In this document: positions 1 through 64,000 of the stretch, piece by piece | Layout of the letters: each line of letters begins with the position of its first letter | How positions within the stretch are numbered: position 1 is the first letter of the stretch | Assembly (NCBI RefSeq): GCF_041080865.1 | Contig: NZ_CP160906.1 | Span: 1,116,001 to 1,180,000 of the forward strand | DNA from: Psychromonas sp. MME1 | Lineage (GTDB): Bacteria; Pseudomonadota; Gammaproteobacteria; Enterobacterales; Psychromonadaceae | Reading direction: 5' to 3' | DNA: 64,000 bases | The notes under the pieces: model-generated | Databases searched by the model: none | The model's input: only the letters and a program-made list of their open reading frames with translations | Told to the model about the DNA's origin: nothing | Position numbers and translations under genes: made by a program

Positions 1-787
1 TGCTGTATTTAGGATAAATATCCGCATATTTAAGTGTCTCTTGGGAACCAAGACAAAGTACGCCATTATTAATTAAACTTTTATCAAACAGCTTAAATAC
101 TCTATTTTGTAGTTTGTTATTAAAATAGATGAGTACATTGCGACACACTATTAAATGCATTTCTGCAAAATCGCCATCGGATACAAGGTTATGGTGCGCA
201 AAAATAATGTTTTCTTGTAAGTTAGAATTTAAAATAATTGATTTTCCATCGGTAATAAAATAGTCAGAAAAATCTTCCTTACCGCCCGCAGCAATATAGT
301 TTTTTGAGTAACTTTTCATGATCCCAATCGGGAATATTGCTTCCTTCGCCACATTCAATATTTTATCATTGAAATCAGTGGCATAGATTTGAGCTCAATC
401 ATAGAGTCCTTCTTCTTTTAGTAAAATAGCCATCGAGTAAACTTCTTCACCGGAAGAGCAACCCGCATGCCATATTTTTATTTTCGGATAGGTTTTTAGA
501 ATTGGAACGATTTCGTTTCTGAGCATTTGAAAGAAACTAGGATCTCTAAACAACTCCGTTACATTGATGGAGAAGTCCGATAATACCCGCTCAAGGTAAC
601 CCGGTTGATGAAATAGTAGGTGTTGTAACTGTGATATCGAATCAAGCGAATCGGTAACCACGCGTGCTAGCAAACGGCGTTTTAGATGCGCTTTAGAATA
701 GTTTCTAAAGTCATAACCAAATTGACGATATAGACCTTCGATTAGAAGGTCTAACTCGATATCTTGAACATCGATATTAGGCATCAT
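1..787 (-). pseudogene. CheR-type protein methyltransferase, broken by an in-frame stop and cut by the window edge
   Basis: This is a SAM-dependent glutamate methyltransferase of the CheR family, which modifies chemoreceptors or acts in chemotaxis-like sensory clusters. The N-terminal helical part is followed by the SAM-binding loop (HAGCSSGEE). The reading frame then meets a TGA at 395-397 and continues in the same frame with clear CheR sequence to the window edge, including the family motif CRNVLIYF. A single C-to-T change of a CGA codon would explain the stop. The ATG at 787 overlaps the stop of the upstream kinase gene (ATGA), so the two were translationally coupled. Stop-codon readthrough is possible but unlikely, because the coupled kinase is also broken. 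Confidence 0.85.
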
Positions 788-3700
788 GCTAACCACACTT
801 TTAATACGGATAATAGTTTCTCTGTATCTATGGGTTTAGTGATATAGTCATTTGCGCCAATTTCTAAACATTTTAAACGCTCATTTTGCATTGCTTTAGC
901 GGTTAATACGATAATAGGCACATCCTTACCTTTTGGTAAATGACGAATTTTTTCAATGGCTTGATAACCATCAACTTTCGGCATCATAATGTCCATTAAA
1001 ATAATATCAACATGTTGGCCAGCTGCGATAAAATCAATAGACTCTTGTCCATTTTCAGCAATATCAACCTGTACGTCGAATGTTTCTAATAAACTTTTCA
1101 TGGCAAATATATTTCGTTCATCATCATCGACAACTAAAAATCGTTTTCCTTTTAATAGGTTAACGTTTTCCGATGAAGGCAAATCGGTAAGCTCATCATC
1201 GCTTTTATGATTTAATTGATGTAAAAATAATGATATTTCATCTTTTAATCTATTAATACTTTTCGGACTTTTTAAAACAATAGTATTCGACAGGCTGCCA
1301 AAAGTTTGCATTTCAGCGTCACTGAGCACTTGATCGGAATAGATAATTACAGGCGTATTTTTATGTTCACTAAAGAGTCTTAAAAACGCCGCATTTTCAG
1401 TTGCATAAAGCAACTTATCGACAACCATACAGCCGACTGGTTCATCTTTTAATAAGCTTAGTGCTGATTGGACGGTTAACTCTTTCATTACCTTAAGCTG
1501 TCCAAGTTTACTAAAGTTATCAAAATTCTCGTTGCCACATTCACCGACGATTAATAGTGTTTGTGCATTTTCTTGAACATTATTTTCAATAGTCGCTAAG
1601 GTTTTATAGATGGTTTTTATATCGACTGGTTTCTTTAAGAAACCGATAACGTTATTAGGCAAATTTTCTTCTTTGATATTGTCTTGGCCACTGATGATAT
1701 GTACCAATGCATTTTTAGTTGCTTCCATAACCTGTAATTTTTCAGCAACGAGATCGCCACTCATATCCGGTAAACCGAGGTCTAATAAAATAACGCCAGG
1801 GGCGAAACTTTCGCTATGCTAAGCGCCTCATTACCACTATGAGCAATACGCGTTTCATAGCCCTTGTTGGTACTTAGTTCGCGCAATGTTTTGGCAAAAT
1901 TCTGATCATCTTCGATAATAAGTAAGCGATTATTATGCTGTTTAGGCTCAACGACTGGTTGAGGAATAGGAGCTTCGCTATCTGGTATCGCTTTTAGTGC
2001 TTTTTTTACGGTGACAACGGGGGCATTCGCTGTGCTTTTTTTCGGCAATAATAAAGCAAAGGTAGACCCTTTGCCGAGAGTACTTGTAACAATAATCTCC
2101 CCACCTAATAACCCTGCAAGCTCTTTCGATATAGTCAGCCCTAAACCTGTACCACCGTAGTTTCGAGATGTTGTACCATCTTCTTGTTTAAATGCTTCAA
2201 AGATGATGCCTAATTTTTCCTGCGCAATACCCGATCCCGTATCATTCACTGCAAAAGCGACATAATCTCCCTCTTTGTCTAGTGTGGACAGTAAATCTCG
2301 TTCGTTGGCGGTGATAGGGTGTATCGATAAGGTGACTTCACCTGTGGAGGTAAATTTTATCGCGTTAGAGATCAAGTTCTTTAAAATTTGTTTCAATCGA
2401 GCTTCATCAGATTGAATTGGTTGCTGTAATTCACTACTTACGTTTGTTGCAAAGCGGATTTTTTTAGATTCGGCAACAGGTTGGAACATCTGCTCACACT
2501 CTTTAGTTACCTTATCAAGGTGCACGCTTTCAATCAGTATATTTAAATGGCCAGCCTCAACTTTTGACAGGTCAAGAATATCGTTAATAATCTTCAGTAA
2601 TCTGTACCTGATGAGTGAATAGTCTGTGCAAACTCAAGTTCTTTAGCTGATAGGGGTTGAGACCCTTTTTTACTGGAAAGCAGTTGTGATAGCACGATGA
2701 TGCTATTTAATGGCGTTCTTAATTCATGGCTCATATTAGCAAGGAATTCAGATTTGTATTTATTAGATTGTTCTAACGCCTGTGCCTTTTCTATGATTTC
2801 CGTCTGTTTTTGAAGTAAAACATTATTTTTATTATCAATATCTTTCTTCTGCTGTTCGAGTAAGTGGGTACGCTCTTCTAGCTCTTCATTGGTAACGCGG
2901 AGTTCTTCCTGTTGTACTTGCAATTGTTGCTGGGAATCGCGCAAATCTTTAGTTTGAAGCTCTAACTCGCCATTAATTTTACTCAGATTCTTCTTGCTGA
3001 ACGGTCATTTCTTCTGTTTGTAGCGTTGTTTTTTCAAGTAAAATACGCATCTCACTGCGCATTTTTGTTGAATTCACGGCATTGGCAAGGGAAGTGGCTA
3101 ATATATTAATGAGTGCTAAGTGGTCACTGGTGATCTCTTTAACAGAGGCAAATTCAATAATGGCCAAAACTTCATTTTCATATAGACAAGGTATAACCGC
3201 AATATTCTTCGGTTTGCTGCCACCTAATCCCGATTGAATAGTGATATAGTCATCTGGTGTATCATTAATAATAAACGCCTCTTTTTCAAGTAAGCACTGT
3301 CCGACAAGACCTTCACCCGAGTGAACTTTATTTATAACACTTTTACGATTGGAATAGGCATAGGTGGCACTCAATGATAGTTCATTTCCATCACGTAGAT
3401 AAATGGCGCCCATTTGCATATTTAGCAGTTTACATAGATAACTTAATGTTTCTTTTGTTAACAGGGCGTAATCATCTTTGTCACGAATGATCTCATTGAG
3501 CGTATTTTTCGCCGTTTCAACCCGGTTTTGAAAATCAAACTCCTCAATCATCAATTTAAGTTTCGCCATAAATTTATTAAATGAGTTAGCAAGATGGCCT
3601 ATTTCGTCATCTGTTTTTATATCAAGACGGAAATCGACATCAATTTCGCCCGTTGCAATATCAGTAAATGTACTATTTAGTGAATGTATTGGCGAAAGAA

Positions 3701-4686
3701 TACGCGAAATGATTACCGCTGCTGCGATAAAACTGGCTATCACCACCATTACAATAATAAGCAGTAGTGTTTGCTGCATACCATTTAACGTAGCGGTTGC
3801 TTCTGTTTCATTAACCTCAACAACCAGACCGATTAAATAATCGCCTATATCTATAACGGTGTAACTACCGATAACCTCCATATCATGATAACTTTGGTAG
3901 ATAGCAGTATCGGTAAAGTTAATATTGTTATCTCTAATATGTTTGCCAAGTGCTTGTGTCGCTTTTGTTGTTAATGTTTGTTTAAATGCACCACCTTGAT
4001 TGTATAGAATCACTCATGGTGTCGGTTAACAGTAATCCGCTAGCATCGACCATGAATACATCTTTCGTATCGCCCAGCTCCGCAGCGCCAGTGTCGATAT
4101 AACGCGTTATACCATCGAAGTCGATGGGTAGAATAAACACCCCGACCAGGTTATTGTCGATATAAATTGGACGAGCATAGGTAATAATTTTAGTCAGCGT
4201 AACATCGGAGTAAAAAGGTTCAGAATAGGTCGCTTTTTTCGTTTTTAACGCTTTTTGCAAATAACTTCGTGATGATAAATCGGCGCCTAAGTATGAAGCT
4301 TTATTAGCGGCAATTATTTGCAATTTATTATCAACAACGACCGTATCAAGTGAAGTGATTAAACCCGATATGTTCGTCAACATCGAGTTCATAACATCTT
4401 GCTGTTCTTTCTTTTTTGATGGGGCGTCTAGTTGTTGTAAGGTTGCTAATTGCGTATCGAGTTGCAGTGTTTTAATGGTTAATTCAACTTCTTTTTCAAT
4501 ATTTGAAAATTGATTTTTAATCCCTTTTTTATAGTAATCCAATGCCATTCTATTTTTACGATATGTTTCTGCTGTTAATTCCTGTCCAGCTTTGCTAATG
4601 GTATAATAACTGACAATGATTAATGGTAATAACCCAGAGACGATAATAAGCAGAATAATTAATTGTTTAAAACCTAATTTGTTCAT
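784..4686 (-). pseudogene. Hybrid sensor histidine kinase (sensor-HAMP-GAF-HisKA-HATPase-REC-REC), four frameshifts
   Basis: This was a membrane sensor kinase of about 1,290 residues. In order it shows an N-terminal membrane helix, a periplasmic dCache-like sensor, a second membrane helix with HAMP, a GAF domain, a coiled coil and the H-box ([11 protein letters not shown]). A HATPase domain (NAIKFTSTG, DTGSGI, YGGTGLGLTISK), a receiver, a degenerate receiver-like stretch and a final receiver (VVDDDERN, ILMDIMMP) follow. The frame changes near 3993-4000, 2975-2999, 2597-2612 and 1787-1800. In each case the domain continues directly in another frame, as expected for one-base indels; for example the first receiver's LLDLGLPDMSG resumes after the last break. 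Neighbouring long genes are intact, so real decay is more likely than sequencing error. The downstream cheR is also broken. Confidence 0.87.
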
Positions 4687-4934
4687 ATTTGTATATATTC
4701 CATTAATGTAAACATTAGCAAGCGTGCTATTACTAATCGTTATTACATCCTATTGCAATAAATCTTACAATGGATAATTATTCTAAGATCTTCGCATATA
4801 ATGAATCGCAAGGTAATTGGCGGATAATAACTCTGTGAACTGATCTTGTTAAATTTACTCATAATACATAGCGTTCAATAACTTGCTATGGTGAAATAGC
4901 CCTTAAACCGTTAATAACAAAGAAGTCCACATAA
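4687..4934. other. Divergent intergenic region between the decayed kinase and tex
   Basis: This AT-rich spacer separates the minus-strand kinase from plus-strand tex and must hold both promoters. I see no convincing hairpin, RNA gene or conserved box in it. Confidence 0.4.
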
Positions 4935-7112
4935 ATGAATGACAAACATACTTCCTTAAATCTGCAACTTGCTAACGAATTACAAGTGACCATTAAACAA
5001 GTTGATTCATTTATCACCCTTTATGATGATGGTAATACCGTGCCGTTCATCGCGCGTTATCGTAAAGAGATGACAGAGGGGCTTGATGATACACAATTAC
5101 GTTTGTTGGAAACGCGATTAATATATATGCGCGAGTTATATGAAAGACGTGACACAATCATCAAAAGTTTAGTTGAACAAAATAAGCTTACTGATGCGTT
5201 ATCACAACAACTTAATGCGATTACCAGCAAAAATGAATTAGAGCGGCTTTACCTTCCCTATAAAAGTAAACGTGTTAGTAAAAGTGAACTGGCTATTGCT
5301 GCCGGTCTTGAGCCCCTTGCTGATATATTGTGGTTTCAAGATGATGGCAGTATCAACAATCACCTTGTTCGTAAATATATTAATCTTAAAGCGGGGTATA
5401 CCGATCCACAATTGGTATTGGATGGGGCATTAGCCATTTTAATTGAGCGAATATGCCGCGACAGTATTGTTATTGACCTTCTTTACAAGCATCTTTTTTC
5501 GCAAGCCGCGTTGGTCTGCAAAGCCGCTAAAGGTGTCGATTTAAGTCATAGTAAATTCAAAGACTACGCCGATTACAGTGAGCGGGTTAATAAAATTCCA
5601 GCACATCGAATACTCGCGATAATGCGCGGCAAAACAGAGGGCGCATTACAAGTTAAATTAGAGAGCGATCCTGGAAAAGATAAATCCTCTACAACGAGTT
5701 ACTGTGAAATATTAATCGCCCGCCATTTAGGTTTTTCATTAACGGCTATATCGAATACAAGCTGGCGTGCACAGGTTATTAAGAAAGCCTGGAAAGCTCG
5801 TCTACAGGGACAATTAGAGACACAAATTTTCGCTTATTTAAAGGAAAAAGCATCGGATAATGCAATCGATATATTTGCCAGTAACTTAAAAGAGTTGTTA
5901 ATGGCTGCGCCTGCCGGTAATAAAGTGGTATTGGGATTAGATCCTGGTTTTAGGACGGGTTGTAAAATTTCTGTAATTGATGAAACAGGAAAGTTATTAG
6001 ACTACGCAACTATCTATCCACATCCCCCTCAGCTTAACGTAAAACAAGCGCAGCAGAAACTAACGGAATTAATAGAGAAATATTCCGTTGATTTAATTGC
6101 GATTGGTAATGGCACCGCATCGCGTGAAACCGATCTTCTCGTTCGAGAATTAATACCGAACTTATCGCGTACAGTCACACAACTCATTGTTAGTGAAGCA
6201 GGAGCATCGGTATACTCAGCTTCAGAGCTTGCTTCACAGGAGTTTCCTGATTTGGACGTTTCCATTCGAGGGGCCGTTTCTATTGCAAGGCGTTTACAGG
6301 ATCCTTTAGCTGAGTTAGTAAAAATAGATGCAAAAGCGATTGGGGTAGGGTTATATCAACATGATCTTAACCAAATGCAGCTCGCACAACGATTGCAAGC
6401 AGTAGTCGAAGATTGTGTTAATTCAGTTGGAGTTGATTTGAACAGCGCATCGGCATCACTACTAAGTTTTGTTGCAGGGCTTAACAGTACCGTTGCTCAA
6501 AATATTATCGATTATAGAGATCAACATGGGGCGTTTACTAACCGTAACTCACTTAAGAAAGTGCCTAGACTAGGGAATAAGGCATTTCAACAAAGTGCTG
6601 GTTTTTTACGCATAGCGAATGCAAAAAATCCATTAGATAATAGTGCCGTACATCCAGAGTCTTATCCTCTTGTAACCGCTATTGCAGAGAAACAAGGCGT
6701 GAAAATAGCAGCATTAATTCAGAATGAAACGATTCTTAATAAGCTGCAAGCTGAAGATTTTGTAACAGATAAAATAGGCTTATTAACAGTAAAAGATATC
6801 ATAAATGAATTAATTAAACCGAGTCGAGATCCCCGTCCTACCTTTACCACAGTGCGTTATGCTAAAGGCATTGATAAAATAACTGACTTACAAGTAGATA
6901 TGTTACTGCAAGGGGTTATATCTAATGTGACCAGTTTTGGTGCCTTTGTGGATATAGGCGTTCATCAAGATGGTTTGGTGCATATTTCTCAATTGGCGGA
7001 TAGATTTGTAAGTGATCCTCTACAAGTTGTTAAACCAGGGCAAATTGTGCAAGTGAAAGTGACTCAAATTGATATAGATTGTAAGCGCATTGCTTTAACT
7101 ATGCGCCTATAG
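4935..7112 (+). CDS. tex: Tex/YhgF-family transcription accessory, nucleic-acid binding protein
   Basis: Tex is a cytoplasmic RNA/DNA-binding protein associated with transcription in many bacteria. The 725-residue product has the N-terminal helical Tex region, a YqgF/RuvC-like domain beginning LGLDPGFRTG near residue 335, helix-hairpin-helix segments (about 490-560) and a C-terminal S1 domain (about 650-722; GVISNVTSFGAFVDIG). It ends right after the S1 fold, so it lacks the 40-50 residue tail of many homologues (E. coli YhgF is about 770 aa). The ATG has only a weak purine-rich upstream sequence. trmK follows after 10 bases and is probably cotranscribed. Confidence 0.96.
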   Translation: MNDKHTSLNLQLANELQVTIKQVDSFITLYDDGNTVPFIARYRKEMTEGLDDTQLRLLETRLIYMRELYERRDTIIKSLVEQNKLTDALSQQLNAITSKNELERLYLPYKSKRVSKSELAIAAGLEPLADILWFQDDGSINNHLVRKYINLKAGYTDPQLVLDGALAILIERICRDSIVIDLLYKHLFSQAALVCKAAKGVDLSHSKFKDYADYSERVNKIPAHRILAIMRGKTEGALQVKLESDPGKDKSSTTSYCEILIARHLGFSLTAISNTSWRAQVIKKAWKARLQGQLETQIFAYLKEKASDNAIDIFASNLKELLMAAPAGNKVVLGLDPGFRTGCKISVIDETGKLLDYATIYPHPPQLNVKQAQQKLTELIEKYSVDLIAIGNGTASRETDLLVRELIPNLSRTVTQLIVSEAGASVYSASELASQEFPDLDVSIRGAVSIARRLQDPLAELVKIDAKAIGVGLYQHDLNQMQLAQRLQAVVEDCVNSVGVDLNSASASLLSFVAGLNSTVAQNIIDYRDQHGAFTNRNSLKKVPRLGNKAFQQSAGFLRIANAKNPLDNSAVHPESYPLVTAIAEKQGVKIAALIQNETILNKLQAEDFVTDKIGLLTVKDIINELIKPSRDPRPTFTTVRYAKGIDKITDLQVDMLLQGVISNVTSFGAFVDIGVHQDGLVHISQLADRFVSDPLQVVKPGQIVQVKVTQIDIDCKRIALTMRL

Positions 7113-7122
7113 GGATTGAGTC

Positions 7123-7827
7123 TTGAAGTTAAATAGATTAAAAAAGAGTGCACGTCTACAAACTATTGAGCAGTTAGTAACGTCAAATTATACCCATATA
7201 TGGGATTGTTGTTGTGACCATGGTTTATTAGGGATTAATCTACTCAATGGTCAAGTCGCATCAACGGTGCATTTTGTAGACATAGTGCCTCGGATATTAT
7301 CCGAACTGCAAGGTAAATTAGAAAAGTATTGGCAAGGTGATATCGATGCTTGGATGATTCACTGCACAGATGTGAAGGCCTTAGCATTTGATAATTATGG
7401 AAAGAGCGAGACGCACTTAATCATCATTGCTGGTGTCGGAGGTGAATTGATGATGGAAATTATCTCTTCATTGTTAGCAAAAATAGCCAATATTGATGCA
7501 GAATTTATTTTGTGTCCCGTTCATCATAACTATGAAGTGCGTCGATTTTTAATCGGTCATGGCATGGGGTTAATAGATGAACATTTGGTTTTCGAAAATA
7601 AACGTTTCTATGAAATTATGCATGTGTCGAGAAAGGCTAGGTCAAAAATCAGTTGTATTGGTGATAAAATGTGGGAATTACAGAATCCTTTACACAGGCA
7701 ATATTTGCAAAAAAAAATAAAACATTATCAAACGTTAGTTAGTAATAGTAAATATGATGCTGATGATGTTAATAAAAGTTATCAAGCTTTACTCGATAAA
7801 GTGATGGATATCAATGAACGGCAATAG
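7123..7827 (+). CDS. trmK: tRNA (adenine-22-N1)-methyltransferase TrmK
   Basis: The 234-residue protein matches the TrmK/COG2384 family, which uses SAM to methylate N1 of adenine 22 in tRNA. The Rossmann-fold SAM site is WDCCCDHGLLG near residues 28-38, followed by the acidic strand FVDIVP. A later IIAGVGGELM segment and LCPVHHNYEVRRFL are typical of the family. I use the TTG at 7123 because AGGGA lies just upstream, and no nearby ATG keeps the conserved N-terminus (KLNRLKKSARLQTI). It lies 10 bases after tex. The stop is 4 bases from the convergent minus-strand gene, with no obvious terminator between them. Confidence 0.88.
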   Translation: MKLNRLKKSARLQTIEQLVTSNYTHIWDCCCDHGLLGINLLNGQVASTVHFVDIVPRILSELQGKLEKYWQGDIDAWMIHCTDVKALAFDNYGKSETHLIIIAGVGGELMMEIISSLLAKIANIDAEFILCPVHHNYEVRRFLIGHGMGLIDEHLVFENKRFYEIMHVSRKARSKISCIGDKMWELQNPLHRQYLQKKIKHYQTLVSNSKYDADDVNKSYQALLDKVMDINERQ

Positions 7828-7831
7828 TTAC

Positions 7832-9220
7832 TTATTCTATAGGAAGTTGTTTATTTAAGACAAATTCAATGCCATACAGTGACATTGCGGTGCTGGTGGC
7901 TTTATTTTGTTGTAGTGTTGCACCTAAACGAATCTCCTGTTGTTTTGCCTGTTCAATGAAACTGAGCAGCTCCTCGCCAGGGGTAGTTAATAATTTATGG
8001 CTAATGGATTCAGAGAATATTAAATCTGAGATAGGGTAATTTTTCAGCACATCAACGGAGAATTGTGTTTCATTTTTAATATACCAGTAAATTTTAAAAT
8101 GCTGCAAACGTGCCATGACTAATACCGCAAAAATAGGTGAGGTACTTGGAATTGTTTCAGGTGAGTCAATATAGAGATCGATTTGAGATGCCTGACAGTT
8201 TAAATAGTCTGCTAACGCTGACGCTGATTTTTGTGATACCCCCTCTGGGAACCATTTATCTAAAACGAGCGCACTGATAACTCGGCGCACACTCTCTTTA
8301 TTCGGCAAGGCTACAATTTGCTCTCGTTTCATCTCCTGCGAACAAAAATAGCTCTGCAGCTGTTGATCCTCTAGATTATAAATGCCAGATGCCCGCATTA
8401 CATCGGGTGTTTCATTAATCCAATGCTTGACGTAAACATCACCACACAACAAAAGTAGCATTTGCTCCCATTGTTGCTGATTGGGTGTTGAATTAAGCGT
8501 AGCTAGGATGGTAAATCCGAAATTTACGGCTAGCTGTCTGGCAGCACGACACTGATTAGCACTTAAATCGCCAAACAAAATAAGTGTAGGGAATCTATTG
8601 TTCAGCGCTAAGTGCTTGAGAATACCGATAAATAAAATATTGGTTGTGGTCAAGTCTATGATAAGCAGTTGATCATTTATAATATTATTTTCAATTTTTG
8701 TACCATTAAATATCTGTAGCTGTGACAGCCCTGTTGCGGTTAATGCAGTTGATACCTTATTGTCTTCATTATTCGATATTAAGGTAACATGATAGTTCAT
8801 TAACCATCGTTTGAACCAATATTCAATACGTTGAAACCACTTTAATAATTGGTCATGTAGTTGCTCACTATTTTGACAATGAATAAAAAAATCCAACTCA
8901 AAATCCATACTTGGCATTTTGCCAAGCCAAAAAATGGGGATATCTTGGCGCATTTTTAATAGTGTTGTTAACTTATTTAGTAGTGGGTGGGTGGTTATAT
9001 TGTCCGGTAACACCAAGACACTTAGACGCGGGCTGGCACTGAGTAGTAGAATAAGTTCTTCAATGGTATTGGTGAAATTAATATGGTAGTTATCATGGTT
9101 AATATGTACTTTATAGGTGTAAACTGACAACTTTATGGTTTGCTGGGTGTTTATAGGTGACGTTAATAACGTTAACTCCTGTTGATCTAAAATAGCACTA
9201 TTAAAGTTAGTATTTGCCAT
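7832..9220 (-). CDS. Uncharacterised 462-aa cytoplasmic protein, possibly with a degenerate EAL-like C-terminus
   Basis: I do not recognise this protein with certainty. It has no signal peptide or membrane segment. The middle alternates hydrophobic strands and helices in a receiver-like manner (LLIIDLTTTNILFIGILK). The last 150 residues (SQIDLYIDSPETIPSTSP onward) have the order of an EAL phosphodiesterase, ending SFIEQAKQQEIRLGATL and LYGIEFVLNKQLP, but without the catalytic EAL, DDFG or Glu residues. If the resemblance is real, it is a catalytically dead c-di-GMP binder or adaptor. The ATG at 9220 is preferred over an upstream TTG because GGGGA lies 6 bases before it. It follows the 9241-9903 gene by 20 bases, so the two probably form an operon. 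Confidence 0.6.
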   Translation of the reverse strand: MANTNFNSAILDQQELTLLTSPINTQQTIKLSVYTYKVHINHDNYHINFTNTIEELILLLSASPRLSVLVLPDNITTHPLLNKLTTLLKMRQDIPIFWLGKMPSMDFELDFFIHCQNSEQLHDQLLKWFQRIEYWFKRWLMNYHVTLISNNEDNKVSTALTATGLSQLQIFNGTKIENNIINDQLLIIDLTTTNILFIGILKHLALNNRFPTLILFGDLSANQCRAARQLAVNFGFTILATLNSTPNQQQWEQMLLLLCGDVYVKHWINETPDVMRASGIYNLEDQQLQSYFCSQEMKREQIVALPNKESVRRVISALVLDKWFPEGVSQKSASALADYLNCQASQIDLYIDSPETIPSTSPIFAVLVMARLQHFKIYWYIKNETQFSVDVLKNYPISDLIFSESISHKLLTTPGEELLSFIEQAKQQEIRLGATLQQNKATSTAMSLYGIEFVLNKQLPIE

Positions 9221-9240
9221 CACCAATCCCCGAAGGCGTT

Positions 9241-9903
9241 TTATGGTTGCTGTAATATGTTGGAGGGCAATTCTGGCAATGAGTCGCCATCATTTTTCGC
9301 ACAAATCAGATATTCATTATGAAACTTAACATTTGATTTTGCGGCTCGCTTTTTATACAAAAATATATTTTCTGTAAAAGCAAGGTCGATCGCACATTGT
9401 TGCTCACCACGAAGATATAAAGAGAGTGGTTTTGTTAATATTTGCTGCTCATCGAAACAGTCATTAAGTTGCTGCACACAAACAATCAGTGAATTTTTGC
9501 CACCGCTATGACGGTTTAGTCGATCGCCCACAACGAGGTCTGTCGTAACTAACCAATCTTTTGACTCAAGGGCGGAGAATAATTGAATTAATTGGCTTTT
9601 ATCTATATTTTTAACCTGATTCTGCTCATCTAAAATTTGCTTATAACAGTGTTGTAAATGAATAAATTGCTCTTTTAAACGGGCGTTTTTATTTAAACTA
9701 CGTACCTGTTTTTGCCAATCTTTTAAAGTCTCCAATAATATAGAATCGAAGCGTTTATTCTTTATCGCCGTTGTGATCCAAGCAGCGAAGTAATGTGCTT
9801 CACTGAGCGCATTTTTAGGTGTTTTGCCAGTCGCTTGTGAAGCCGCTAAGTCAGTCAATGCACTATTAACGAGTGTATATATTTCCTGAGAAAAAAAAGC
9901 CAT
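9241..9903 (-). CDS. DUF2913-like conserved protein
   Basis: This 220-residue cytoplasmic protein resembles, from memory of its N-terminal half, the DUF2913 family of marine gammaproteobacteria. It starts with helices followed by a pattern like ATGKTPKNALSEAHYFAAW, a conserved RFD and a segment of the type LNKNARLKEQF. The C-terminal half is more variable. There is no signal peptide, membrane segment or catalytic motif, and the function is unknown. It is the first gene of a likely two-gene minus-strand operon. The divergent DUF1415 gene begins about 100 bases away, so both promoters lie in 9904-10000. Confidence 0.62.
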   Translation of the reverse strand: MAFFSQEIYTLVNSALTDLAASQATGKTPKNALSEAHYFAAWITTAIKNKRFDSILLETLKDWQKQVRSLNKNARLKEQFIHLQHCYKQILDEQNQVKNIDKSQLIQLFSALESKDWLVTTDLVVGDRLNRHSGGKNSLIVCVQQLNDCFDEQQILTKPLSLYLRGEQQCAIDLAFTENIFLYKKRAAKSNVKFHNEYLICAKNDGDSLPELPSNILQQP

Positions 9904-10000
9904 GTAAATCCTATCTGTTTAGACAAAATGAGACTATTTTAGCACTTTTATCTCAGTTGTTGCTATTATATTTAAAAACCAATTTTTAGGGTTCCTATTG

Positions 10001-10558
10001 ATGTCAAATGATAAACAACAGTTAATTAATGCAACACAGGCATGGGTTGAAAAAGTCGTCGTTAAATACAATATATGCCCCTTCGCGCGGCAAGAAGTAG
10101 AACGAGGCTCAATTCGCTATAGAGTGGTTGAAAGTAGTGATGTGGCTTCTGTATTAACATCATTAATAGAAGAGTGCTTTTATCTTACTGCTAACGAGGA
10201 CACAGAAACAACCATTATGATTTTAGCCAATGGCTTTGAATCTTTTGATTATTTTCTAGATCTCACTGATTTAGCCAATGAATTACTCTACGAGCAAGAT
10301 ATAGAAGGCATTTACCAGCTAGCCCATTTTCACCCAGATTACTGTTTCGCTGGCGAACCTGCTGACGATCCAGCCAATTATACTAACCGTTCACCTTATC
10401 CAGCGCTGCACATCATTAGGGAAGCTACAATGGAAAAAGCATTGAAAAACCATCCCGATCCCGATCAAATCCCACAACGGAATATACAATTTTCACGTAA
10501 AAAAGGGCGCGAATTTTTTATAAAATTACTCGAATCATGCCACAAAAATGAACGTTAA
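10001..10558 (+). CDS. DUF1415 family protein
   Basis: The 185-residue product carries the hallmarks of DUF1415 (COG3310). They are W-V-E-K-V-V near the N-terminus, NICPFAR, a central LANGFESFDYFLDL, the metal-site-like AHFHPDYCFAG and a C-terminal RSPYPALHIIRE. The biochemical function is not established; the conserved Cys, His and Asp residues suggest metal binding. I start at the ATG at 10001 rather than the TTG one codon earlier, because TTAGGG lies at a suitable distance. It appears to be a single-gene unit. Confidence 0.85.
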   Translation: MSNDKQQLINATQAWVEKVVVKYNICPFARQEVERGSIRYRVVESSDVASVLTSLIEECFYLTANEDTETTIMILANGFESFDYFLDLTDLANELLYEQDIEGIYQLAHFHPDYCFAGEPADDPANYTNRSPYPALHIIREATMEKALKNHPDPDQIPQRNIQFSRKKGREFFIKLLESCHKNER

Positions 10559-10817
10559 CGCTCTATCAGAATCAGTTATTATAATTTAGCAATGGCGCGA
10601 TACGTTGAAATTAACGAATAACGTAAAAGAGATTTGAAATTTATAAGTAGATAGTTAATATACCCCCATTATGTAGAGGGAAACCTTCATTGTGCTGCAA
10701 AAGCGTTCTTTTGGACAATGAAAATTTGCTATATTAGGCCATTAGTTTGAAAATGAGTCGTGTTTATTATTCCTCTCGCTTAACTTCCCTTAGATAGCCA
10801 ACAGACAAGGAACTCCT
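10559..10817. other. Intergenic leader of the condensin/nuclease operon
   Basis: This spacer precedes the Wadjet-like operon. Apart from the possible extended -10 element annotated separately, I see no RNA gene or long repeat. A short CCCCCATTATGTAGAGGG segment near 10663-10680 has weak symmetry only. Confidence 0.35.
10727..10735 (+). promoter_or_regulatory. Possible extended -10 promoter element upstream of the jetC/mksB-like gene
   Basis: The sequence TGCTATATT fits a TGn extended -10 with a TATATT hexamer. No good -35 hexamer lies 16-18 bases upstream, which extended -10 promoters tolerate. It sits about 80 bases before the first gene of the operon. This is a by-eye match only. Confidence 0.3.
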
Positions 10818-13800
10818 ATGGCCCAGCAAGCCTATTCATTATTGCGTATTATTATTATTGACAGTTTTTGGCCCGGTCAAGTCAATCAACTTGAATTGAG
10901 TGGACATACGCAACTTGAAGGCACAAATGGTGCCGGTAAAACATCACTAATGCGATTATTGCCCTTATTCTACGGGATGCGTCCAAGTGATATTGTCAGT
11001 AAACTTGATCAAGCGCGGAACTTCGCCGACTACTATTTACCCCGAGACTCCAGTATGTTGATCTATGAGTATCAACGGCCGTTTGGGCAAACTTGTATGG
11101 TACTTGCTTCTAGTGATGGTCGTGGGGTGCAGTTTAAATTGATCGATGCAGCCTATGATAGCAGCAACTTTATTGATGAAAATAAGCAAGCGTTAGCTAT
11201 TCGCGATGTGGAACGAAATTATAATAGTGCTGGCTATTATTGCTCGAATTATCTTGGTATTGATAAATATCGACAGGTTATTCAAAATTTACGTAGTGGA
11301 CGCAAAATAAAAGATATTCGCCAATTACAAAATCGTTTTTCATTTAGCGATCTCCCGATGCCCCACATTGATAAAGTTATTAATGGAACGATTGAAAAAA
11401 ATCTCGATTTTGATGCTGTCAAACGGATGCTGGTGGAGATCTGTAGTGACCATTTAGCGCGAAGTAATATCGCTGAAAAAGAGCAGATAAATCTTAATAA
11501 AGAGGAGATAAGCCATTGGTTAGCAGATATCCAAGCTAGTCGCGCGATTCAAAAAGTCGCAGACAAAATTACGCTTTGGCAAAATGATTTTAATAATCTA
11601 GATAGCTTATTAATCAAATTGCAGCACTTACATTTTGAAATCATCGAACACCAAAATAAACAAAATGAAAAACAAGAAGGACGCAAAACGCTTAAGGCGT
11701 CAACGCGAGATTCTCTGGATAAATTAGAGAGTGAATTAAAGAATGGCAGGGAATCACTGCAGCGCGATATTGCACAGTTAACGGCTAAAATTGAAGCTGA
11801 TCAAAGCCGTATAGAGTTACTTGATCAGGATAAACAGAGTTATGATGATAATGATGCGGCAAGCTTTCAGATAAAGGCGGAGCAAGCGCCTCGCATTCAG
11901 CAACAACTTAATGAAGTCAATGAAGTTATTGCGGCGTTTGAAGGCAATATTAACAAAATTCAACTAAAATTTGATAAGTTAATTCAAGATTTAACGCTGC
12001 AAAAATTAACGGATATCAGTGCAACAAAAGAGAAGATTTCTGCAATTAAAGAAGCGGGAAATATACAGTTAACAATAGTAAATGAAAACTATCAACACCA
12101 GCTAAGTCAGCTAAATGAAGCACTTAATAATACCTTCCTCAAACTTAATATCGAACAGAAAACGGTTGAAAACCAACTAACTCAAGCACAATTAGAGGCT
12201 CAAAATCCTGCCTTAGATAAAGAGTTGTTAGATGCGATCGAACATAATCAACGCCAGCTGCATGAGGCGCATGAAAAACAGACGCAACTATTGCAGCGAC
12301 AAAATAGCGTCACGAGTCAGTTAACATTGCTTGAAAAGCAACGTGATAAGTTACTTGATCTACATAAAAAAGAAAATCGGATTTATGAACAACTTAAACA
12401 GGAATGTTTGGCCGTTGAGCAGCAACTATTGCCCGATGAAGGTAGTTTGCAATATTTTTTATCTCATGAACCTTTAGCGCTCAATTGGAAAGAAAATATT
12501 GGTCGTTTACTCTCTTCCGAGCTGCTTGCACGCAAAGATCTCGCTCCGCAATGGGTCGGCCATAGTGACAGTTTTTATGGTTTACAAATAGAGTTGCAAC
12601 AACTCAAAGATAGCGATCTGCAACTGACAGAAAATGAATTACGAGAAAAAGCGGCATTATTAGATAACAAACGGGCAGAGAAAGTTGCGCAAATAAAAAT
12701 AGTTGAAGAGCAGCTGACAAATATCAAAAAACAGCTAGATAGTCATCAAATCACGCTTACCGAGGTGAAACAAACCTCTCAACAAAATGAACTCAAACTT
12801 GTGCAACTAAAAGTGCAAATGGATAATTTTGCGGATAAAAAATTACAGGCAATCAAAGAGGCAAATGTCATTGTTGATGGACGCATTAAAGAAATTCAAC
12901 ATGCGCAAAAAAATAACAGCAAAAAAATTGAAGAGTATCATGCAACGGCAAAAGAGCAGCGCTTTGAATTAAACAATCAAATGCTTGAACAGCGGATGAT
13001 GATTGAGTCTGATAGAGATAGCCAATTAGAACAATTAGAAGCACAGCTTAATGCGATAGAGCAAAGTACAAAGAGTCGTTTACTCGATTATAAAAAACAG
13101 AAGAATAGTGCCTTGAGCGACTTAGATCCCGATGGCGAAGTGGATAAACGTAGCCGTGAGCGTAAAACCTTACAGCAAACACTCGATGAATGTGCTGTTT
13201 GGGCACGTAAAGCGCGTGAATATAGTCAATTTATGAACGAACGGTACGTTCATCGTGATCAATTAGTTGAATTAAACCAGCATCGTAATATTGAAAAACG
13301 AGGATTTGAAAATAGCCTTGAAGATCTCATTATTGAAAAGGGTGAATTAATCAGTAATGACCAAAAGTTGCTTAAAAAATTGAATATACAGTTGCGAGAA
13401 AGCGATGAGCTATTAGCACAATTAGCTGAGAGTCAGCGATTATGTGAAAACAGCGGGATTGCGGTCTGTGTATGTGAGAGTGAACCTAGTAATCCAGCTG
13501 ATTTAACAGTTAGTTTCTGCTTTGATTGGCTTAAAGAGTTTAAAACGGTCGAAAAACGATTAACTGAGCAGCTAAACCGTTTTAATGACACTTTCAGAAA
13601 AAATCATTCAAGCAGTGAATTGTTTGAAAATTGGTTAAAATTAGTCGCAGATAATGATACTTATGATGGCGCCAAAAGCCTGTTCAAATATCGTAGTGCC
13701 ATTGCTGATCTGCTCAGTAGTGCAGAGCAGAAACAGAAAAATACTTACCAGTTAGTTACGGTTAATGCCAATATGATTAATGAATTTTATCAGCATATCG

Positions 13801-14510
13801 AAAATTTTGGTCGCCGTATAAAAATTATTGGTAAAAAGCTTTCCGAAAATGTCACCGCATTGGCACATTTTGATGCCCTTGCTGATATCAATGTATACAC
13901 GGTGATGAAACAAGAAGAGTTAGAATATTGGGGACCATTGCAACAATTTTCTAAATTATTCGAGCTGTATCGTGATGACCTACGTGAAGGACGCGGGGAA
14001 ATTCCCGATGATCTTGTTTATGCGATGCAAAAACTATCCACTTATTTACCCAGTGAAGGCTTTGTATTAGCACATGATAACCTCTTTGATATCGAGTTTT
14101 CTATCACTGAAAAAGGGCAGTTGAAACATGCCCGAAATGCGCGCCAATTAAAAAAAATCAGTTCAACAGGACTCTCTTATTTAGCAATGTTGTCTCTGTT
14201 TGCCGGGATACTAGGAATGCTTCGTGGCGCCACTGATTCAGCTTCGGTGGTGATATTGCCCGTCGATGAGCTCGGTGAATTAGCTGCAGAAAATATAGAT
14301 CTATTATTAAAAATGTTTGATGATAATAACATAGCGATGTTATCCGCCTCGCCTTCAACAGACCGTCACATACTTTCACTTTATAAGCGTCATTACAAAT
14401 TAAAAGATAACAAAATTTACCATGCAGAAATTCCAACATCACGTTTAGATGAACTACTCGCCCAACGTAAAATGGCGGACAATGCTACGGAGACCGTGAC
14501 TCATGTTTAA
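10818..14510 (+). CDS. Wadjet/Mks-type SMC-like ATPase (JetC/MksB)
   Basis: This 1,230-residue MukB-like ATPase is the motor of an SMC complex. Walker A is GTNGAGKTS (residues 35-43). Long heptad-rich coiled coils occupy roughly 270-560 and 600-850. The C-terminal lobe carries an ABC signature-like STGLSYLAML (about 1,114-1,123) and Walker B VVILPVDE with D1150 and E1151. The length suits JetC/MksB and is shorter than MukB (about 1,480). Its stop overlaps the next start by 8 bases, and MukE-, MukF- and TOPRIM-like genes follow. Known Wadjet systems extrude and cleave circular plasmid DNA, so this gene likely powers that loading. The motor gene comes first here, whereas in jetABCD or mksFEBG it is third. 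Confidence 0.88.
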   Translation: MAQQAYSLLRIIIIDSFWPGQVNQLELSGHTQLEGTNGAGKTSLMRLLPLFYGMRPSDIVSKLDQARNFADYYLPRDSSMLIYEYQRPFGQTCMVLASSDGRGVQFKLIDAAYDSSNFIDENKQALAIRDVERNYNSAGYYCSNYLGIDKYRQVIQNLRSGRKIKDIRQLQNRFSFSDLPMPHIDKVINGTIEKNLDFDAVKRMLVEICSDHLARSNIAEKEQINLNKEEISHWLADIQASRAIQKVADKITLWQNDFNNLDSLLIKLQHLHFEIIEHQNKQNEKQEGRKTLKASTRDSLDKLESELKNGRESLQRDIAQLTAKIEADQSRIELLDQDKQSYDDNDAASFQIKAEQAPRIQQQLNEVNEVIAAFEGNINKIQLKFDKLIQDLTLQKLTDISATKEKISAIKEAGNIQLTIVNENYQHQLSQLNEALNNTFLKLNIEQKTVENQLTQAQLEAQNPALDKELLDAIEHNQRQLHEAHEKQTQLLQRQNSVTSQLTLLEKQRDKLLDLHKKENRIYEQLKQECLAVEQQLLPDEGSLQYFLSHEPLALNWKENIGRLLSSELLARKDLAPQWVGHSDSFYGLQIELQQLKDSDLQLTENELREKAALLDNKRAEKVAQIKIVEEQLTNIKKQLDSHQITLTEVKQTSQQNELKLVQLKVQMDNFADKKLQAIKEANVIVDGRIKEIQHAQKNNSKKIEEYHATAKEQRFELNNQMLEQRMMIESDRDSQLEQLEAQLNAIEQSTKSRLLDYKKQKNSALSDLDPDGEVDKRSRERKTLQQTLDECAVWARKAREYSQFMNERYVHRDQLVELNQHRNIEKRGFENSLEDLIIEKGELISNDQKLLKKLNIQLRESDELLAQLAESQRLCENSGIAVCVCESEPSNPADLTVSFCFDWLKEFKTVEKRLTEQLNRFNDTFRKNHSSSELFENWLKLVADNDTYDGAKSLFKYRSAIADLLSSAEQKQKNTYQLVTVNANMINEFYQHIENFGRRIKIIGKKLSENVTALAHFDALADINVYTVMKQEELEYWGPLQQFSKLFELYRDDLREGRGEIPDDLVYAMQKLSTYLPSEGFVLAHDNLFDIEFSITEKGQLKHARNARQLKKISSTGLSYLAMLSLFAGILGMLRGATDSASVVILPVDELGELAAENIDLLLKMFDDNNIAMLSASPSTDRHILSLYKRHYKLKDNKIYHAEIPTSRLDELLAQRKMADNATETVTHV

Positions 14511-15126
14511 ACAAACCGTCCAACAGTTATTAACCGGTGCGGTGATCTGTGAAACTGCATTTGCTGAATTATATGCATATCTTAAAATCACAGAAAATGA
14601 ATCGCGTGTTAGTGATTTTTTAGCAAACTTAGATAGAAACCTAACCTATTTGGAGAGTGCGGATGCTTTTTATTGTACCTTTCAAGAGGTATCTCAAGAA
14701 AACAGCGCAGAGTTAACGTCATTGTTTACTGAGGTTCGCACCGTATTTAGACCGTTAGTGGAGTTCTTAGATCTCCTTTTAACGGCAACTCAGACGGACT
14801 TACCCTTACGTGCGAAAGCGATGGTAAATATTAACAAATTATTTGACCCCTTTGAAAACGACCAAACGTTGCGTCAACATCTGCGCAGGATCACAGCCAG
14901 TAAGCCATTTAAAACGAACAAGCTAGAAGCGCGCGAGCAACTGGTATTTATGTTTCAAAAATTGGAAGAGATGGGCTATTTAGTGCGCAAAAATAGTGGC
15001 AGTAGCCGTTACTACGCTACCGCACGGTTTGACATTATTTATCTCTTCATCGAATTTTTAAATGATTCTGAACGCGTGGACTTACCAGAAACAGAGCAAC
15101 AACAGCAAGAGGAGTTACTCTTCTAA
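14503..15126 (+). CDS. MukE/JetB-like winged-helix subunit
   Basis: The 207-residue product is the small accessory (KITE-type) subunit by position and size. It is helical, with a predicted winged helix near the C-terminus (REQLVFMFQKLEEMGYLVRK then SSRYYATARFDI). It ends in an acidic, glutamine-rich tail (about 195-207). In MukBEF and Wadjet complexes this dimeric subunit bridges the kleisin and the SMC arms. The ATG lies inside the end of the SMC-like gene (8-base overlap) and its stop overlaps the next start (TAATG), so translation is probably coupled. Assignment rests on context plus the winged-helix pattern. Confidence 0.72.
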   Translation: MFKQTVQQLLTGAVICETAFAELYAYLKITENESRVSDFLANLDRNLTYLESADAFYCTFQEVSQENSAELTSLFTEVRTVFRPLVEFLDLLLTATQTDLPLRAKAMVNINKLFDPFENDQTLRQHLRRITASKPFKTNKLEAREQLVFMFQKLEEMGYLVRKNSGSSRYYATARFDIIYLFIEFLNDSERVDLPETEQQQQEELLF

Positions 15127-16373
15127 TGGCAGGTTATGATGCTGGCGATGTTACTGATTTATTGAAACAAATTGGCAGTAATTCACAAATACTTGCCGAA
15201 ACGTATGTGTATGGTTCGATTTCAGGGGATCAAATAGATGCCAATAAGCTTAATGCTTTACAAAAAGCAGGATTAATTCGTCCTGATGATGAGCCGGGTG
15301 ATTACCGTACTACTTCTGAATTAAAACGTATGCTTAATCGTTTAATGCGTAAACAGAGTAGTTATCGCCAATTGACTGACATGGGAAAAGTTATTGATGT
15401 GCTCGATGATACCGTGCAAGATTTTCAGCTATCGGTACAACAAAATCAGCATGATGATGCCGAGTATTATATCGATCAATTAGATGATTTACTCTATGAG
15501 GCAAAGGAAAATCTGAATGTTAGTTTAGATAATATGCATTATGCCATTTCTAGTCAGTTTGGCTTTGTGATCAGTTTAAGTGCTAAGGTTCGTGAAAACG
15601 AGAAAGCCTTAGATTACGCGCAAAAATTATTAACGGAATTACAACAAATTGATCCTGAAGCATGTTATGAATGGACTAATTGGGCATGCCCGATCGATTT
15701 CGCTCGTAAAATTAGCGCATTTATTTATTGGTTTAAACAGACACTCGCACGTCTACGTTTTATTATTGATAACATGCGTTTGAGCTTGTTTAGGCTCAGA
15801 CGTGATGAAAAACAGGCAAGTTTGTTACGTAATATGGCCCGTTTTTTACGCAAACATCCTGAATTTGAGATCAGTGATGGGCTTTTTGAAGACCCTAACT
15901 TGAACGATAATCTTAAATTTGCACCGCCACTAAGAAATTTAAAAACCTACGTTGATCTCAAAAACAGCGCACATGAAGAGCGGTTAATTTCTATTGTCCA
16001 ATCGCTACGTAAATATAATAACGAATTACCAATAAACAAACGTCAAACTAATAGGGTAGAAATATCACCAACGGAACCGTTAATTACAAGCCATGATTAT
16101 TTTGAAGAGCAGGCAGAGCAGTTATTTGAACAAGCGATTATTACCGGTAATAAAATATCAGCAATTCAATACTGGCAAAATCAGCAGCAAAGTGAGCAGT
16201 TAATAGATCACTATATTGATCCCAAAGAGTGGATTGAATTAGTTTTTAGTTGTTATTGCAAATTGACCAATGAACAACAACATGCATTAGAGATCAACAT
16301 GAAAGGTGTAAAAGTTGGCGGTACGACTGATAACTACAGCTACAGCGATGTGCAGATATTTTTGAGAAGTTAA
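15126..16373 (+). CDS. MukF/JetA-like kleisin subunit
   Basis: This 415-residue protein fits the kleisin of an Mks/Wadjet complex. An N-terminal winged-helix-like region (about 1-80, with KLNALQKAGLIRPDD) is followed by a long helical middle (about 85-180, repeated DD/YYIDQLDDLLYEAK-type helices). The C-terminal region (about 330-415) should bind the ATPase head. There is no signal or membrane segment. The start overlaps the previous stop by one base and the next gene starts one base after its stop. In the canonical jetA-first order the kleisin is first; here it is third. Identification is from gene context and fold-like pattern, not a strong sequence motif. Confidence 0.7.
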   Translation: MAGYDAGDVTDLLKQIGSNSQILAETYVYGSISGDQIDANKLNALQKAGLIRPDDEPGDYRTTSELKRMLNRLMRKQSSYRQLTDMGKVIDVLDDTVQDFQLSVQQNQHDDAEYYIDQLDDLLYEAKENLNVSLDNMHYAISSQFGFVISLSAKVRENEKALDYAQKLLTELQQIDPEACYEWTNWACPIDFARKISAFIYWFKQTLARLRFIIDNMRLSLFRLRRDEKQASLLRNMARFLRKHPEFEISDGLFEDPNLNDNLKFAPPLRNLKTYVDLKNSAHEERLISIVQSLRKYNNELPINKRQTNRVEISPTEPLITSHDYFEEQAEQLFEQAIITGNKISAIQYWQNQQQSEQLIDHYIDPKEWIELVFSCYCKLTNEQQHALEINMKGVKVGGTTDNYSYSDVQIFLRS

Positions 16374-16374
16374 T

Positions 16375-17238
16375 ATGGATAAAAAACTATATCAATTTTG
16401 CCAGCGCAACTTTAAGACCCTGTTAAATGGAAAGTTAAAATATGCTCCATTATTATCACGTTTAAATTTAGAATATGGTTTTGGAGAAAGAAGAGGCGAT
16501 TACCTCTATTTTGATGATAATGATCGGCAGCGTTTAATTGAGCGTGTTCAGCAAGAAAATGATGTACATCTTTTTAGGCAGGATTATATCGACAGTAAAT
16601 GCCGTGTCGATAATGCGTTAAAGCAGCGCAACGAGAAAGTAAATTCCCAACCTGTTAGTGAAGGTTTTGTGCTCATTAATGCAATTGATCATTTACGTAT
16701 CAATGGCCAACACTTAAAGCTGCTCAATTTAACCTCCTTAGGCTGTTATATAGAAGCTTCTGAGATCACCGCCATTGACCACCCGTTTATCGTATTAGTT
16801 GAAAATCTCGCCATAATGGCAAAATTAGATGCCTTAATATTGCCAGAAAAGTTACGCGACGCGCTATTTATATATCGCGGTGATATAAAGCCAGCACAGC
16901 GAACAAATAGCGCCTACCAACTGTTTCGCCATTTTAAATCATCGCATCAATTAGTCTGCTTTAGTGATTTAGATCCCGCTGGAATACAGATTGCAGTTAC
17001 CTGTGGAGCACATTTTTGGCTTGCCCCTGAAGATTTTACTTTAGTTAATTCATCATTAACTGGCGATGAGCATGAGTGGTTCAATCAGTCAGAGGCGATA
17101 AAATGGTTAGCACGCAAAAATAATTTACCAAAAAGTTGCCAAACTGCACTTATTACCATGCAAAACAGTAAAAAGACGTTAAAACAAGAACATATTTTAG
17201 CGCATAATATCAAAATGAATTTATACCCATTGGATTAA
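16375..17238 (+). CDS. JetD/MksG-like TOPRIM nuclease, short form
   Basis: The 287-residue product ends in a TOPRIM domain. The catalytic Glu is E143 in FIVLVENLAIM, and the acidic DxD pair D198/D200 is in CFSDLDPAGIQIA. This matches the JetD/MksG nuclease (DUF2220/DUF3322 type) that cuts plasmids brought by the condensin. Canonical JetD proteins are roughly 380-400 residues, so this one has a reduced N-terminal arm region. It is the last gene of the four-gene operon, one base after the kleisin gene. No clear terminator is visible in the short gap to the convergent lipoprotein gene. Confidence 0.83.
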   Translation: MDKKLYQFCQRNFKTLLNGKLKYAPLLSRLNLEYGFGERRGDYLYFDDNDRQRLIERVQQENDVHLFRQDYIDSKCRVDNALKQRNEKVNSQPVSEGFVLINAIDHLRINGQHLKLLNLTSLGCYIEASEITAIDHPFIVLVENLAIMAKLDALILPEKLRDALFIYRGDIKPAQRTNSAYQLFRHFKSSHQLVCFSDLDPAGIQIAVTCGAHFWLAPEDFTLVNSSLTGDEHEWFNQSEAIKWLARKNNLPKSCQTALITMQNSKKTLKQEHILAHNIKMNLYPLD

Positions 17239-17268
17239 CACCAATCCCGTCAGTGAAAAGGATATTCG

Positions 17269-17730
17269 CTATTTGTTGACTTGTAAAAGGTCGTTAAGCG
17301 TCCCTTCATGATGCAATTGAAAGGCGACAAACCCTTTCGGATCAATAGTAGTCTCAAGTTCATACTTAATTGAATCAGCATTTTTGTTATTTAAAAATGC
17401 CATCATCTGTATAAGATCTAAAAGATGAACACGACTCGAGACTTTTACTTCGGTTTCACTATATCCTTTTAATACAGGAATATCGTTGGCAACACCCGAT
17501 AATATTTGTTGGTTATCAATCTCTAATTGAAAACTCATTCCTTCTATTACTAACTCCTCTGAGTTTGGGTTAGTGATCAATAAATGTATATTGAATCTTG
17601 GTGAAATTGATTGCAGGTTATCGGGTTCTATTTTTATTAAATCAACCTGTAAATCTTGCAATGTTTGCAAATTAGTACAACCAGAGAGCGCTACAGTAAT
17701 TGCAATTAAAAAATATTTTAAGTAATACAT
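17269..17730 (-). CDS. LEA14-like (LEA type 2/WHy domain) lipoprotein
   Basis: The 153-residue protein has a lipoprotein signal peptide with lipobox LSGC near residue 20, so it should be anchored to the inner or outer membrane. The mature part is a single Ig-like LEA14/WHy fold (PRFNIHLLITNPNSEEL, then a VLKGYSETEVKVSS strand). Such proteins are envelope components of unclear biochemical role, often linked to stress. I start at the ATG at 17730, because GGTGGG lies just before it; an upstream in-frame ATG lacks such a site. It converges with the nuclease gene at 17238. Confidence 0.78.
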   Translation of the reverse strand: MYYLKYFLIAITVALSGCTNLQTLQDLQVDLIKIEPDNLQSISPRFNIHLLITNPNSEELVIEGMSFQLEIDNQQILSGVANDIPVLKGYSETEVKVSSRVHLLDLIQMMAFLNNKNADSIKYELETTIDPKGFVAFQLHHEGTLNDLLQVNK

Positions 17731-17916
17731 ATATCCCACCGGCATAAAAAAGGGTGTACGTGACTAGCCAAAATTGACTAATATACCACAAAGAATTATG
17801 ACATTAATCTTTGTGAAATAATAACTTAGATGCTAACTTTAATTTTAATATCCAAAATTATTTTTGAATAATTGCTATTAATGTGCTGCCACCAATTATT
17901 TCAGAAAGGAGCATTC

Positions 17917-18453
17917 ATGTTTAAAAAAAAATTATGGTTAAAGATTAAAAGAATATATGTCATCGCTATTTGTTCACTGCCAGTCTATTCCTTCGCAGAG
18001 ATAAAACCAACTAAAGTTGCCATAGATATTGGTGAAAGTCACGATAACATCGACATTTATCGTATCGGTTTACAACAAGAGTTCTCCAATTGGTTAGATG
18101 AAAAAGGTATCCCATTGGGCGGATATTGGGAAGCTTCATTTAATTATTGGGATGGGCAGCAAACTGATCTCTATGGTCTGTTCCTTGCGCCAGTACTGTT
18201 TTATCAGTTTTGCGACAGCTGTCGCCTTTCTCCTTATATAGAAGCGGGAATAGGGGGGGGATTCATTAATAAAAAAGAGATGGATAATAAAGATATGTCT
18301 ACCCATTTTCAATTTGAAGAGCGTATTGGGGTTGGTGTAAAAATGGGCCGTTTTGATCTCAATTTACGCTATATGCATTATTCAAATGCTGGTATGAAAA
18401 GCCCTAATCCAGGAATGGATATCTATTTACTAGGTGTTAGTTATCAATTTTAA
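17917..18453 (+). CDS. Lipid A 3-O-deacylase, PagL family
   Basis: PagL is an outer-membrane beta-barrel enzyme that removes the 3-O acyl chain from lipid A. The 178-residue precursor has a signal peptide cut after about YSFA. Aromatic-rich beta strands follow, and the C-terminal active-site motif is RYMHYSNAGMKSPNPGMD, with the catalytic His-Ser pair in HYS. The last residue is Phe, as usual for barrel assembly. The ATG at 17917 is chosen because AAAGGAG precedes it; an upstream in-frame ATG would add a segment that spoils the signal peptide. It is followed by a shared bidirectional hairpin with cysK. Confidence 0.85.
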   Translation: MFKKKLWLKIKRIYVIAICSLPVYSFAEIKPTKVAIDIGESHDNIDIYRIGLQQEFSNWLDEKGIPLGGYWEASFNYWDGQQTDLYGLFLAPVLFYQFCDSCRLSPYIEAGIGGGFINKKEMDNKDMSTHFQFEERIGVGVKMGRFDLNLRYMHYSNAGMKSPNPGMDIYLLGVSYQF

Positions 18454-18460
18454 TCATTAT

Positions 18461-18489
18461 AAGATACCCGCTTATATGGCGAGTATCTT
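18461..18489. terminator. Bidirectional hairpin between pagL-like gene and cysK
   Basis: AAGATAC pairs with GTATCTT, then one mismatch and CGC/GCG, around a TTATAT loop. It lies between two convergent genes and is flanked by AT-rich sequence, as expected for a terminator serving both strands. Confidence 0.6.
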
Positions 18490-18510
18490 ATATATTATTA
18501 GGGGTTAAAT

Positions 18511-19476
18511 TTAAGCAAATTCGGCACCGTCAAAAACACCAGCAAATAGTGCCGTTGACAGATAGCGTTCACCAGAACTTGGTAGGATAACAACAATATT
18601 TTTATCTTTATATTCAGGTAACTCAGCTAAACGAGCGGCAGCAAAAACAGCTGCACCCGAGGATATACCCGCCAGAATACCTTCTTCTTCCATCAGACGG
18701 CGAGCCATTGTGATTGCATCATCATTACTAACTTGCTCTGCACGGTCGATAAGTGAAAGATCTAAATTTTTAGGAATAAATCCTGCACCAATACCTTGTA
18801 TTTTATGTGGCCCTGGTTTTACTTCTTCGCCAGCAAGGGTTTGGCTGATAACAGGAGAATCAACAGGTTCAACGGCAACACTGATAATTGCTTTACCCTG
18901 TGTTTCTTTGATATAGCGACTCACACCCGTAATCGTTCCACCTGTACCCACACCTGCAACAAATATATCAATTTCACCATCGGTATCGTTCCAAATTTCA
19001 GGACCGGTTGTTTGTTCGTGAATCGCTGGGTTAGCTGGATTTTCAAATTGACGAACGACAAAGTATTTACCCGGTGCAGAGTTTGCTAACTCTTCTGCTT
19101 TATTGATAGCACCTTTCATGCCTAATGCACCATCTGTTAATACTAGATTTGCACCGAGTGCTTTAAGTAATTTACGGCGCTCTAAACTCATTGTATTTGG
19201 CATTGTTAGTGTGATTTTATAACCACGAGCAGCGGCGACATAAGCAAGCGCAATTCCAGTATTACCACTGGTCGCTTCTACTAATTCAACATCTTTAGTT
19301 AACGTACCGTTTTTTTCAGCTTTCCAAATCATGTTGGCACCAATACGGCATTTAACGCTGAAGCTTGGATTACGACTTTCTATTTTTGCAAACACATTAC
19401 CAGAAGTAACATTATTTAAACGTACAAGCGGGGTATTACCAATAGTTTGAGAATTGTCACTGAAGATTTTAGTCAT
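18511..19476 (-). CDS. cysK: Cysteine synthase A (O-acetylserine sulfhydrylase)
   Basis: CysK makes L-cysteine from O-acetylserine and sulfide in the cytoplasm, with pyridoxal phosphate. The 321-residue length matches the family. The PLP lysine is K42 in [16 protein letters not shown], the substrate loop is [11 protein letters not shown], and the phosphate-binding loop is VGTGGTITG. The C-terminal SSGAA segment supports CysK. It is a single-gene unit with its own leader; a dispersed repeat lies upstream. Confidence 0.96.
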
Positions 19477-19581
19477 AATATACTCTCTATGATTTATGTG
19501 ATTAGAAATAAGTGAGATAAGAATAGCGGATGCATAAATATAAGAAAGTAAAATTTAGTTATAGCATATAGACTTTAGTGA

Positions 19582-19687
19582 TATATCCCATTACGTAGCA
19601 TATCATTGCTATCGCTTGTTGAGAAAAAAGAAGGAGCGATGGCTCTGATGTCGGAGCTAGAAAGTATATGAGGTAATTGTATTCACT
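19582..19687. repeat. Dispersed intergenic repeat, related to the element at 63434-63517
   Basis: The right end (ATGAGGTAATTGTATTCAC, near 19668-19686) matches ATGAGGTAATTGTTATTCAC in the element upstream of ppk, with one extra T there. The left end (TATATCCCATTACGTAGCAT) weakly resembles the other end of that element. The element lies in the cysK leader and has no coding potential. The extent is a by-eye estimate. Confidence 0.4.
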
Positions 19688-19758
19688 TTTCGAATTACAA
19701 CGCAGGGATGGTTCTTGAACTAGTCCCAGTGCACCAATCTACGTTGTTAGAATTGATT

Positions 19759-20313
19759 TTAAAAACTTTTCTCGTAGCCAAACAAAGCGGTACTACCACC
19801 GTAACCAGGCATCGTATTGTTTGAAAAAATAATTTTAAATTTGCTAGATTGATCTGCTTTAAAACTAAAACCAGCCCCAAAAGCCAAATTGCTCTCGTAA
19901 ATGTTCATCTCTTCAGAATTTGAAACGTAGTCGTACATTGCTTGATCTGCGTTTAGATTTGCTAAATCTTGTTTGGCGGGATCATAAAAGTTCCCAAACA
20001 CCTCTACCTCAAAGCGATCACTATCTAATGGCATTATTGGCAATGAAAAGATTTGATAATGTGCATTATCCACAAAAGTACTATCAGTGATAGAAGTTGT
20101 AAAATTAAATGAACGATAAAAACTTTTGAACACTTGATTGAGATATTGATACGTTGCTTGCGGAACTTGTGATATTGACTCTATATCAAAATAACTTGAG
20201 GAACCAACCTGAACTTGCTGTTGATATTCAACTTGCAATGTATTCGATGGCGACTCCTGTGCCAAGCAACAAGCTGAAGCAAAATAAAAGATAAAAATTC
20301 CATTTTTAAACAA
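19759..20313 (-). CDS. Exported protein of unknown function, possible outer-membrane protein
   Basis: The 184-residue product has a hydrophobic N-terminal signal peptide ending near ACCLAQ. The mature chain is rich in aromatic and polar residues and ends in Phe (GYEKSF), which suggests but does not prove an outer-membrane barrel or envelope protein. The start is a TTG at 20313, chosen because AGGAGG lies 5 bases before it; there is no suitable ATG nearby. I do not recognise a family. It follows sbcB on the same strand after 71 bases and may have its own promoter. Confidence 0.55.
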   Translation of the reverse strand: MFKNGIFIFYFASACCLAQESPSNTLQVEYQQQVQVGSSSYFDIESISQVPQATYQYLNQVFKSFYRSFNFTTSITDSTFVDNAHYQIFSLPIMPLDSDRFEVEVFGNFYDPAKQDLANLNADQAMYDYVSNSEEMNIYESNLAFGAGFSFKADQSSKFKIIFSNNTMPGYGGSTALFGYEKSF

Positions 20314-20384
20314 AATTGCCTCCTTGATTGATAATTCTATTTAATGTAATAACCTTAATAAAATTATTGTATATCAAATCACCG

Positions 20385-21830
20385 TTAGTTACTTAATAAA
20401 TAATCTAAATAGTGATGCAAGTTAGCTAATAATTGCATTTTTTCAGGTTGATTTTGATAGTCCAATACCAAGGCGTCCAGTTTTTCCACGTAAGCTTGGG
20501 TATTTTCTAAAAGGTATGCCTGACGGTGCCTATGCCATTTTTCCTGTTCCTCTATAGATAGATATTCAGGCGCATTTCGTGCACGATAATGCCACAGTAA
20601 AGAAGTCAAACGGGGATCATCAAAATCAAATTGAGTATTAGCTAATGTTTTCCAATCACTGCTAGCTATTTGATTTATTTTGTTTTTATCATTATTTGAA
20701 AAGAAACCTCCGCTATATAACATTTCCTCTGGGCTACTATATTTAGTCTCTCTATGCTCATCGCTAAACACCTGTAGACACTTATTAACGATATCTAAAT
20801 TATTTTTAATTAACTCTAAAGAAGAACGACATTGCACGCGATCAATACCTAATTCATCGGCTCGATGCTCCGATAATGTTTTAGCAGGGGCTATAATTGG
20901 ACATTTATTGATATGGATTAATTTAATGGCAGGGCGATTAATTCCCTCTGGAAGATCAGTTAATGACGTGTACAAATAATGGCGGATCTCTGCAACACTC
21001 ATCGTTAATAAATTGTTCAAATCTTTATTTAAGTCAACTGCAATGATGGCATTTTTATTAACAGGGTGCTCAATCAGTGGAAGCACATAACTAACACACC
21101 CCTGTATAGCTGGAAACATACCTGAGACATGTACAACTGGAGTAAAACTCCCTAACTTCAAGGATGATAATGCATTTGATTTTTTGCGTAGATTAAAACA
21201 ATAATCATATAATTTAGGGTGTGTATCCTTGATTAATTTAGCAATAGCAATTGTGGCATAAACATCAGACATCGCATCATGTGCTTGCTCATGTGCTAAA
21301 TCATTTTCTTTAGTGAGCAACTCTAAACGGAATGAAGGTACATCATTATTATCGACAGGCCAATTAATACCCTCTGGGCGCAATGCATAACACGCTCTCA
21401 CTAAATCAATAATATCCCACCGAGAACAGCCGTTTGCCCATTCTCGTTGATAGGGATCTAGAAAATTACGATATAGGGTAAAGCGCGTTACTTCATCATC
21501 AAAACGAATATTGTTATATCCTAAAACACAGGTATTTGTCTGGCTGAATTCACCATTGATTAATTTAATAAATTCATTTTCGCTAACACCAAGTTGCAGT
21601 GCTTTTTGCGGAGTAATTCCGGTTATAAGGCACGCCTCTGGATTAGGTAGGTAATCATTAGGTGGACGACAAAACCACTCATTTGCAACGCCTATAATGT
21701 TGAAGTCAAGATCTGTTCTTATACCAGCAAACTGCGCAGGCCGATCGGAACCTGGATTTAAACCAAAAGTCTCATAATCGTGCCAGTACAAAGTAGTTGG
21801 TGGCGTGTTTTGTTGTGATGAATTGCTCAT
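20385..21830 (-). CDS. sbcB: Exodeoxyribonuclease I
   Basis: Exonuclease I degrades single-stranded DNA 3' to 5' and works in recombination and mismatch repair. The 481-residue length matches the family. The DEDDh exonuclease motifs are HDYETFGL (ExoI), GYNNIRFDDEV (ExoII) and HDAMSDVYA (ExoIII). The SH3-like and C-terminal regions follow (SSLKLGSFTPVVHVSGMF). The ATG is the first Met of a well-conserved N-terminus. It is transcribed away from the secreted-protein gene at 22353. Confidence 0.95.
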   Translation of the reverse strand: MSNSSQQNTPPTTLYWHDYETFGLNPGSDRPAQFAGIRTDLDFNIIGVANEWFCRPPNDYLPNPEACLITGITPQKALQLGVSENEFIKLINGEFSQTNTCVLGYNNIRFDDEVTRFTLYRNFLDPYQREWANGCSRWDIIDLVRACYALRPEGINWPVDNNDVPSFRLELLTKENDLAHEQAHDAMSDVYATIAIAKLIKDTHPKLYDYCFNLRKKSNALSSLKLGSFTPVVHVSGMFPAIQGCVSYVLPLIEHPVNKNAIIAVDLNKDLNNLLTMSVAEIRHYLYTSLTDLPEGINRPAIKLIHINKCPIIAPAKTLSEHRADELGIDRVQCRSSLELIKNNLDIVNKCLQVFSDEHRETKYSSPEEMLYSGGFFSNNDKNKINQIASSDWKTLANTQFDFDDPRLTSLLWHYRARNAPEYLSIEEQEKWHRHRQAYLLENTQAYVEKLDALVLDYQNQPEKMQLLANLHHYLDYLLSN

Positions 21831-22352
21831 TTTATATAGTGATTCCAGCGAATATGTTCAATGTAAATGATAGCTAAGTTATTTGTTGTTACGAAATATT
21901 ATATTCCTATGTCACGTAAAGCTCAGGTGAGTTAGCACGCCGCAGGGAAAACAAAATAGCACCATCTACTTTGTTATAAAATCTCTATATGCTCTGTACT
22001 TGTGATACTACATCTTGAGGCACAATGGTTATACATTAAATCATATTCTAACTAACTTAGCATCAAGGCGATAGGCGGCGATGAAAATGAAACAGCGATC
22101 ACAAACCATTTATCGTTTACTTATCTTTGATCTGCAACTAAATATCAATACAGATCACAAATTCATTAACGCGCTCAGGAAAAAGTCAAAAAATAGCAAC
22201 TTAGAGATATAATACAAAGGCACGTATTTAAAAATATATATTAATATCTGTCGATCAGATAATAATACATTTTTGTGCCATAATAAAAATGCAATTAATG
22301 AACAGCTCCTTTGTTTATTATTAATTTATAAAACAGTAAATAAGGAAGAGAA
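21831..22352. other. 522-bp intergenic region without a gene
   Basis: No reading frame of substance, tRNA or strong hairpin is seen. A degenerate copy of the dispersed motif (CATCTTGAGGCACAATGG) lies near 22011-22028. The 3' end must carry the promoter of the small secreted protein gene; there is an AT-rich -10-like TAATAAAAAT near 22281. Confidence 0.4.
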
Positions 22353-22799
22353 ATGAATAAATTAACGCTTATTAAATCAATTACTTCTGCTTCGATATTA
22401 GCTGCAGCACTTATTAGTCAATCTACAATCGCTGCTGAAAAAATAACATTCGAAGATTTTACAAAAATGAGTTACGAGCAACGTGTACAAGTTTGTGCTG
22501 AATTTGTAAACTCTAGTGATATTGGTCTTTGTGCTGCAATAACAGCGAAACCAGATATGGCTGCAACAGTTGCTCCTGCTACACGCAATAAAGCTTTGGT
22601 TGAGTGTGCAAAAGAAGAGAATACAACTAGTCCTCAAGACTTAAGCGCTTGCGTTAATGACAAACTCAATACCTCTGAAAAAGCTGCGGCGTACACAGAT
22701 AAAGAGTTCCATGCTGCACTGAAAAAATGTGCAAAGGATAAATCATTAGATGGAACGAATGAAGTGTTGCAATGTACTTATGGTAAATTAAAAAATTAA
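22353..22799 (+). CDS. Small secreted protein with three cysteine-pair modules
   Basis: I recognise no named family. The 148-residue precursor has a signal peptide (residues 1-27). The mature chain is mostly helical and charged, with three cysteine pairs: C48/C60, C85/C100 and C126/C141. The modules are about 37 and 41 residues apart, and each likely forms one disulfide. The signal peptide is nearly identical to that of the 130-residue protein at 30133-30525 (shared KLTLIKS and ILAAA), and the first cysteine spacing (Cx11C) is the same. The two appear to be diverged paralogues. The ATG is preceded by AAGGAAGAG, and a strong hairpin terminator follows, so it is monocistronic. Confidence 0.75.
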   Translation: MNKLTLIKSITSASILAAALISQSTIAAEKITFEDFTKMSYEQRVQVCAEFVNSSDIGLCAAITAKPDMAATVAPATRNKALVECAKEENTTSPQDLSACVNDKLNTSEKAAAYTDKEFHAALKKCAKDKSLDGTNEVLQCTYGKLKN

Positions 22800-22822
22800 T
22801 TATTAATTACCCGTTTTCGTAA

Positions 22823-22855
22823 TAGGTTAAACCAAGAAAATATTGGTTTAACCTA
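22823..22855 (+). terminator. Hairpin terminator after the small secreted protein gene
   Basis: TAGGTTAAACCAA pairs perfectly with TTGGTTTAACCTA (13 bp) around a GAAAATA loop, 24 bases after the stop. It could also serve the convergent L,D-transpeptidase gene ending at 22903. Confidence 0.7.
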
Positions 22856-22902
22856 ATTCAGTTACATATTCTCAACCCATTCATAAAGATTGATATTAAT
22901 AA

Positions 22903-23841
22903 CTAATCCTCTTTGCAACTCTGTTTTTGAGCCACAATATCCCAATCAATCATGTCATTATTAGTAAATATTGTATCGTAATTAAGTTCTTCAGCAGGTT
23001 CACTATTACTTGTTTCATCAGGTGTTAATGGTGAATGTACCTCTATATATTTTTCACCATTTGGTTCTTTCGTTATTTTTATAGGGTCATTAATGACTTT
23101 TACCGACTCCCCCGATTTAACTTTAGCAAATAACCAAGCAATATCATCGGGATTCATGCGCACGCAACCTGCACTGACACGCATACCAATACCAAAGTTT
23201 TTATTAGTTCCATGAATTAAGTAAGTACGATTACCATAGGCAAGACGTAACGCATATTCACCCAATGGATTATTCTTACCCGCGGGAACCGTTTGTGGTA
23301 ATTCTGTGCCATGCTCTGCAAAATGATCTTCTCGGCTCTGTTTGGTCGGAGTCCAAGTTGGATTCGGAATTTTGCTAAAGATAGTGGTTTCCATAACTGG
23401 GGTAGATTGATCTATACGCCCAATACCAATAGGAAAGACATAGACAGTATTATTTGTAAAATAGTAAAGTCTTAATTCGGGTAAATTGATGACAATCCCT
23501 TTATAGGGAGCATCGGGGAGTATAATTTGACTCGGTATAACTATTTTAGTCCCTACTTGTGGTAGTAGCGGATCAACCCCCGGATTCGCATCCATTAAAG
23601 CAAGAAAGCCGACATTGTATAAATTCGCCAAAGCATGAAAATAGTCACCTTCTTTCACAGTATGATATTCAGGCTCACCTATTAAGCGAGAGCCATCAGC
23701 GGGGAGGGCGTACGCTTTCGCTGATACTTGATTACTCAAAAACAGCATGAAAATGAGTGTAACTGCAATACAAAATTTTACACACTTGCTAAATAAAGGT
23801 GTAATAAGCGATAACCTATTGTTACGATTCAATACAAACAT
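22903..23841 (-). CDS. LysM-containing L,D-transpeptidase (ErfK/YbiS/YcfS/YnhG family)
   Basis: This periplasmic enzyme cross-links peptidoglycan or attaches lipoprotein to it. The 312-residue precursor has an N-terminal membrane/signal helix (about 20-42), one LysM domain (about 59-103, YHTVKEGDYFHALANLYNV) and a YkuD catalytic domain (about 114-255). The active-site motif is H210-GTNKNFGIGMRVSAGCVRM with Cys226. The C-terminal 50 residues are acidic and poorly conserved. Length and order match E. coli YbiS/YcfS. It follows the glycerate kinase gene on the same strand after a 180-base gap with a small hairpin, so it is probably transcribed separately. Confidence 0.92.
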   Translation of the reverse strand: MFVLNRNNRLSLITPLFSKCVKFCIAVTLIFMLFLSNQVSAKAYALPADGSRLIGEPEYHTVKEGDYFHALANLYNVGFLALMDANPGVDPLLPQVGTKIVIPSQIILPDAPYKGIVINLPELRLYYFTNNTVYVFPIGIGRIDQSTPVMETTIFSKIPNPTWTPTKQSREDHFAEHGTELPQTVPAGKNNPLGEYALRLAYGNRTYLIHGTNKNFGIGMRVSAGCVRMNPDDIAWLFAKVKSGESVKVINDPIKITKEPNGEKYIEVHSPLTPDETSNSEPAEELNYDTIFTNNDMIDWDIVAQKQSCKED

Positions 23842-23923
23842 ATAAAACCTGAAATTTATAAAAAGATTAAGACGTTATGCCAATTATACCATATGTAAAC
23901 CATTATCATTGACAAATATAGTC

Positions 23924-23973
23924 GGGTATAAAAAAAATTGTTATACCCATGTTAGCTAGAAATGCTTTGTCAG
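23924..23973. repeat. Dispersed repeat copy with a small hairpin
   Basis: The segment 23942-23973 (TATACCCATGTTAGCT then AGAAATGCTTTGTCAG) matches 63434-63465 at 29 of 32 positions by eye. It is preceded by GGGTATAA pairing with TTATACCC (23924-23931 with 23941-23948). It lies between glycerate kinase and the L,D-transpeptidase and could end the kinase transcript. Confidence 0.55.
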
Positions 23974-24020
23974 ATAATTGTCAGGCAGTTAGTTATGTGA
24001 AGTTGAGAAACTGAAATCAG

Positions 24021-25160
24021 CTAATTAACTCGATTTAGTAATAGCAATGCAGCAATATTCCGTGCTGTCATTTCTAAATTTACGGCAGCATCATGAAACG
24101 CTTGATCTAGGTTAACCACATTTGGGACGATACTAAATACACTATCAATACCGTGTTCATGGACTATCGCATAGTCTTTCGATAAACAACCTGCAATACC
24201 TATCACAGGAATACCATACTGCTTCGCCACTCTAGCGACCCCTATCGGGGTTTTACCGCAAATTGTTTGGCTGTCAATGCGTCCTTCGCCAGTGATAACT
24301 AAATCAGCATTGGCGATAATTTCACTGAAATTGACGGCATCCATGACGATATCAATACCCGGACGTAGCGTTGCATTAAATAGCCCTAAAAAGGCTGCGC
24401 CCATGCCACCAGCAGCCCCTGCACCTGCGCTGTTTATAATATCATGACCCAGTTCATTTTTAATAATAGCGGCATAATGCGCGAGGTTTTGATCTAAAAA
24501 ATCGGTCATATCTGCTGTTGCTCCTTTTTGTGCAGCGAACACATGGGAAGCACCAGTGGGCCCACATAGGGGATTGTTGACATCGCAAGCTATTTCAAGC
24601 GACACATGGCGTAAACGAGGATCAAGCCCGGTTGTATCGATATGGCATAAATTGGCCAAAGCGGCACCGCCATAACCAATTTCATCACCATTGAAATCAA
24701 CCATTTTAATACCTAATGCCTGTGCCATGCCAATACCACCATCATTTGTCGCGCTGCCACCGAGACCAACAATAATATGATCAACCCCCGCATCCAGCGC
24801 AGCTTTAATCAATTCTCCAGTACCAAACGAGGTCGTTAATGTAGGATCGCGTTGTTCAGGAGTGACTAAATGAAGCCCTGATGCAGCAGACATTTCTATA
24901 ACGGCGGTATGTCGATCACCTAATAGTCCATAGAAAGCAGAGACAGGTCGACCGATAGGGCCTGTAACAACGCAATTTATTAATAATCCACCCGTTGCAT
25001 CTATTAATGACTGTACAGTGCCTTCACCACCGTCGGCCATGGGTATTTTATGAATCTCAGCATTTGGCATAATCTGTTTAAAGCCCGACTCAATGGCATT
25101 GGCAACTTCCATCGCGGTGAGGCTTTCTTTATAAGAATCAGGCGCAATTATAATTTTCAT
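24021..25160 (-). CDS. Glycerate kinase, GarK/GlxK family
   Basis: The enzyme phosphorylates D-glycerate (to 2-phosphoglycerate in the GarK/GlxK group) with ATP in the cytoplasm. The 379-residue length is typical. Family motifs are APDSYKESLTAMEVANAI and IPMADGGEGTVQSL at the N-terminus, then GLGGSATNDGGIGMAQALG, NAGAGAAGGMGAAFL and VITGEGRIDSQT. No glycerate transporter or glyoxylate genes are adjacent, so its pathway is not shown by context. The ATG at 25160 is preceded by AAAAAGAGA. Confidence 0.94.
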   Translation of the reverse strand: MKIIIAPDSYKESLTAMEVANAIESGFKQIMPNAEIHKIPMADGGEGTVQSLIDATGGLLINCVVTGPIGRPVSAFYGLLGDRHTAVIEMSAASGLHLVTPEQRDPTLTTSFGTGELIKAALDAGVDHIIVGLGGSATNDGGIGMAQALGIKMVDFNGDEIGYGGAALANLCHIDTTGLDPRLRHVSLEIACDVNNPLCGPTGASHVFAAQKGATADMTDFLDQNLAHYAAIIKNELGHDIINSAGAGAAGGMGAAFLGLFNATLRPGIDIVMDAVNFSEIIANADLVITGEGRIDSQTICGKTPIGVARVAKQYGIPVIGIAGCLSKDYAIVHEHGIDSVFSIVPNVVNLDQAFHDAAVNLEMTARNIAALLLLNRVN

Positions 25161-25508
25161 AGCACGATCTCTTTTTAATTATGGGCTGCTATATGCATAT
25201 TTTATCTATAAATAGTGGTTGTAAATTGTTACGCTATCGCTATTGTTTGACGATATTCATTATGTCATTGATTATAACCATTGCTGTAATTAACTGCTCT
25301 ATTTAGGCGCAGCAATGAAAGCATAATAACGAACTATTGGTTGTAGTAACTCATTGTTATAATAATAAAATAAATAACAATGGCGAAACATGCTTTCACT
25401 TAACGTTAGCACTCTTTTTATTAACCATTAATGAGCAGGTGAATATAGGATTGAGTATTACCACTTGCCAGTAAATATATCGCGCTTGTAACTCTAGAGG
25501 AAGTCTTA
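25161..25508. other. Divergent intergenic region with a weak hairpin
   Basis: This 348-base region separates the glycerate kinase gene from the methyltransferase gene. The only structure I see is CATTGTTAT pairing with ATAACAATG at 25352-25382. It has no coding potential that I would support. Confidence 0.4.
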
Positions 25509-26147
25509 ATGCATACCTGCCCATTATGTTCATCTCTTCAAACCAATTTTTATTTTGAAGATAAAAATCGTAGCTATATGCAGTGTGCACGTTGCCAATT
25601 AGTCTTTGTACCTAAGCAGCAAAGACTTGATCCAATCAAAGAAAAAGAACACTACGACCATCATATCAATAATCCCGATGACCCAGGCTACAGGCATTTT
25701 TTATCTCGTTTAACCATCCCTTTGCTAGAGCGCATAGAGTTAGGATCTCACGGTTTAGATTTTGGCTGTGGCCCAGGACCTGCACTTGCCCAACTGCTAC
25801 AAGAGGTCGGACATAAGGTAGATTTGCATGATATTTACTATTATCCAAATGCAGAATATTTATCTAAACAATACGATTTTGTAACGGCGACAGAAGTCAT
25901 TGAACACCTTTATGACCCACATCAGATATGGAAACTATGGTTGCAGATGGTGAAGCAGGGGGGATGGCTCGGCATCATGACTAAGTTAGTCGTTGATCTA
26001 GAGGGTTTTAAAAATTGGCACTATAAATTTGACCCGACCCATGTCTGTTTTTATAGCCAAGCTACTTTTCGTTACCTTGCTCAGAGAGATAAGCTTGAGC
26101 TTGAATTTATTGGTAGTGATGTCATTTTACTGCGAAAATTAGCCTAG
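25509..26147 (+). CDS. Class I SAM-dependent methyltransferase with N-terminal zinc-ribbon-like Cys pairs
   Basis: The 212-residue protein begins with CPLC and CARC (residues 4-7 and about 27-30), which look like a small zinc site. A Rossmann methyltransferase follows: the SAM loop HGLDFGCGPGPALAQLL (about 76-92), the acidic residue after VDLHD, and motif ATEVIEHLYDP. The substrate is unknown. This arrangement is common in a group of uncharacterised proteobacterial methyltransferases. The ATG has AGAGGAAG upstream. It is 54 bases before yceH and may be cotranscribed. Confidence 0.82.
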   Translation: MHTCPLCSSLQTNFYFEDKNRSYMQCARCQLVFVPKQQRLDPIKEKEHYDHHINNPDDPGYRHFLSRLTIPLLERIELGSHGLDFGCGPGPALAQLLQEVGHKVDLHDIYYYPNAEYLSKQYDFVTATEVIEHLYDPHQIWKLWLQMVKQGGWLGIMTKLVVDLEGFKNWHYKFDPTHVCFYSQATFRYLAQRDKLELEFIGSDVILLRKLA

Positions 26148-26201
26148 CACAGAAATTACCATGGCTATACCACCACTTTTTTAACCTAAGGAGATCTAAA
26201 A

Positions 26202-26861
26202 ATGATTGCATTAACAGCTTTACAGTGTCGCGTGATTGGTGTGATGCTTGAAAAGGAAATTACCACACCAGATCAGTATCCTTTGTCATTAAATTCACTT
26301 ACAAATGGTTGTAATCAAAAAAGTAACAGAGAGCCGGTACTCTCTCTATCTGAGACACAAGTACAAAGTGTGATCGACGAATTAATTGAAATGAAACAGT
26401 TGTTTGTAGAAGTAGGTTCATCGGGTCGAGTTAATAAATATAAGCATAGGTTTTGTAATACGGCATTTACCAATTTACAATTAAGCGCACAACAAAAAGC
26501 AATTATCTGCCTATTATTCCTTCGCGGACCTCAAACAGCGGGTGAGTTACGCACGCGTAGTAACCGCCTCGCTGAATTTAACAATGTAAATGAGGTAGAA
26601 GCAGCACTTGAAACATTACAAGATATCAATAACCAGCAATTAGTGAAAAAATTACCAAGAGAAGCAGGGAAAAGAGAGTCGCGTTATATCCATCTATTTA
26701 CCGATCTTTCTGATGTTGAACTAGAATGTATGGACACAGACACTAATCTATCACCTACAGAACCTAATCAACTTGAGCATAGGGTTTCGTTATTAGAAGA
26801 TGAAGTCGGAGCGTTAAAAAATGAACTCGCTCGTTTAACCGCTTTAATTGAGTCTCGTTAG
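26202..26861 (+). CDS. YceH-family (DUF480) winged-helix protein
   Basis: The 219-residue protein matches the conserved YceH/DUF480 family of unknown function. The signature RVIGVMLEKEITTPDQYPLSLN is split over residues 8-29, with NGCNQKSNREPV next and LRGPQTAGELRTRSNRLAEF in the second winged helix. The C-terminus is a short coiled coil (RVSLLEDEVGALKNELARL). An excellent AAGGAG ribosome site precedes the ATG. The upstream neighbour is the methyltransferase gene. Confidence 0.93.
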   Translation: MIALTALQCRVIGVMLEKEITTPDQYPLSLNSLTNGCNQKSNREPVLSLSETQVQSVIDELIEMKQLFVEVGSSGRVNKYKHRFCNTAFTNLQLSAQQKAIICLLFLRGPQTAGELRTRSNRLAEFNNVNEVEAALETLQDINNQQLVKKLPREAGKRESRYIHLFTDLSDVELECMDTDTNLSPTEPNQLEHRVSLLEDEVGALKNELARLTALIESR

Positions 26862-26926
26862 TCTTTATCATCATGATCGTTACTAAAACCTGATGCATAT
26901 ATTTCATTAAATTAGAGTTTTTACCT

Positions 26927-27742
26927 ATGTCAGAAAAAAAAATTAAATTCATCGCAGCAGATATGGATGGCACGCTACTAGATAGCAATGGCCACTTACC
27001 CGAGGAATTTTTTGATGTTTTTCATCAATTAGACAAAAAAGAGATCCTATTTGCAGCTGCCTCAGGGCGACAATATTATAGCTTACTTAACATGTTTTCA
27101 GCTGTGCAAGAACGCATGCTGTTTATTGCTGAAAACGGTACATACGTTATGCATCAAGAAAAAGAGTTATATAGTTGCACTATCGACATTGATTCAATTC
27201 ATCGGATAATTAAAGAGGCACGCTCAATCAATGGTGCACATATTGTTTTATGTGGTAAAAAATCTGCCTATATCGAAACGCAAGCGCCAGAAGCATTGGA
27301 TGAAATGCAAAAATATTATCATCGTTGTGAATATGTTGATGACCTGCTAAAGGTAAACGATGATTTTATTAAAGTGGCAATCTGCCATTTTGATGGTTCA
27401 CAGGAACATGTATATCCGATTATTTATGAAAGATTTAATCGAGACCATCAAGTTGTAGTCAGTGCGAAAATATGGCTTGATATAATGAACATTAATGCAT
27501 CGAAGGGCGCTGCAATCAAACATTTACAAGAACAATTTGCCTTTGATTATGAGCAAACCATGAGTTTTGGTGATTACTTTAATGATATAGAGATGTTACA
27601 AGCGAGTTTTCATTCCTATGCTGTAGAAAATGCGCATCAACAAGTAAAAAATCACGCCCGTTTTACTGCACCGAGTAATAGTGAAGCAGGGGTATTAACG
27701 GTTATCAAAGCGTATCTAGCTGCTTCGGATACTTCTTTATAA
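26927..27742 (+). CDS. Cof-type HAD-superfamily sugar-phosphate phosphatase
   Basis: The 271-residue cytoplasmic protein has the HAD motif I AADMDGTLLDSNG (about 11-23), motif II AASGRQYYSL, a Lys before motif IV and the motif IV strand FGDYFNDIEML. The C2 cap places it with Cof/YbiV-type hydrolases, which dephosphorylate sugar phosphates and similar small substrates. The precise substrate cannot be read from sequence. It is separated from yceH by 65 bases and ends at a hairpin shared with the convergent transporter gene. Confidence 0.9.
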   Translation: MSEKKIKFIAADMDGTLLDSNGHLPEEFFDVFHQLDKKEILFAAASGRQYYSLLNMFSAVQERMLFIAENGTYVMHQEKELYSCTIDIDSIHRIIKEARSINGAHIVLCGKKSAYIETQAPEALDEMQKYYHRCEYVDDLLKVNDDFIKVAICHFDGSQEHVYPIIYERFNRDHQVVVSAKIWLDIMNINASKGAAIKHLQEQFAFDYEQTMSFGDYFNDIEMLQASFHSYAVENAHQQVKNHARFTAPSNSEAGVLTVIKAYLAASDTSL

Positions 27743-27759
27743 TTATTGCTGACAGCCAA

Positions 27760-27790
27760 GATGAATTAGGCATGTCACTCCTAATTCATC
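27760..27790. terminator. Hairpin between convergent HAD and peptide-transporter genes
   Basis: GATGAATTAGG pairs perfectly with CCTAATTCATC (11 bp) around a 9-base loop, 18 bases after the HAD stop. It is AT-rich, so a moderate terminator for either strand. Confidence 0.55.
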
Positions 27791-27835
27791 TAAATTATCC
27801 ACAACGCCTTCATGTTATCGATGTAGACTCAACGT

Positions 27836-29329
27836 TTAAGCAGCATTGGGTTTAATCATTGCATCATGTTCAGCCGTTACTTCCATCTCTTCAGCTAAGG
27901 CATCCTTTTGTTTATCGTGTTTAGTTTCAGCGCCATGCATCCAATCAACAAGTTTATCAGATATAAAATAAAGGATGATGCCTGAAACAGCCGCAGTAAT
28001 AGCGATACCCGCAAATATTGACATAGCATTAGCCAGTTGATCTTCAACGGCATCACTATGACCGATTAATGCACCAACAACACCCGCAACTTTATTAGCG
28101 ATCGCAATAAATAGGAACCAAGCTCCCATCATGAGTGAGGCGATACGTAGTGGTGCTAATTTAGTAACCATTGACAGACCAATTGGTGATAAACATAGTT
28201 CTCCCATAGTATGGAAGAAATAAGCACCAACTAGCCATAACATACTCGATTTTGCATTATGATCGCCATTCATTTGCACAACAGCACCGATCATGAATAG
28301 GAAACCAACCCCTAATAATATCAAGCCAAGTGCAAATTTGGCTGGAGAATTTGGTTCATTTTTCCCAAGTCTTATCCAAATAGAGGCGATAACAGGTGCA
28401 AATACAACAATGAATAATGCATTAAGAGATTGAAACCAAGCCGTTGGCACCTCCCATGAACCAATCATGCGATCCGTAAAATTGTTAGTAAACAAATTCA
28501 TTAAACCGCCAGCTTGTTCAAACCCAGCCCAGAAAATAATAGTGAATAAGCCCATAACCATGATCACTTTGATGCGATCTCGTTCAATTTTAGTAAGGGG
28601 AGTCTTTATGGTTGCGCCATTTTTTAGATTCTTATCCTGTGCAATTTTAGCCGCTGGAACGGTACCTATATCACCTAGCAATTTTTGGGCAAAGAAGAAT
28701 TGAATGATCAAAGATAAAATCATACCAATACCAGCACAAATGAAACCAGCTTGATAGCTTCCACCAAATGCAGTCACCACGTAACCGACAACGATACCAG
28801 ATAAAAATGCACCAAGGTTAATCCCCATATAGAAAATAGTAAATGCACCATCTCGTCGGTTATCACCTTCTTTATATAAGTCACCGACCATAGTAGAAAC
28901 ATTTGGTTTGAATAAACCATTACCGATGATTAAAGCGCCGAGTCCGAGGTAAAACATAACTGTTTCCATACCTGGTATCCATGCATGTGGTGTACCTAAC
29001 ATAAACTGTCCTACAGCCATCAATGCACCACCAATATATATCGCTTTACGTTGCCCTAAATAGGTATCCGCCAACCATCCTCCGATAAGTGGCGTAAGGA
29101 AAACTAATCCCGTAAATGTCCCGTATAAAGATAATGCTTCTTGTTGAGTCCAACCTAGACCATGACCGCCCTGACTACCAACTTGATCAACCATATAAAG
29201 CACTAAAATAGCACGCATTGCGTAGTAACTAAAACGTTCCCACAACTCCGTTGAAAATAATAAGAATAACCCTTTAGGATGGCCTAAAAGCGTTCCTGAG
29301 ATTTTATCTGCACTCATATTAAGTTTCAT
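27836..29329 (-). CDS. Proton-dependent oligopeptide transporter (POT/PTR family, DtpA-like)
   Basis: This is an inner-membrane di/tripeptide-proton symporter. The 497-residue chain shows about 12-14 hydrophobic segments. The N-terminal family motif is ELWERFSYYAMRAILVLY (residues 28-45; the ExxERFxYY proton/peptide site). The PTR2 signature (NVSTMVGDLY, DGAFTIFYMGINLGAFLSG) and a central FWAGFEQAGG also match. The last 40 residues are a charged cytoplasmic tail. It is a single gene with a long non-coding leader; regulation is not evident. Confidence 0.94.
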   Translation of the reverse strand: MKLNMSADKISGTLLGHPKGLFLLFSTELWERFSYYAMRAILVLYMVDQVGSQGGHGLGWTQQEALSLYGTFTGLVFLTPLIGGWLADTYLGQRKAIYIGGALMAVGQFMLGTPHAWIPGMETVMFYLGLGALIIGNGLFKPNVSTMVGDLYKEGDNRRDGAFTIFYMGINLGAFLSGIVVGYVVTAFGGSYQAGFICAGIGMILSLIIQFFFAQKLLGDIGTVPAAKIAQDKNLKNGATIKTPLTKIERDRIKVIMVMGLFTIIFWAGFEQAGGLMNLFTNNFTDRMIGSWEVPTAWFQSLNALFIVVFAPVIASIWIRLGKNEPNSPAKFALGLILLGVGFLFMIGAVVQMNGDHNAKSSMLWLVGAYFFHTMGELCLSPIGLSMVTKLAPLRIASLMMGAWFLFIAIANKVAGVVGALIGHSDAVEDQLANAMSIFAGIAITAAVSGIILYFISDKLVDWMHGAETKHDKQKDALAEEMEVTAEHDAMIKPNAA

Positions 29330-30132
29330 ACCTTAAGCTTGTGTCTTGCTGCAATACAATCCGCACTACAGTATTTCATTTGAATTTAGCGCCTAAAAAA
29401 TCGATCTCACTTAACAAGATAAATTGAAAATGCTAACAAAGATGATATTTAGGTTTAGTAGTTGAATGGTTTCTTCTATGAATGTCACTCGTTTGATGGC
29501 AATGCAGCTTGGCATTAACCGATCATGTTTATACGCTGCAAGATAAGTAATAGTCAAGAGTTAACCCGGTAAAAAAGTGCGCAATTAACATCCCTATAAC
29601 AGCCAAGTTACCTGATTAACATTATGGCAATTATTTTGTCTCATATATCATATAAAAAAAACAATTCCGATCGGTTTTATATGTAATCATGCTCTATTAC
29701 AGCAGCAGAGTGCTGTTAATGTAACCAACTATTGATATGCGTTTATTTTTTCATAGATTAATCTATGGCAAGTAGGGCAATATTGAGTGTGACCCACTTC
29801 TCATGAAAGCGCTTACATGTGTGACTATAGTAAATTTTTACACTATATTTAATTTTTATAATCTATACTCTTTTTTGGAGAGGCTTTACTGACTTTCAGC
29901 CACTAAATTTATCAATTTGTAGCGACCTGTTGTTAATTGATTATATTTGTAATCCTTAAATTAAATAGATTAATTATTTTGCCAAGCAAAGTAACCGCTT
30001 ACATTATAAAGGCGTTAAGTTGCTGTATAGGGATATTTTTTATGAGGGAAGGGGAGTATGAGGCAATAGATAATTAAACTGAAAACATCAATTTACTTTA
30101 TTTTAATTTATGAAATAGCAATAGGTGAAAAA
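29330..30132. other. 803-bp intergenic region without a recognised gene
   Basis: No supported reading frame, tRNA or strong hairpin is seen. It lies between divergent genes, so it should hold the promoters for the peptide transporter and for the 130-residue secreted protein. Two similar GCTTACAT-containing motifs occur (GAAAGCGCTTACATGTG near 29806 and AACCGCTTACATTAT near 29992). They could be regulator half-sites, but this is weak. Confidence 0.35.
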
Positions 30133-30525
30133 ATGAAAAAATTAACTTTAATCAAATCAATGTGTTCCGCTACTATCTTAGCTGCTGCATTTATCAGCCC
30201 AGCAATAATGGCTCATGATGTAACAATGACAGAAGAACAACGCGCCATTGTTTGTTCTGGTGATGAAGATGCGGCTGAAAATGAAATGTGTGCCGCTTTA
30301 GAAGGAAATATGGATAAATCGACTTTACCTGCAGAAGGTAAACGCACAACAGCTGAAATTATTTGCGCCGGTAATGAAGATGCAGCAGAGAATGAAATGT
30401 GTTCTGCACAGAAGGATGAAAACACTTCACCTACGCCAGATGAAACTATGGAAGAGGAAACGCGGGACATCATTTGTTCTGGCTCAGAAGACTCTGCAGA
30501 TAACGAGATGTGTACACCTGAATAA
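30133..30525 (+). CDS. Small acidic secreted protein with three near-identical cysteine-pair repeats
   Basis: No family is recognised. After a signal peptide (residues 1-27, cut near IMA-HD) the mature chain has three copies of a module of the form C-(S/A)-G-x-E-D-(A/S)-A-(E/D)-N-E-M-C. The cysteines are C41/C53, C78/C90 and C115/C127, exactly 37 residues apart from copy to copy. Linkers are polar and rich in Thr, Glu and Pro. The protein is very acidic. One disulfide per module, or cation binding by the acidic loops, is plausible inference. Its signal peptide closely resembles that of the protein at 22353-22799. The ATG follows AATAGGTGAAAAA. A hairpin follows the gene. Confidence 0.75.
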   Translation: MKKLTLIKSMCSATILAAAFISPAIMAHDVTMTEEQRAIVCSGDEDAAENEMCAALEGNMDKSTLPAEGKRTTAEIICAGNEDAAENEMCSAQKDENTSPTPDETMEEETRDIICSGSEDSADNEMCTPE

Positions 30526-30579
30526 TGACCGTTACAGCAATTATCACTATTTAGTCTAATTCAGAAAAGACAAAACTTA

Positions 30580-30615
30580 CGCTAGTAAGTCGTGATCTAA
30601 AACGGCTTACTAGCG
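30580..30615 (+). terminator. Hairpin after the repeat-containing secreted protein gene
   Basis: CGCTAGTAAG pairs with CTTACTAGCG (10 bp) around a 16-base loop, about 55 bases after the stop. It is also suitably placed for the convergent DUF3297 gene ending at 30643. Confidence 0.55.
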
Positions 30616-30642
30616 CTTGATTAAACAGTACACTTAAAGTGT

Positions 30643-30897
30643 TTAACGATAAAATGCTTCAACCGAGCCTTTTACGGTTCGTAAAAGTGGCTGGCCACGA
30701 CGATCTAACGCTTTATGCGCCGGAATTTTAACCCAACCTTCACTTATGCAATATTCCTCAACATCAAAACGCTCTTTGCCATTAAGTTTAATACCAATAT
30801 CATTATCATTTTCAAAAATTTCAGCTACATGATGCGGGCTACGAGGGTTAACCGACAGACGATCTGGTAAAGTGGGTAGCGTGCTAGTGTCGTTCAT
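30643..30897 (-). CDS. DUF3297 family protein
   Basis: The 84-residue cytoplasmic protein matches DUF3297 along its whole length. Conserved features are LPDRLSVNPRSPHH near the N-terminus, the GIKLNGKERFDVEEYCISEG core and RRGQPLLRTVKG near the end. The function is unknown. It is monocistronic, and the left end of the accessory island (the IS element) begins 165 bases further on. Confidence 0.88.
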   Translation of the reverse strand: MNDTSTLPTLPDRLSVNPRSPHHVAEIFENDNDIGIKLNGKERFDVEEYCISEGWVKIPAHKALDRRGQPLLRTVKGSVEAFYR

Positions 30898-31079
30898 GTT
30901 TGTGACCTATAAGTAAATTAAAAGTGAGCCATTGTAGATAATATATTGAAAACGCTCAATAGCTGTAAGCTCATAATATTAATTTAAGGAATAGAGTTAA
31001 GTTACACATAAATATTTTTAGATTATGTAGGAAGCGTAAAGGCTAGTTTATCTAAGTAGATTGAATCGACACCAATAAT

Positions 31080-31952
31080 CTAGACACTTTCTAGCCTTTT
31101 TTGATAGCGCTTTTCATAGTCTACTGGCGACAATAAATTATTGGAACCATGTTTGCGTTTGTTGTTATAAAAAATCTCAATATAATCGAATATTTCGCTT
31201 CGCGCATCTTCCCTTGTAGAGTAGATCTTCTTCTTAATACACTCTCGTTTTAATAATTGAAAAAAGCTTTCAGCCACGGCATTATCATGACAATTTCCTC
31301 GACGACTCATGCTACCTTCTAAATTATGAGCATCTAAAAAAGATTGCCAATCGTGGCTTGTATATTGGCTACCTTGATCAGAATGAACCATCACTTTAAA
31401 TTTTGGCTTTCTCCGCCATACGGCCATTAACAATGCATCGAGTGCTAACTCTTTGGTTATCCTTGACTGCATTGACCAACCAATAACGCGACGAGAAAAT
31501 AAATCAACAACAACTGCTAAGTACAGCCATCCTTCATGTGTTCGAATATACGTTATATCAGTTACCCAAGCCCTATCTGGAGAATCTGGGTTAAATTGTC
31601 GCTGAAGGTTATTAGGCGTAACGATATTAACTTCACCACTTTTTTGACGCGGTTTTCTATATCCAACCTGAGCGCGTAATCCTGCTTGTGACATTAATCG
31701 ATATACGCGATTAATTCCGCATTGCTTACCAGTATCTCGAATATCTGAATGGATCTTACGGTAGCCATAAACCCCGCCAGACTCTAGCCAAAACTGTTTA
31801 ATCAGCCCAGTCAGTTTCTTATCAGTTTGTGAGCGCTTAGAGTTGGGCTGCTTTATCAAAGCATAATAGCCACTGGGATGAACATTTAATATTCGACACA
31901 TGCTTCGAACCGACCAGCATTGAGCGTTGTCCTTTATAAAGGTGTACCTCAA
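31080..31952 (-). CDS. IS3-family transposase OrfB (DDE catalytic domain)
   Basis: The 290-residue protein contains an N-terminal HTH_21 region (YGYRKIHSDIR) and an intact rve integrase core. The catalytic triad is in VTDITYIRT, VHSDQGSQYTS and the NAVAESFFQLLKRE helix. It is normally made as an OrfAB fusion by -1 frameshifting from the upstream frame. The separate start here overlaps the OrfA stop by 4 bases (ATGA). Confidence 0.95.
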   Translation of the reverse strand: MRYTFIKDNAQCWSVRSMCRILNVHPSGYYALIKQPNSKRSQTDKKLTGLIKQFWLESGGVYGYRKIHSDIRDTGKQCGINRVYRLMSQAGLRAQVGYRKPRQKSGEVNIVTPNNLQRQFNPDSPDRAWVTDITYIRTHEGWLYLAVVVDLFSRRVIGWSMQSRITKELALDALLMAVWRRKPKFKVMVHSDQGSQYTSHDWQSFLDAHNLEGSMSRRGNCHDNAVAESFFQLLKRECIKKKIYSTREDARSEIFDYIEIFYNNKRKHGSNNLLSPVDYEKRYQKRLESV

Positions 31953-32227
31953 TCGGACTGGCTTGCGAAGTACACCGCGGCTTTTTTTAATATATCCCGC
32001 TCTTCTGTTACCCGTTTTAATTCCCTTTTTAACTTATTTATCTCTGCTTGCTCAGCTGATTTTGCCTGATGTTCGGCTGAACCTGGGCCAAATTTTTTAA
32101 CCCAAGCATAAAGACTATGTGTTGTAACATCTAATCGTTTAGCGACAGATGCAACACTATGTCCTCGCTCAGTCACTTGCTTAACAGCTTCAATTTTAAA
32201 TTCTTCGGGATAACGTTTACTACTCAT
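31949..32227 (-). CDS. IS3-family transposase OrfA (HTH and leucine zipper)
   Basis: The 92-residue protein has an HTH_Tnp_1 domain (YPEEFKIEAVKQVTERGHSV, then LYAWVKKF) and a C-terminal leucine zipper (INKLKRELKRVTEERDILKK) that allows it to dimerise with OrfAB. A slippery A-AAA-AAG lies at about 31981-31988 on the complementary strand, just before the OrfA stop. That is the usual site for the -1 frameshift making the fusion transposase. Confidence 0.93.
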   Translation of the reverse strand: MSSKRYPEEFKIEAVKQVTERGHSVASVAKRLDVTTHSLYAWVKKFGPGSAEHQAKSAEQAEINKLKRELKRVTEERDILKKAAVYFASQSD

Positions 32228-32390
32228 ATTGACACCTCTTTTTGAGTCATTTTATCTAATTAGGAGGTGTCTAGTAAAATGGTGTCGATTCAGATAACTC
32301 AAAATTATTTTCTAAAAACAAGCAACGCTATCTCCTGCTAAATTAAGTAACCTGCTTTGTGTTTAATGATTGGATTGTTAGTATGAAACA

Positions 32391-32455
32391 TGAGAGTTAC
32401 CTTTTGTTGTTTTGAAATAAAGATTCGACACCTTTATCAAAACGGGTAACTCTCA
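32391..32455. repeat. Long interrupted palindrome between the IS and the HicA-like gene
   Basis: The outer arms TGAGAGTTACC (32391-32401) and GGTAACTCTCA (32445-32455) are perfect complements. The inner arms GTTTTGA (32408-32414) and TCAAAAC (32437-32443) also pair. It lies downstream of the HicA-like gene on the minus strand, so it may be a terminator, a small RNA, or the remains of a recombination site. Confidence 0.5.
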
Positions 32456-32535
32456 ACTTTTCAAGTCGAGATGTCAGATTTAGTCTGAACTAATACAAAT
32501 GAGCCAAATTAACAATACTGAGTCAATATTCAACA

Positions 32536-32736
32536 CTATCCAAAGTTTATGAGTAAATTTACCCTCCCTTTGAGAACTCGTAAATATCCTTTATCACGGG
32601 GAGTGCAAGATATAGAAATCCACCTTTTTCCACCTGGGTGTAAAAGGCGTGGATGTCGTTTACCTTTGATAATTGACCAACCTATTTTTTCTAATGAGCG
32701 GACATACTTTCTAACATCTTTGTTGTTACAAACCAT
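32536..32736 (-). CDS. HicA-like small RNA-binding toxin candidate
   Basis: The 66-residue protein has the dsRBD-like HicA layout: a helix with DVRKYVRSLEKIGW, then a loop KGKRHPRLLHPGGK with the likely catalytic His, then strands WISISCTPRD. HicA toxins are mRNA interferases in type II toxin-antitoxin pairs. The start at 32736 is favoured by GAGG 5 bases upstream; an in-frame upstream start would overlap the preceding gene. It lies 7 bases after the XRE-family gene, so they form one operon, but there is no classical HicB. The pairing as a toxin-antitoxin system is inference. Confidence 0.66.
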   Translation of the reverse strand: MVCNNKDVRKYVRSLEKIGWSIIKGKRHPRLLHPGGKRWISISCTPRDKGYLRVLKGRVNLLINFG

Positions 32737-32743
32737 AATGACC

Positions 32744-33886
32744 TCATAAACAATTCTTGATTTCAGTAATGGTTTCATTGCTCAGCACATTACTCATTAG
32801 CTGATTGTCAGGCGCGTCTGCATAGATAGACCAAATGTTTTCTATTGCACGCATCTGGTACTCAGGCCACGGTGCATTAGCTGCTGAATTTTCATTAATC
32901 TCAACTCTATATATATTTAGTCGTACCCCTCTTGTTTTATCACTTTGCATATTTGGAAATACATCAAACTGGACATTATTGTTAGATTTAAAGTTATATT
33001 GAACTGTAATTGATTTAGATGGGTTATATTGATTTAGGATAAGCTGAATGGCTCTAACTAATTCATTAAATGTATTAGTTTCAATAGATTCATACTTAAT
33101 GAAACTTAAAGCTAATTGCTTCCAAGCCTCTTGATATTTTTCAAATAAGATAACTTCATCGATAGAGTGGTCTTTGCTTAACAAGTTAATCACATCATTT
33201 TTTTCTGACTTTGAAGGTAACTGTACAATTTTTATTAGGTATTTATGCTCAATCAATTCAGTAGAAATTAATGGATTAACATAGGTTGAGCGTTTGTAAA
33301 ACAGCTCTTTTAGTGATTGCTCAACCCAATGATACTTAAAATCTGTAAAGTTAGTCCATGTTAGCCCCGCATCGGTTAATTTGATTAATTTAACTTCAAT
33401 TTTGAATTGTTCAGTATTATCACTTTCTCCATAAGAAACCGATGCCAATAAAGCGTTGGTTGTTTTATCTAAATAGTATGAAGATATGATGTTAGGAAGC
33501 TCCGTTGGATACTGTGAAGCAGGTAGGAACACATGCTTATCAATGAAATCTAGCAAATCGAAACTATTTTCAAAAACAGCCCCTAGTTTATTGATAGGTA
33601 CAAATTCACCGTTTGTATCTTCGTCATAGATTTGCACCCAATAATGTAGAGTTGGCTCTTCTTTGCCTTGTAAATAATCCAAAGTAACACCAAGTGCTTC
33701 TGCTATTTTTATTGCTATTTGGATTTCTGTTTTCTTTCCATTTTCAATTCGATTGATTGTAGCTCTTGATACTGGGATATTTGAATTCGTAAGTTGTAAA
33801 CTTAGTGTCTCTTGATTGTGTCCCAATGCCTTTCGGGCCTTTATTAAAAGTTCTGCATTTAGTTGAATTGGTTGTCTGTTATTCAT
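32744..33886 (-). CDS. XRE-family HTH protein with a large uncharacterised C-terminal region
   Basis: The 380-residue protein starts with a Cro/CI-type HTH (about residues 8-65; LIKARKALGHNQETLSLQL, then SRATINRIENGKKT). The remaining 310 residues resemble no domain I know and contain alternating strands and helices. It shares an operon with the HicA-like gene and is divergent from hsdR. The palindrome at 33931-33965 is a natural binding site for it. It may be the antitoxin/autorepressor, a controller of the R-M operon, or both. The ATG at 33886 is favoured by GAGAGA; a TTG upstream is less likely. Confidence 0.75.
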   Translation of the reverse strand: MNNRQPIQLNAELLIKARKALGHNQETLSLQLTNSNIPVSRATINRIENGKKTEIQIAIKIAEALGVTLDYLQGKEEPTLHYWVQIYDEDTNGEFVPINKLGAVFENSFDLLDFIDKHVFLPASQYPTELPNIISSYYLDKTTNALLASVSYGESDNTEQFKIEVKLIKLTDAGLTWTNFTDFKYHWVEQSLKELFYKRSTYVNPLISTELIEHKYLIKIVQLPSKSEKNDVINLLSKDHSIDEVILFEKYQEAWKQLALSFIKYESIETNTFNELVRAIQLILNQYNPSKSITVQYNFKSNNNVQFDVFPNMQSDKTRGVRLNIYRVEINENSAANAPWPEYQMRAIENIWSIYADAPDNQLMSNVLSNETITEIKNCL

Positions 33887-33930
33887 AATTTTCTCTCTCA
33901 ATTAATGGAAATCAGAGTATATGAACAACA

Positions 33931-33970
33931 ATGGTGTCACATATAGGTAATTGATGTAACACCATGTAAC
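33931..33970. promoter_or_regulatory. Palindromic operator between the XRE gene and hsdR
   Basis: ATGGTGTCACAT (33931-33942) and ATGTAACACCAT (33954-33965) are inverted repeats with one mismatch in 12, separated by 11 bases. A third half-site ATGTAAC follows at 33964-33970. The site is 45 bases before the XRE start and about 150 bases before hsdR. Restriction-modification controllers and antitoxin repressors commonly bind such sites in the divergent promoter region. Confidence 0.6.
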
Positions 33971-34113
33971 AACAAAATTCAATAATAGCTGTTGGGTTTC
34001 ATTAAATTCAGTACAAAATATCCCTCAATTTACCTTCAGATCATATAAAATCATCTACATAAATGCCACAATACAACTCATTGAAATATAGCTTACATAG
34101 GTGGTTTTACTTC

Positions 34114-36579
34114 ATGCAAAACAACACGATAAACAAAGCAAAGCTGACAGAAACAGACATCATCACCAAATTCATTCTTCCAAGCATTAAAGATGCGGGT
34201 TGGGATGATATGACGCAAATACGCCAAGAGGTGAAACTGCGTGATGGTAAAGTGATTGTGCGTGGTCAACTGGGCATGCGCCAAACGGTAAAATCTGCTG
34301 ATATTGTGTTGTATCACAAACCAAGCCAACCACTGGCTGTGATTGAAGCTAAAGCCAACAAACACGATGTGGGTAAAGGCATTCAACAAGGTTTAGATTA
34401 CGCACGTTTATTAGAAGTGCCGTTTATCTTTGCCTCTAACGGTGATGGTTATATCTTTCATGATAAAACTAACCTACAGCAACTAGAAACAGAAATCAGC
34501 CTTGAACAGTTCCCATCGCATGAAGAGCTATGGCACAAATACTGTATCTGGAAAGGTTACAAATCAGAACACCTTCCTGTTATCACGCAAGATTACCATG
34601 ATGATGGCAGCGGTAAATCACCACGTTATTACCAACTACAAGCGATTAATAAAACGGTTGAGGCAGTCGCACAAGGTAAAGACCGAATTCTATTGGTGAT
34701 GGCAACGGGCACAGGTAAAACTTATACCGCCTTTCAAATAATTTGGCGCTTATGGAAAGCAAAAGCCAAAAAACGTATCCTATTTTTAGCCGATAGAAAC
34801 ATCTTAGTTGACCAAACCAAGACCAATGACTTTCAGCCCTTTGGTCAAGCGATGACCAAAATAACAGGGCGTAAAGTTGACCCTGCTTACGAGATACATT
34901 TAGCGTTATACCAAGCCTTAACGGGCCCCGAAGAATACCAAAAAGCTTTTAAGCAAGTTGACCCAGACTTCTTTGATTTAATCATCATTGACGAATGTCA
35001 CCGTGGTAGCGCCGCAGATGACAGTGCATGGCGTGAAATACTCGAATACTTTAACTCTGCAACACAAATTGGTTTAACGGCCACGCCAAAAGAGACAGAT
35101 GAAGTCTCTAACATCGATTACTTTGGTGAGCCTACTTACTGTTACACCCTTAAAGAAGGCATTGATGATGGCTTTTTAGCCCCTTACAAAGTGGTACGTG
35201 TTGATATTGATGTTGACCTGCAAGGCTGGCGACCAACCAAAGGGCAAACCGATAAAAATGGTGAGCTAATTGATGATCGCATCTATAACCAAAAAGATTT
35301 TGACCGTACCTTAGTCATTGATGAGCGTACACAGTTAGTGGCTGAAACCATTACCAGTTACCTAAAACGTACCGACCCAATGGCAAAAACTATTATCTTT
35401 TGTAACGATATTAATCACGCTGAACGTATGCGCAGAGCATTAGTTAACCTTAATCCTGAGCAAGTCGCTAAAAACGAAAAATATGTGATGAAAATTACCG
35501 GCGATGATGAAATAGGTAAAGCCCAACTAGATAACTTTATTAACCCTAAAAAGGCCTACCCTGTTATCGCAACGACTTCTGAGTTAATGACAACAGGGGT
35601 TGACGCTAAAACCTGTAAATTAGTGGTACTTGATCAAAACATAAAATCGATGACTAAATTTAAGCAGATCATTGGTCGTGGAACGCGTATTGATGATCGC
35701 TTCGGTAAACTGTGGTTCACCATTTTAGACTTTAAAAAAGCCACCGAACTGTTTGCCGATGATGATTTTGATGGTGAGCCAGTGCAGGTGATGACCCCAA
35801 CAGCCGAAGATATTATTGATGGCACGGGCGACATTGATAGCACAACAGAGCAAGAAGATGAGCAAATCAGTGAAAATGACTCACCAGATTACGATGCAAC
35901 AACAGTTGAAAACACAGGCGATGAAAGTAATGAACAGCCACCAAAGAATGAAGATTGGGGTGAAATAGCTAGTGGTGATGATGAAGAGCCACGTTTTATT
36001 AAATTCCATGTATCAGGCGTCACCGTTAAAAAAATGGCAGAGCGTGTGCAGTATTACGACAGTGATGGTGGCTTAGTCACCGAGTCATTTAAAGACTACA
36101 TCCGTAAAACCATGCAATCGCAATTTAGCTCGCTAGATGACTTTGTTAAACGCTGGAACGATGCTGAGCGAAAACAAATCGTGATTGATGAACTTGAACA
36201 AGCGGGCATTATTTGGAAAGCACTTGAAGAGGAAGTCGGCGTCGATCTCGATCCCTTTGATATGATTTGCCATGTTGTTTACGACCAACCCGCTTTAACG
36301 CGCAAAGAACGTGCAAACAACGTCAAAAAGCGTAACTATTTCACTAAATATTCGGACACAGCACAAACCGTGTTAGATAATCTCCTCACCAAATACGCGA
36401 ATGTGGGCGTACAAGAAATTGAGTCAAAAGATGCGCTCAAAGTACAGCCTTTCACAGATATTGGTAGACCGCTTGAAATAAAGAAAAAAGTGTTTGGCGG
36501 TAAATCAAAGTACGAGCAAGCCATTAAGGAGCTGGAATCTGAAATTTATCAGCGTCCACCAAAGCAACAAACAGCATAA
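34114..36579 (+). CDS. hsdR: Type I restriction enzyme R subunit
   Basis: HsdR is the translocating and cleaving subunit of a type I R-M enzyme. The N-terminal nuclease domain has the PD-(D/E)xK residues in SADIVLY and VIEAKA. The helicase core carries Walker A MATGTGKT and the DECH box IIDECHRG, then [11 protein letters not shown] and GRGTRI (motif VI). A C-terminal EcoEI-like region follows an acidic linker. I start at the ATG at 34114 (821 residues), because AGGTGG lies upstream; an ATG at 34063 lacks a ribosome site. hsdM follows after 45 bases. Confidence 0.93.
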
Positions 36580-36624
36580 AGTTAAACATTTATCGTCATA
36601 TTCGCATCAAACAAAGAGAAAACT

Positions 36625-38109
36625 ATGTCAATCAGTTCAGTTATTAAATCAATTCAAGACATCATGCGTAAAGACGCAGGGATAGATGGTGATGCACAGC
36701 GTTTAGGGCAAATGTCATGGTTACTATTTTTAAAAGTATTTGATGCACAAGAAGAAGAGCTTGAAGATGAACTAGACAATTATAAAGCGCCTATTCCAGA
36801 GCAATTTTTATGGCGTAACTGGGCTGAAGATGCTGAAGGTATCACGGGTGATTCATTGCTTGATTTTGTTAATGACGAGCTGTTTCCAAACCTTAAAAAC
36901 TTAACAGCACCACTAGACTTAAACCCGCGTGGTTACGTGGTGAAAGCCGCGTTCAGTGATGCCTTTAACTACATGAAAAACGGCACGCTGTTACGTCAGG
37001 TGATTAACAAGTTGAATGAAATTGATTTCACCGACTCGCAAGAGCGTCACATGTTTGGTGATATCTACGAACAGATTTTAAAAGACTTACAAAGTGCAGG
37101 TAACGCTGGTGAATTCTATACACCACGTGCCATTACTAAGTTTATTGTTAAAGTGACCGACCCAAAACTAAACGAGTCTATTATTGACCCTGCTTGCGGT
37201 ACAGGTGGCTTCTTAGCGTGTTCGTTTGACCATGTAAAAGATAACTACGTGAAAAACAGTAGTGACCATCAAGCATTACAAAAACAGATCCACGGTGTCG
37301 AGAAGAAGCAACTACCACACCTATTATGTACCACCAACATGATGTTGCATGGCATTGAAGTACCCGTGCAAGTAAAGCATGGCAACACCTTAAACAAACC
37401 GCTTGCCAACTGGGATGAATCCTTTGATGTGATTGTTACTAACCCGCCATTTGGTGGCACAGAAGAAGACGGTATCGAGAAGAACTTCCCAAGTGAGTTC
37501 CAAACCCGTGAAACAGCCGATCTATTCTTACAGCTGATTATTGAAGTGCTAAAGGATGGCGGACGTGCTGCCGTGGTATTACCCGATGGCACACTGTTTG
37601 GTGAAGGCGTAAAAACTAAAATCAAAAAGCTATTAACTGAAGAGTGTAACTTACACACTATTGTGCGTTTACCCAATGGTGTGTTTAACCCTTACACGGG
37701 CATTAAAACTAATATCCTCTTCTTCACCAAAGGTACACCGACCAAAGATGTATGGTTTTACGAGCACCCGTACCCAGAGGGCGTGAAAAACTATAATAAA
37801 ACCAAACCGATGAAGTTTGAAGAGTTCCAAACAGAGTTAGATTGGTGGGGCAATGAACAAGATGGCTTTGCTTCACGTGTTGAAAACAACCAAGCGTGGA
37901 AAGTATCCGTTGATGACATCATTAAACGTAACTTTAATTTAGATATTAAAAATCCCTACCAAGGTGAAGTGGTTAACCACGACCCAGAGCAACTGTTAGC
38001 AGAGTACCAAACACAGCAAACAGAAATCAGTGAACTGCGACACCAGCTTAAAACCATTTTAGGTGATGCCTTAAGTTCAAATAAAGAATCTTCAGGCGAG
38101 GTTAAGTAA
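36625..38109 (+). CDS. hsdM: Type I restriction-modification system M subunit (N6-adenine methyltransferase)
   Basis: The 494-residue HsdM methylates adenine in the recognition site and is needed for both modification and restriction. It has the N-terminal helical HsdM_N domain (about 1-130). Motif I is DPACGTGGF (188-196), and the catalytic motif IV NPPF (273-276) has a following GG. The C-terminal coiled helix (LLAEYQTQQTEISEL) docks on HsdS. Its stop overlaps the HsdS start by one base (TAATG), so translation is coupled. Confidence 0.96.
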   Translation: MSISSVIKSIQDIMRKDAGIDGDAQRLGQMSWLLFLKVFDAQEEELEDELDNYKAPIPEQFLWRNWAEDAEGITGDSLLDFVNDELFPNLKNLTAPLDLNPRGYVVKAAFSDAFNYMKNGTLLRQVINKLNEIDFTDSQERHMFGDIYEQILKDLQSAGNAGEFYTPRAITKFIVKVTDPKLNESIIDPACGTGGFLACSFDHVKDNYVKNSSDHQALQKQIHGVEKKQLPHLLCTTNMMLHGIEVPVQVKHGNTLNKPLANWDESFDVIVTNPPFGGTEEDGIEKNFPSEFQTRETADLFLQLIIEVLKDGGRAAVVLPDGTLFGEGVKTKIKKLLTEECNLHTIVRLPNGVFNPYTGIKTNILFFTKGTPTKDVWFYEHPYPEGVKNYNKTKPMKFEEFQTELDWWGNEQDGFASRVENNQAWKVSVDDIIKRNFNLDIKNPYQGEVVNHDPEQLLAEYQTQQTEISELRHQLKTILGDALSSNKESSGEVK

Positions 38110-39821
38110 TGCAGATTGAAAACTTAATCACCGAGCATATTGAAACGTGGACATCTGCCGTAAAGAAAAAAAATGCAACAGGGCGCGGTTCTAGCAAGAA
38201 GATAGAACTGTATGGTATTAAGAAACTACGTGAGTTGATTTTAGAGTTAGCGGTACGTGGTAAATTAGTGCCACAGGATGCAAGTGAGGAACCAGCTTCT
38301 GTTTTGCTTGATCGTATTGCAGAAGAAAGAGCATTGTTAATTAAAAATAAAACGATTAAAAAACCAAAGACACTTGGTGATATTTCAATAAAAGAATTAC
38401 CGTTTGTATTACCTTTGGGTTGGCAGTGGGCTCACAATATTGAACTGTTCACACTTACTAAAGGCAAAAAACCAAAAGAGCTATCGGATACCTTATCCAA
38501 GTTCCCATATTTAGATATTGAAGCGTTAGATAGGCACAACATTAGAAAATATACCAATGATGAAAAGTGCCCTATGTCCAAAGAGAACGACCTTCTAGTT
38601 GTTTGTGATGGTTCTCGTAGTGGACTAATTCTTAATGGTAAAATAGGTGTTATAGGTTCGACAATTGCTAGAATAGATACCTATAAATCTGTAAAAAATT
38701 ATATTCAGTTATATTTCAAACAAGCATTTACGCGTCTAAATTCCTCAATGAAAGGTGCTGCTATACCTCATTTAGACACAAAACAGCTCAGAGAAGACTT
38801 TCTAGCTTTGCCACCACTAAACGAGCAACACCGCATCGTAGCGAAAGTAGATGAACTAATGTTGTTATGTGACCAGCTTGAACAGCAAACAGAATCGAGT
38901 ATTGATGCCCACAAAACCTTAGTTGAAGTGCTGTTAAACACCTTAACGGATGCAAAAGATGCTACCGAGTTACAAACAAACTGGGCACGCGTGAGTGCGT
39001 TTTTCGATACCCTGTTCACCACAGAGCACAGCATCGACCAACTAAAACAAACCATCCTACAACTCGCCGTGATGGGCAAACTGGTTCCACAAGACCCAAG
39101 CGATGAACCTGTAAGTGAATTAATTGATAAAATATATAAAGAGCAATTCTCACGTAAATTAAACAGCAAAGAAAAGTTAGCCGTTGAAAATGAATATGAG
39201 TATGCAAGAAATACAATCATTAATAATCGAGTATTAGTAAAAGCTAGATTTATCTGTGATTTCATTACAAAAGGAACAACACCGTCTAAACCTGAGCTAT
39301 TAGATGACGGTGCCGTTCCATTTTTAAAAGTTTATAACATTGTAAAAAACACATTAGATTTCGCATATAAACCCATATTTATTTCGAAAGATACACACAC
39401 AGGTAAACTAAATCGATCAAGAGTTTTTCCTGGTGATGTCATCATGAACATTGTCGGTCCACCATTAGGAAAAGTCGCCATTATTTCAAATGAGTATCCA
39501 GAATGGAATATGAATCAAGCATTAGCAGTATTTAGACCTTTAGCAGGTATTAATTCTCAGTATCTATATTTCATATTACCAACTGACTCTATTTTGTCCT
39601 CTGTCTTAAATGAAGTTAAAGGTACAGCTGGTCAAGATAACCTTTCACTTGAGCAATGTAGAGATTTGCAAATACCAATCCCATCAATAAACGAACAGAA
39701 TAGAATAGTGTCTAAAGTTAAAGAGTTAATGGCAATCTGCGACCAACTAAAATCACAACTCAACCAAGCGCAACAAACTCAGCTTAACCTCACTGATGCA
39801 ATAATAGATAAGGCAGTATAA
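38109..39821 (+). CDS. hsdS: Type I restriction-modification system S (specificity) subunit
   Basis: The 570-residue HsdS determines the target sequence. It contains two target-recognition domains (about residues 95-235 and 375-530), each flanked by conserved helices. The half-subunit repeats are visible as LAVRGKLVPQD near residue 47 and LAVMGKLVPQD near 316, and as PPLNEQHRIVAKVDEL and INEQNRIVSKVKEL. The duplicated structure recognises a bipartite target. It is the last gene of the hsdRMS operon; a DUF3800 remnant starts 3 bases after its stop. The target cannot be predicted from sequence alone. Confidence 0.93.
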   Translation: MQIENLITEHIETWTSAVKKKNATGRGSSKKIELYGIKKLRELILELAVRGKLVPQDASEEPASVLLDRIAEERALLIKNKTIKKPKTLGDISIKELPFVLPLGWQWAHNIELFTLTKGKKPKELSDTLSKFPYLDIEALDRHNIRKYTNDEKCPMSKENDLLVVCDGSRSGLILNGKIGVIGSTIARIDTYKSVKNYIQLYFKQAFTRLNSSMKGAAIPHLDTKQLREDFLALPPLNEQHRIVAKVDELMLLCDQLEQQTESSIDAHKTLVEVLLNTLTDAKDATELQTNWARVSAFFDTLFTTEHSIDQLKQTILQLAVMGKLVPQDPSDEPVSELIDKIYKEQFSRKLNSKEKLAVENEYEYARNTIINNRVLVKARFICDFITKGTTPSKPELLDDGAVPFLKVYNIVKNTLDFAYKPIFISKDTHTGKLNRSRVFPGDVIMNIVGPPLGKVAIISNEYPEWNMNQALAVFRPLAGINSQYLYFILPTDSILSSVLNEVKGTAGQDNLSLEQCRDLQIPIPSINEQNRIVSKVKELMAICDQLKSQLNQAQQTQLNLTDAIIDKAV

Positions 39822-39823
39822 CC

Positions 39824-39958
39824 ATGAGCAAAATCTATAATGTCTATTGTGATGAGTCATGTCATCTTGAAAATGACGGTATTAAATCGATGTCTTTGGG
39901 GGCAATGTGGTGCCCGCTGGATAAACGTGCTGAAATTGCTAAACGCATTAGGAGTTAG
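39824..39958 (+). pseudogene. Truncated DUF3800 protein (first 44 residues only)
   Basis: A 44-codon frame begins with YNVYCDESCHLENDG and SLGAMWCPLDK. This is the conserved N-terminus of DUF3800, a family often found beside type I R-M genes and with an RNase H-like active site (the Asp in YCDES). Full-length proteins are 200-300 residues, so about 80% is missing. The frame ends at TAG, and the remnant's last bases (GGAG) now serve as the ribosome site of darT 10 bases later. A deletion joining the DUF3800 start to darT is the simplest reading. Confidence 0.78.
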
Positions 39959-39964
39959 CACATA

Positions 39965-40651
39965 ATGACGATGCCACGCCCTGTTCGAATATTTCATATC
40001 ACCGCGATTGATAACTTAGATCTCATTTGTGAGCAGGGGGCATTAGTTTGCAAATCGTTAAGTGAACAGCAAGGTGTTGAGTATCACAACATTGCGCATG
40101 GCGGTGCACAAGGTATTCGCTCAAATAAACAAACGCCGAATCCACCGGGTGGATTAATACATGATTTTGTTCCCTTTTATTTTGCACCTCGTTCACCGAT
40201 GTTATCGGCAATTCACAATGGTCAGGTGCAAGGTTGTTTGTATGATCAAACAGCTATTATCTATTTTGAAACGACAATAGAAATTGCGTATCAGAATGGA
40301 TTACAGGATTTTGTATTTTATGATCGTAACGCAACCAAAGCTTACAGTCAGGATTGTACAGATTTACAAAAACTGAAAGATATAGTTGATTGGCAGACAT
40401 TGACTGAAAATCCTACGTTAGATGGATTTTGTAAGTACTTTTTTGATAAGCATAACGAGCCTCGCTATGTTGATAGAATGGAAAAAAGACAGGCTGAATT
40501 TTTGATTAAAGAGCAAGTTCCGCTCAATTGGATGACACGTATTGGTGTGATCGATACAAACCGAGCGCAACAAGTTAATGCCATTTTGGCTAAACATAAC
40601 GTAAACTTAACGGTAGATGTAATGACAGATTGGTATTTTTTAGGGCAATAA
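39965..40651 (+). CDS. darT: DarT toxin: DNA ADP-ribosyltransferase (DUF4433 family)
   Basis: DarT uses NAD+ to ADP-ribosylate thymidine (or guanosine in DarT2) in single-stranded DNA, which stops replication and can act as phage defence. The 228-residue protein begins IFHITAIDNL with the NAD-pocket His. It carries the YFAPRSPML segment (about 72-80) and ends with the catalytic glutamate E178 in KRQAEFLIKEQVPL. The full motif set suggests an active enzyme. Its partner darG starts one base after its stop. Confidence 0.93.
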   Translation: MTMPRPVRIFHITAIDNLDLICEQGALVCKSLSEQQGVEYHNIAHGGAQGIRSNKQTPNPPGGLIHDFVPFYFAPRSPMLSAIHNGQVQGCLYDQTAIIYFETTIEIAYQNGLQDFVFYDRNATKAYSQDCTDLQKLKDIVDWQTLTENPTLDGFCKYFFDKHNEPRYVDRMEKRQAEFLIKEQVPLNWMTRIGVIDTNRAQQVNAILAKHNVNLTVDVMTDWYFLGQ

Positions 40652-40652
40652 C

Positions 40653-41690
40653 ATGGCAATTGATTCAGTAACAGGCAACCTTTTAAAACAGCACGATGTT
40701 GATGCAATCGTTAACACTGTCAACTGTGTCGGCGTGATGGGAAAAGGTATTGCTTTACAATTTAAGAAACAATGGCCGGCAAATTTTAAAGCTTATGCAA
40801 CGGCTTGTAAAAATGAACAAGTGAAACTAGGCAGCATGTTTATTTATGAACTCGGTACATTAGCAACGCCTAAATATATAGTCAACTTCCCAACCAAAGG
40901 GCATTGGCGCAGTGCTTCAAGATTGATTGATATTGAAAGGGGTTTACAAGATTTAGCAAAGAAAATCACACAGCTGGGTATCACATCAATTGCAATTCCA
41001 CCCATTGGTTGTGGTCTCGGAGGTTTGTCTTGGTCAGAAGTAAAACCGCTTATCGTGAAGTATTTAGGTAGCCTTGAACATGTAGACGTTCGATTATTTG
41101 AACCAAACGAAGCAATCGGCGCAACAGAAATGCTAAACAATACCAAAAAACCGAAAATGACGGCAGGTCGTGCAGCTATTCTTACTTTGTTAGAAACGTA
41201 TCAAGCGGTCAATTATGGTTTATCTAAGATTGAAGTACAAAAACTCGCTTATTTTTTGCAAGAGGCGGGCGAAAACTTAAAACTTAATTTCATAAAACAC
41301 AACTTCGGCCCATACGCAGATGCACTACGTCATGCATTAAATACAATGGATGGTCATTATATAAAAGGTGTTGGAGATGGGGTTGTTGAATCACAAATCA
41401 CGCCCGTTGATGAAGCACTTGAAAGTGCAAAACAGTTTTTAGCTGAATCTAACACAGATATAAATGAACGAATAAGTAGAGTAAGCGAACTGATTGAAGG
41501 TTATCAATCCCCTTATGGTGTAGAGCTATTATCTACAGTACATTGGGTTGCAAAACATGAAAATTGCCACAATGCTAATGACGCTTTTCATGCAATTCAA
41601 CATTGGAATTTACGTAAAAAACAGCTTATGTCTGAAAAACATGTGCAAGCAGCGTGGGATCATTTGACTGCAACAGGATGGGTTAATTAG
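40653..41690 (+). CDS. darG: DarG antitoxin: macro domain DNA ADP-ribosylglycohydrolase
   Basis: DarG removes the ADP-ribose added by DarT and also binds it. The 345-residue protein has an N-terminal macro domain (1-150) with the ligand loop NCVGVMGKGIAL and the catalytic lysine K82 in NFPTKGHWR. The glycine-rich loop IPPIGCGLGG also matches. The C-terminal part (about 170-345) is the DarT-binding region (KIEVQKLAYFLQEAG). The one-base gap after darT ensures joint expression. Both genes look intact. Confidence 0.94.
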   Translation: MAIDSVTGNLLKQHDVDAIVNTVNCVGVMGKGIALQFKKQWPANFKAYATACKNEQVKLGSMFIYELGTLATPKYIVNFPTKGHWRSASRLIDIERGLQDLAKKITQLGITSIAIPPIGCGLGGLSWSEVKPLIVKYLGSLEHVDVRLFEPNEAIGATEMLNNTKKPKMTAGRAAILTLLETYQAVNYGLSKIEVQKLAYFLQEAGENLKLNFIKHNFGPYADALRHALNTMDGHYIKGVGDGVVESQITPVDEALESAKQFLAESNTDINERISRVSELIEGYQSPYGVELLSTVHWVAKHENCHNANDAFHAIQHWNLRKKQLMSEKHVQAAWDHLTATGWVN

Positions 41691-41762
41691 ATAGTTTTTC
41701 AATACAAAACAGTTATATAAGCACCTGGCAAGTTAAACGTAAAACAGCGGCAGGGTGGGTAA

Positions 41763-42472
41763 ACTATTCTTAAAAAGAATAACCAAACAGAGTTAGCGTT
41801 CAGCACCTTATTACATTATTTAGATGAAATAAAACCTGTATTGCATTGGTTGTATCAACCAATTTCAGGTGAATACCCGCTAAATTTTATTAAAGCAATT
41901 CAACCAATATTTTGTGCGCATTCGATTGTCATTGCTGACACAAACCAAACACTATTAGACATTATTGATCATGTTTGCCGAAGTCTTACCATTAAGCCAA
42001 ACATTAATGGTTATCACATTGGAAAATTAAACAGAGCATTTAAGCAGTTGCAAACTTTACCTAAAAGAACTCGGTTCAAATAATTATGAAAATGATGATT
42101 TCAAATATAATTTACATGAGTTACTAATGATACCTGATAGGCACTCAGTGAATTAACTGAACAGTTATCGAGTTTTAATTAAGAAATGGATCATGCTGCC
42201 ATTCATTTATTGTCTGCATTATATTCTGAAGCAAGCATTATTGTTGCAAGCAAAAGTGAACAGAATTATCAATCAGCAATGAGTTGACTGACCAACTTTA
42301 TAATTACATAAACTTAGGGTTGCAACGAAATTTGCAAACAAGCTTACCCAAGAAATCGGATTGCATAGCTGTTAATGATATTAGAGAAAGCTGTGAACCA
42401 AATTGGCAAAGCCATATTGCACAACAGCAAAAAAGTTGTCAGAAATATTTTCGTATTATTTTGGAAGGTTAA
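41763..42472 (+). pseudogene. Decayed gene of unknown function with several frameshifts or stops
   Basis: Coding-like sequence runs through several frames. One open stretch of 107 codons runs from about 41763 to 42083 (HWLYQPISGEYPLNF onward). It continues in the next frame (NNYENDDFKYNLHELL), then another (ALSELTEQL and an in-frame stop, then MDHAAIHLLSALYSEA), and finally 42284-42472 (TDQLYNYINLGLQRNLQ). Together they would make about 235 residues of soluble protein. I do not recognise the family. At least three lesions are needed, so this is a pseudogene at the right side of the defence island. Confidence 0.5.
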
Positions 42473-43098
42473 AAGTTTAACTAATCAGAGAATTTGAAAG
42501 CAATTTTCCTAAACCATATTTTCTAATAATTTAGTCGCGTAGCTTTTATTAGTTAGGGCGAATGCCTTAATGACGCGTTAGATTTTAACACAGAGCGCCT
42601 AAATATTATTCAAACTGTTAGTTAGTGCCAATAACGACAAGGGTTTCAGAGGATAATTGGTTAAGAGGAATGATTGCAACAAACTGATAAATAGCGATTT
42701 ATTGAGTTATTTAGTAAACAAATCGAAGCCAGTCTAATAGAAATGATCCAGTGCTAAATTTCCATAGCGTATTTTAGGCATTACCAACCAGATAAGTAAG
42801 AACAACAGCAAGCTGCGAAAAATATTATATAACAGTATGTTATACATTTTATGTTAAATAGCATTATGTTCAATAGTACGAAACCCAAGACTAGATCGAG
42901 CTAAAGTTAAACTTTAAATAACATAGCTTTGTTATCGTATTTAACATAATATACATTATGCGCAGTTGTTGGTGTTGCCGATACAATATGTTTTATAAGT
43001 AACATCTCGTATTATTAGCATGTTTGTGAATACTCAAATTGAAATTTATTAGTAAGTAACTATTCATTAAATGCCTTAATTAAAAATAACACGGATGG
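42473..43098. other. Non-coding right end of the accessory island with an inverted repeat
   Basis: No supported gene lies in this AT-rich stretch. TTATGTTAAATA (42849-42860) and TATTTAACATAA (42938-42949) are perfect 12-bp inverted repeats 77 bases apart. A smaller ATAAC/GTTAT pair sits near 42829-42843. These could mark an old mobile-element end or an attachment site, but no integrase gene is visible in the window. Confidence 0.4.
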
Positions 43099-43503
43099 TT
43101 AAAGAAATTTATCTACTTTAATGGCTTTAATACCTGATTTATGCCACTGAGTTTGTTCCGAGCAAAAAATTTGCGCGTCTACTCTTTTCGTTGGTTCTGT
43201 GTTTAAGCTTCCTGCTGGAACAAGTAAATATCTACCGCTTTGTGACAAAAATGGTAAAGCTGAGCCACAAACAAGACAAAAGTTTTTAGAAAATGAACGC
43301 GTTGGATGGATAAAACGCTTTATTTTATCCTGTCCAGCAATCCAACGTATATTATCAGGCTCAGTAAATAAATTGGATGCATGTGCTGAACCGGTTAGTT
43401 TTCTACATTGTTCACAATGACAAAAATAAAAGTGACTAAAGTTATCTTCAACAGCAAAACTGACCGCACCACAGCAGCATCCACCTGTTAATTCTTTATT
43501 CAT
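43099..43503 (-). CDS. GFA (glutathione-dependent formaldehyde-activating enzyme-like) zinc protein
   Basis: The 134-residue protein has the Mss4/GFA fold with metal ligands GCCCGAVSF, CHCEQCRK and FCLVCGSALP. The family is named after a glutathione-dependent formaldehyde-activating enzyme, but most members have no proven substrate. The ATG at 43503 is chosen because GGAG lies upstream and the conserved TGGCCCGAV-type start follows at once; a longer frame adds unrelated residues. It is monocistronic. Confidence 0.88.
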   Translation of the reverse strand: MNKELTGGCCCGAVSFAVEDNFSHFYFCHCEQCRKLTGSAHASNLFTEPDNIRWIAGQDKIKRFIHPTRSFSKNFCLVCGSALPFLSQSGRYLLVPAGSLNTEPTKRVDAQIFCSEQTQWHKSGIKAIKVDKFL

Positions 43504-43670
43504 ATTAGGACTCCATATTATGTTGCAAAGCCTGAGAAGCTGGTTTGAACTATCAATCATTAATAAACTATTAGTGACAATATCTGAGATACAATTACTA
43601 ATATAAAGTATATCCGTGCGCCCTATTAAAAATCTACCTCGGGTTAATTACTTCGAACTCGATACACTTG

Positions 43671-43703
43671 TTCTTGCAGACTTTGTATCTTGAAGTATTA
43701 TGA
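43671..43703. repeat. Copy of a 33-bp dispersed intergenic motif
   Basis: TTCTTGCAGACTTTGTATC followed by TTGAAGTATTATGA matches 63923-63955 at 28 of 33 positions by eye. Both copies lie 35-70 bases before the start of a plus-strand gene, so the motif may belong to a leader or mark an old repeat end. Confidence 0.5.
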
Positions 43704-43742
43704 CCGCAAAGTGCAGTATAACGATATTAATGGAGATAGCGA

Positions 43743-43916
43743 ATGTCTGAAAAAGTAATAAAATTTGAATTTGAAAAACATAATAAGAATAGCATTCGCT
43801 ATAAAGAAGTCCCTGAAGATGGCATGCCTCCTATTTTAGGCTCGATTTATGTGCAAAAGTGGTTTGCTGGCGAGAATGAACAGATTGAAGTTACCATTAA
43901 GACTAAAAGTAAATAA
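43743..43916 (+). CDS. Small conserved-looking 57-aa protein of unknown function
   Basis: This short frame encodes a basic, soluble protein beginning MSEKVIKFEFEKHNKNSIRY, with a central VPEDGMPPILGSIYVQKW and a short beta-rich end. GGAG lies 8 bases before the ATG. Similar short proteins with the pattern IRYKEVPE…YVQKW exist, to my recollection, in related bacteria, but I know no function. It lies between the GFA gene and the MATE gene, convergent with the latter. Confidence 0.6.
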   Translation: MSEKVIKFEFEKHNKNSIRYKEVPEDGMPPILGSIYVQKWFAGENEQIEVTIKTKSK

Positions 43917-43929
43917 ATCAAAACGTGTT

Positions 43930-45396
43930 TTATTTCCTCGATTTTTCAGCAGGTTCAGTGATCATACTTTCTTCACTATCTGCGCACATATAGGCTCGGC
44001 TAGAGCAAAATGGTGTTAATGGTAAAGCTGAATTTAATGGCTGTTCATCTTCCTCGGTTATAGATGGTTTTGCATCACTCTCTAAATGATGCAACACACG
44101 TTGCGCCCAGAACCAAGCTAACAGTCCGAAAATTATCGAACCAATAGCCTGCCCAGTTATAACGCCAATAGCACCAAACCATTGACCACCAAAATATACA
44201 AATGGAATAGTACCAATCGTTGCTTTTCCTATATTCATAATGGTTGATGTTGTTGGATAGCCTAGATTATTAAATGCAGCATTCGCGATAAAAAGAATGC
44301 CATTAAAGGTAAAGGAGACACATATCCATGTGCAATAAAAACGGATTAACTCAGCCCCGTCAGCTTGTGCACCAAATAGCTGAATAATCAGGTTTTGGCT
44401 AAGATAAATAATTAACGCAAGCAAAATAACATAACAGGATGTAAATTGTATGGCACGCGTTAAGCTTAATTTCACGCGATCATATAAAAGCGCCCCATAG
44501 TTTTGCCCAATAATAGGACCAACAGCACCAGACATGGCGAAAATCATGCCAAAGGCAACTGGTATCAATCGTCCAATAATCGCCCAACCAGCGACGTAAC
44601 TATCACCAAAGGATGCAATCGTCATCGTGACATAAGCGTTACCTAATGGTGTTGCGACATTGGTTATCATAGCCGGGATAGCAATATTAAAGATCTCTCT
44701 TTGATCCGTTAGCCATAATTTATAGCGGAATCGACTAATTAATTGATGTTTAACCATAACCCCATACAGTGCAACCCAAGCAACCGCAAAACGTGCGACA
44801 ACGGATGCAGCCGCTGCACCATGCAGCCCTAAACCAAAAGTAAAGATAAACAGCGGATCCAAAATGGCATTAACACCGCCGCCAGCTAAGGTTGATAGCA
44901 TTGCCCTTTTCGCATCACCGACGGAACGTAACGCTGCGCCAGCACTCATCGCCACACCTAAAACAGGCAATGACGGAAGTAATATACGCAGGTAGTCAAC
45001 GGCAAAAGCGTGTGTTAGGCCGCGCGCACCAATTAAAGTAAGTAGTTCAGGTGTAAAATACCATGCGATTGCAGCGACAATAGCGCTAATAATAAAGCCC
45101 GTAACCATAATATTAATGACTAATTGGCATGCTTTTTTACGATCTTGCTGCCCTATCGCTTTTGATACTAAGGCACTCATTGTTATGGCTAAACCGATTG
45201 AAATCGACGTTGTAAAAAATGCGATTGTGCCGGCATACCCCACTGCGGCTGCCAGTTCAATTTCGCCTAATAAACTGATAAAAAATAGATCTGCAAGGTC
45301 AACAAGAAATAATGCAGTTAAGCCAATGGCATTGGTTGATGACATAACAACAATATGCTGAAAAATATTACCAGTGACGAATTTGCCTTTTTGCAT
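43930..45396 (-). CDS. MATE-family multidrug/sodium antiporter
   Basis: This inner-membrane exporter has 12 hydrophobic segments, with the MATE halves starting LVDLADLFFISLLGEIELAA and the second half around AIPAMITNVATPLGNAYV. Such pumps use Na+ or H+ gradients to expel cationic drugs or metabolites. The length (488) is slightly above the usual 450-470 because of a 45-residue hydrophilic C-terminal tail (residues about 443-488) that is unusual for the family. The substrate cannot be inferred. It is separated from the Lrp-type gene upstream by 120 bases. Confidence 0.93.
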   Translation of the reverse strand: MQKGKFVTGNIFQHIVVMSSTNAIGLTALFLVDLADLFFISLLGEIELAAAVGYAGTIAFFTTSISIGLAITMSALVSKAIGQQDRKKACQLVINIMVTGFIISAIVAAIAWYFTPELLTLIGARGLTHAFAVDYLRILLPSLPVLGVAMSAGAALRSVGDAKRAMLSTLAGGGVNAILDPLFIFTFGLGLHGAAAASVVARFAVAWVALYGVMVKHQLISRFRYKLWLTDQREIFNIAIPAMITNVATPLGNAYVTMTIASFGDSYVAGWAIIGRLIPVAFGMIFAMSGAVGPIIGQNYGALLYDRVKLSLTRAIQFTSCYVILLALIIYLSQNLIIQLFGAQADGAELIRFYCTWICVSFTFNGILFIANAAFNNLGYPTTSTIMNIGKATIGTIPFVYFGGQWFGAIGVITGQAIGSIIFGLLAWFWAQRVLHHLESDAKPSITEEDEQPLNSALPLTPFCSSRAYMCADSEESMITEPAEKSRK

Positions 45397-45518
45397 GACG
45401 AAGGTTTATCCCTTTAGGTGTACTTGAACTAAAAAATTTGAATTGCAATTAACGAAGATGTAATAAATCAGATATTAAACAAATATAGCATCGCTTAATG
45501 GATAAGAAAGCATTTAGA

Positions 45519-46001
45519 CTATTTAGGAATATTGATAGAGGTTAAGTATTTAACCTCTTCCATGACCACATAAGTACGAGAATCTTTGATATCCGGTAAT
45601 GAAAGCAACGTTTGGTTTAAAACTTTACGATAAGCAGACATATTAGCAACACGGGTTTTTAATAAATAGTCAAAATCACCAGAGACAAGATGGCATTCCA
45701 AGATTTCATCGATTTGGTTAGCTGCACGATTAAATCGCTCAAATACATCCGCACTGCTTCTATTTAATGATATTTCGATATAAACCAGCATCGCGGCATC
45801 AAGATATTGCGGGTCTAATAACGCAGTATAGGATTTAATAACCCCCTGCTTTTCTAGCCGTTTTACCCGTTCTAAACAAGGGGTAGGACTTAAACCAATC
45901 CTTTTCGCTAATTCCACATTGGATATTCGGCCATCATTTTGCAACTCTCGTAAAATGTGTTTATCGAACCTATCTAGAGTCATCATCTGATTGATTTTCA
46001 T
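45519..46001 (-). CDS. Lrp/AsnC-family transcriptional regulator, probable regulator of ald
   Basis: The 160-residue protein has an N-terminal winged helix (LDRFDKHILRELQNDGRISN, then ELAKRIGLSPTPCLERVKRL) and a C-terminal RAM/AsnC ligand domain (about 75-150; DIKDSRTYVVMEEV). These regulators sense amino acids and bind as multimers. It is divergent from alanine dehydrogenase, with 157 bases between starts. By analogy with AldR and similar pairs, it likely activates or represses ald in response to alanine or another amino acid. Confidence 0.92.
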   Translation of the reverse strand: MKINQMMTLDRFDKHILRELQNDGRISNVELAKRIGLSPTPCLERVKRLEKQGVIKSYTALLDPQYLDAAMLVYIEISLNRSSADVFERFNRAANQIDEILECHLVSGDFDYLLKTRVANMSAYRKVLNQTLLSLPDIKDSRTYVVMEEVKYLTSINIPK

Positions 46002-46158
46002 AATTCAGTCTATTCCACTATAAATATCTATTTTTTTAAAATTATATGCTGAAAATGAAATAAATAAACAAAAAATAAAGACAAAAACACCAACAAATCT
46101 ATTCTAATATATACAGACGTTGAATCATCCGTGTTCATATAGTTAAAAGGAAATAATT

Positions 46159-47274
46159 ATGTTTATTGGTGTACCTAAAGAAATTAAAAACCATGAATAC
46201 CGTGTTGGCATGACGCCTGCCAGTGTGCGTGAACTTGTACAAAATGGCCACGATGTTCTAGTACAAAAAGATGCGGCGGTTGGGATTGGCTTTAGCGATG
46301 CAGATTATATCGACGCTGGCGCGACCATTGCGCAAGATGCAGCCTCTATTTTTGCAGCAGTTGATATGATTGTGAAAGTTAAAGAGCCACAACCGTCTGA
46401 ATGTGCAATGTTACGTCCAGATCAAATTTTATTTACCTATCTTCACCTCGCCCCTGATTTACAACAAACCGAACTGTTACTCAAATCTGGTGCGATTTGT
46501 ATTGCCTATGAAACGGTTACCGATAATAAAGGTGGTTTACCCTTGCTAGCTCCCATGTCCGAAGTGGCTGGACGTATGTCTATCCAAGCGGGCGCGCAGG
46601 CATTGGAAAAATCTAATGGTGGACGGGGTATCTTGTTAGGCGGAGTCCCTGGCGTAGCACCTGCTAAAGTGGTTGTGATTGGTGGCGGTATGGTAGGCAA
46701 TAATGCTGCACAAATGGCCGTAGGCTTAGGTGCAGAAGTAACCATTTTAGACCGTAATATTAATACCCTACGAGCTTTAAACATGCAGTTTGGTAATTCA
46801 GCGAAAGTGCTTTTTTCAACAACGGAAGTATTAGAGCAAGAGGTGCTTGCTGCCGATTTAGTGATTGGTGCCGTATTGATTCCCGGTGCGGCAGCCCCCA
46901 AATTGGTGACTAAAGAACATATCGCAAAAATGAAACCCGGTGCGGCGATTGTTGATGTAGCTATCGATCAAGGGGGCTGTTTTGAAACATCACATGCCAC
47001 TACCCATCAAGATCCGACCTATATTGTTGATGATGTGGTGCATTACTGTGTCGCTAACATGCCAGGGGCTGTATCACTCACGTCATCATTTGCCCTAAAT
47101 AATGCAACGCTGCCCTATATTATTAAACTCGCAAATTTAGGTTACAAAAAAGCATTGCAAAGTGATCGCGGATTAATGCAAGGGCTCAATGTTATTTCAG
47201 GAAAAATCGCCTGCGAAAGTGTTGCCAAGGCACATAATATGCCCTTTGTTGCACCCGATCTTCTTTTACTGTAA
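46159..47274 (+). CDS. ald: Alanine dehydrogenase
   Basis: Ald interconverts L-alanine and pyruvate plus ammonia with NAD(H) in the cytoplasm. The 371-residue length is typical. The N-terminus MFIGVPKEIKNHEYRVGMTP, the catalytic lysine in IVKVKEPQ and the histidine in YLHLAPD match the family. The Rossmann motif is IGGGMVGNNAAQMA and the C-terminal NMPGAVSLTSSFALNNATLP is a signature. A 14-bp perfect hairpin ends the transcript. The divergent Lrp-type gene probably controls it. Confidence 0.96.
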   Translation: MFIGVPKEIKNHEYRVGMTPASVRELVQNGHDVLVQKDAAVGIGFSDADYIDAGATIAQDAASIFAAVDMIVKVKEPQPSECAMLRPDQILFTYLHLAPDLQQTELLLKSGAICIAYETVTDNKGGLPLLAPMSEVAGRMSIQAGAQALEKSNGGRGILLGGVPGVAPAKVVVIGGGMVGNNAAQMAVGLGAEVTILDRNINTLRALNMQFGNSAKVLFSTTEVLEQEVLAADLVIGAVLIPGAAAPKLVTKEHIAKMKPGAAIVDVAIDQGGCFETSHATTHQDPTYIVDDVVHYCVANMPGAVSLTSSFALNNATLPYIIKLANLGYKKALQSDRGLMQGLNVISGKIACESVAKAHNMPFVAPDLLLL

Positions 47275-47285
47275 CGACACTAACT

Positions 47286-47318
47286 ATATAAAAGGAGCTA
47301 AACTAGCTCCTTTTATAT
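47286..47318. terminator. Strong bidirectional terminator between ald and gcvT
   Basis: ATATAAAAGGAGCT pairs perfectly with AGCTCCTTTTATAT (14 bp) around an AAACT loop. The A/T-rich outer arms give a T-tract on both strands. It is 12 bases after the ald stop and 4 bases before the gcvT stop. Confidence 0.85.
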
Positions 47319-47321
47319 GCT

Positions 47322-48440
47322 TTATCCGCGATAATAACGCTGCGCTACAAAAGGCATTTTTTCAACTTTCATGGCTAATTTCTTACCACGTACTGAGGCA
47401 TAAAGTTCAGTGCCAAGTTCAATAAATTTACTGTCAAGATAAGCCATCGCAACGGGCATACCCTTGCTTGGTGCAAAGCTACCGCTTGTGACGATACCTA
47501 TTTCATTATCTTGAGTATCAAAAAGTAGTGTACCTTCGCGCACGGGGGCTTTACTAATACCCAATAAACCAACTCGTTTACGCTTGATTTTTTTTGTTTT
47601 TATTTGCGCCAGAATAATATCTGCGCCAAGAAAGCCCCCTGCTCTTTGCCCATCTTCACGACGCACTTTACTCATCGCCCATAACAGACTGGCTTCCACG
47701 GGTGTCGTAGTTTGATCAATATCATGACCATACAAACAGAGGCCACACTCCAAACGTAACGAATCACGCGCGCCCAAACCAATCCATTCTACCTCCGAAA
47801 ATGCCTGTAAAGCACGGGCCAATACCTGCGCATAGTCCGCTGGCACCGATATTTCAAAACCATCTTCACCCGTGTAACCTGAGCGGCTGACGTAACATTC
47901 AATATCGAGCAGTTGCATGGTGGTGCAATCCATGAATCGCAACTCATTAACGGCGGGATTAATCTGCGATAATATCTTTGCGGCGAGCGGCCCTTGCAGT
48001 GCCAGCAGTGCGCGATCATCTATGACTTCAAGGCGTACATCATTGGGCAAATTTGCCTTTAAGTGATTAATGTCTTGCTTCTTACATGCTGCATTAACCA
48101 CAATAAAGAGATGGTCGCCAAAATTACTGACCATAAAATCATCAAGGATGCCGCCCTGCTCATTGGTAAAAAAGGCGTAACGTTGCTTGCCCTTCTCTAA
48201 ATCAACAATATCAACAGGCACTAACGCTTCTAACGCTTGCGCAGCATTTTCACCTATTAAACGTATTTGCCCCATGTGTGACACATCAAATAAACCGGCC
48301 TTTTCGCGGCAATGTAAATGCTCTTTAAGTACACCTAATTTATATTGCACGGGCATATCATACCCCGCAAAAGGGACCATTTTTCCGCCCATTTCAATAT
48401 GTAGTGCGTGCAGTGGGGTTATAAGTAATTGTTCTGACAT
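47322..48440 (-). CDS. gcvT: Glycine cleavage system T protein (aminomethyltransferase)
   Basis: GcvT transfers the methylene group from the lipoyl arm of GcvH to tetrahydrofolate, releasing ammonia. The product is about 372 residues. Conserved parts are LITPLHALHIEMGGKMVPFAG at the start (split), GLFDVSHMGQI, SRSGYTGEDGFEI, and GLGARDSLRLECGLCLYG. The ATG at 48440 is favoured by GGAG upstream; three earlier in-frame ATGs or codons lack it. It is transcribed opposite to gcvH-gcvP, an arrangement unlike the single gcvTHP operon of E. coli. Confidence 0.95.
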   Translation of the reverse strand: MSEQLLITPLHALHIEMGGKMVPFAGYDMPVQYKLGVLKEHLHCREKAGLFDVSHMGQIRLIGENAAQALEALVPVDIVDLEKGKQRYAFFTNEQGGILDDFMVSNFGDHLFIVVNAACKKQDINHLKANLPNDVRLEVIDDRALLALQGPLAAKILSQINPAVNELRFMDCTTMQLLDIECYVSRSGYTGEDGFEISVPADYAQVLARALQAFSEVEWIGLGARDSLRLECGLCLYGHDIDQTTTPVEASLLWAMSKVRREDGQRAGGFLGADIILAQIKTKKIKRKRVGLLGISKAPVREGTLLFDTQDNEIGIVTSGSFAPSKGMPVAMAYLDSKFIELGTELYASVRGKKLAMKVEKMPFVAQRYYRG

Positions 48441-48855
48441 TGGCAAATACTCCATATAGTGCAATGGTTGAATTAATGGTTAACGTAGTTAGGCGATGGA
48501 TGAATGTCATGCCCATCAGGTTCGTTCAAAATCTCCTTTTATCTTAAGCATGTTATCGGTAAAAATAACCGTACGGCATAAATAATGAGAATATTCCAAG
48601 CGCATAATGATCAGTTTGAATTTTAACAAAAAAGTTACATCACCCCTTTTTTTAGCTAAGATTTATACGATTGTTGTTTAAAATATAACTCACTTAGAAA
48701 CTGAAAATAACACTTTATGCTTGATTTAGTAAAGCATTTGGAATAATTTCTATTATAAGAAACAGATGTTCGCTTATTTTTACCTGACTTTTTACCACCA
48801 TTGAAAAATAGATTTCAGCGATGAATACGCTCAATAAATTAGTTAAGGATATGCT
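48441..48855. other. Divergent intergenic region between gcvT and gcvH
   Basis: This 415-base region should hold the promoters for both gcv transcripts. I looked for the conserved glycine-riboswitch pieces on both strands and do not see them. A short CGGT-TATTTTT-ACCG hairpin near 48558-48572 is the only structure noticed. Confidence 0.45.
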
Positions 48856-49245
48856 ATGGAAAGTACATTGAAGTTTACAGAAACACACGAGTGGGCACTT
48901 GATAATGGTGATGGCACCATCACGATGGGCATCTCGAACCAAGCACAAAAGTTTTTAGGTGATGTTGTTTTTGTTGATTTACCAGAGGTTGGAGATGAGG
49001 TCGATGCTGGAGATAGTTTTTCGCTAGTTGAGTCGGTAAAAGCCGCATCGGATCTTTATGCCCCCGTCTCAGGTGAAATTATCGAAATTAATGAAGAGCT
49101 CGAATCAAGTCCCGAGCTAATAAATGAATCCCCCTATTCAGCAGGCTGGATAGTTAAAATTCAACTATCAGATCCAAGCGAGCTCGACGACTTGCTTTCA
49201 AGTGAAGAATATTTGGCATTAAACGAGGATGAGGACGAAGACTAA
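48856..49245 (+). CDS. gcvH: Glycine cleavage system H protein (lipoyl carrier)
   Basis: GcvH shuttles the aminomethyl group on its lipoyl arm between the P, T and L proteins. The 129-residue length is typical. The lipoylation site is K62 in SLVESVKAASDLYAP. GDVVFVDLPEVGDEV precedes it and GWIVKIQLSDPSELDDLLS follows. The C-terminus is notably acidic (NEDEDED). GGATATGCT is a weak ribosome site before the ATG. gcvP follows after 109 bases, probably in one operon. Confidence 0.96.
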   Translation: MESTLKFTETHEWALDNGDGTITMGISNQAQKFLGDVVFVDLPEVGDEVDAGDSFSLVESVKAASDLYAPVSGEIIEINEELESSPELINESPYSAGWIVKIQLSDPSELDDLLSSEEYLALNEDEDED

Positions 49246-49354
49246 TAACGCACTCAATTTATAAATAGTTAGGTGGGATGTATATCAACCCGCCGCTGTT
49301 TTCACCCCTATTGCTATCGTTAACGCTGCTCACTGCCACCGTCTAGGAAAGTAC

Positions 49355-52249
49355 ATGACCGATACCTCGCTGCTTGATCTATTATCTAATAACAATGAAT
49401 TCGCCACCCGTCACAACGGACCAGATAGTGAACAACAAAAGGTGATGCTTGAAACCATCGGCGTTGATAGCCTTGATCAACTGATTGAGGAAACTGTGCC
49501 TGCTGCGATCCGCTTACCTAAAAAATTGCAACTAGGCAATGCGCAAAGTGAATCGGAGATGCTAACTTCGCTTAAGGAGCTCGCCAGCAAAAATGTCTGT
49601 AACCGTAGTTATATCGGGCAAGGTTATTACAACACCTTTACCCCTAATGTGGTGTTGCGCAATGTCTTAGAAAATCCCGGCTGGTATAGCGCCTATACCC
49701 CTTATCAGCCTGAAATATCACAGGGGCGTTTAGAATCTCTGCTAAATTATCAACAAATGATCATGGATTTAACCGCCATGGAAATAGCAAATGCTTCATT
49801 ATTAGATGAAGCAACCGCTGCCGCTGAAGCGATGACCCTTTGTAAACGCGCAGGCAAAAGCAAAAGTAATACCTTTTTTGTCTGTGACGAATTGCACCCA
49901 CAAACGATTGATGTACTACACACTCGCGCCGAGTATATTGGTTTTGAAATTATCACAGGCGCACTCGATGAAATGGACAAACACGATATATTTGCCGCCA
50001 TTTTACAATACCCAAGTACCACGGGGAATGTGCAAGATTTAACGGAACTCATTAGCCAAGCACACAGTAAAAATACTTTAGTAGCGGTTGCCACGGATTT
50101 ACTCGCCTTAACACTGCTCAAAGCGCCCGGTGAAATGGGCGCAGATGTCGTTATTGGTAGTGCACAGCGGTTTGGTGTAGCGATGGGCTTTGGTGGGCCA
50201 CATGCTGCTTTTATGGCAAGCAAAGATAAATTCAAACGCACCCTGCCGGGTCGCATTATTGGCGTTTCTAAAGATAGACGAGGTAATAGCGCCCTGCGCA
50301 TGGCAATGCAAACACGCGAACAACATATCCGCCGTGAAAAAGCGACCTCTAACATCTGTACGGCACAGGCATTGCTTGCCAATATGGCGGCATTTTATGC
50401 AATTTATCATGGTCCCGCAGGCCTGCGTAAAATTGGACGGCGCGTACACCACCTAACGGCGATTCTTGCTGCAGGGTTACAAAGCGAAGGGATCGAACTA
50501 CAACACGCTCACTTTTTCGATACCTTAACCATCAATTGTCCTGATCACGGCAAAGCGATTTACCATCGTGCACTAGCTAAAGGTATGAATTTACGCAAAT
50601 TCCCCACCGCAGATAATGTGCCCGTACAACTTGGTATCAGTCTCGATGAAACTTCAACCATTAATGATGTCGATGATTTACTACTTACAATCACGGGAAA
50701 ATCACTCCAAGCGAGCGACTTTGCCAACGCTATTAGTGCCGATGAATTCGCTGCAATTCCCTTAACTTGTCGCCGCGAGAGTGATTATTTAACGCACCCT
50801 GTTTTTAATAGATATCACAGTGAAACGCAAATGATGCGCTATATGAAAAAATTAGAGAATAAAGATTACTCCTTAACACATGGCATGATCCCACTGGGCA
50901 GTTGCACCATGAAACTTAATGCAGCCGCTGAAATGTTGCCGATCACCTGGCCTGAATTTTCTCAAATACACCCTTTCGCACCGACCGAGCAAAGTTTCGG
51001 TTATCAAGCCTTAGCAGAAAAATTAACGGAGATGTTATGTGAGATTACCGGTTACGATGGCTTTTCATTGCAACCCAATTCCGGTGCACAAGGTGAATAT
51101 GCTGGGTTGATTGCGATTCAACGTTATCACCAAAGTAACGGCCAAGGTCATCGGAATATTTGTTTAATACCCAGCTCTGCCCATGGCACTAATCCCGCCA
51201 GTGCCGCCATGGTATCAATGCAGGTTGTGGTTGTTGCCTGTGATCCCTTAGGGAATATCGACCATGCGGATCTAAAGGTAAAAATAGAAACGCACCGTGA
51301 TAATCTCTCATGTATTATGATCACTTATCCTTCAACGCACGGTGTTTATGAAGAAGGGATTCAAGAAGTATGCACATGGGTACACGAGGCAGGTGGTCAA
51401 GTTTACCTCGATGGTGCCAACATGAACGCACAAGTTGGGCTAACAAGCCCCGGATTTATTGGCGCTGATGTTTCCCATTTGAACCTGCATAAAACCTTCT
51501 GCATTCCCCATGGCGGTGGCGGCCCCGGCGTGGGGCCAATCGGCGTAAAAGCGCACCTCATCCCATTTTTACCCGGACACATTGAAGTGACTGAGTCTGC
51601 CGATAATAAACACTATGCCGTTTCCGCAGCGGAACTCGGATCAGCTTCTATTCTGCCAATCTCCTACGCCTATGTTGCCATGATGGGTGAAGCGGGATTA
51701 ACACAGGCGACTAGGCTTGCCATACTCAATGCCAATTACATTATGGCGCGTTTACGTCCACACTACCCAGTTTTATATCGCGGTAAAGCGGGTCGTGTTG
51801 CCCACGAATGTATTATTGATATTCGCCCTATCGAAGCAGCATCGGGCATTTCAGGCGAAGATATTGCCAAACGTTTAATGGACTACGGCTTTCACGCACC
51901 AACCATGTCTTTTCCCGTTGCGGGCACATTAATGATAGAACCAACGGAATCGGAGGATTTAGCCGAATTAGATAGATTTTGTGATGCCATGATTGCGATT
52001 CGCCAAGAAATTGCTCAACTGCAAAGCGGCGTGTGGACAGCTACGGATAACCCATTAACCAATGCCCCTCATACACAGGCCGATTTAATGGATGATATAT
52101 GGCCACACAGTTACAGTAAAGAAGTCGCTTGCTTCCCCACTCAACAGAGTAAAGAGAGCAAATACTGGCCAGCAGTCAATCGCGTTGACAACGTCTTTGG
52201 CGACCGCCACCTATTCTGCGCCTGCCCAAGTATTGACAATTATGAGTAG
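49355..52249 (+). CDS. gcvP: Glycine dehydrogenase (decarboxylating), P protein
   Basis: GcvP decarboxylates glycine with PLP and loads the aminomethyl group on GcvH. The 964-residue fused (alpha2-type) form matches E. coli GcvP. The N-terminus [18 protein letters not shown], a central EATAAAEAM segment, the PLP lysine in [20 protein letters not shown] and the C-terminal [14 protein letters not shown] are all conserved. Operon with gcvH is likely; no terminator is visible after the stop before the convergent response-regulator gene. Confidence 0.97.
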
Positions 52250-52350
52250 GGTGAAAAATGGTTGATGACTAGAGCATTACCCCACCTATAAAACTAATTA
52301 AATTTTTAATAAATTTTGTGAGTAAGTTTTATCATATTCGCGACTTTCAA

Positions 52351-53602
52351 CTATGAAACTAATTTGTTACGCCCATTGTCTTTTGCAATATACAGTTTTT
52401 CATCGGCTAGCCTCATCATTGATTTAAGATCTTTTTTTATACCATGAAATAAACCGATGGAAACGGTAACATTAATCTTTACACCATCTTTTTTATATGA
52501 CGTTGATGCTATTTTTTTTCTCAAGATTTCAAAAACATCAATAGCTTTCTTTAGCGTCAAATCAGAAAGAACAATACAAAACTCCTCTCCACCATTCCTA
52601 ACAATAAGATCTTTTTTTCTGAGGCTAGATTTCAAAACTTGGCTAATTAATTTTAAAATATCATCACCAATATCATGGCCATAAGTATCATTAATAAGCT
52701 TAAAATGATCTATGTCTATCATTGCAACAGATAAATAACTGTTAGAAATAAGTGCAGATTGTATTAATTTTTTAGACTCGCTTTCTAAAGCACGTCGATT
52801 TTTTAGTTGAGTAAGCGGATCAATTGTAGCCTCTATACTTTTTTCTTTTATAGTATCTAGCATTTCGAGCACTTGCATAATTCTAAGAGTTAATTGCTCT
52901 TTAACAAAAGGTTTAGTAATAAAGTCATTTGCTCCTTTTTTCAAAAATTCAATAGAAAGTTGGCTATTGTAACCATGTGGTGTAACACCAAGAATTCCAA
53001 GAGTAGTAGATGGAAATTGCTCTCTTATATCTTCAACAAGCTCTACACCTTGTATTTCTCCACTTATATCAAGAATCAATTAAAACAAGTTGAATATCTC
53101 GGTGCTCTTTTAATAAAGCTAATGTGTTCTGGGCATTATTACTTTGTAAAGAGTCTAATCCAAATTGCTGTAAATTTTTTGCTAATTTATTACGAAAACT
53201 CTCCGAACCATCAACAATTAATGCCTTACTAAAACTATTTTTATATACGCGCTCAATTAGCCTTGTACTATAAAGAATGTCACTATTGGGTTTTTTGAGT
53301 AAATACTCAAAAACACACTTATCTAACAATATCTCTCTGATTTCATTAGAGTACTCTTCTGTATACACAATAGTTGGGATTTCATTTTCAATGAGTAAAT
53401 CAACTCCCTGCCCATCCATTGCACCTTCAAGATAATAATCAAGCAAAGCAATAAATACATTATCTTTATTAGTTTTTAAGTATGCTTGAAGTTGATGAAA
53501 ATTAGCTACACTATCTACAGGGTAAGTAAAATTTTCATTTAATTCCTCAATCTTCTTTTTTAATAATTGCGGATTATCTTCTATTAATAATATTTTTTTC
53601 AT
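52351..53602 (-). pseudogene. Response regulator with two receivers and a GGDEF domain, frameshifted
   Basis: The N-terminal frame encodes a first receiver (KKILLIEDNPQLL, then IALLDYYLEGAMDGQG) and the start of a second (ALIVDGSESFRNKLAKN). It breaks near 53069-53085 at LVLIDS. The next frame continues with the second receiver (SGEIQGVELVEDI, then DFITKPFVKEQL) and a diguanylate cyclase domain with active motif RNGGEEFCI. A short duplication (TTGATTCTTGAT) at the break suggests a 7-base slippage insertion, equal to +1. The intact protein would make c-di-GMP. The start codon directly follows the stop of the remnant upstream (TAAATG). Confidence 0.8.
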
Positions 53603-53810
53603 TTAAAAATTACCCGTATCACATAAATCAGTCAAACGCTTTAAATTTCTATCAGCTGTTTCTTTCGTTAAGGTGCGAACTACATTAGGGTACTTTTGGT
53701 TTGACCAATATAGTTGCAATGCAGCGATGCTTTGTTTGAGTAATTTTTGTGATAATTTCACATTACTCGCTCTTTGCGTTTCAATACTTTTTTGTATCTT
53801 GTTAAGAAAG
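53603..53810 (-). pseudogene. C-terminal remnant of an unidentified gene upstream of the response regulator
   Basis: An open stretch without a convincing start encodes a helical segment (SIETQRASNVKLSQKLLKQS, then LTKETADRNLKRL) and ends with a TAA that touches the ATG of the response-regulator gene, as in an operon. It could be the tail of a sensor gene or a 52-residue protein from the GTG at 53761. I do not recognise it. Confidence 0.35.
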
Positions 53811-53836
53811 ACTTACCAAAAGTCATACCATAACAC

Positions 53837-54058
53837 TCAAAGGTGAAGATATACATGGCTTGTATAAATCGCTTTTTTTACAGCAGTAAGGTAAATACCA
53901 GATAAGTTTTTACTTTTATTTAGAAAAAACTTTAAAATAGCTTCATTTTCAAAGGCAACGGTATACTGCGCAGGTGTCATACCATTGATATATTCAACAT
54001 TAGGATTAAACCCTTCATCAATAAAAAGGTTTGTGTGTCCCCTATTAGCGATGTTTCT
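53837..54058 (-). pseudogene. Ankyrin-repeat-like remnant, in frame after the membrane-protein stop
   Basis: Directly after the TAA at 54059-54061 the same frame continues for 73 codons (to a TGA at 53837-53839). The sequence includes FIDEGFNPNVEYINGMTPAQ and AFENEAILKFFLNK, which fits one ankyrin repeat. It has no start codon in a suitable place. It may be the C-terminal part of the upstream protein after a nonsense mutation, or part of another deleted gene. Confidence 0.45.
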
Positions 54059-54820
54059 TTAAATACACAACTCTATTTTTACAGATTTTCTAAAAAGTGA
54101 ATATTTTGTTTTATAGTCGTCAATGATTGAAAACAGCTCTTTCATCGCTTTATCGTATTTTATATCTCCCTCTCTGTCATCAAACCTTCCTCCTCTATCA
54201 CAGTTCCACTGGGGGTGTAGACATAACAGATAATTATCAGGGTTTCTTGGGCCGTATATATAAAAGTTATTGATGAGGAAATCATCAAGTTTCCTGGTTA
54301 ACGGGACAAGAGAATCAAACGATTTCGAGATATTTTCAATAACAAAAGAAATTTTAACTTTTTCTACTTCATACATAAAGTCAGTTAATGGCTCCAAATT
54401 TTTGGAGTAATACGCATGATTTACTTCTACGTCATCAAAGAAACTCATTAATGTCTCATCATCGAGCATTTCGTTTAATTTATTAAATAATGCAATGTCA
54501 TGATCAATTGCTTTTTGGTTAGTTTCACTTTTGTAATTTACTTCAATTTTGGTTTTTTCTCTTTGAAGCAATATATTATGCGTTAGCCCTAAACTTATTA
54601 ATAAGACTCCAATAAGTGAGTCATAAGAACCAAGTATTTTAATGTTGAATTGTGTCACTAGGACGGCATTTATAATACTTTGAAATATGGATGTCGTAGT
54701 AAGGCCTAAGCCAGCAATCACAACGGCCCAAGTAACTTTATTAGAAAACTCTGGAAAGAAAAGCCTAAATGCTTTTTCTATTGTTTCCCACGATATTTGC
54801 AAAACATTCCCCTGAAACAT
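54059..54820 (-). CDS. Membrane protein with two N-terminal helices and a soluble C-terminal region, unknown function
   Basis: The 253-residue protein has two membrane helices (about 29-54 and 63-82) followed by a long charged region with helices (KIEVNYKSETNQKAIDHDI) and a Trp/Cys/Gly-rich segment (LCLHPQWNCDRGGRFDDREG). I recognise no family. Similar two-helix plus cytoplasmic-domain layouts occur in membrane effectors of defence or signalling, but this is speculation. Its stop may be a recent nonsense mutation, because an ankyrin-like segment continues in frame. The ATG at 54820 has only a weak ribosome site. Confidence 0.5.
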   Translation of the reverse strand: MFQGNVLQISWETIEKAFRLFFPEFSNKVTWAVVIAGLGLTTTSIFQSIINAVLVTQFNIKILGSYDSLIGVLLISLGLTHNILLQREKTKIEVNYKSETNQKAIDHDIALFNKLNEMLDDETLMSFFDDVEVNHAYYSKNLEPLTDFMYEVEKVKISFVIENISKSFDSLVPLTRKLDDFLINNFYIYGPRNPDNYLLCLHPQWNCDRGGRFDDREGDIKYDKAMKELFSIIDDYKTKYSLFRKSVKIELCI

Positions 54821-55292
54821 AACGAGGCTGTAGAATTTCTCATTTTTAGCCTGATTTTTTTAAATAAAAAAACACAATAATTCATAATTTATTGATATTC
54901 AATTAAATATTCTGTTTATGATAACTAACTGATCAAATTGAGTGATATATCGCTGAATTGGCTGGATTAGGGAGCGTCCATCTCATCACCCAAACCTTAT
55001 AATTGATTTACATCAATAAAAAGGTTTGGATGTTCTGCACCATACTCGGGGACATCCATATTTGATCCCAACAAAATCAATGCATTAAAACCTTTGGGGG
55101 CGAAAGCGACTTAAGTTTATCAGGATATTATAGTCACAGTATTTATTTCCATACATCAATGGTGCAGAGAGCAAATAAAAACCGTGGTTAGCTCATTCAA
55201 CCATTTAACCATTTAATCGAGAAGTAACAACTCTTTGCTACTGTAGGCAAAAAACAAAGACTTGATCCTGATGGTGTATCCCTTTATTTTTA
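54821..55292. other. 472-bp intergenic region without a recognised gene
   Basis: No reading frame of substance, tRNA or terminator is seen. AAACCTT and AAGGTTTGG elements near 54993 and 55020 form a weak inverted pair around TACATCAATAAA. Confidence 0.35.
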
Positions 55293-56423
55293 TTACTCGG
55301 CTAAAAAGCGGACTCCACCATTTTCAATTAATTTATTATCAAAATCAAAGAAGGTTGCATTTTCCCATGATGAACCGGATTTTTGTTTAAACCCTGATGC
55401 AGAACAAGCATTACTAACCCAAGCTGGTTCCCAATAAATAATGCCAAGAACACTTTGTTTAATCGCCTCTTTTTTTAAATCTAACAACCAACGCGCCTGA
55501 TTTTCTGGGCTTGCAGGTTGATATCCTTTGGGCATGACGGCCAAAACATTATGTAGTTGGTCATTCCATTTATCTGTCCAAGGTAAAGCAGTTTCTACAA
55601 TCATTACATCTTTAGTATAGCGTTTTTTAAGCGCTTTTATATTCTGGCCGAGCTCTGCGATATTTAATTCAGACCATTGTGCATAATAGGATAAACCGAT
55701 TATATCAAAATCAGTGACACCAGCATTTTTTGCAGCCCAAAACCAATGATTAGCATTTGATGCATTGGCTATATGAATGATGATTTTTGCCTGACCATTT
55801 CCTTCTTTACGCGCCGCTTTTATTCCTGCATTTAATAATGCAGCATTACGTACCCAGTTAATTGGGTAGCCTTTGTTATCCCATGGGACCATTATTTCGC
55901 GATCTATCTCATTGCCTATTTGAACATAATCAGGACTTAATTGTGCAAGTGCAAGTCTAGAAAGAACATCATTGCTATATAGGTATACTCTTGCAGCTAA
56001 CGAATCCGTATCCCCTAGATATTTTTCCCAAGCTTTAGGGATAATTTGTGCACTAGGATCTGCCCATGTGTCAGAATAATGAAAATCAAGCATGACTTTC
56101 ATGTTATTAGCCTTTGCTTGTTGAATGCTTAATTTGACATCTGCGTAGTTTGAATAGTGATTAACCTTGCCATCCGCGTCCTGCCAATTTGGATTTACCC
56201 ATATCCGGATCCTAGCCAGATTGCCACCTTGCTCAGATATAATCTGGTAAACATTTTTTGCGCCATCACGATCATAAAAAATGATCCCACAATCTTGCAT
56301 TTGATTAGCCGATGAAAGGTCAACGCCACGAATGAAATTGTTTTCAACAGAAGACACTATATATGCAGGTAGTACAAGCGCTATTAGGCAAAATATTTTT
56401 AGATAATTTGTGTAAAAATACAT
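55293..56423 (-). CDS. Arabinogalactan endo-beta-1,4-galactanase, glycoside hydrolase family 53
   Basis: GH53 enzymes cut beta-1,4-galactan, a plant or algal polysaccharide, outside the cell. The 376-residue precursor has a signal peptide (about 1-26). The family motif FIRGVDLSSANQMQDCGIIF follows near residue 30, then RIRIWVNP. The acid/base Glu is in VQIGNEIDREI and the nucleophile Glu in MIVETALPW. The C-terminus has the usual GIIYWEPAW. No galactan importer is nearby, so it is an isolated gene. Confidence 0.92.
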   Translation of the reverse strand: MYFYTNYLKIFCLIALVLPAYIVSSVENNFIRGVDLSSANQMQDCGIIFYDRDGAKNVYQIISEQGGNLARIRIWVNPNWQDADGKVNHYSNYADVKLSIQQAKANNMKVMLDFHYSDTWADPSAQIIPKAWEKYLGDTDSLAARVYLYSNDVLSRLALAQLSPDYVQIGNEIDREIMVPWDNKGYPINWVRNAALLNAGIKAARKEGNGQAKIIIHIANASNANHWFWAAKNAGVTDFDIIGLSYYAQWSELNIAELGQNIKALKKRYTKDVMIVETALPWTDKWNDQLHNVLAVMPKGYQPASPENQARWLLDLKKEAIKQSVLGIIYWEPAWVSNACSASGFKQKSGSSWENATFFDFDNKLIENGGVRFLAE

Positions 56424-56536
56424 GTTAGGAAATACCTTTTTAGGCAGTCAATTAATTGGTAAATAAAATCTGTAAACGTCTATGGAATCGCATTTTGAAT
56501 TTTTACAATTCAATGAAACAATCCATATCATTAATT

Positions 56537-56742
56537 TTATCTGTTGAAATCATACGCACGTTTAATTTCAACCATTTGCACTGTAGTATGATTGATACCA
56601 TTTATTACGACCAATTTTTTGCGCTAAATAATGGTCAGGATCACGCTTCCACTGCAAAATTGCCTCTGCAGTTTCCCAGTAAGAAATAGCCATTTCTTGT
56701 TCGCCGGCGGTTGCTGCAACAACATCAATGCAGTCATACATG
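56537..56742 (-). pseudogene. Antibiotic biosynthesis monooxygenase (ABM) domain remnant
   Basis: The C-terminal half of an ABM domain is recognisable: YDCIDVVAATAGEQEMAISY, then ILQWKRDPDHYLAQK and WYQSYY. After that the frame shifts, and the expected end VQMVEIKRAYDF appears in another frame up to a TAA at 56537-56539. The N-terminal half is missing. ABM proteins are small oxygenases or haem-degrading enzymes; this copy cannot be functional. Confidence 0.65.
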
Positions 56743-56974
56743 CAAATACAAGGTTTCATTGATACTGGGCATGGCTGTATTGCCAGCAAAGATCCTAAGA
56801 CCGAACTCTACTCCCATCATTAACGCCATCGTTGATAAAAAATTAATTTCTTTTTTTGCATCAATATCGGTAGGATTCATTCGCTTACAGAAAAGCTAAC
56901 GCTATTCATCTCAAAGGTTAAGTCACTTGTAAATTTTCCTCGCTAAATTTTCTTTTTTACCTATTAAGGTCTTT

Positions 56975-57730
56975 ATGAATACACTTATTAAGAAAGTGCT
57001 TTTTTCGCTTTCACTTGTACTATCGACAGCTTCTGTTATCGCTGCCAATCAATCTAACGACTCCTTCAGTCGTGCTAAAAAAAACATGGAGAATGAAGTC
57101 TATAGCAACAATCGTTCTACCCTATATTGTGGTGCGGCATTTGATAAGCGTAAAAATATCACCCCTCCCACGGGTTTTGAAACTTCGACACACTTGAAAC
57201 GCGCTAAAAAAGTTGAATGGGAACATGTCGTGCCCGCTGAAAACTTTGGCCGTACATTTTCAGAGTGGCGCGATGGCGATAAGCAATGTGTGAATAGCAA
57301 AGGTAAGGCATTTAAAGGTAGACGCTGTGCAGAAAAAGTTAATCAAGAGTATCGCTATATGCAAGCGGATATGTTTAATTTATACCCCGCTATTGGCGCT
57401 GTAAATGCGTTAAGAAGTAATTATAATTTTACGATGCTACCTGCCGCAAAAAACAGTTTTGGTAGTTGTGCGATGAAAATAGAGAATAGTAAAGCAGAGC
57501 CACCAGAAGCGGCAAGAGGCCAAATTTCTCGTACTTATTTATACATGGAAGACACTTATAGCCGTTATCGAATGAGTAACCAGCAGAGACAACTGATGAA
57601 TGCATGGGACAAAATGTACCCAGTCAGCGCGTGGGAATGTCAGCGGGCTAAAAAAATAGCAGCCCTGCAAAAAAATAGTAATCATGTTGTGCAAAGTCGC
57701 TGCGAAGCTAAAAATTTGTGGAAAAGATAA
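56975..57730 (+). CDS. endA: Secreted/periplasmic endonuclease I
   Basis: Endonuclease I cleaves double-stranded DNA outside the cytoplasm, in nutrient use and natural-transformation related DNA handling. The 251-residue precursor has a signal peptide ending near IAANQ. The catalytic motif is KKVEWEHVVPAENFGRTF, followed by the cysteine-bearing CGAAFDK and the QADMFNLYPAIGAVNALRSN signature. The closest named relatives are E. coli EndA and Vibrio Dns. No terminator is clear before the convergent DJ-1 family gene. Confidence 0.94.
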   Translation: MNTLIKKVLFSLSLVLSTASVIAANQSNDSFSRAKKNMENEVYSNNRSTLYCGAAFDKRKNITPPTGFETSTHLKRAKKVEWEHVVPAENFGRTFSEWRDGDKQCVNSKGKAFKGRRCAEKVNQEYRYMQADMFNLYPAIGAVNALRSNYNFTMLPAAKNSFGSCAMKIENSKAEPPEAARGQISRTYLYMEDTYSRYRMSNQQRQLMNAWDKMYPVSAWECQRAKKIAALQKNSNHVVQSRCEAKNLWKR

Positions 57731-57752
57731 TGTTCTAAATGGGCAAATATCA

Positions 57753-58346
57753 TTAATAGGTAATGATATTTGCCCATTTATATTGCATCTGTTTTGCTGT
57801 TTTTTCAGCGAGCGTTGCCGATGATAATCGCGAAACTAAATATAAACTCATATCGATGCCAGCAGAAATGCCTGCAGAGGTGATATATTTACCCGTATCT
57901 ATCCATCGTTTATTGTCGATCACCGTTAAGGCCGGATAATCCGCTTGTAGGTCGGCAATGTCCTGCCAGTGTGTGGTAACAGATAAACCATCAAGTAAGC
58001 CCGCCTGAGCTAATATGAAAGCGCCAGTACAGACGGAAAGCACCATATCAGCCCTATTTGCGACCTCCTTAACCCAGCTAATGACATTTGTTTTTTGTAC
58101 TTCTTGGTCATGAATACCGCCAACAACTATTAAAATATCGATATGCGGATGATCTGAAAAGTCGTAATGAGGTTTGACTAAAAAACCACCTCGAGCAGTG
58201 ACAATATCCGCAGATTGTGCGACAAAAAATATATTCCAGTCATTAAAAGCAAGCCTACTAGCAGTACTCAACACTTCAAATGGGCCCGAAAAATCAAGCA
58301 CTTCTGCATTATCATAGATATATATCGCGATATTCATTGTACTCAC
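57753..58346 (-). CDS. DJ-1/PfpI family protein, isonitrile hydratase-like
   Basis: The 197-residue protein is of the DJ-1/PfpI superfamily. The nucleophile elbow is SVCTGAFILAQAGLL with C106, the N-terminal strand IYIYDNAEVLDFSGPFEVL contains the conserved Glu, and THWQDIADL completes the pocket. It lacks the AraC DNA-binding domain of GlxA-type regulators. Enzymatic roles in the subfamily include isonitrile hydratase and amidase-like activities; the actual substrate is unknown. An ATG three codons later (58337) is equally plausible as start. The MITE-like element lies just upstream. Confidence 0.85.
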   Translation of the reverse strand: MSTMNIAIYIYDNAEVLDFSGPFEVLSTASRLAFNDWNIFFVAQSADIVTARGGFLVKPHYDFSDHPHIDILIVVGGIHDQEVQKTNVISWVKEVANRADMVLSVCTGAFILAQAGLLDGLSVTTHWQDIADLQADYPALTVIDNKRWIDTGKYITSAGISAGIDMSLYLVSRLSSATLAEKTAKQMQYKWANIITY

Positions 58347-58357
58347 CTCTACTGATC

Positions 58358-58519
58358 ATACCAATTCCGGTAAGTATGTGATCTACATTTTGCGCAGGAA
58401 AAACAGCTTAATTCAAGGCCTAATTTGACGTAAATGGCTATTCCCTTTGCGAAAATTACAACGCAGCAGTAAGTAGTTTTAACCAGTAAAATAGATCTGC
58501 TATTTATCGGAATTGGTAT
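58358..58519. repeat. MITE-like element, 162 bp with 19-bp terminal inverted repeats
   Basis: The left end ATACCAATTCCGGTAAGTA (58358-58376) and the complement of the right end (58501-58519) match at 17 of 19 positions. The interior has no reading frame. The element lies between the divergent DJ-1 family and DUF3157-like genes. No clear target duplication is visible, and no matching transposase is in the window. Confidence 0.65.
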
Positions 58520-58584
58520 TAAATGTGTTCATTCACTTGTGCATTGTATATGCTAGATACAGTTCCATTAATAGGTTAGTTTAT

Positions 58585-59166
58585 ATGCACAATAAATATT
58601 CTTTATTTTTAACTTTTGTTATTTCAATTATCTCCCTGCCTTCGCTTGCCAGTGAAGAAACATTGGTCACATTAGAAAATGGCAAGGTAGTGAAACTCAA
58701 TCCTGATTTCACTTGGCAATATGTGGTTGATATTAATTCCATAAAAAAAGATCAAGCATCCACTTCCGTTGCAATTGAACAAAAGCAGTCGCCTACCATT
58801 GTAACTAATCCGAAAAGTCAGTGGCTTAGCCTAAATGATGTTACTCAAAAAAATGATGTCAATGTAAAACTACTTTCAACCCAGTGGGAAAATGGTCGCC
58901 TTGGCTTGATTTTTGAGTTAGCCAGTCAGAGTCCTGACAATTACGTAACCATTGACTTAGCCGTTAGTCTATTTTCAGATAGCGGTGAGTTGCTAAAAGA
59001 GGACCATATCAATGTTTGGCAAGCTACCTTTAGATTGCCTGATAGCTATCTACGAAAAGGGCAAGTAAGAGAAAGTCGTATTTTTTGGTTCTCAGGTATT
59101 AATAAAGAACAATGGACGAAACAGCTAATTAATATCAATATTGAGAAAATGGAATCGCGCGGATAA
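58585..59166 (+). CDS. Exported DUF3157-like protein
   Basis: The 193-residue precursor has a signal peptide (cut after about SLA). The mature N-terminus has the pattern TLVTLENGKVVKLNPDFTWQ followed by YV, seen in DUF3157 proteins of marine gammaproteobacteria. The rest is a beta-rich domain ending RKGQVRESRIFWF and WTKQLINI. The function is unknown. The ATG at 58585 follows AGGTTAG; a longer frame upstream adds residues inconsistent with a signal peptide. Confidence 0.7.
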   Translation: MHNKYSLFLTFVISIISLPSLASEETLVTLENGKVVKLNPDFTWQYVVDINSIKKDQASTSVAIEQKQSPTIVTNPKSQWLSLNDVTQKNDVNVKLLSTQWENGRLGLIFELASQSPDNYVTIDLAVSLFSDSGELLKEDHINVWQATFRLPDSYLRKGQVRESRIFWFSGINKEQWTKQLININIEKMESRG

Positions 59167-59273
59167 CGATACCCATGCAACTTCATGATGCGATGCTGCT
59201 ATTTTCCATCCCCCACGTGGTAATAGCACATAACGCAGCGATATTATGATAAGCAACAATATAAATCAGCTAC

Positions 59274-59759
59274 TTATATAGATTGGTATAAAGCCGCTTC
59301 AATATCATTAATCAGTTCTTGGGGCTTGGTTGTTGATCCATAACGGGTAATAGCGCCACTTTTACTGATTAAAAATTTAGTAAAATTCCATTTAATGTTT
59401 TCAGTGCCCATTACACCCGGTGCAGTTGTTTTGAGCTCTTTATATAGCGGGGCGGCATTACTGCCATTAACGTCAATTTTTGCAAACATAGGAAAGGTCA
59501 CACCGTAATTTTTCTGACAAAATGTGGCAATATCGCTATTACTGCCCTTCTCTTGTTCAGCAAATTGATTACACGGAAAACCAAGAACAACAAACCCCTG
59601 ATCTTTATATTGTTCATATAAGGCTTGTAGACCTTCATATTGATAGGTAAAGCCACAGTTGCTGGCTGTATTTACAATCAATACTACCTGACCTTGATAA
59701 ACGGATAAGTCTTGTATATCACCTGAAAGTAACGGCATACTTTTATTTAAGATAGACAT
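59274..59759 (-). CDS. Glutathione peroxidase family protein (Cys type)
   Basis: The 161-residue protein reduces peroxides, with thioredoxin or glutathione as donor. The peroxidatic Cys is C35 in VNTASNCGFTYQYEGLQ, and a second family motif GFPCNQFAEQE carries the resolving Cys. The C-terminal KWNFTKFLIS strand completes the tetrad. It is the BtuE-like cytoplasmic group, without a signal peptide. ppx starts 34 bases upstream in genome order on the same strand, but they may be separately transcribed. Confidence 0.93.
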   Translation of the reverse strand: MSILNKSMPLLSGDIQDLSVYQGQVVLIVNTASNCGFTYQYEGLQALYEQYKDQGFVVLGFPCNQFAEQEKGSNSDIATFCQKNYGVTFPMFAKIDVNGSNAAPLYKELKTTAPGVMGTENIKWNFTKFLISKSGAITRYGSTTKPQELINDIEAALYQSI

Positions 59760-59792
59760 AGTTTGGCTCCATTTTATAACGCTAAAGAAACA

Positions 59793-61310
59793 TTAAAATA
59801 GCAAGTTCCAACCAGTTGCTTTCCAATATTGTTGCTCAGTGACTAAATCAGCCTGTAACAATTTATTATTCTCTAACCAATCGATATCTTCACAGTCCAG
59901 CGTCCATTCATCATCACGGGCGTCAATTGTGATATTCAGTGAGGGTTGATCATTACGTTGTGCATTGAGCACGATAGCAAGGCGTAATACGCGAATCAGA
60001 GCAATAATATGTTTTTTCTTAAACAGGGTAAAGTCATCGATTTCAACTAATTTAAGTGATTTGCGCTGATATCTCACTAGCATAGAAATAACTAATTGTT
60101 GTTCGCTGTTAAAACCCGGCATAGTCGTATGGCGTAAAATATAAGCGGAGTGGCGATGAAAGCCCTGCAAGCTAATACTTAATCCGACTTCATGTAATAG
60201 TGCAGCCCAAGATAACAGATCAAACAACTCACTCGATTTTTTTAACCCAACCTCAGAAGCAACCTGATCTAATAATGCGATAGCTTGCTCCTTAACATCC
60301 GTTGCATATTTAACATCAACTAAATGTTTGCTTGCAAGGTTTTCCGTGGTGCGCAAACGAATATCAGCACATTTAAAACGATCTTCCATCTCATAGAGTA
60401 GTCCTTCTCGCAAGGCACCGTCAGAAAAATGCATCTCTTTGATATTTAAGGCTTGAAATATTGCACTTAAAATTGCCACACCAGCCGCAAAGACGGGCTT
60501 TCTTTCATCGCTAAGCCCGGTAAGTTGAATATCATCAATAGTTGACCATTCGCATAAGGTCGAAATGAGTTTGGATAACCGATCTTCACTAATAATGCCA
60601 TCTTCATAGCCCATACCAACGAGCACTTCATTGATTGCTTTAATTGTCCCTGAGGAACCAAAGGCTAAATCCCAGCCAAGCCTGCGATACTTGTAGTCAA
60701 TAAACTCAAGGCTTTGTGCTGCTGCAAGTCTTGCACTAGCAAAGTTTTTATTTGAAAGCTTGCCATTTTTGAAAAATCGATTGGAATAATTAACACAGCC
60801 CATCGGGGTACTGTTAACTAATACGGGTTCAAAACCGTTTCCAATAATGAGTTCAGTGCTGCCTCCTCCAATATCAACCACTAACATAGAATCGGCTTGT
60901 GGTTGCGTATGAGCAACACCGAGGTAGATTAAACGTGCCTCTTCAGTTCCAGGGATGACCTCTATAGGAAATGGTAATATTTCTAAGGCGCGACGTAAAA
61001 ATAGGGTGGCATTTTTTGCTTGTCGTAATGTATGTGTCGCTGCGATCCGCACATTATGAGGCTCAAAACCTTGTAAACGTTCGGCGAACATAGCCAAACA
61101 TTCCAGCCCTCTTTGCATTGCTGCTTCATCGAGGTGTTTATGCTCATCTAAACCATCCCCTAAACGTACTCTTTGTTTATGGCGGCTTACTAACTGTAAA
61201 TCTTGATCATTAACTTTTGCAACAACCATGTGAAAACTGTTAGATCCAAGGTCTATTGCTGCAATATCTTTAATGTCAGTTTCATTTGATAGAGTTTGAT
61301 TCATCACCAT
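59793..61310 (-). CDS. ppx: Exopolyphosphatase (Ppx/GppA family)
   Basis: Ppx removes terminal phosphate from polyphosphate, opposing Ppk. The 505-residue length fits Ppx. The ASKHA phosphate-1 motif is [17 protein letters not shown], the phosphate-2 region [14 protein letters not shown], and a C-terminal HD-like all-helical domain begins near residue 305 ([12 protein letters not shown]). The start overlaps the end of ppk by 29 bases on the same strand, so the two are translationally coupled. An ATG two codons later (61304) is also possible. GAGA precedes the first ATG. Confidence 0.95.
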
Positions 61311-63390
61311 TACGCATCTCTTTAGATCTTCGGGTTTGTCTTTCTAAGTTTTTAATATAATCATAGGTCGCTAATTGAGAACGTACATTTTTTCTGTTAC
61401 CACGATCGACATACAGGTTACTCATCTCTTTATCGATAACTCTGGCTTTAACGGTGTCTGTAAATTGAATATTAATAATATCAATAATACGCTGTTTTAA
61501 ACGTTCATCACGAACAGGTGCCCCCACTTCAATACGATTATCTATATTTCGCGTCATCCAATCTGCTGAAGATATATAGACTAATGGATTGCCTTCATTA
61601 TGGGTGATCAGAACGCGAGGATGCTCTAAAAAGCGATCAATAACACTAATAACTTGAATATTATCACTCACCCCTTCTACACCGGGAACAAGCGAGCACA
61701 TACCACGAATAATCATTTTAATTTTAACGCCGACACTACTTGCGGTATAGAGTTTATTAATCAATCCATTATCGACTAAATTATTGACTTTTAGGGTTAT
61801 GGCTGCTTTTTTTCCCACTTTGGCATTACTAATTTCATTATCTATTAGACGATATAACTGGTTACGGGAATTACGAGGTGAAACAATTAAATGGTCAAAA
61901 TGTACTGGGCGGTATGGGTTTTCTATGTAGCCAAAAACATTTCTCACTTCAGTGGCGAGTTCTTGATCGGAAGTTAGTAAAGAAAAATCAGTATAAATAC
62001 GTGCTGTTTTTTCGTGGAAATTCCCTGTGCCCATATGGGCATAACGGATTATTTCTTCGCCCTCTTTACGACTAATGAGTAACAGTTTGGCGTGAATTTT
62101 CATACCAGGGGCACCAAAAACGACTTGCACACCTGCTTCGGTTAAAACGCGTGACCATTCCATGTTCGCTTCTTCATCAAAACGCGCCTGCAACTCCACA
62201 ACGACTACGACTCGTTTACCGTTATGTACAGCATCGACAAGGGAACTCATCAAACGCGAGTCTTTCGCAACCCGATAGATATTAATCTTGATACTAATCA
62301 CTTTGGGATCAAAGGATGCTTGCCGAACCAGTTCCGTAATATGTTCAAAGGAGTGGTAGGGATAGTGAAGTAAAATATCACGAGCACGAATGGCATCAAA
62401 GGCATTGGCATATCCTTCGAAATCGGCACATTTAAGCGGTGGTAACGATTTATTTTCTAAATAACGGGGCCCGACATTAGGAAAGCTAATGAAGTCTTTA
62501 AAATTTTGGTAGCGTCCACCGGGAAGTAAGCTATCGTAGTTTGAGATTTTTAGTTTATCACAAAGAAATTTCAGCAAGTTGCTCGGCATATTACTTTCAT
62601 AGACAAAGCGAACGGGCATTGCAGTTAAGCGCTGGCTTAACCCTTCCGATAATTGCTCAATTAAGCTGTACTCGACCTCATGGCGTAAATCATACTCAGC
62701 ATCACGTGTCATTTTCATTGCATAACCAGCAAGCTCCTCATATTCGAGAAAACCTCTGAATATATCATCCAAACAGTAACGGATAATATTATCTAATAAA
62801 ATAATTGTTTTACGTCGTTTACCCTTTTGCTCGGGAACCATAATAAAGCGAGGAAGATGATCCGTTGGAATTTCAATGAGGGCATATTGGCTTTGATCTT
62901 GTTGTTTTAAATCAACTGCGATATAAGCATATTCATCTTTGAGAAACTGCATTACATCAATATCTTCACGCATCAATAGTGGAGTAACATGCGGTCGAAC
63001 TTCGCTATGAAAATATTTACGAACCCAAATTTGTTGTGTTTCATCTAACTGAGTTTCGTTAACAAGAAATATACGTCGACGAGCCATTTCTAAAATAAGC
63101 TCATTATATAAATCATCAAAGTCTTGATTAAGTTTAAATGCTTTACTCTGCATACGCTTTAACAGATGCTTGGTGTTGTCATTTCCTCCGCGCTCTCGGT
63201 TAATTAATATTTGTCTTTTAACATCGGAGAAACGAACTTTGTAAAATTCATCCAAATTATTTGAGAAAATACCTAAAAAGCGAATTCTTTCAATAAGTGG
63301 AACCGATTTATCCGCCGCTTCTTGCAATACTCTCTCATTAAATGAAAGCCAGCTTAGTTCCTTTTCTATATACAACTTTTCAGCAATCAT
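61282..63390 (-). CDS. ppk1: Polyphosphate kinase 1
   Basis: Ppk1 makes inorganic polyphosphate from ATP through a phosphohistidine. The 702-residue length is typical. The N-terminal domain starts [16 protein letters not shown], and two PLD-like catalytic domains follow. The phosphorylated His is in [14 protein letters not shown], and the second catalytic His region is [20 protein letters not shown]. It forms an operon with ppx, as in E. coli. The 600-base leader upstream holds two dispersed repeats; I see no convincing Pho box for its strand. Confidence 0.96.
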
Positions 63391-63433
63391 AATTAAATTT
63401 TAACCTGTCAGTTATTATTATTTTTAAATAGTC

Positions 63434-63517
63434 TATACCCATGTTACCTCAAAATGCTTTGTCAGGCGCTAGCTTGGATACCAGAGCAAGACGTAACATG
63501 AGGTAATTGTTATTCAC
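63434..63517. repeat. Dispersed hairpin-forming intergenic repeat
   Basis: The left arm TATACCCATGTTACCTCA and the right arm AACATGAGGTAATT share the complementary core TTACCTCA/TGAGGTAA. The left part is 29 of 32 identical to 23942-23973 and the right end matches 19668-19686. It is a small mobile or palindromic repeat family of this genome. Confidence 0.55.
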
Positions 63518-63922
63518 ACATTAATTTTGACATCAAGATGACACTTAAATGAACCGTCACACAATTGTAATATTAACAGCTTAGAGTATAGCCCGTATCT
63601 GTGACACTTTTATTACATCTGCTAAAAATCTATTTGTAATACCCCCAACACAACAAACTAGTCACCGTGTTTTAGTGCTTGATGGTATAACAATAGGAAA
63701 AACTTACCAGTAACCAGCCTGAAAGCCGAAGACCTTCATATTTATTCAAGCTTATAACATACGCGCAAATAGATTTATACGTTTTAAAGCAATAATTTAC
63801 AACCCTGTGCAATAAGCTACACCACCTGTGGCGGCACTAAGTGATAACACTTGTCTCGTTACTGCGCGATACCGCATGCAATATAACTAAATGATGAAGC
63901 TTAATCCCATCTTAGTGCACTT

Positions 63923-63955
63923 TTTCTTGCTCACTTTGCATCTTGAAGTATCATG
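63923..63955. repeat. Second copy of the 33-bp dispersed motif
   Basis: TTCTTGCTCACTTTGCATC followed by TTGAAGTATCATGG matches 43671-43703. Its complement also resembles the left arm of the 63434 repeat (GCATTTTGAGGTAACATGG), so both belong to one degenerate family. It lies about 35 bases before the gene at the right edge. Confidence 0.5.
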
Positions 63956-63988
63956 GAGACATGCTGGCCAATATTAAAGGATACTAAT

Positions 63989-64000
63989 ATGATAACCGTT
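63989..64000 (+). CDS. Start of a plus-strand gene cut by the window edge
   Basis: An ATG at 63989 is preceded by AAAGGA at a proper distance, and the first four codons read M-I-T-V. Nothing more can be said about its product. Confidence 0.4.

Follow-up and report, generated by a model that had tools for sequence, protein, structure and literature searches.

The stretch of DNA analysed here, referred to as the window, comprises 64,000 nucleotides of Psychromonas sp. MME1 and carries on its forward strand an operon of four genes, which we labelled A to D. Gene A (positions 10818..14510, 1230 aa) encodes an SMC-type ATPase of DUF3584 and takes the place of JetC/MksB, B (14503..15126, 207 aa) an MksE/JetB-type (KITE) subunit, C (15126..16373, 415 aa) a probable kleisin of the MukF/MksF/JetA type, and D (16375..17238, 287 aa) a JetD/MksG-type TOPRIM protein of DUF7281, a putative nuclease. 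A preliminary description of the locus had called the genes tightly overlapping. This holds for A-B-C, with overlaps of 8 nt between A and B and of 1 nt between B and C according to the ORF coordinates, but not for D, which abuts C across a gap of 1 nt.

Relative to jetABCD, the genes stand in the order C-B-A-D, as that description had stated, and not in the order A-B-C-D of Wadjet. It had also taken the permuted order as the mark of a separate clade, which the loci read by us bear out. These were 68 in number, namely the window and 67 others chosen from DUF3584 matches and not randomly sampled. Gene A was present in 68/68, in one of them as a fragment, and B and C in 67/68; the order was A-B-C in each of the 67 loci with all three genes, the remaining one (L028) being that with the A fragment. 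Seven plasmid regions were read out of 44 plasmid records with a match, and six of them carry A-B-C-D, including an operon (L184) in which A and C are each split in two pieces; the seventh contains an A fragment only. In these regions RefSeq names A 'ATP-binding protein' and the other three 'hypothetical protein', with the exception of one D named 'DUF2399 domain-containing protein'. Since A-B-C recurs in all complete loci and in six of the seven plasmid regions, the SMC-first order is a stable trait of the clade. Its recurrence in 67 loci, together with the scores of A against DUF3584 (1098 bits) and of D against DUF7281 (143 bits), argues against a chance arrangement of genes.

For comparison, 20 regions around DUF3375 (JetA) were fetched and 19 used, one (L161) being dropped as too short. 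Judged by size and position, JetA was followed by a JetB-sized and then a JetC-sized gene in 19/19 and by a JetD-sized gene after these in 17/19.

Family relations of the four proteins

Protein A has the features of a JetC-like SMC ATPase, with a Walker A motif GTNGAGKT at residues 35-42, a signature motif SSTGLS from 1115 and a Walker B motif PVDEL from 1148 (D1150, E1151); the preliminary description had placed Walker A at 35-43 and named the same two acidic residues, which is correct to within one residue. In an alignment of 16 sequences, G35, N37, G40, K41, S1116, G1118, D1150 and E1151 do not vary. A conserved region in the middle of the protein, at about 539-577, may represent the hinge. 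The profile of A aligned with that of JetC (hhalign 97.1%, columns 24-872). No PADLOC JetC model matched A, the SMC_N model does not detect it, and the comparison of its profile with the PDB returned mostly coiled-coil matches, from which no support was gained.

A JetB-like KITE subunit is indicated for B by the alignment of its profile with that of JetB (hhalign 83.7%, E 8e-6), and homology to MksE is seen at the level of the family, 27/37 members of which match Pfam MksE (PF21980, best 3.6e-11) and 9/37 DUF4194. The window's own B had no MksE match at E 0.01 and no PADLOC JetB match; neither it nor the window's C matched any Pfam model over the cut-off, and the profiles of B and C found no SMC subunit in the PDB. 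Protein D has the conserved glutamate and DxD of a JetD TOPRIM domain by sequence, and K88, E143, N144, D198, D200 and G203 are invariant in 42/42 family members. Among these 42, DUF7281 was matched by 40, JetD_C by 6 and the Topo VI-A/Spo11 TOPRIM model by 3, and the alignment with the JetD profile reached 90.8% in hhalign. Matches to the PADLOC JetD models were weak, both for the window's D (best E 3e-4) and for the family (at most 9/42 for any one model). Against the PDB, the D profile gave three weak matches (E 0.18-1.1), to Spo11, Topo VI-A and, as the third and weakest, MksG (E 1.1). The AlphaFold model of D alone had a pLDDT of 38, too low to be of use, and no mention of DUF7281 was found in the literature.

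Protein C is likely, but unproven, to be a kleisin, as judged from a predicted structure. The model shows a winged-helix-like N-terminus (6-62), long helices (64-243), a linker, and C-terminal helices with a beta-hairpin. When it was searched against 350,542 PDB chains, the first two matches by E-value were the chains C of two MukBEF structures, which are MukF by length (E 0.027 with probability 0.30 and E 0.051 with probability 0.16, both with low TM-scores). Entries of MukE-MukF and MukF followed further down, none of the matches lay under E 0.001, and those with higher Foldseek probability were plain helical bundles. None of the 41 members of the C family matched any kleisin model, and the comparison with the JetA profile gave 1.3% in hhalign and hence no sequence link; the highest of 12 other hhalign comparisons was that of C with JetC (29.4%). 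It counts against the reading of the operon developed below that the kleisin identity of C rests on a model of low confidence, built from two sequences and with a mean pLDDT of 53.8.

The preliminary description had identified the operon as Wadjet, and the comparison with the Jet families that it had proposed gave profile links for A-JetC, B-JetB and D-JetD and none for C-JetA. The identification stands as far as membership in the MukBEF/MksBEF/Wadjet superfamily with a JetD-type TOPRIM protein is concerned. It is not supported in the sense of a simple plasmid-restriction Wadjet, given that A, B and C have no PADLOC Wadjet match (types II and III were compared through PADLOC models only), D matches weakly, C lacks the link to JetA, the operon is core-like in the genus, where no other condensin was clearly found, and D is dispensable in many relatives. 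Like JetABCD, it unites an SMC ATPase, a KITE-type subunit, a probable kleisin and a TOPRIM protein, but it differs in gene order, in that C has no sequence link to JetA, in the absence of D from part of the loci (see below) and in the length of the window's D, 287 aa as against 382-434 aa in 17 DUF3375 loci. A DUF3375-type kleisin, which we take MksF of type I systems to be, is represented neither by C nor by any match in the genus. The likeness to MksBEFG of C. glutamicum and MksBEF of P. aeruginosa consists in the MksE matches of the B family and the weak match of D to MksG, while the order described for the former, mksFEBG in the part of PMC10123090 available to us, differs from the SMC-first order found here. 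With Lamassu the operon has in common that both are SMC-like, in the case of Lamassu as part of an anti-plasmid/phage system, but the description in the available part of PMC10586767 is of three components, LmuA, LmuB and LmuC, with LmuA effectors. By its sequence features, the operon appears as a divergent MksBEFG/Wadjet relative outside the PADLOC types, and restriction of plasmids by the locus is plausible.

The identity that the preliminary description had set against its own, MukB, MukE and MukF proper, was rejected, as none of the four proteins has a MukB, MukE or MukF match in Pfam and MukF is missing from the genus by model search. The layout is of the SMC-MukE-MukF type, the condensin role proposed below is that of MukBEF, the small subunits are of similar gene size and MukBEF chains head the E-value ranking for the C model; that the locus is nevertheless a chromosomal MukBEF is hardly credible to us, also because A (1230 aa) is shorter than MukB of the order (frames mostly about 1,470-1,550 aa) and a TOPRIM gene is attached. 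We know of no TOPRIM partner of MukBEF.

Condensins in the genus and its relatives

DUF3584 was over the cut-off in 10/369 genomes of the class and 122/394 of the order, and it was found in 24/24 genomes of the window's genus with one copy each, although G631 has no more than a partial match, located at a contig edge. Family model searches of the same 24 genomes gave no match for ScpA, ScpB, MukF, MatP or DUF3375 (0/24 each). MukB had no strong match in any of the 24; the sole weak one (G490, E 8.3e-5) may pass the 23-bit cut-off, as 182 of 191 matches did in the order, where MukB proper is found at E 1e-100 and better. The models of ScpA, ScpB, MukB, MukF and DUF3375 did find matches in other genomes of the order or in the controls. 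Since DUF3584 is present in every genome of the genus with one copy each and no clear rival condensin was found, A-B-C would be the condensin of the genus by elimination. The contrast between 24/24 for DUF3584 and 31/315 over cut-off for DUF3375 (Wadjet I/MksF) counts as core behaviour of the former and in favour of this reading; the phyletic pattern favours a role on the chromosome in the window's genus. DUF2397, presumably the JetA of type II, was not found in the window's own genome with a model that gave no match in the controls either, so that this absence carries no information.

The SMC_N model had 38 matches in the window's own genome, the best being a RecF-like ORF between gyrB-like and dnaN-like ORFs. 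The frames measured at most 744 aa, except one SbcC-like frame (1245 aa) adjoining an SbcD-like ORF, and a frame of 573 aa would have the size of RecN. As SMC_N misses A, this search is not exhaustive and another divergent condensin could escape it. Such a complex might be the main condensin of the genus, with the operon serving as a core chromosome-maintenance complex beside it, and the reliance of all absences on family models, the weak MukB match and the many relatives that have DUF3584 and ScpA together speak for this. We regard it as improbable, given that the five models that are positive elsewhere returned nothing strong in the genus.

Among the matches listed, DUF3584 occurs in every genome of families f188 (32), f190 (12), f184 (11) and f196 (9), counts that are not strict fractions, and ScpA in 32, 11, 10 and 8 of these, respectively. 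With the same restriction to the matches listed, f2 has DUF3584 in 14 and ScpA in 32 genomes, and f201 has DUF3584 in 4. In f185, DUF3584 is found in 8 genomes among the matches listed, ScpA gave no match and MukB is weak (E about 8e-6 to 5e-4); DUF3375 is found in 16 genomes, two of them also with DUF3584. This family may represent another lineage that relies on MksBEF-type complexes. Its lack of ScpA matches and its weak MukB, with DUF3584 in only 8 of the genomes listed, count against assigning the condensin role by elimination, and there may be bacteria that do without a condensin altogether. Two scans of viral contigs revealed no relative of the operon.

Divergence and absence of the TOPRIM gene

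Loci were read in 23 genomes of the genus, i.e. all except G631. A 1-nt overlap joins B and C in 23/23, whereas the distance from C to D is at most 100 nt in 18, 482 nt in one and 4.9-5.4 kb in two, and D is missing in the remaining two (G552, G640). A search of the whole genomes for DUF7281 found none in G552, a draft of about 120 contigs with an estimated completeness of 100%, or in G640 (79%). In both, the motifs of A are intact and A-B-C is constrained (dN 0.06-0.16, dS above 1.3, in G552 above 1.6, or saturated). In G552, moreover, the searches for condensin families were all negative. Across the 21 loci with four genes, the mean pairwise identity was 68.4% for A, 79.3% for B and 71.7% for C but 45.3% for D, which had the lowest identity in 210/210 pairs.

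Over all families, 48 of the 66 loci counted have D and 18 lack it, which requires at least 12 changes on the tree of A. From this count one locus ending at a contig edge (L108) and the A fragment (L028) were excluded; L085 was counted as lacking D, the call of a 72-aa D inside its C being dismissed, as that contig gave no DUF7281 match. The tree comprised 67 A proteins without L028 and was obtained by a quick search under LG+G4, with long branches flagged. Its labels group by family, with 24 changes compared with 42.7 after shuffling, yet the separation is incomplete, 5 changes being needed for f188 by itself. Two large groups contain most of the family-wide copies. D is absent in 2 of the 28 rows of the group with the window's genus and in 14 of the 24 rows of the other, which has most of f188, f2, f190, f195 and f200; the other two absences belong to f185, and the remaining long-branched A copies as well as the six plasmid operons keep D. 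Salinimonas chungwhensis (L135), the sole named relative from a broad contig scan, has A-B-C without D. In three genomes (G547, G444, G738) A is of the window's type, a genome of the same genus has the other type, and there is one copy each, so that the locus has apparently been swapped horizontally with unchanged copy number. The constant copy number speaks for the reading developed below, whereas horizontal exchange as such, visible in the A tree, counts against it.

A replacement of D by another nuclease was not recognized, no gene being common to the downstream ORFs of 19 loci when these were read by eye. As a side observation, L094 and L097 have one downstream ORF in common, and L021 and L090 another.

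That D diverges fastest and is absent in 18/66 loci while A-B-C is constrained suggests that the nuclease is separable from the rest. The same data can be read differently, namely as those of a further divergent Wadjet type that serves purely in defence against plasmids (or phages) and became fixed in the genus by happenstance. D is retained in 21/23 genus loci, which makes its loss the exception there and counts against our reading; it keeps E143, D198 and D200 in all family members, fast divergence is often seen with defence effectors, and the operon has an R-M system and DarTG about 17-24 kb further downstream. Likewise resembling mobile defence are the relatives on plasmids, with D in six of the seven regions, and the low number of f201 genomes with DUF3584, only 4 among the matches listed. 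We nevertheless consider pure defence unlikely, though the most serious of the alternatives, because of the presence in every genus genome next to no clear other condensin, against the 31/315 of DUF3375, and of the repeated absence of D beside a conserved A-B-C; moreover, the 10 flanking genes have no defence-model match except an exonuclease-I-like (SbcB) protein.

A proposed condensin with an optional nuclease

We favour an explanation in which A-B-C is the core complex, and likely the chromosome condensin, of the genus, and D an optional plasmid-cutting arm, although we see the chances of its being right and wrong as evenly balanced. A, B and C would assemble into a complex of SMC, MksE and kleisin type, belonging to the MukBEF-MksBEF-Wadjet superfamily, and would use ATP to bind DNA and extrude it in loops. 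D, as a JetD/MksG-like TOPRIM nuclease, would dock on this motor and cut small DNA circles, plasmids for instance, when their extrusion is complete; the chromosome, owing to its size, would not set the nuclease off. For JetD/MksG, the available parts of PMC10123090 and PMC10586767 describe a mechanism of this kind, which combines a loop-extruding SMC complex with a TOPRIM nuclease. Such a dual role is our best guess, as it reconciles the retention of D in most of the genus with plasmid relatives that look like mobile defence.

The further step, that an immune-type SMC complex is now the sole condensin of a free-living genus, most members of which have kept the plasmid-cutting nuclease, its motor both folding the chromosome and policing plasmids, is possible but in our view more doubtful. 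If true, the lineages that drop D would show a step from a defence machine to a pure condensin, and the question arises how a chromosome tolerates a condensin with a DNA-cutting arm. A history as defence systems is put forward speculatively for MukBEF and MksBEF in the available part of a review. According to the accessible text of PMC7485682, MksBEF of P. aeruginosa contributes to chromosome organisation, a precedent for the role proposed here, and MksBEF is sporadic and typically accompanies Smc-ScpAB or MukBEF, in contrast to the window's genus, where no clear partner was found. The locus would thus be a second, divergent and sharper case of a link between defence and condensins, genus-wide and with no clear Smc-ScpAB or MukBEF, in which the nuclease drifts, is displaced or is lost beside a constrained A-B-C core.

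Literature searches on Wadjet with MksG and gene order, on Psychromonas with MukB, on MksB, Shewanella, MukB and condensin, and on the phylogenetic distribution of three condensins found nothing, with a thin coverage of subscription journals, and earlier surveys of MksBEF or ABC ATPases may include the clade. The name DUF3584 itself appears, in the parts of the papers at hand, for a 'chromosome segregation ATPase' on Methanoperedens plasmids, there with Wadjet unmentioned, and elsewhere as a weak phage match.

Promoter and terminator scans at the operon stayed near the shuffle level. The surroundings suggest no synteny across families, except for one transporter-like ORF in 6/9 f188 loci, while within the genus four neighbouring genes recur in 13-15 of the 23 loci.

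Neighbours and integrity of the operon

The operon for A (SMC-type ATPase), B (MksE/JetB-type subunit), C (probable kleisin) and D (JetD-type TOPRIM putative nuclease) is preceded in the window by DUF2913 and DUF1415 genes (9241-10558) and lies close to a PagL-type lipid A 3-O-deacylase gene (17872-18453), all three assigned by Pfam families. When neighbouring genes were compared across 23 loci of the genus, the DUF2913 gene adjoined the operon in 13 and the DUF1415 gene in 14. At the operon loci of two genus members, L064 and L072, C and a full-length D are separated by approximately 5 kb of unrelated genes, including ORFs that were judged by eye to be threonine-dehydrogenase- and KBL-like.

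Condensin families in relatives

Beside the window's genus, f185 is a second family with DUF3584 or DUF3375 complexes (examples are genomes G435 and G665; loci L106 and L110), for which the family-model searches gave no hit to ScpA, while the matches to MukB were all weak. D is absent from two DUF3584 loci of this family. Among the 24 genus genomes, the sole MukB-model match, a weak one (E 8.3e-5), was observed in G490.

Defence genes in the window and plasmid-borne operons

PADLOC identified a type I restriction-modification operon in the window with restriction, methylase and specificity subunits (34063-39821), directly followed by a DarTG toxin-antitoxin pair (39965-41690). An A-B-C-D operon was also present in the regions read from large plasmids (L181, L182, L184-L187) of Rhodoferax, Acinetobacter, Vibrio, Azospira and Pseudomonas, where it possibly represents an anti-plasmid system borne by plasmids themselves.
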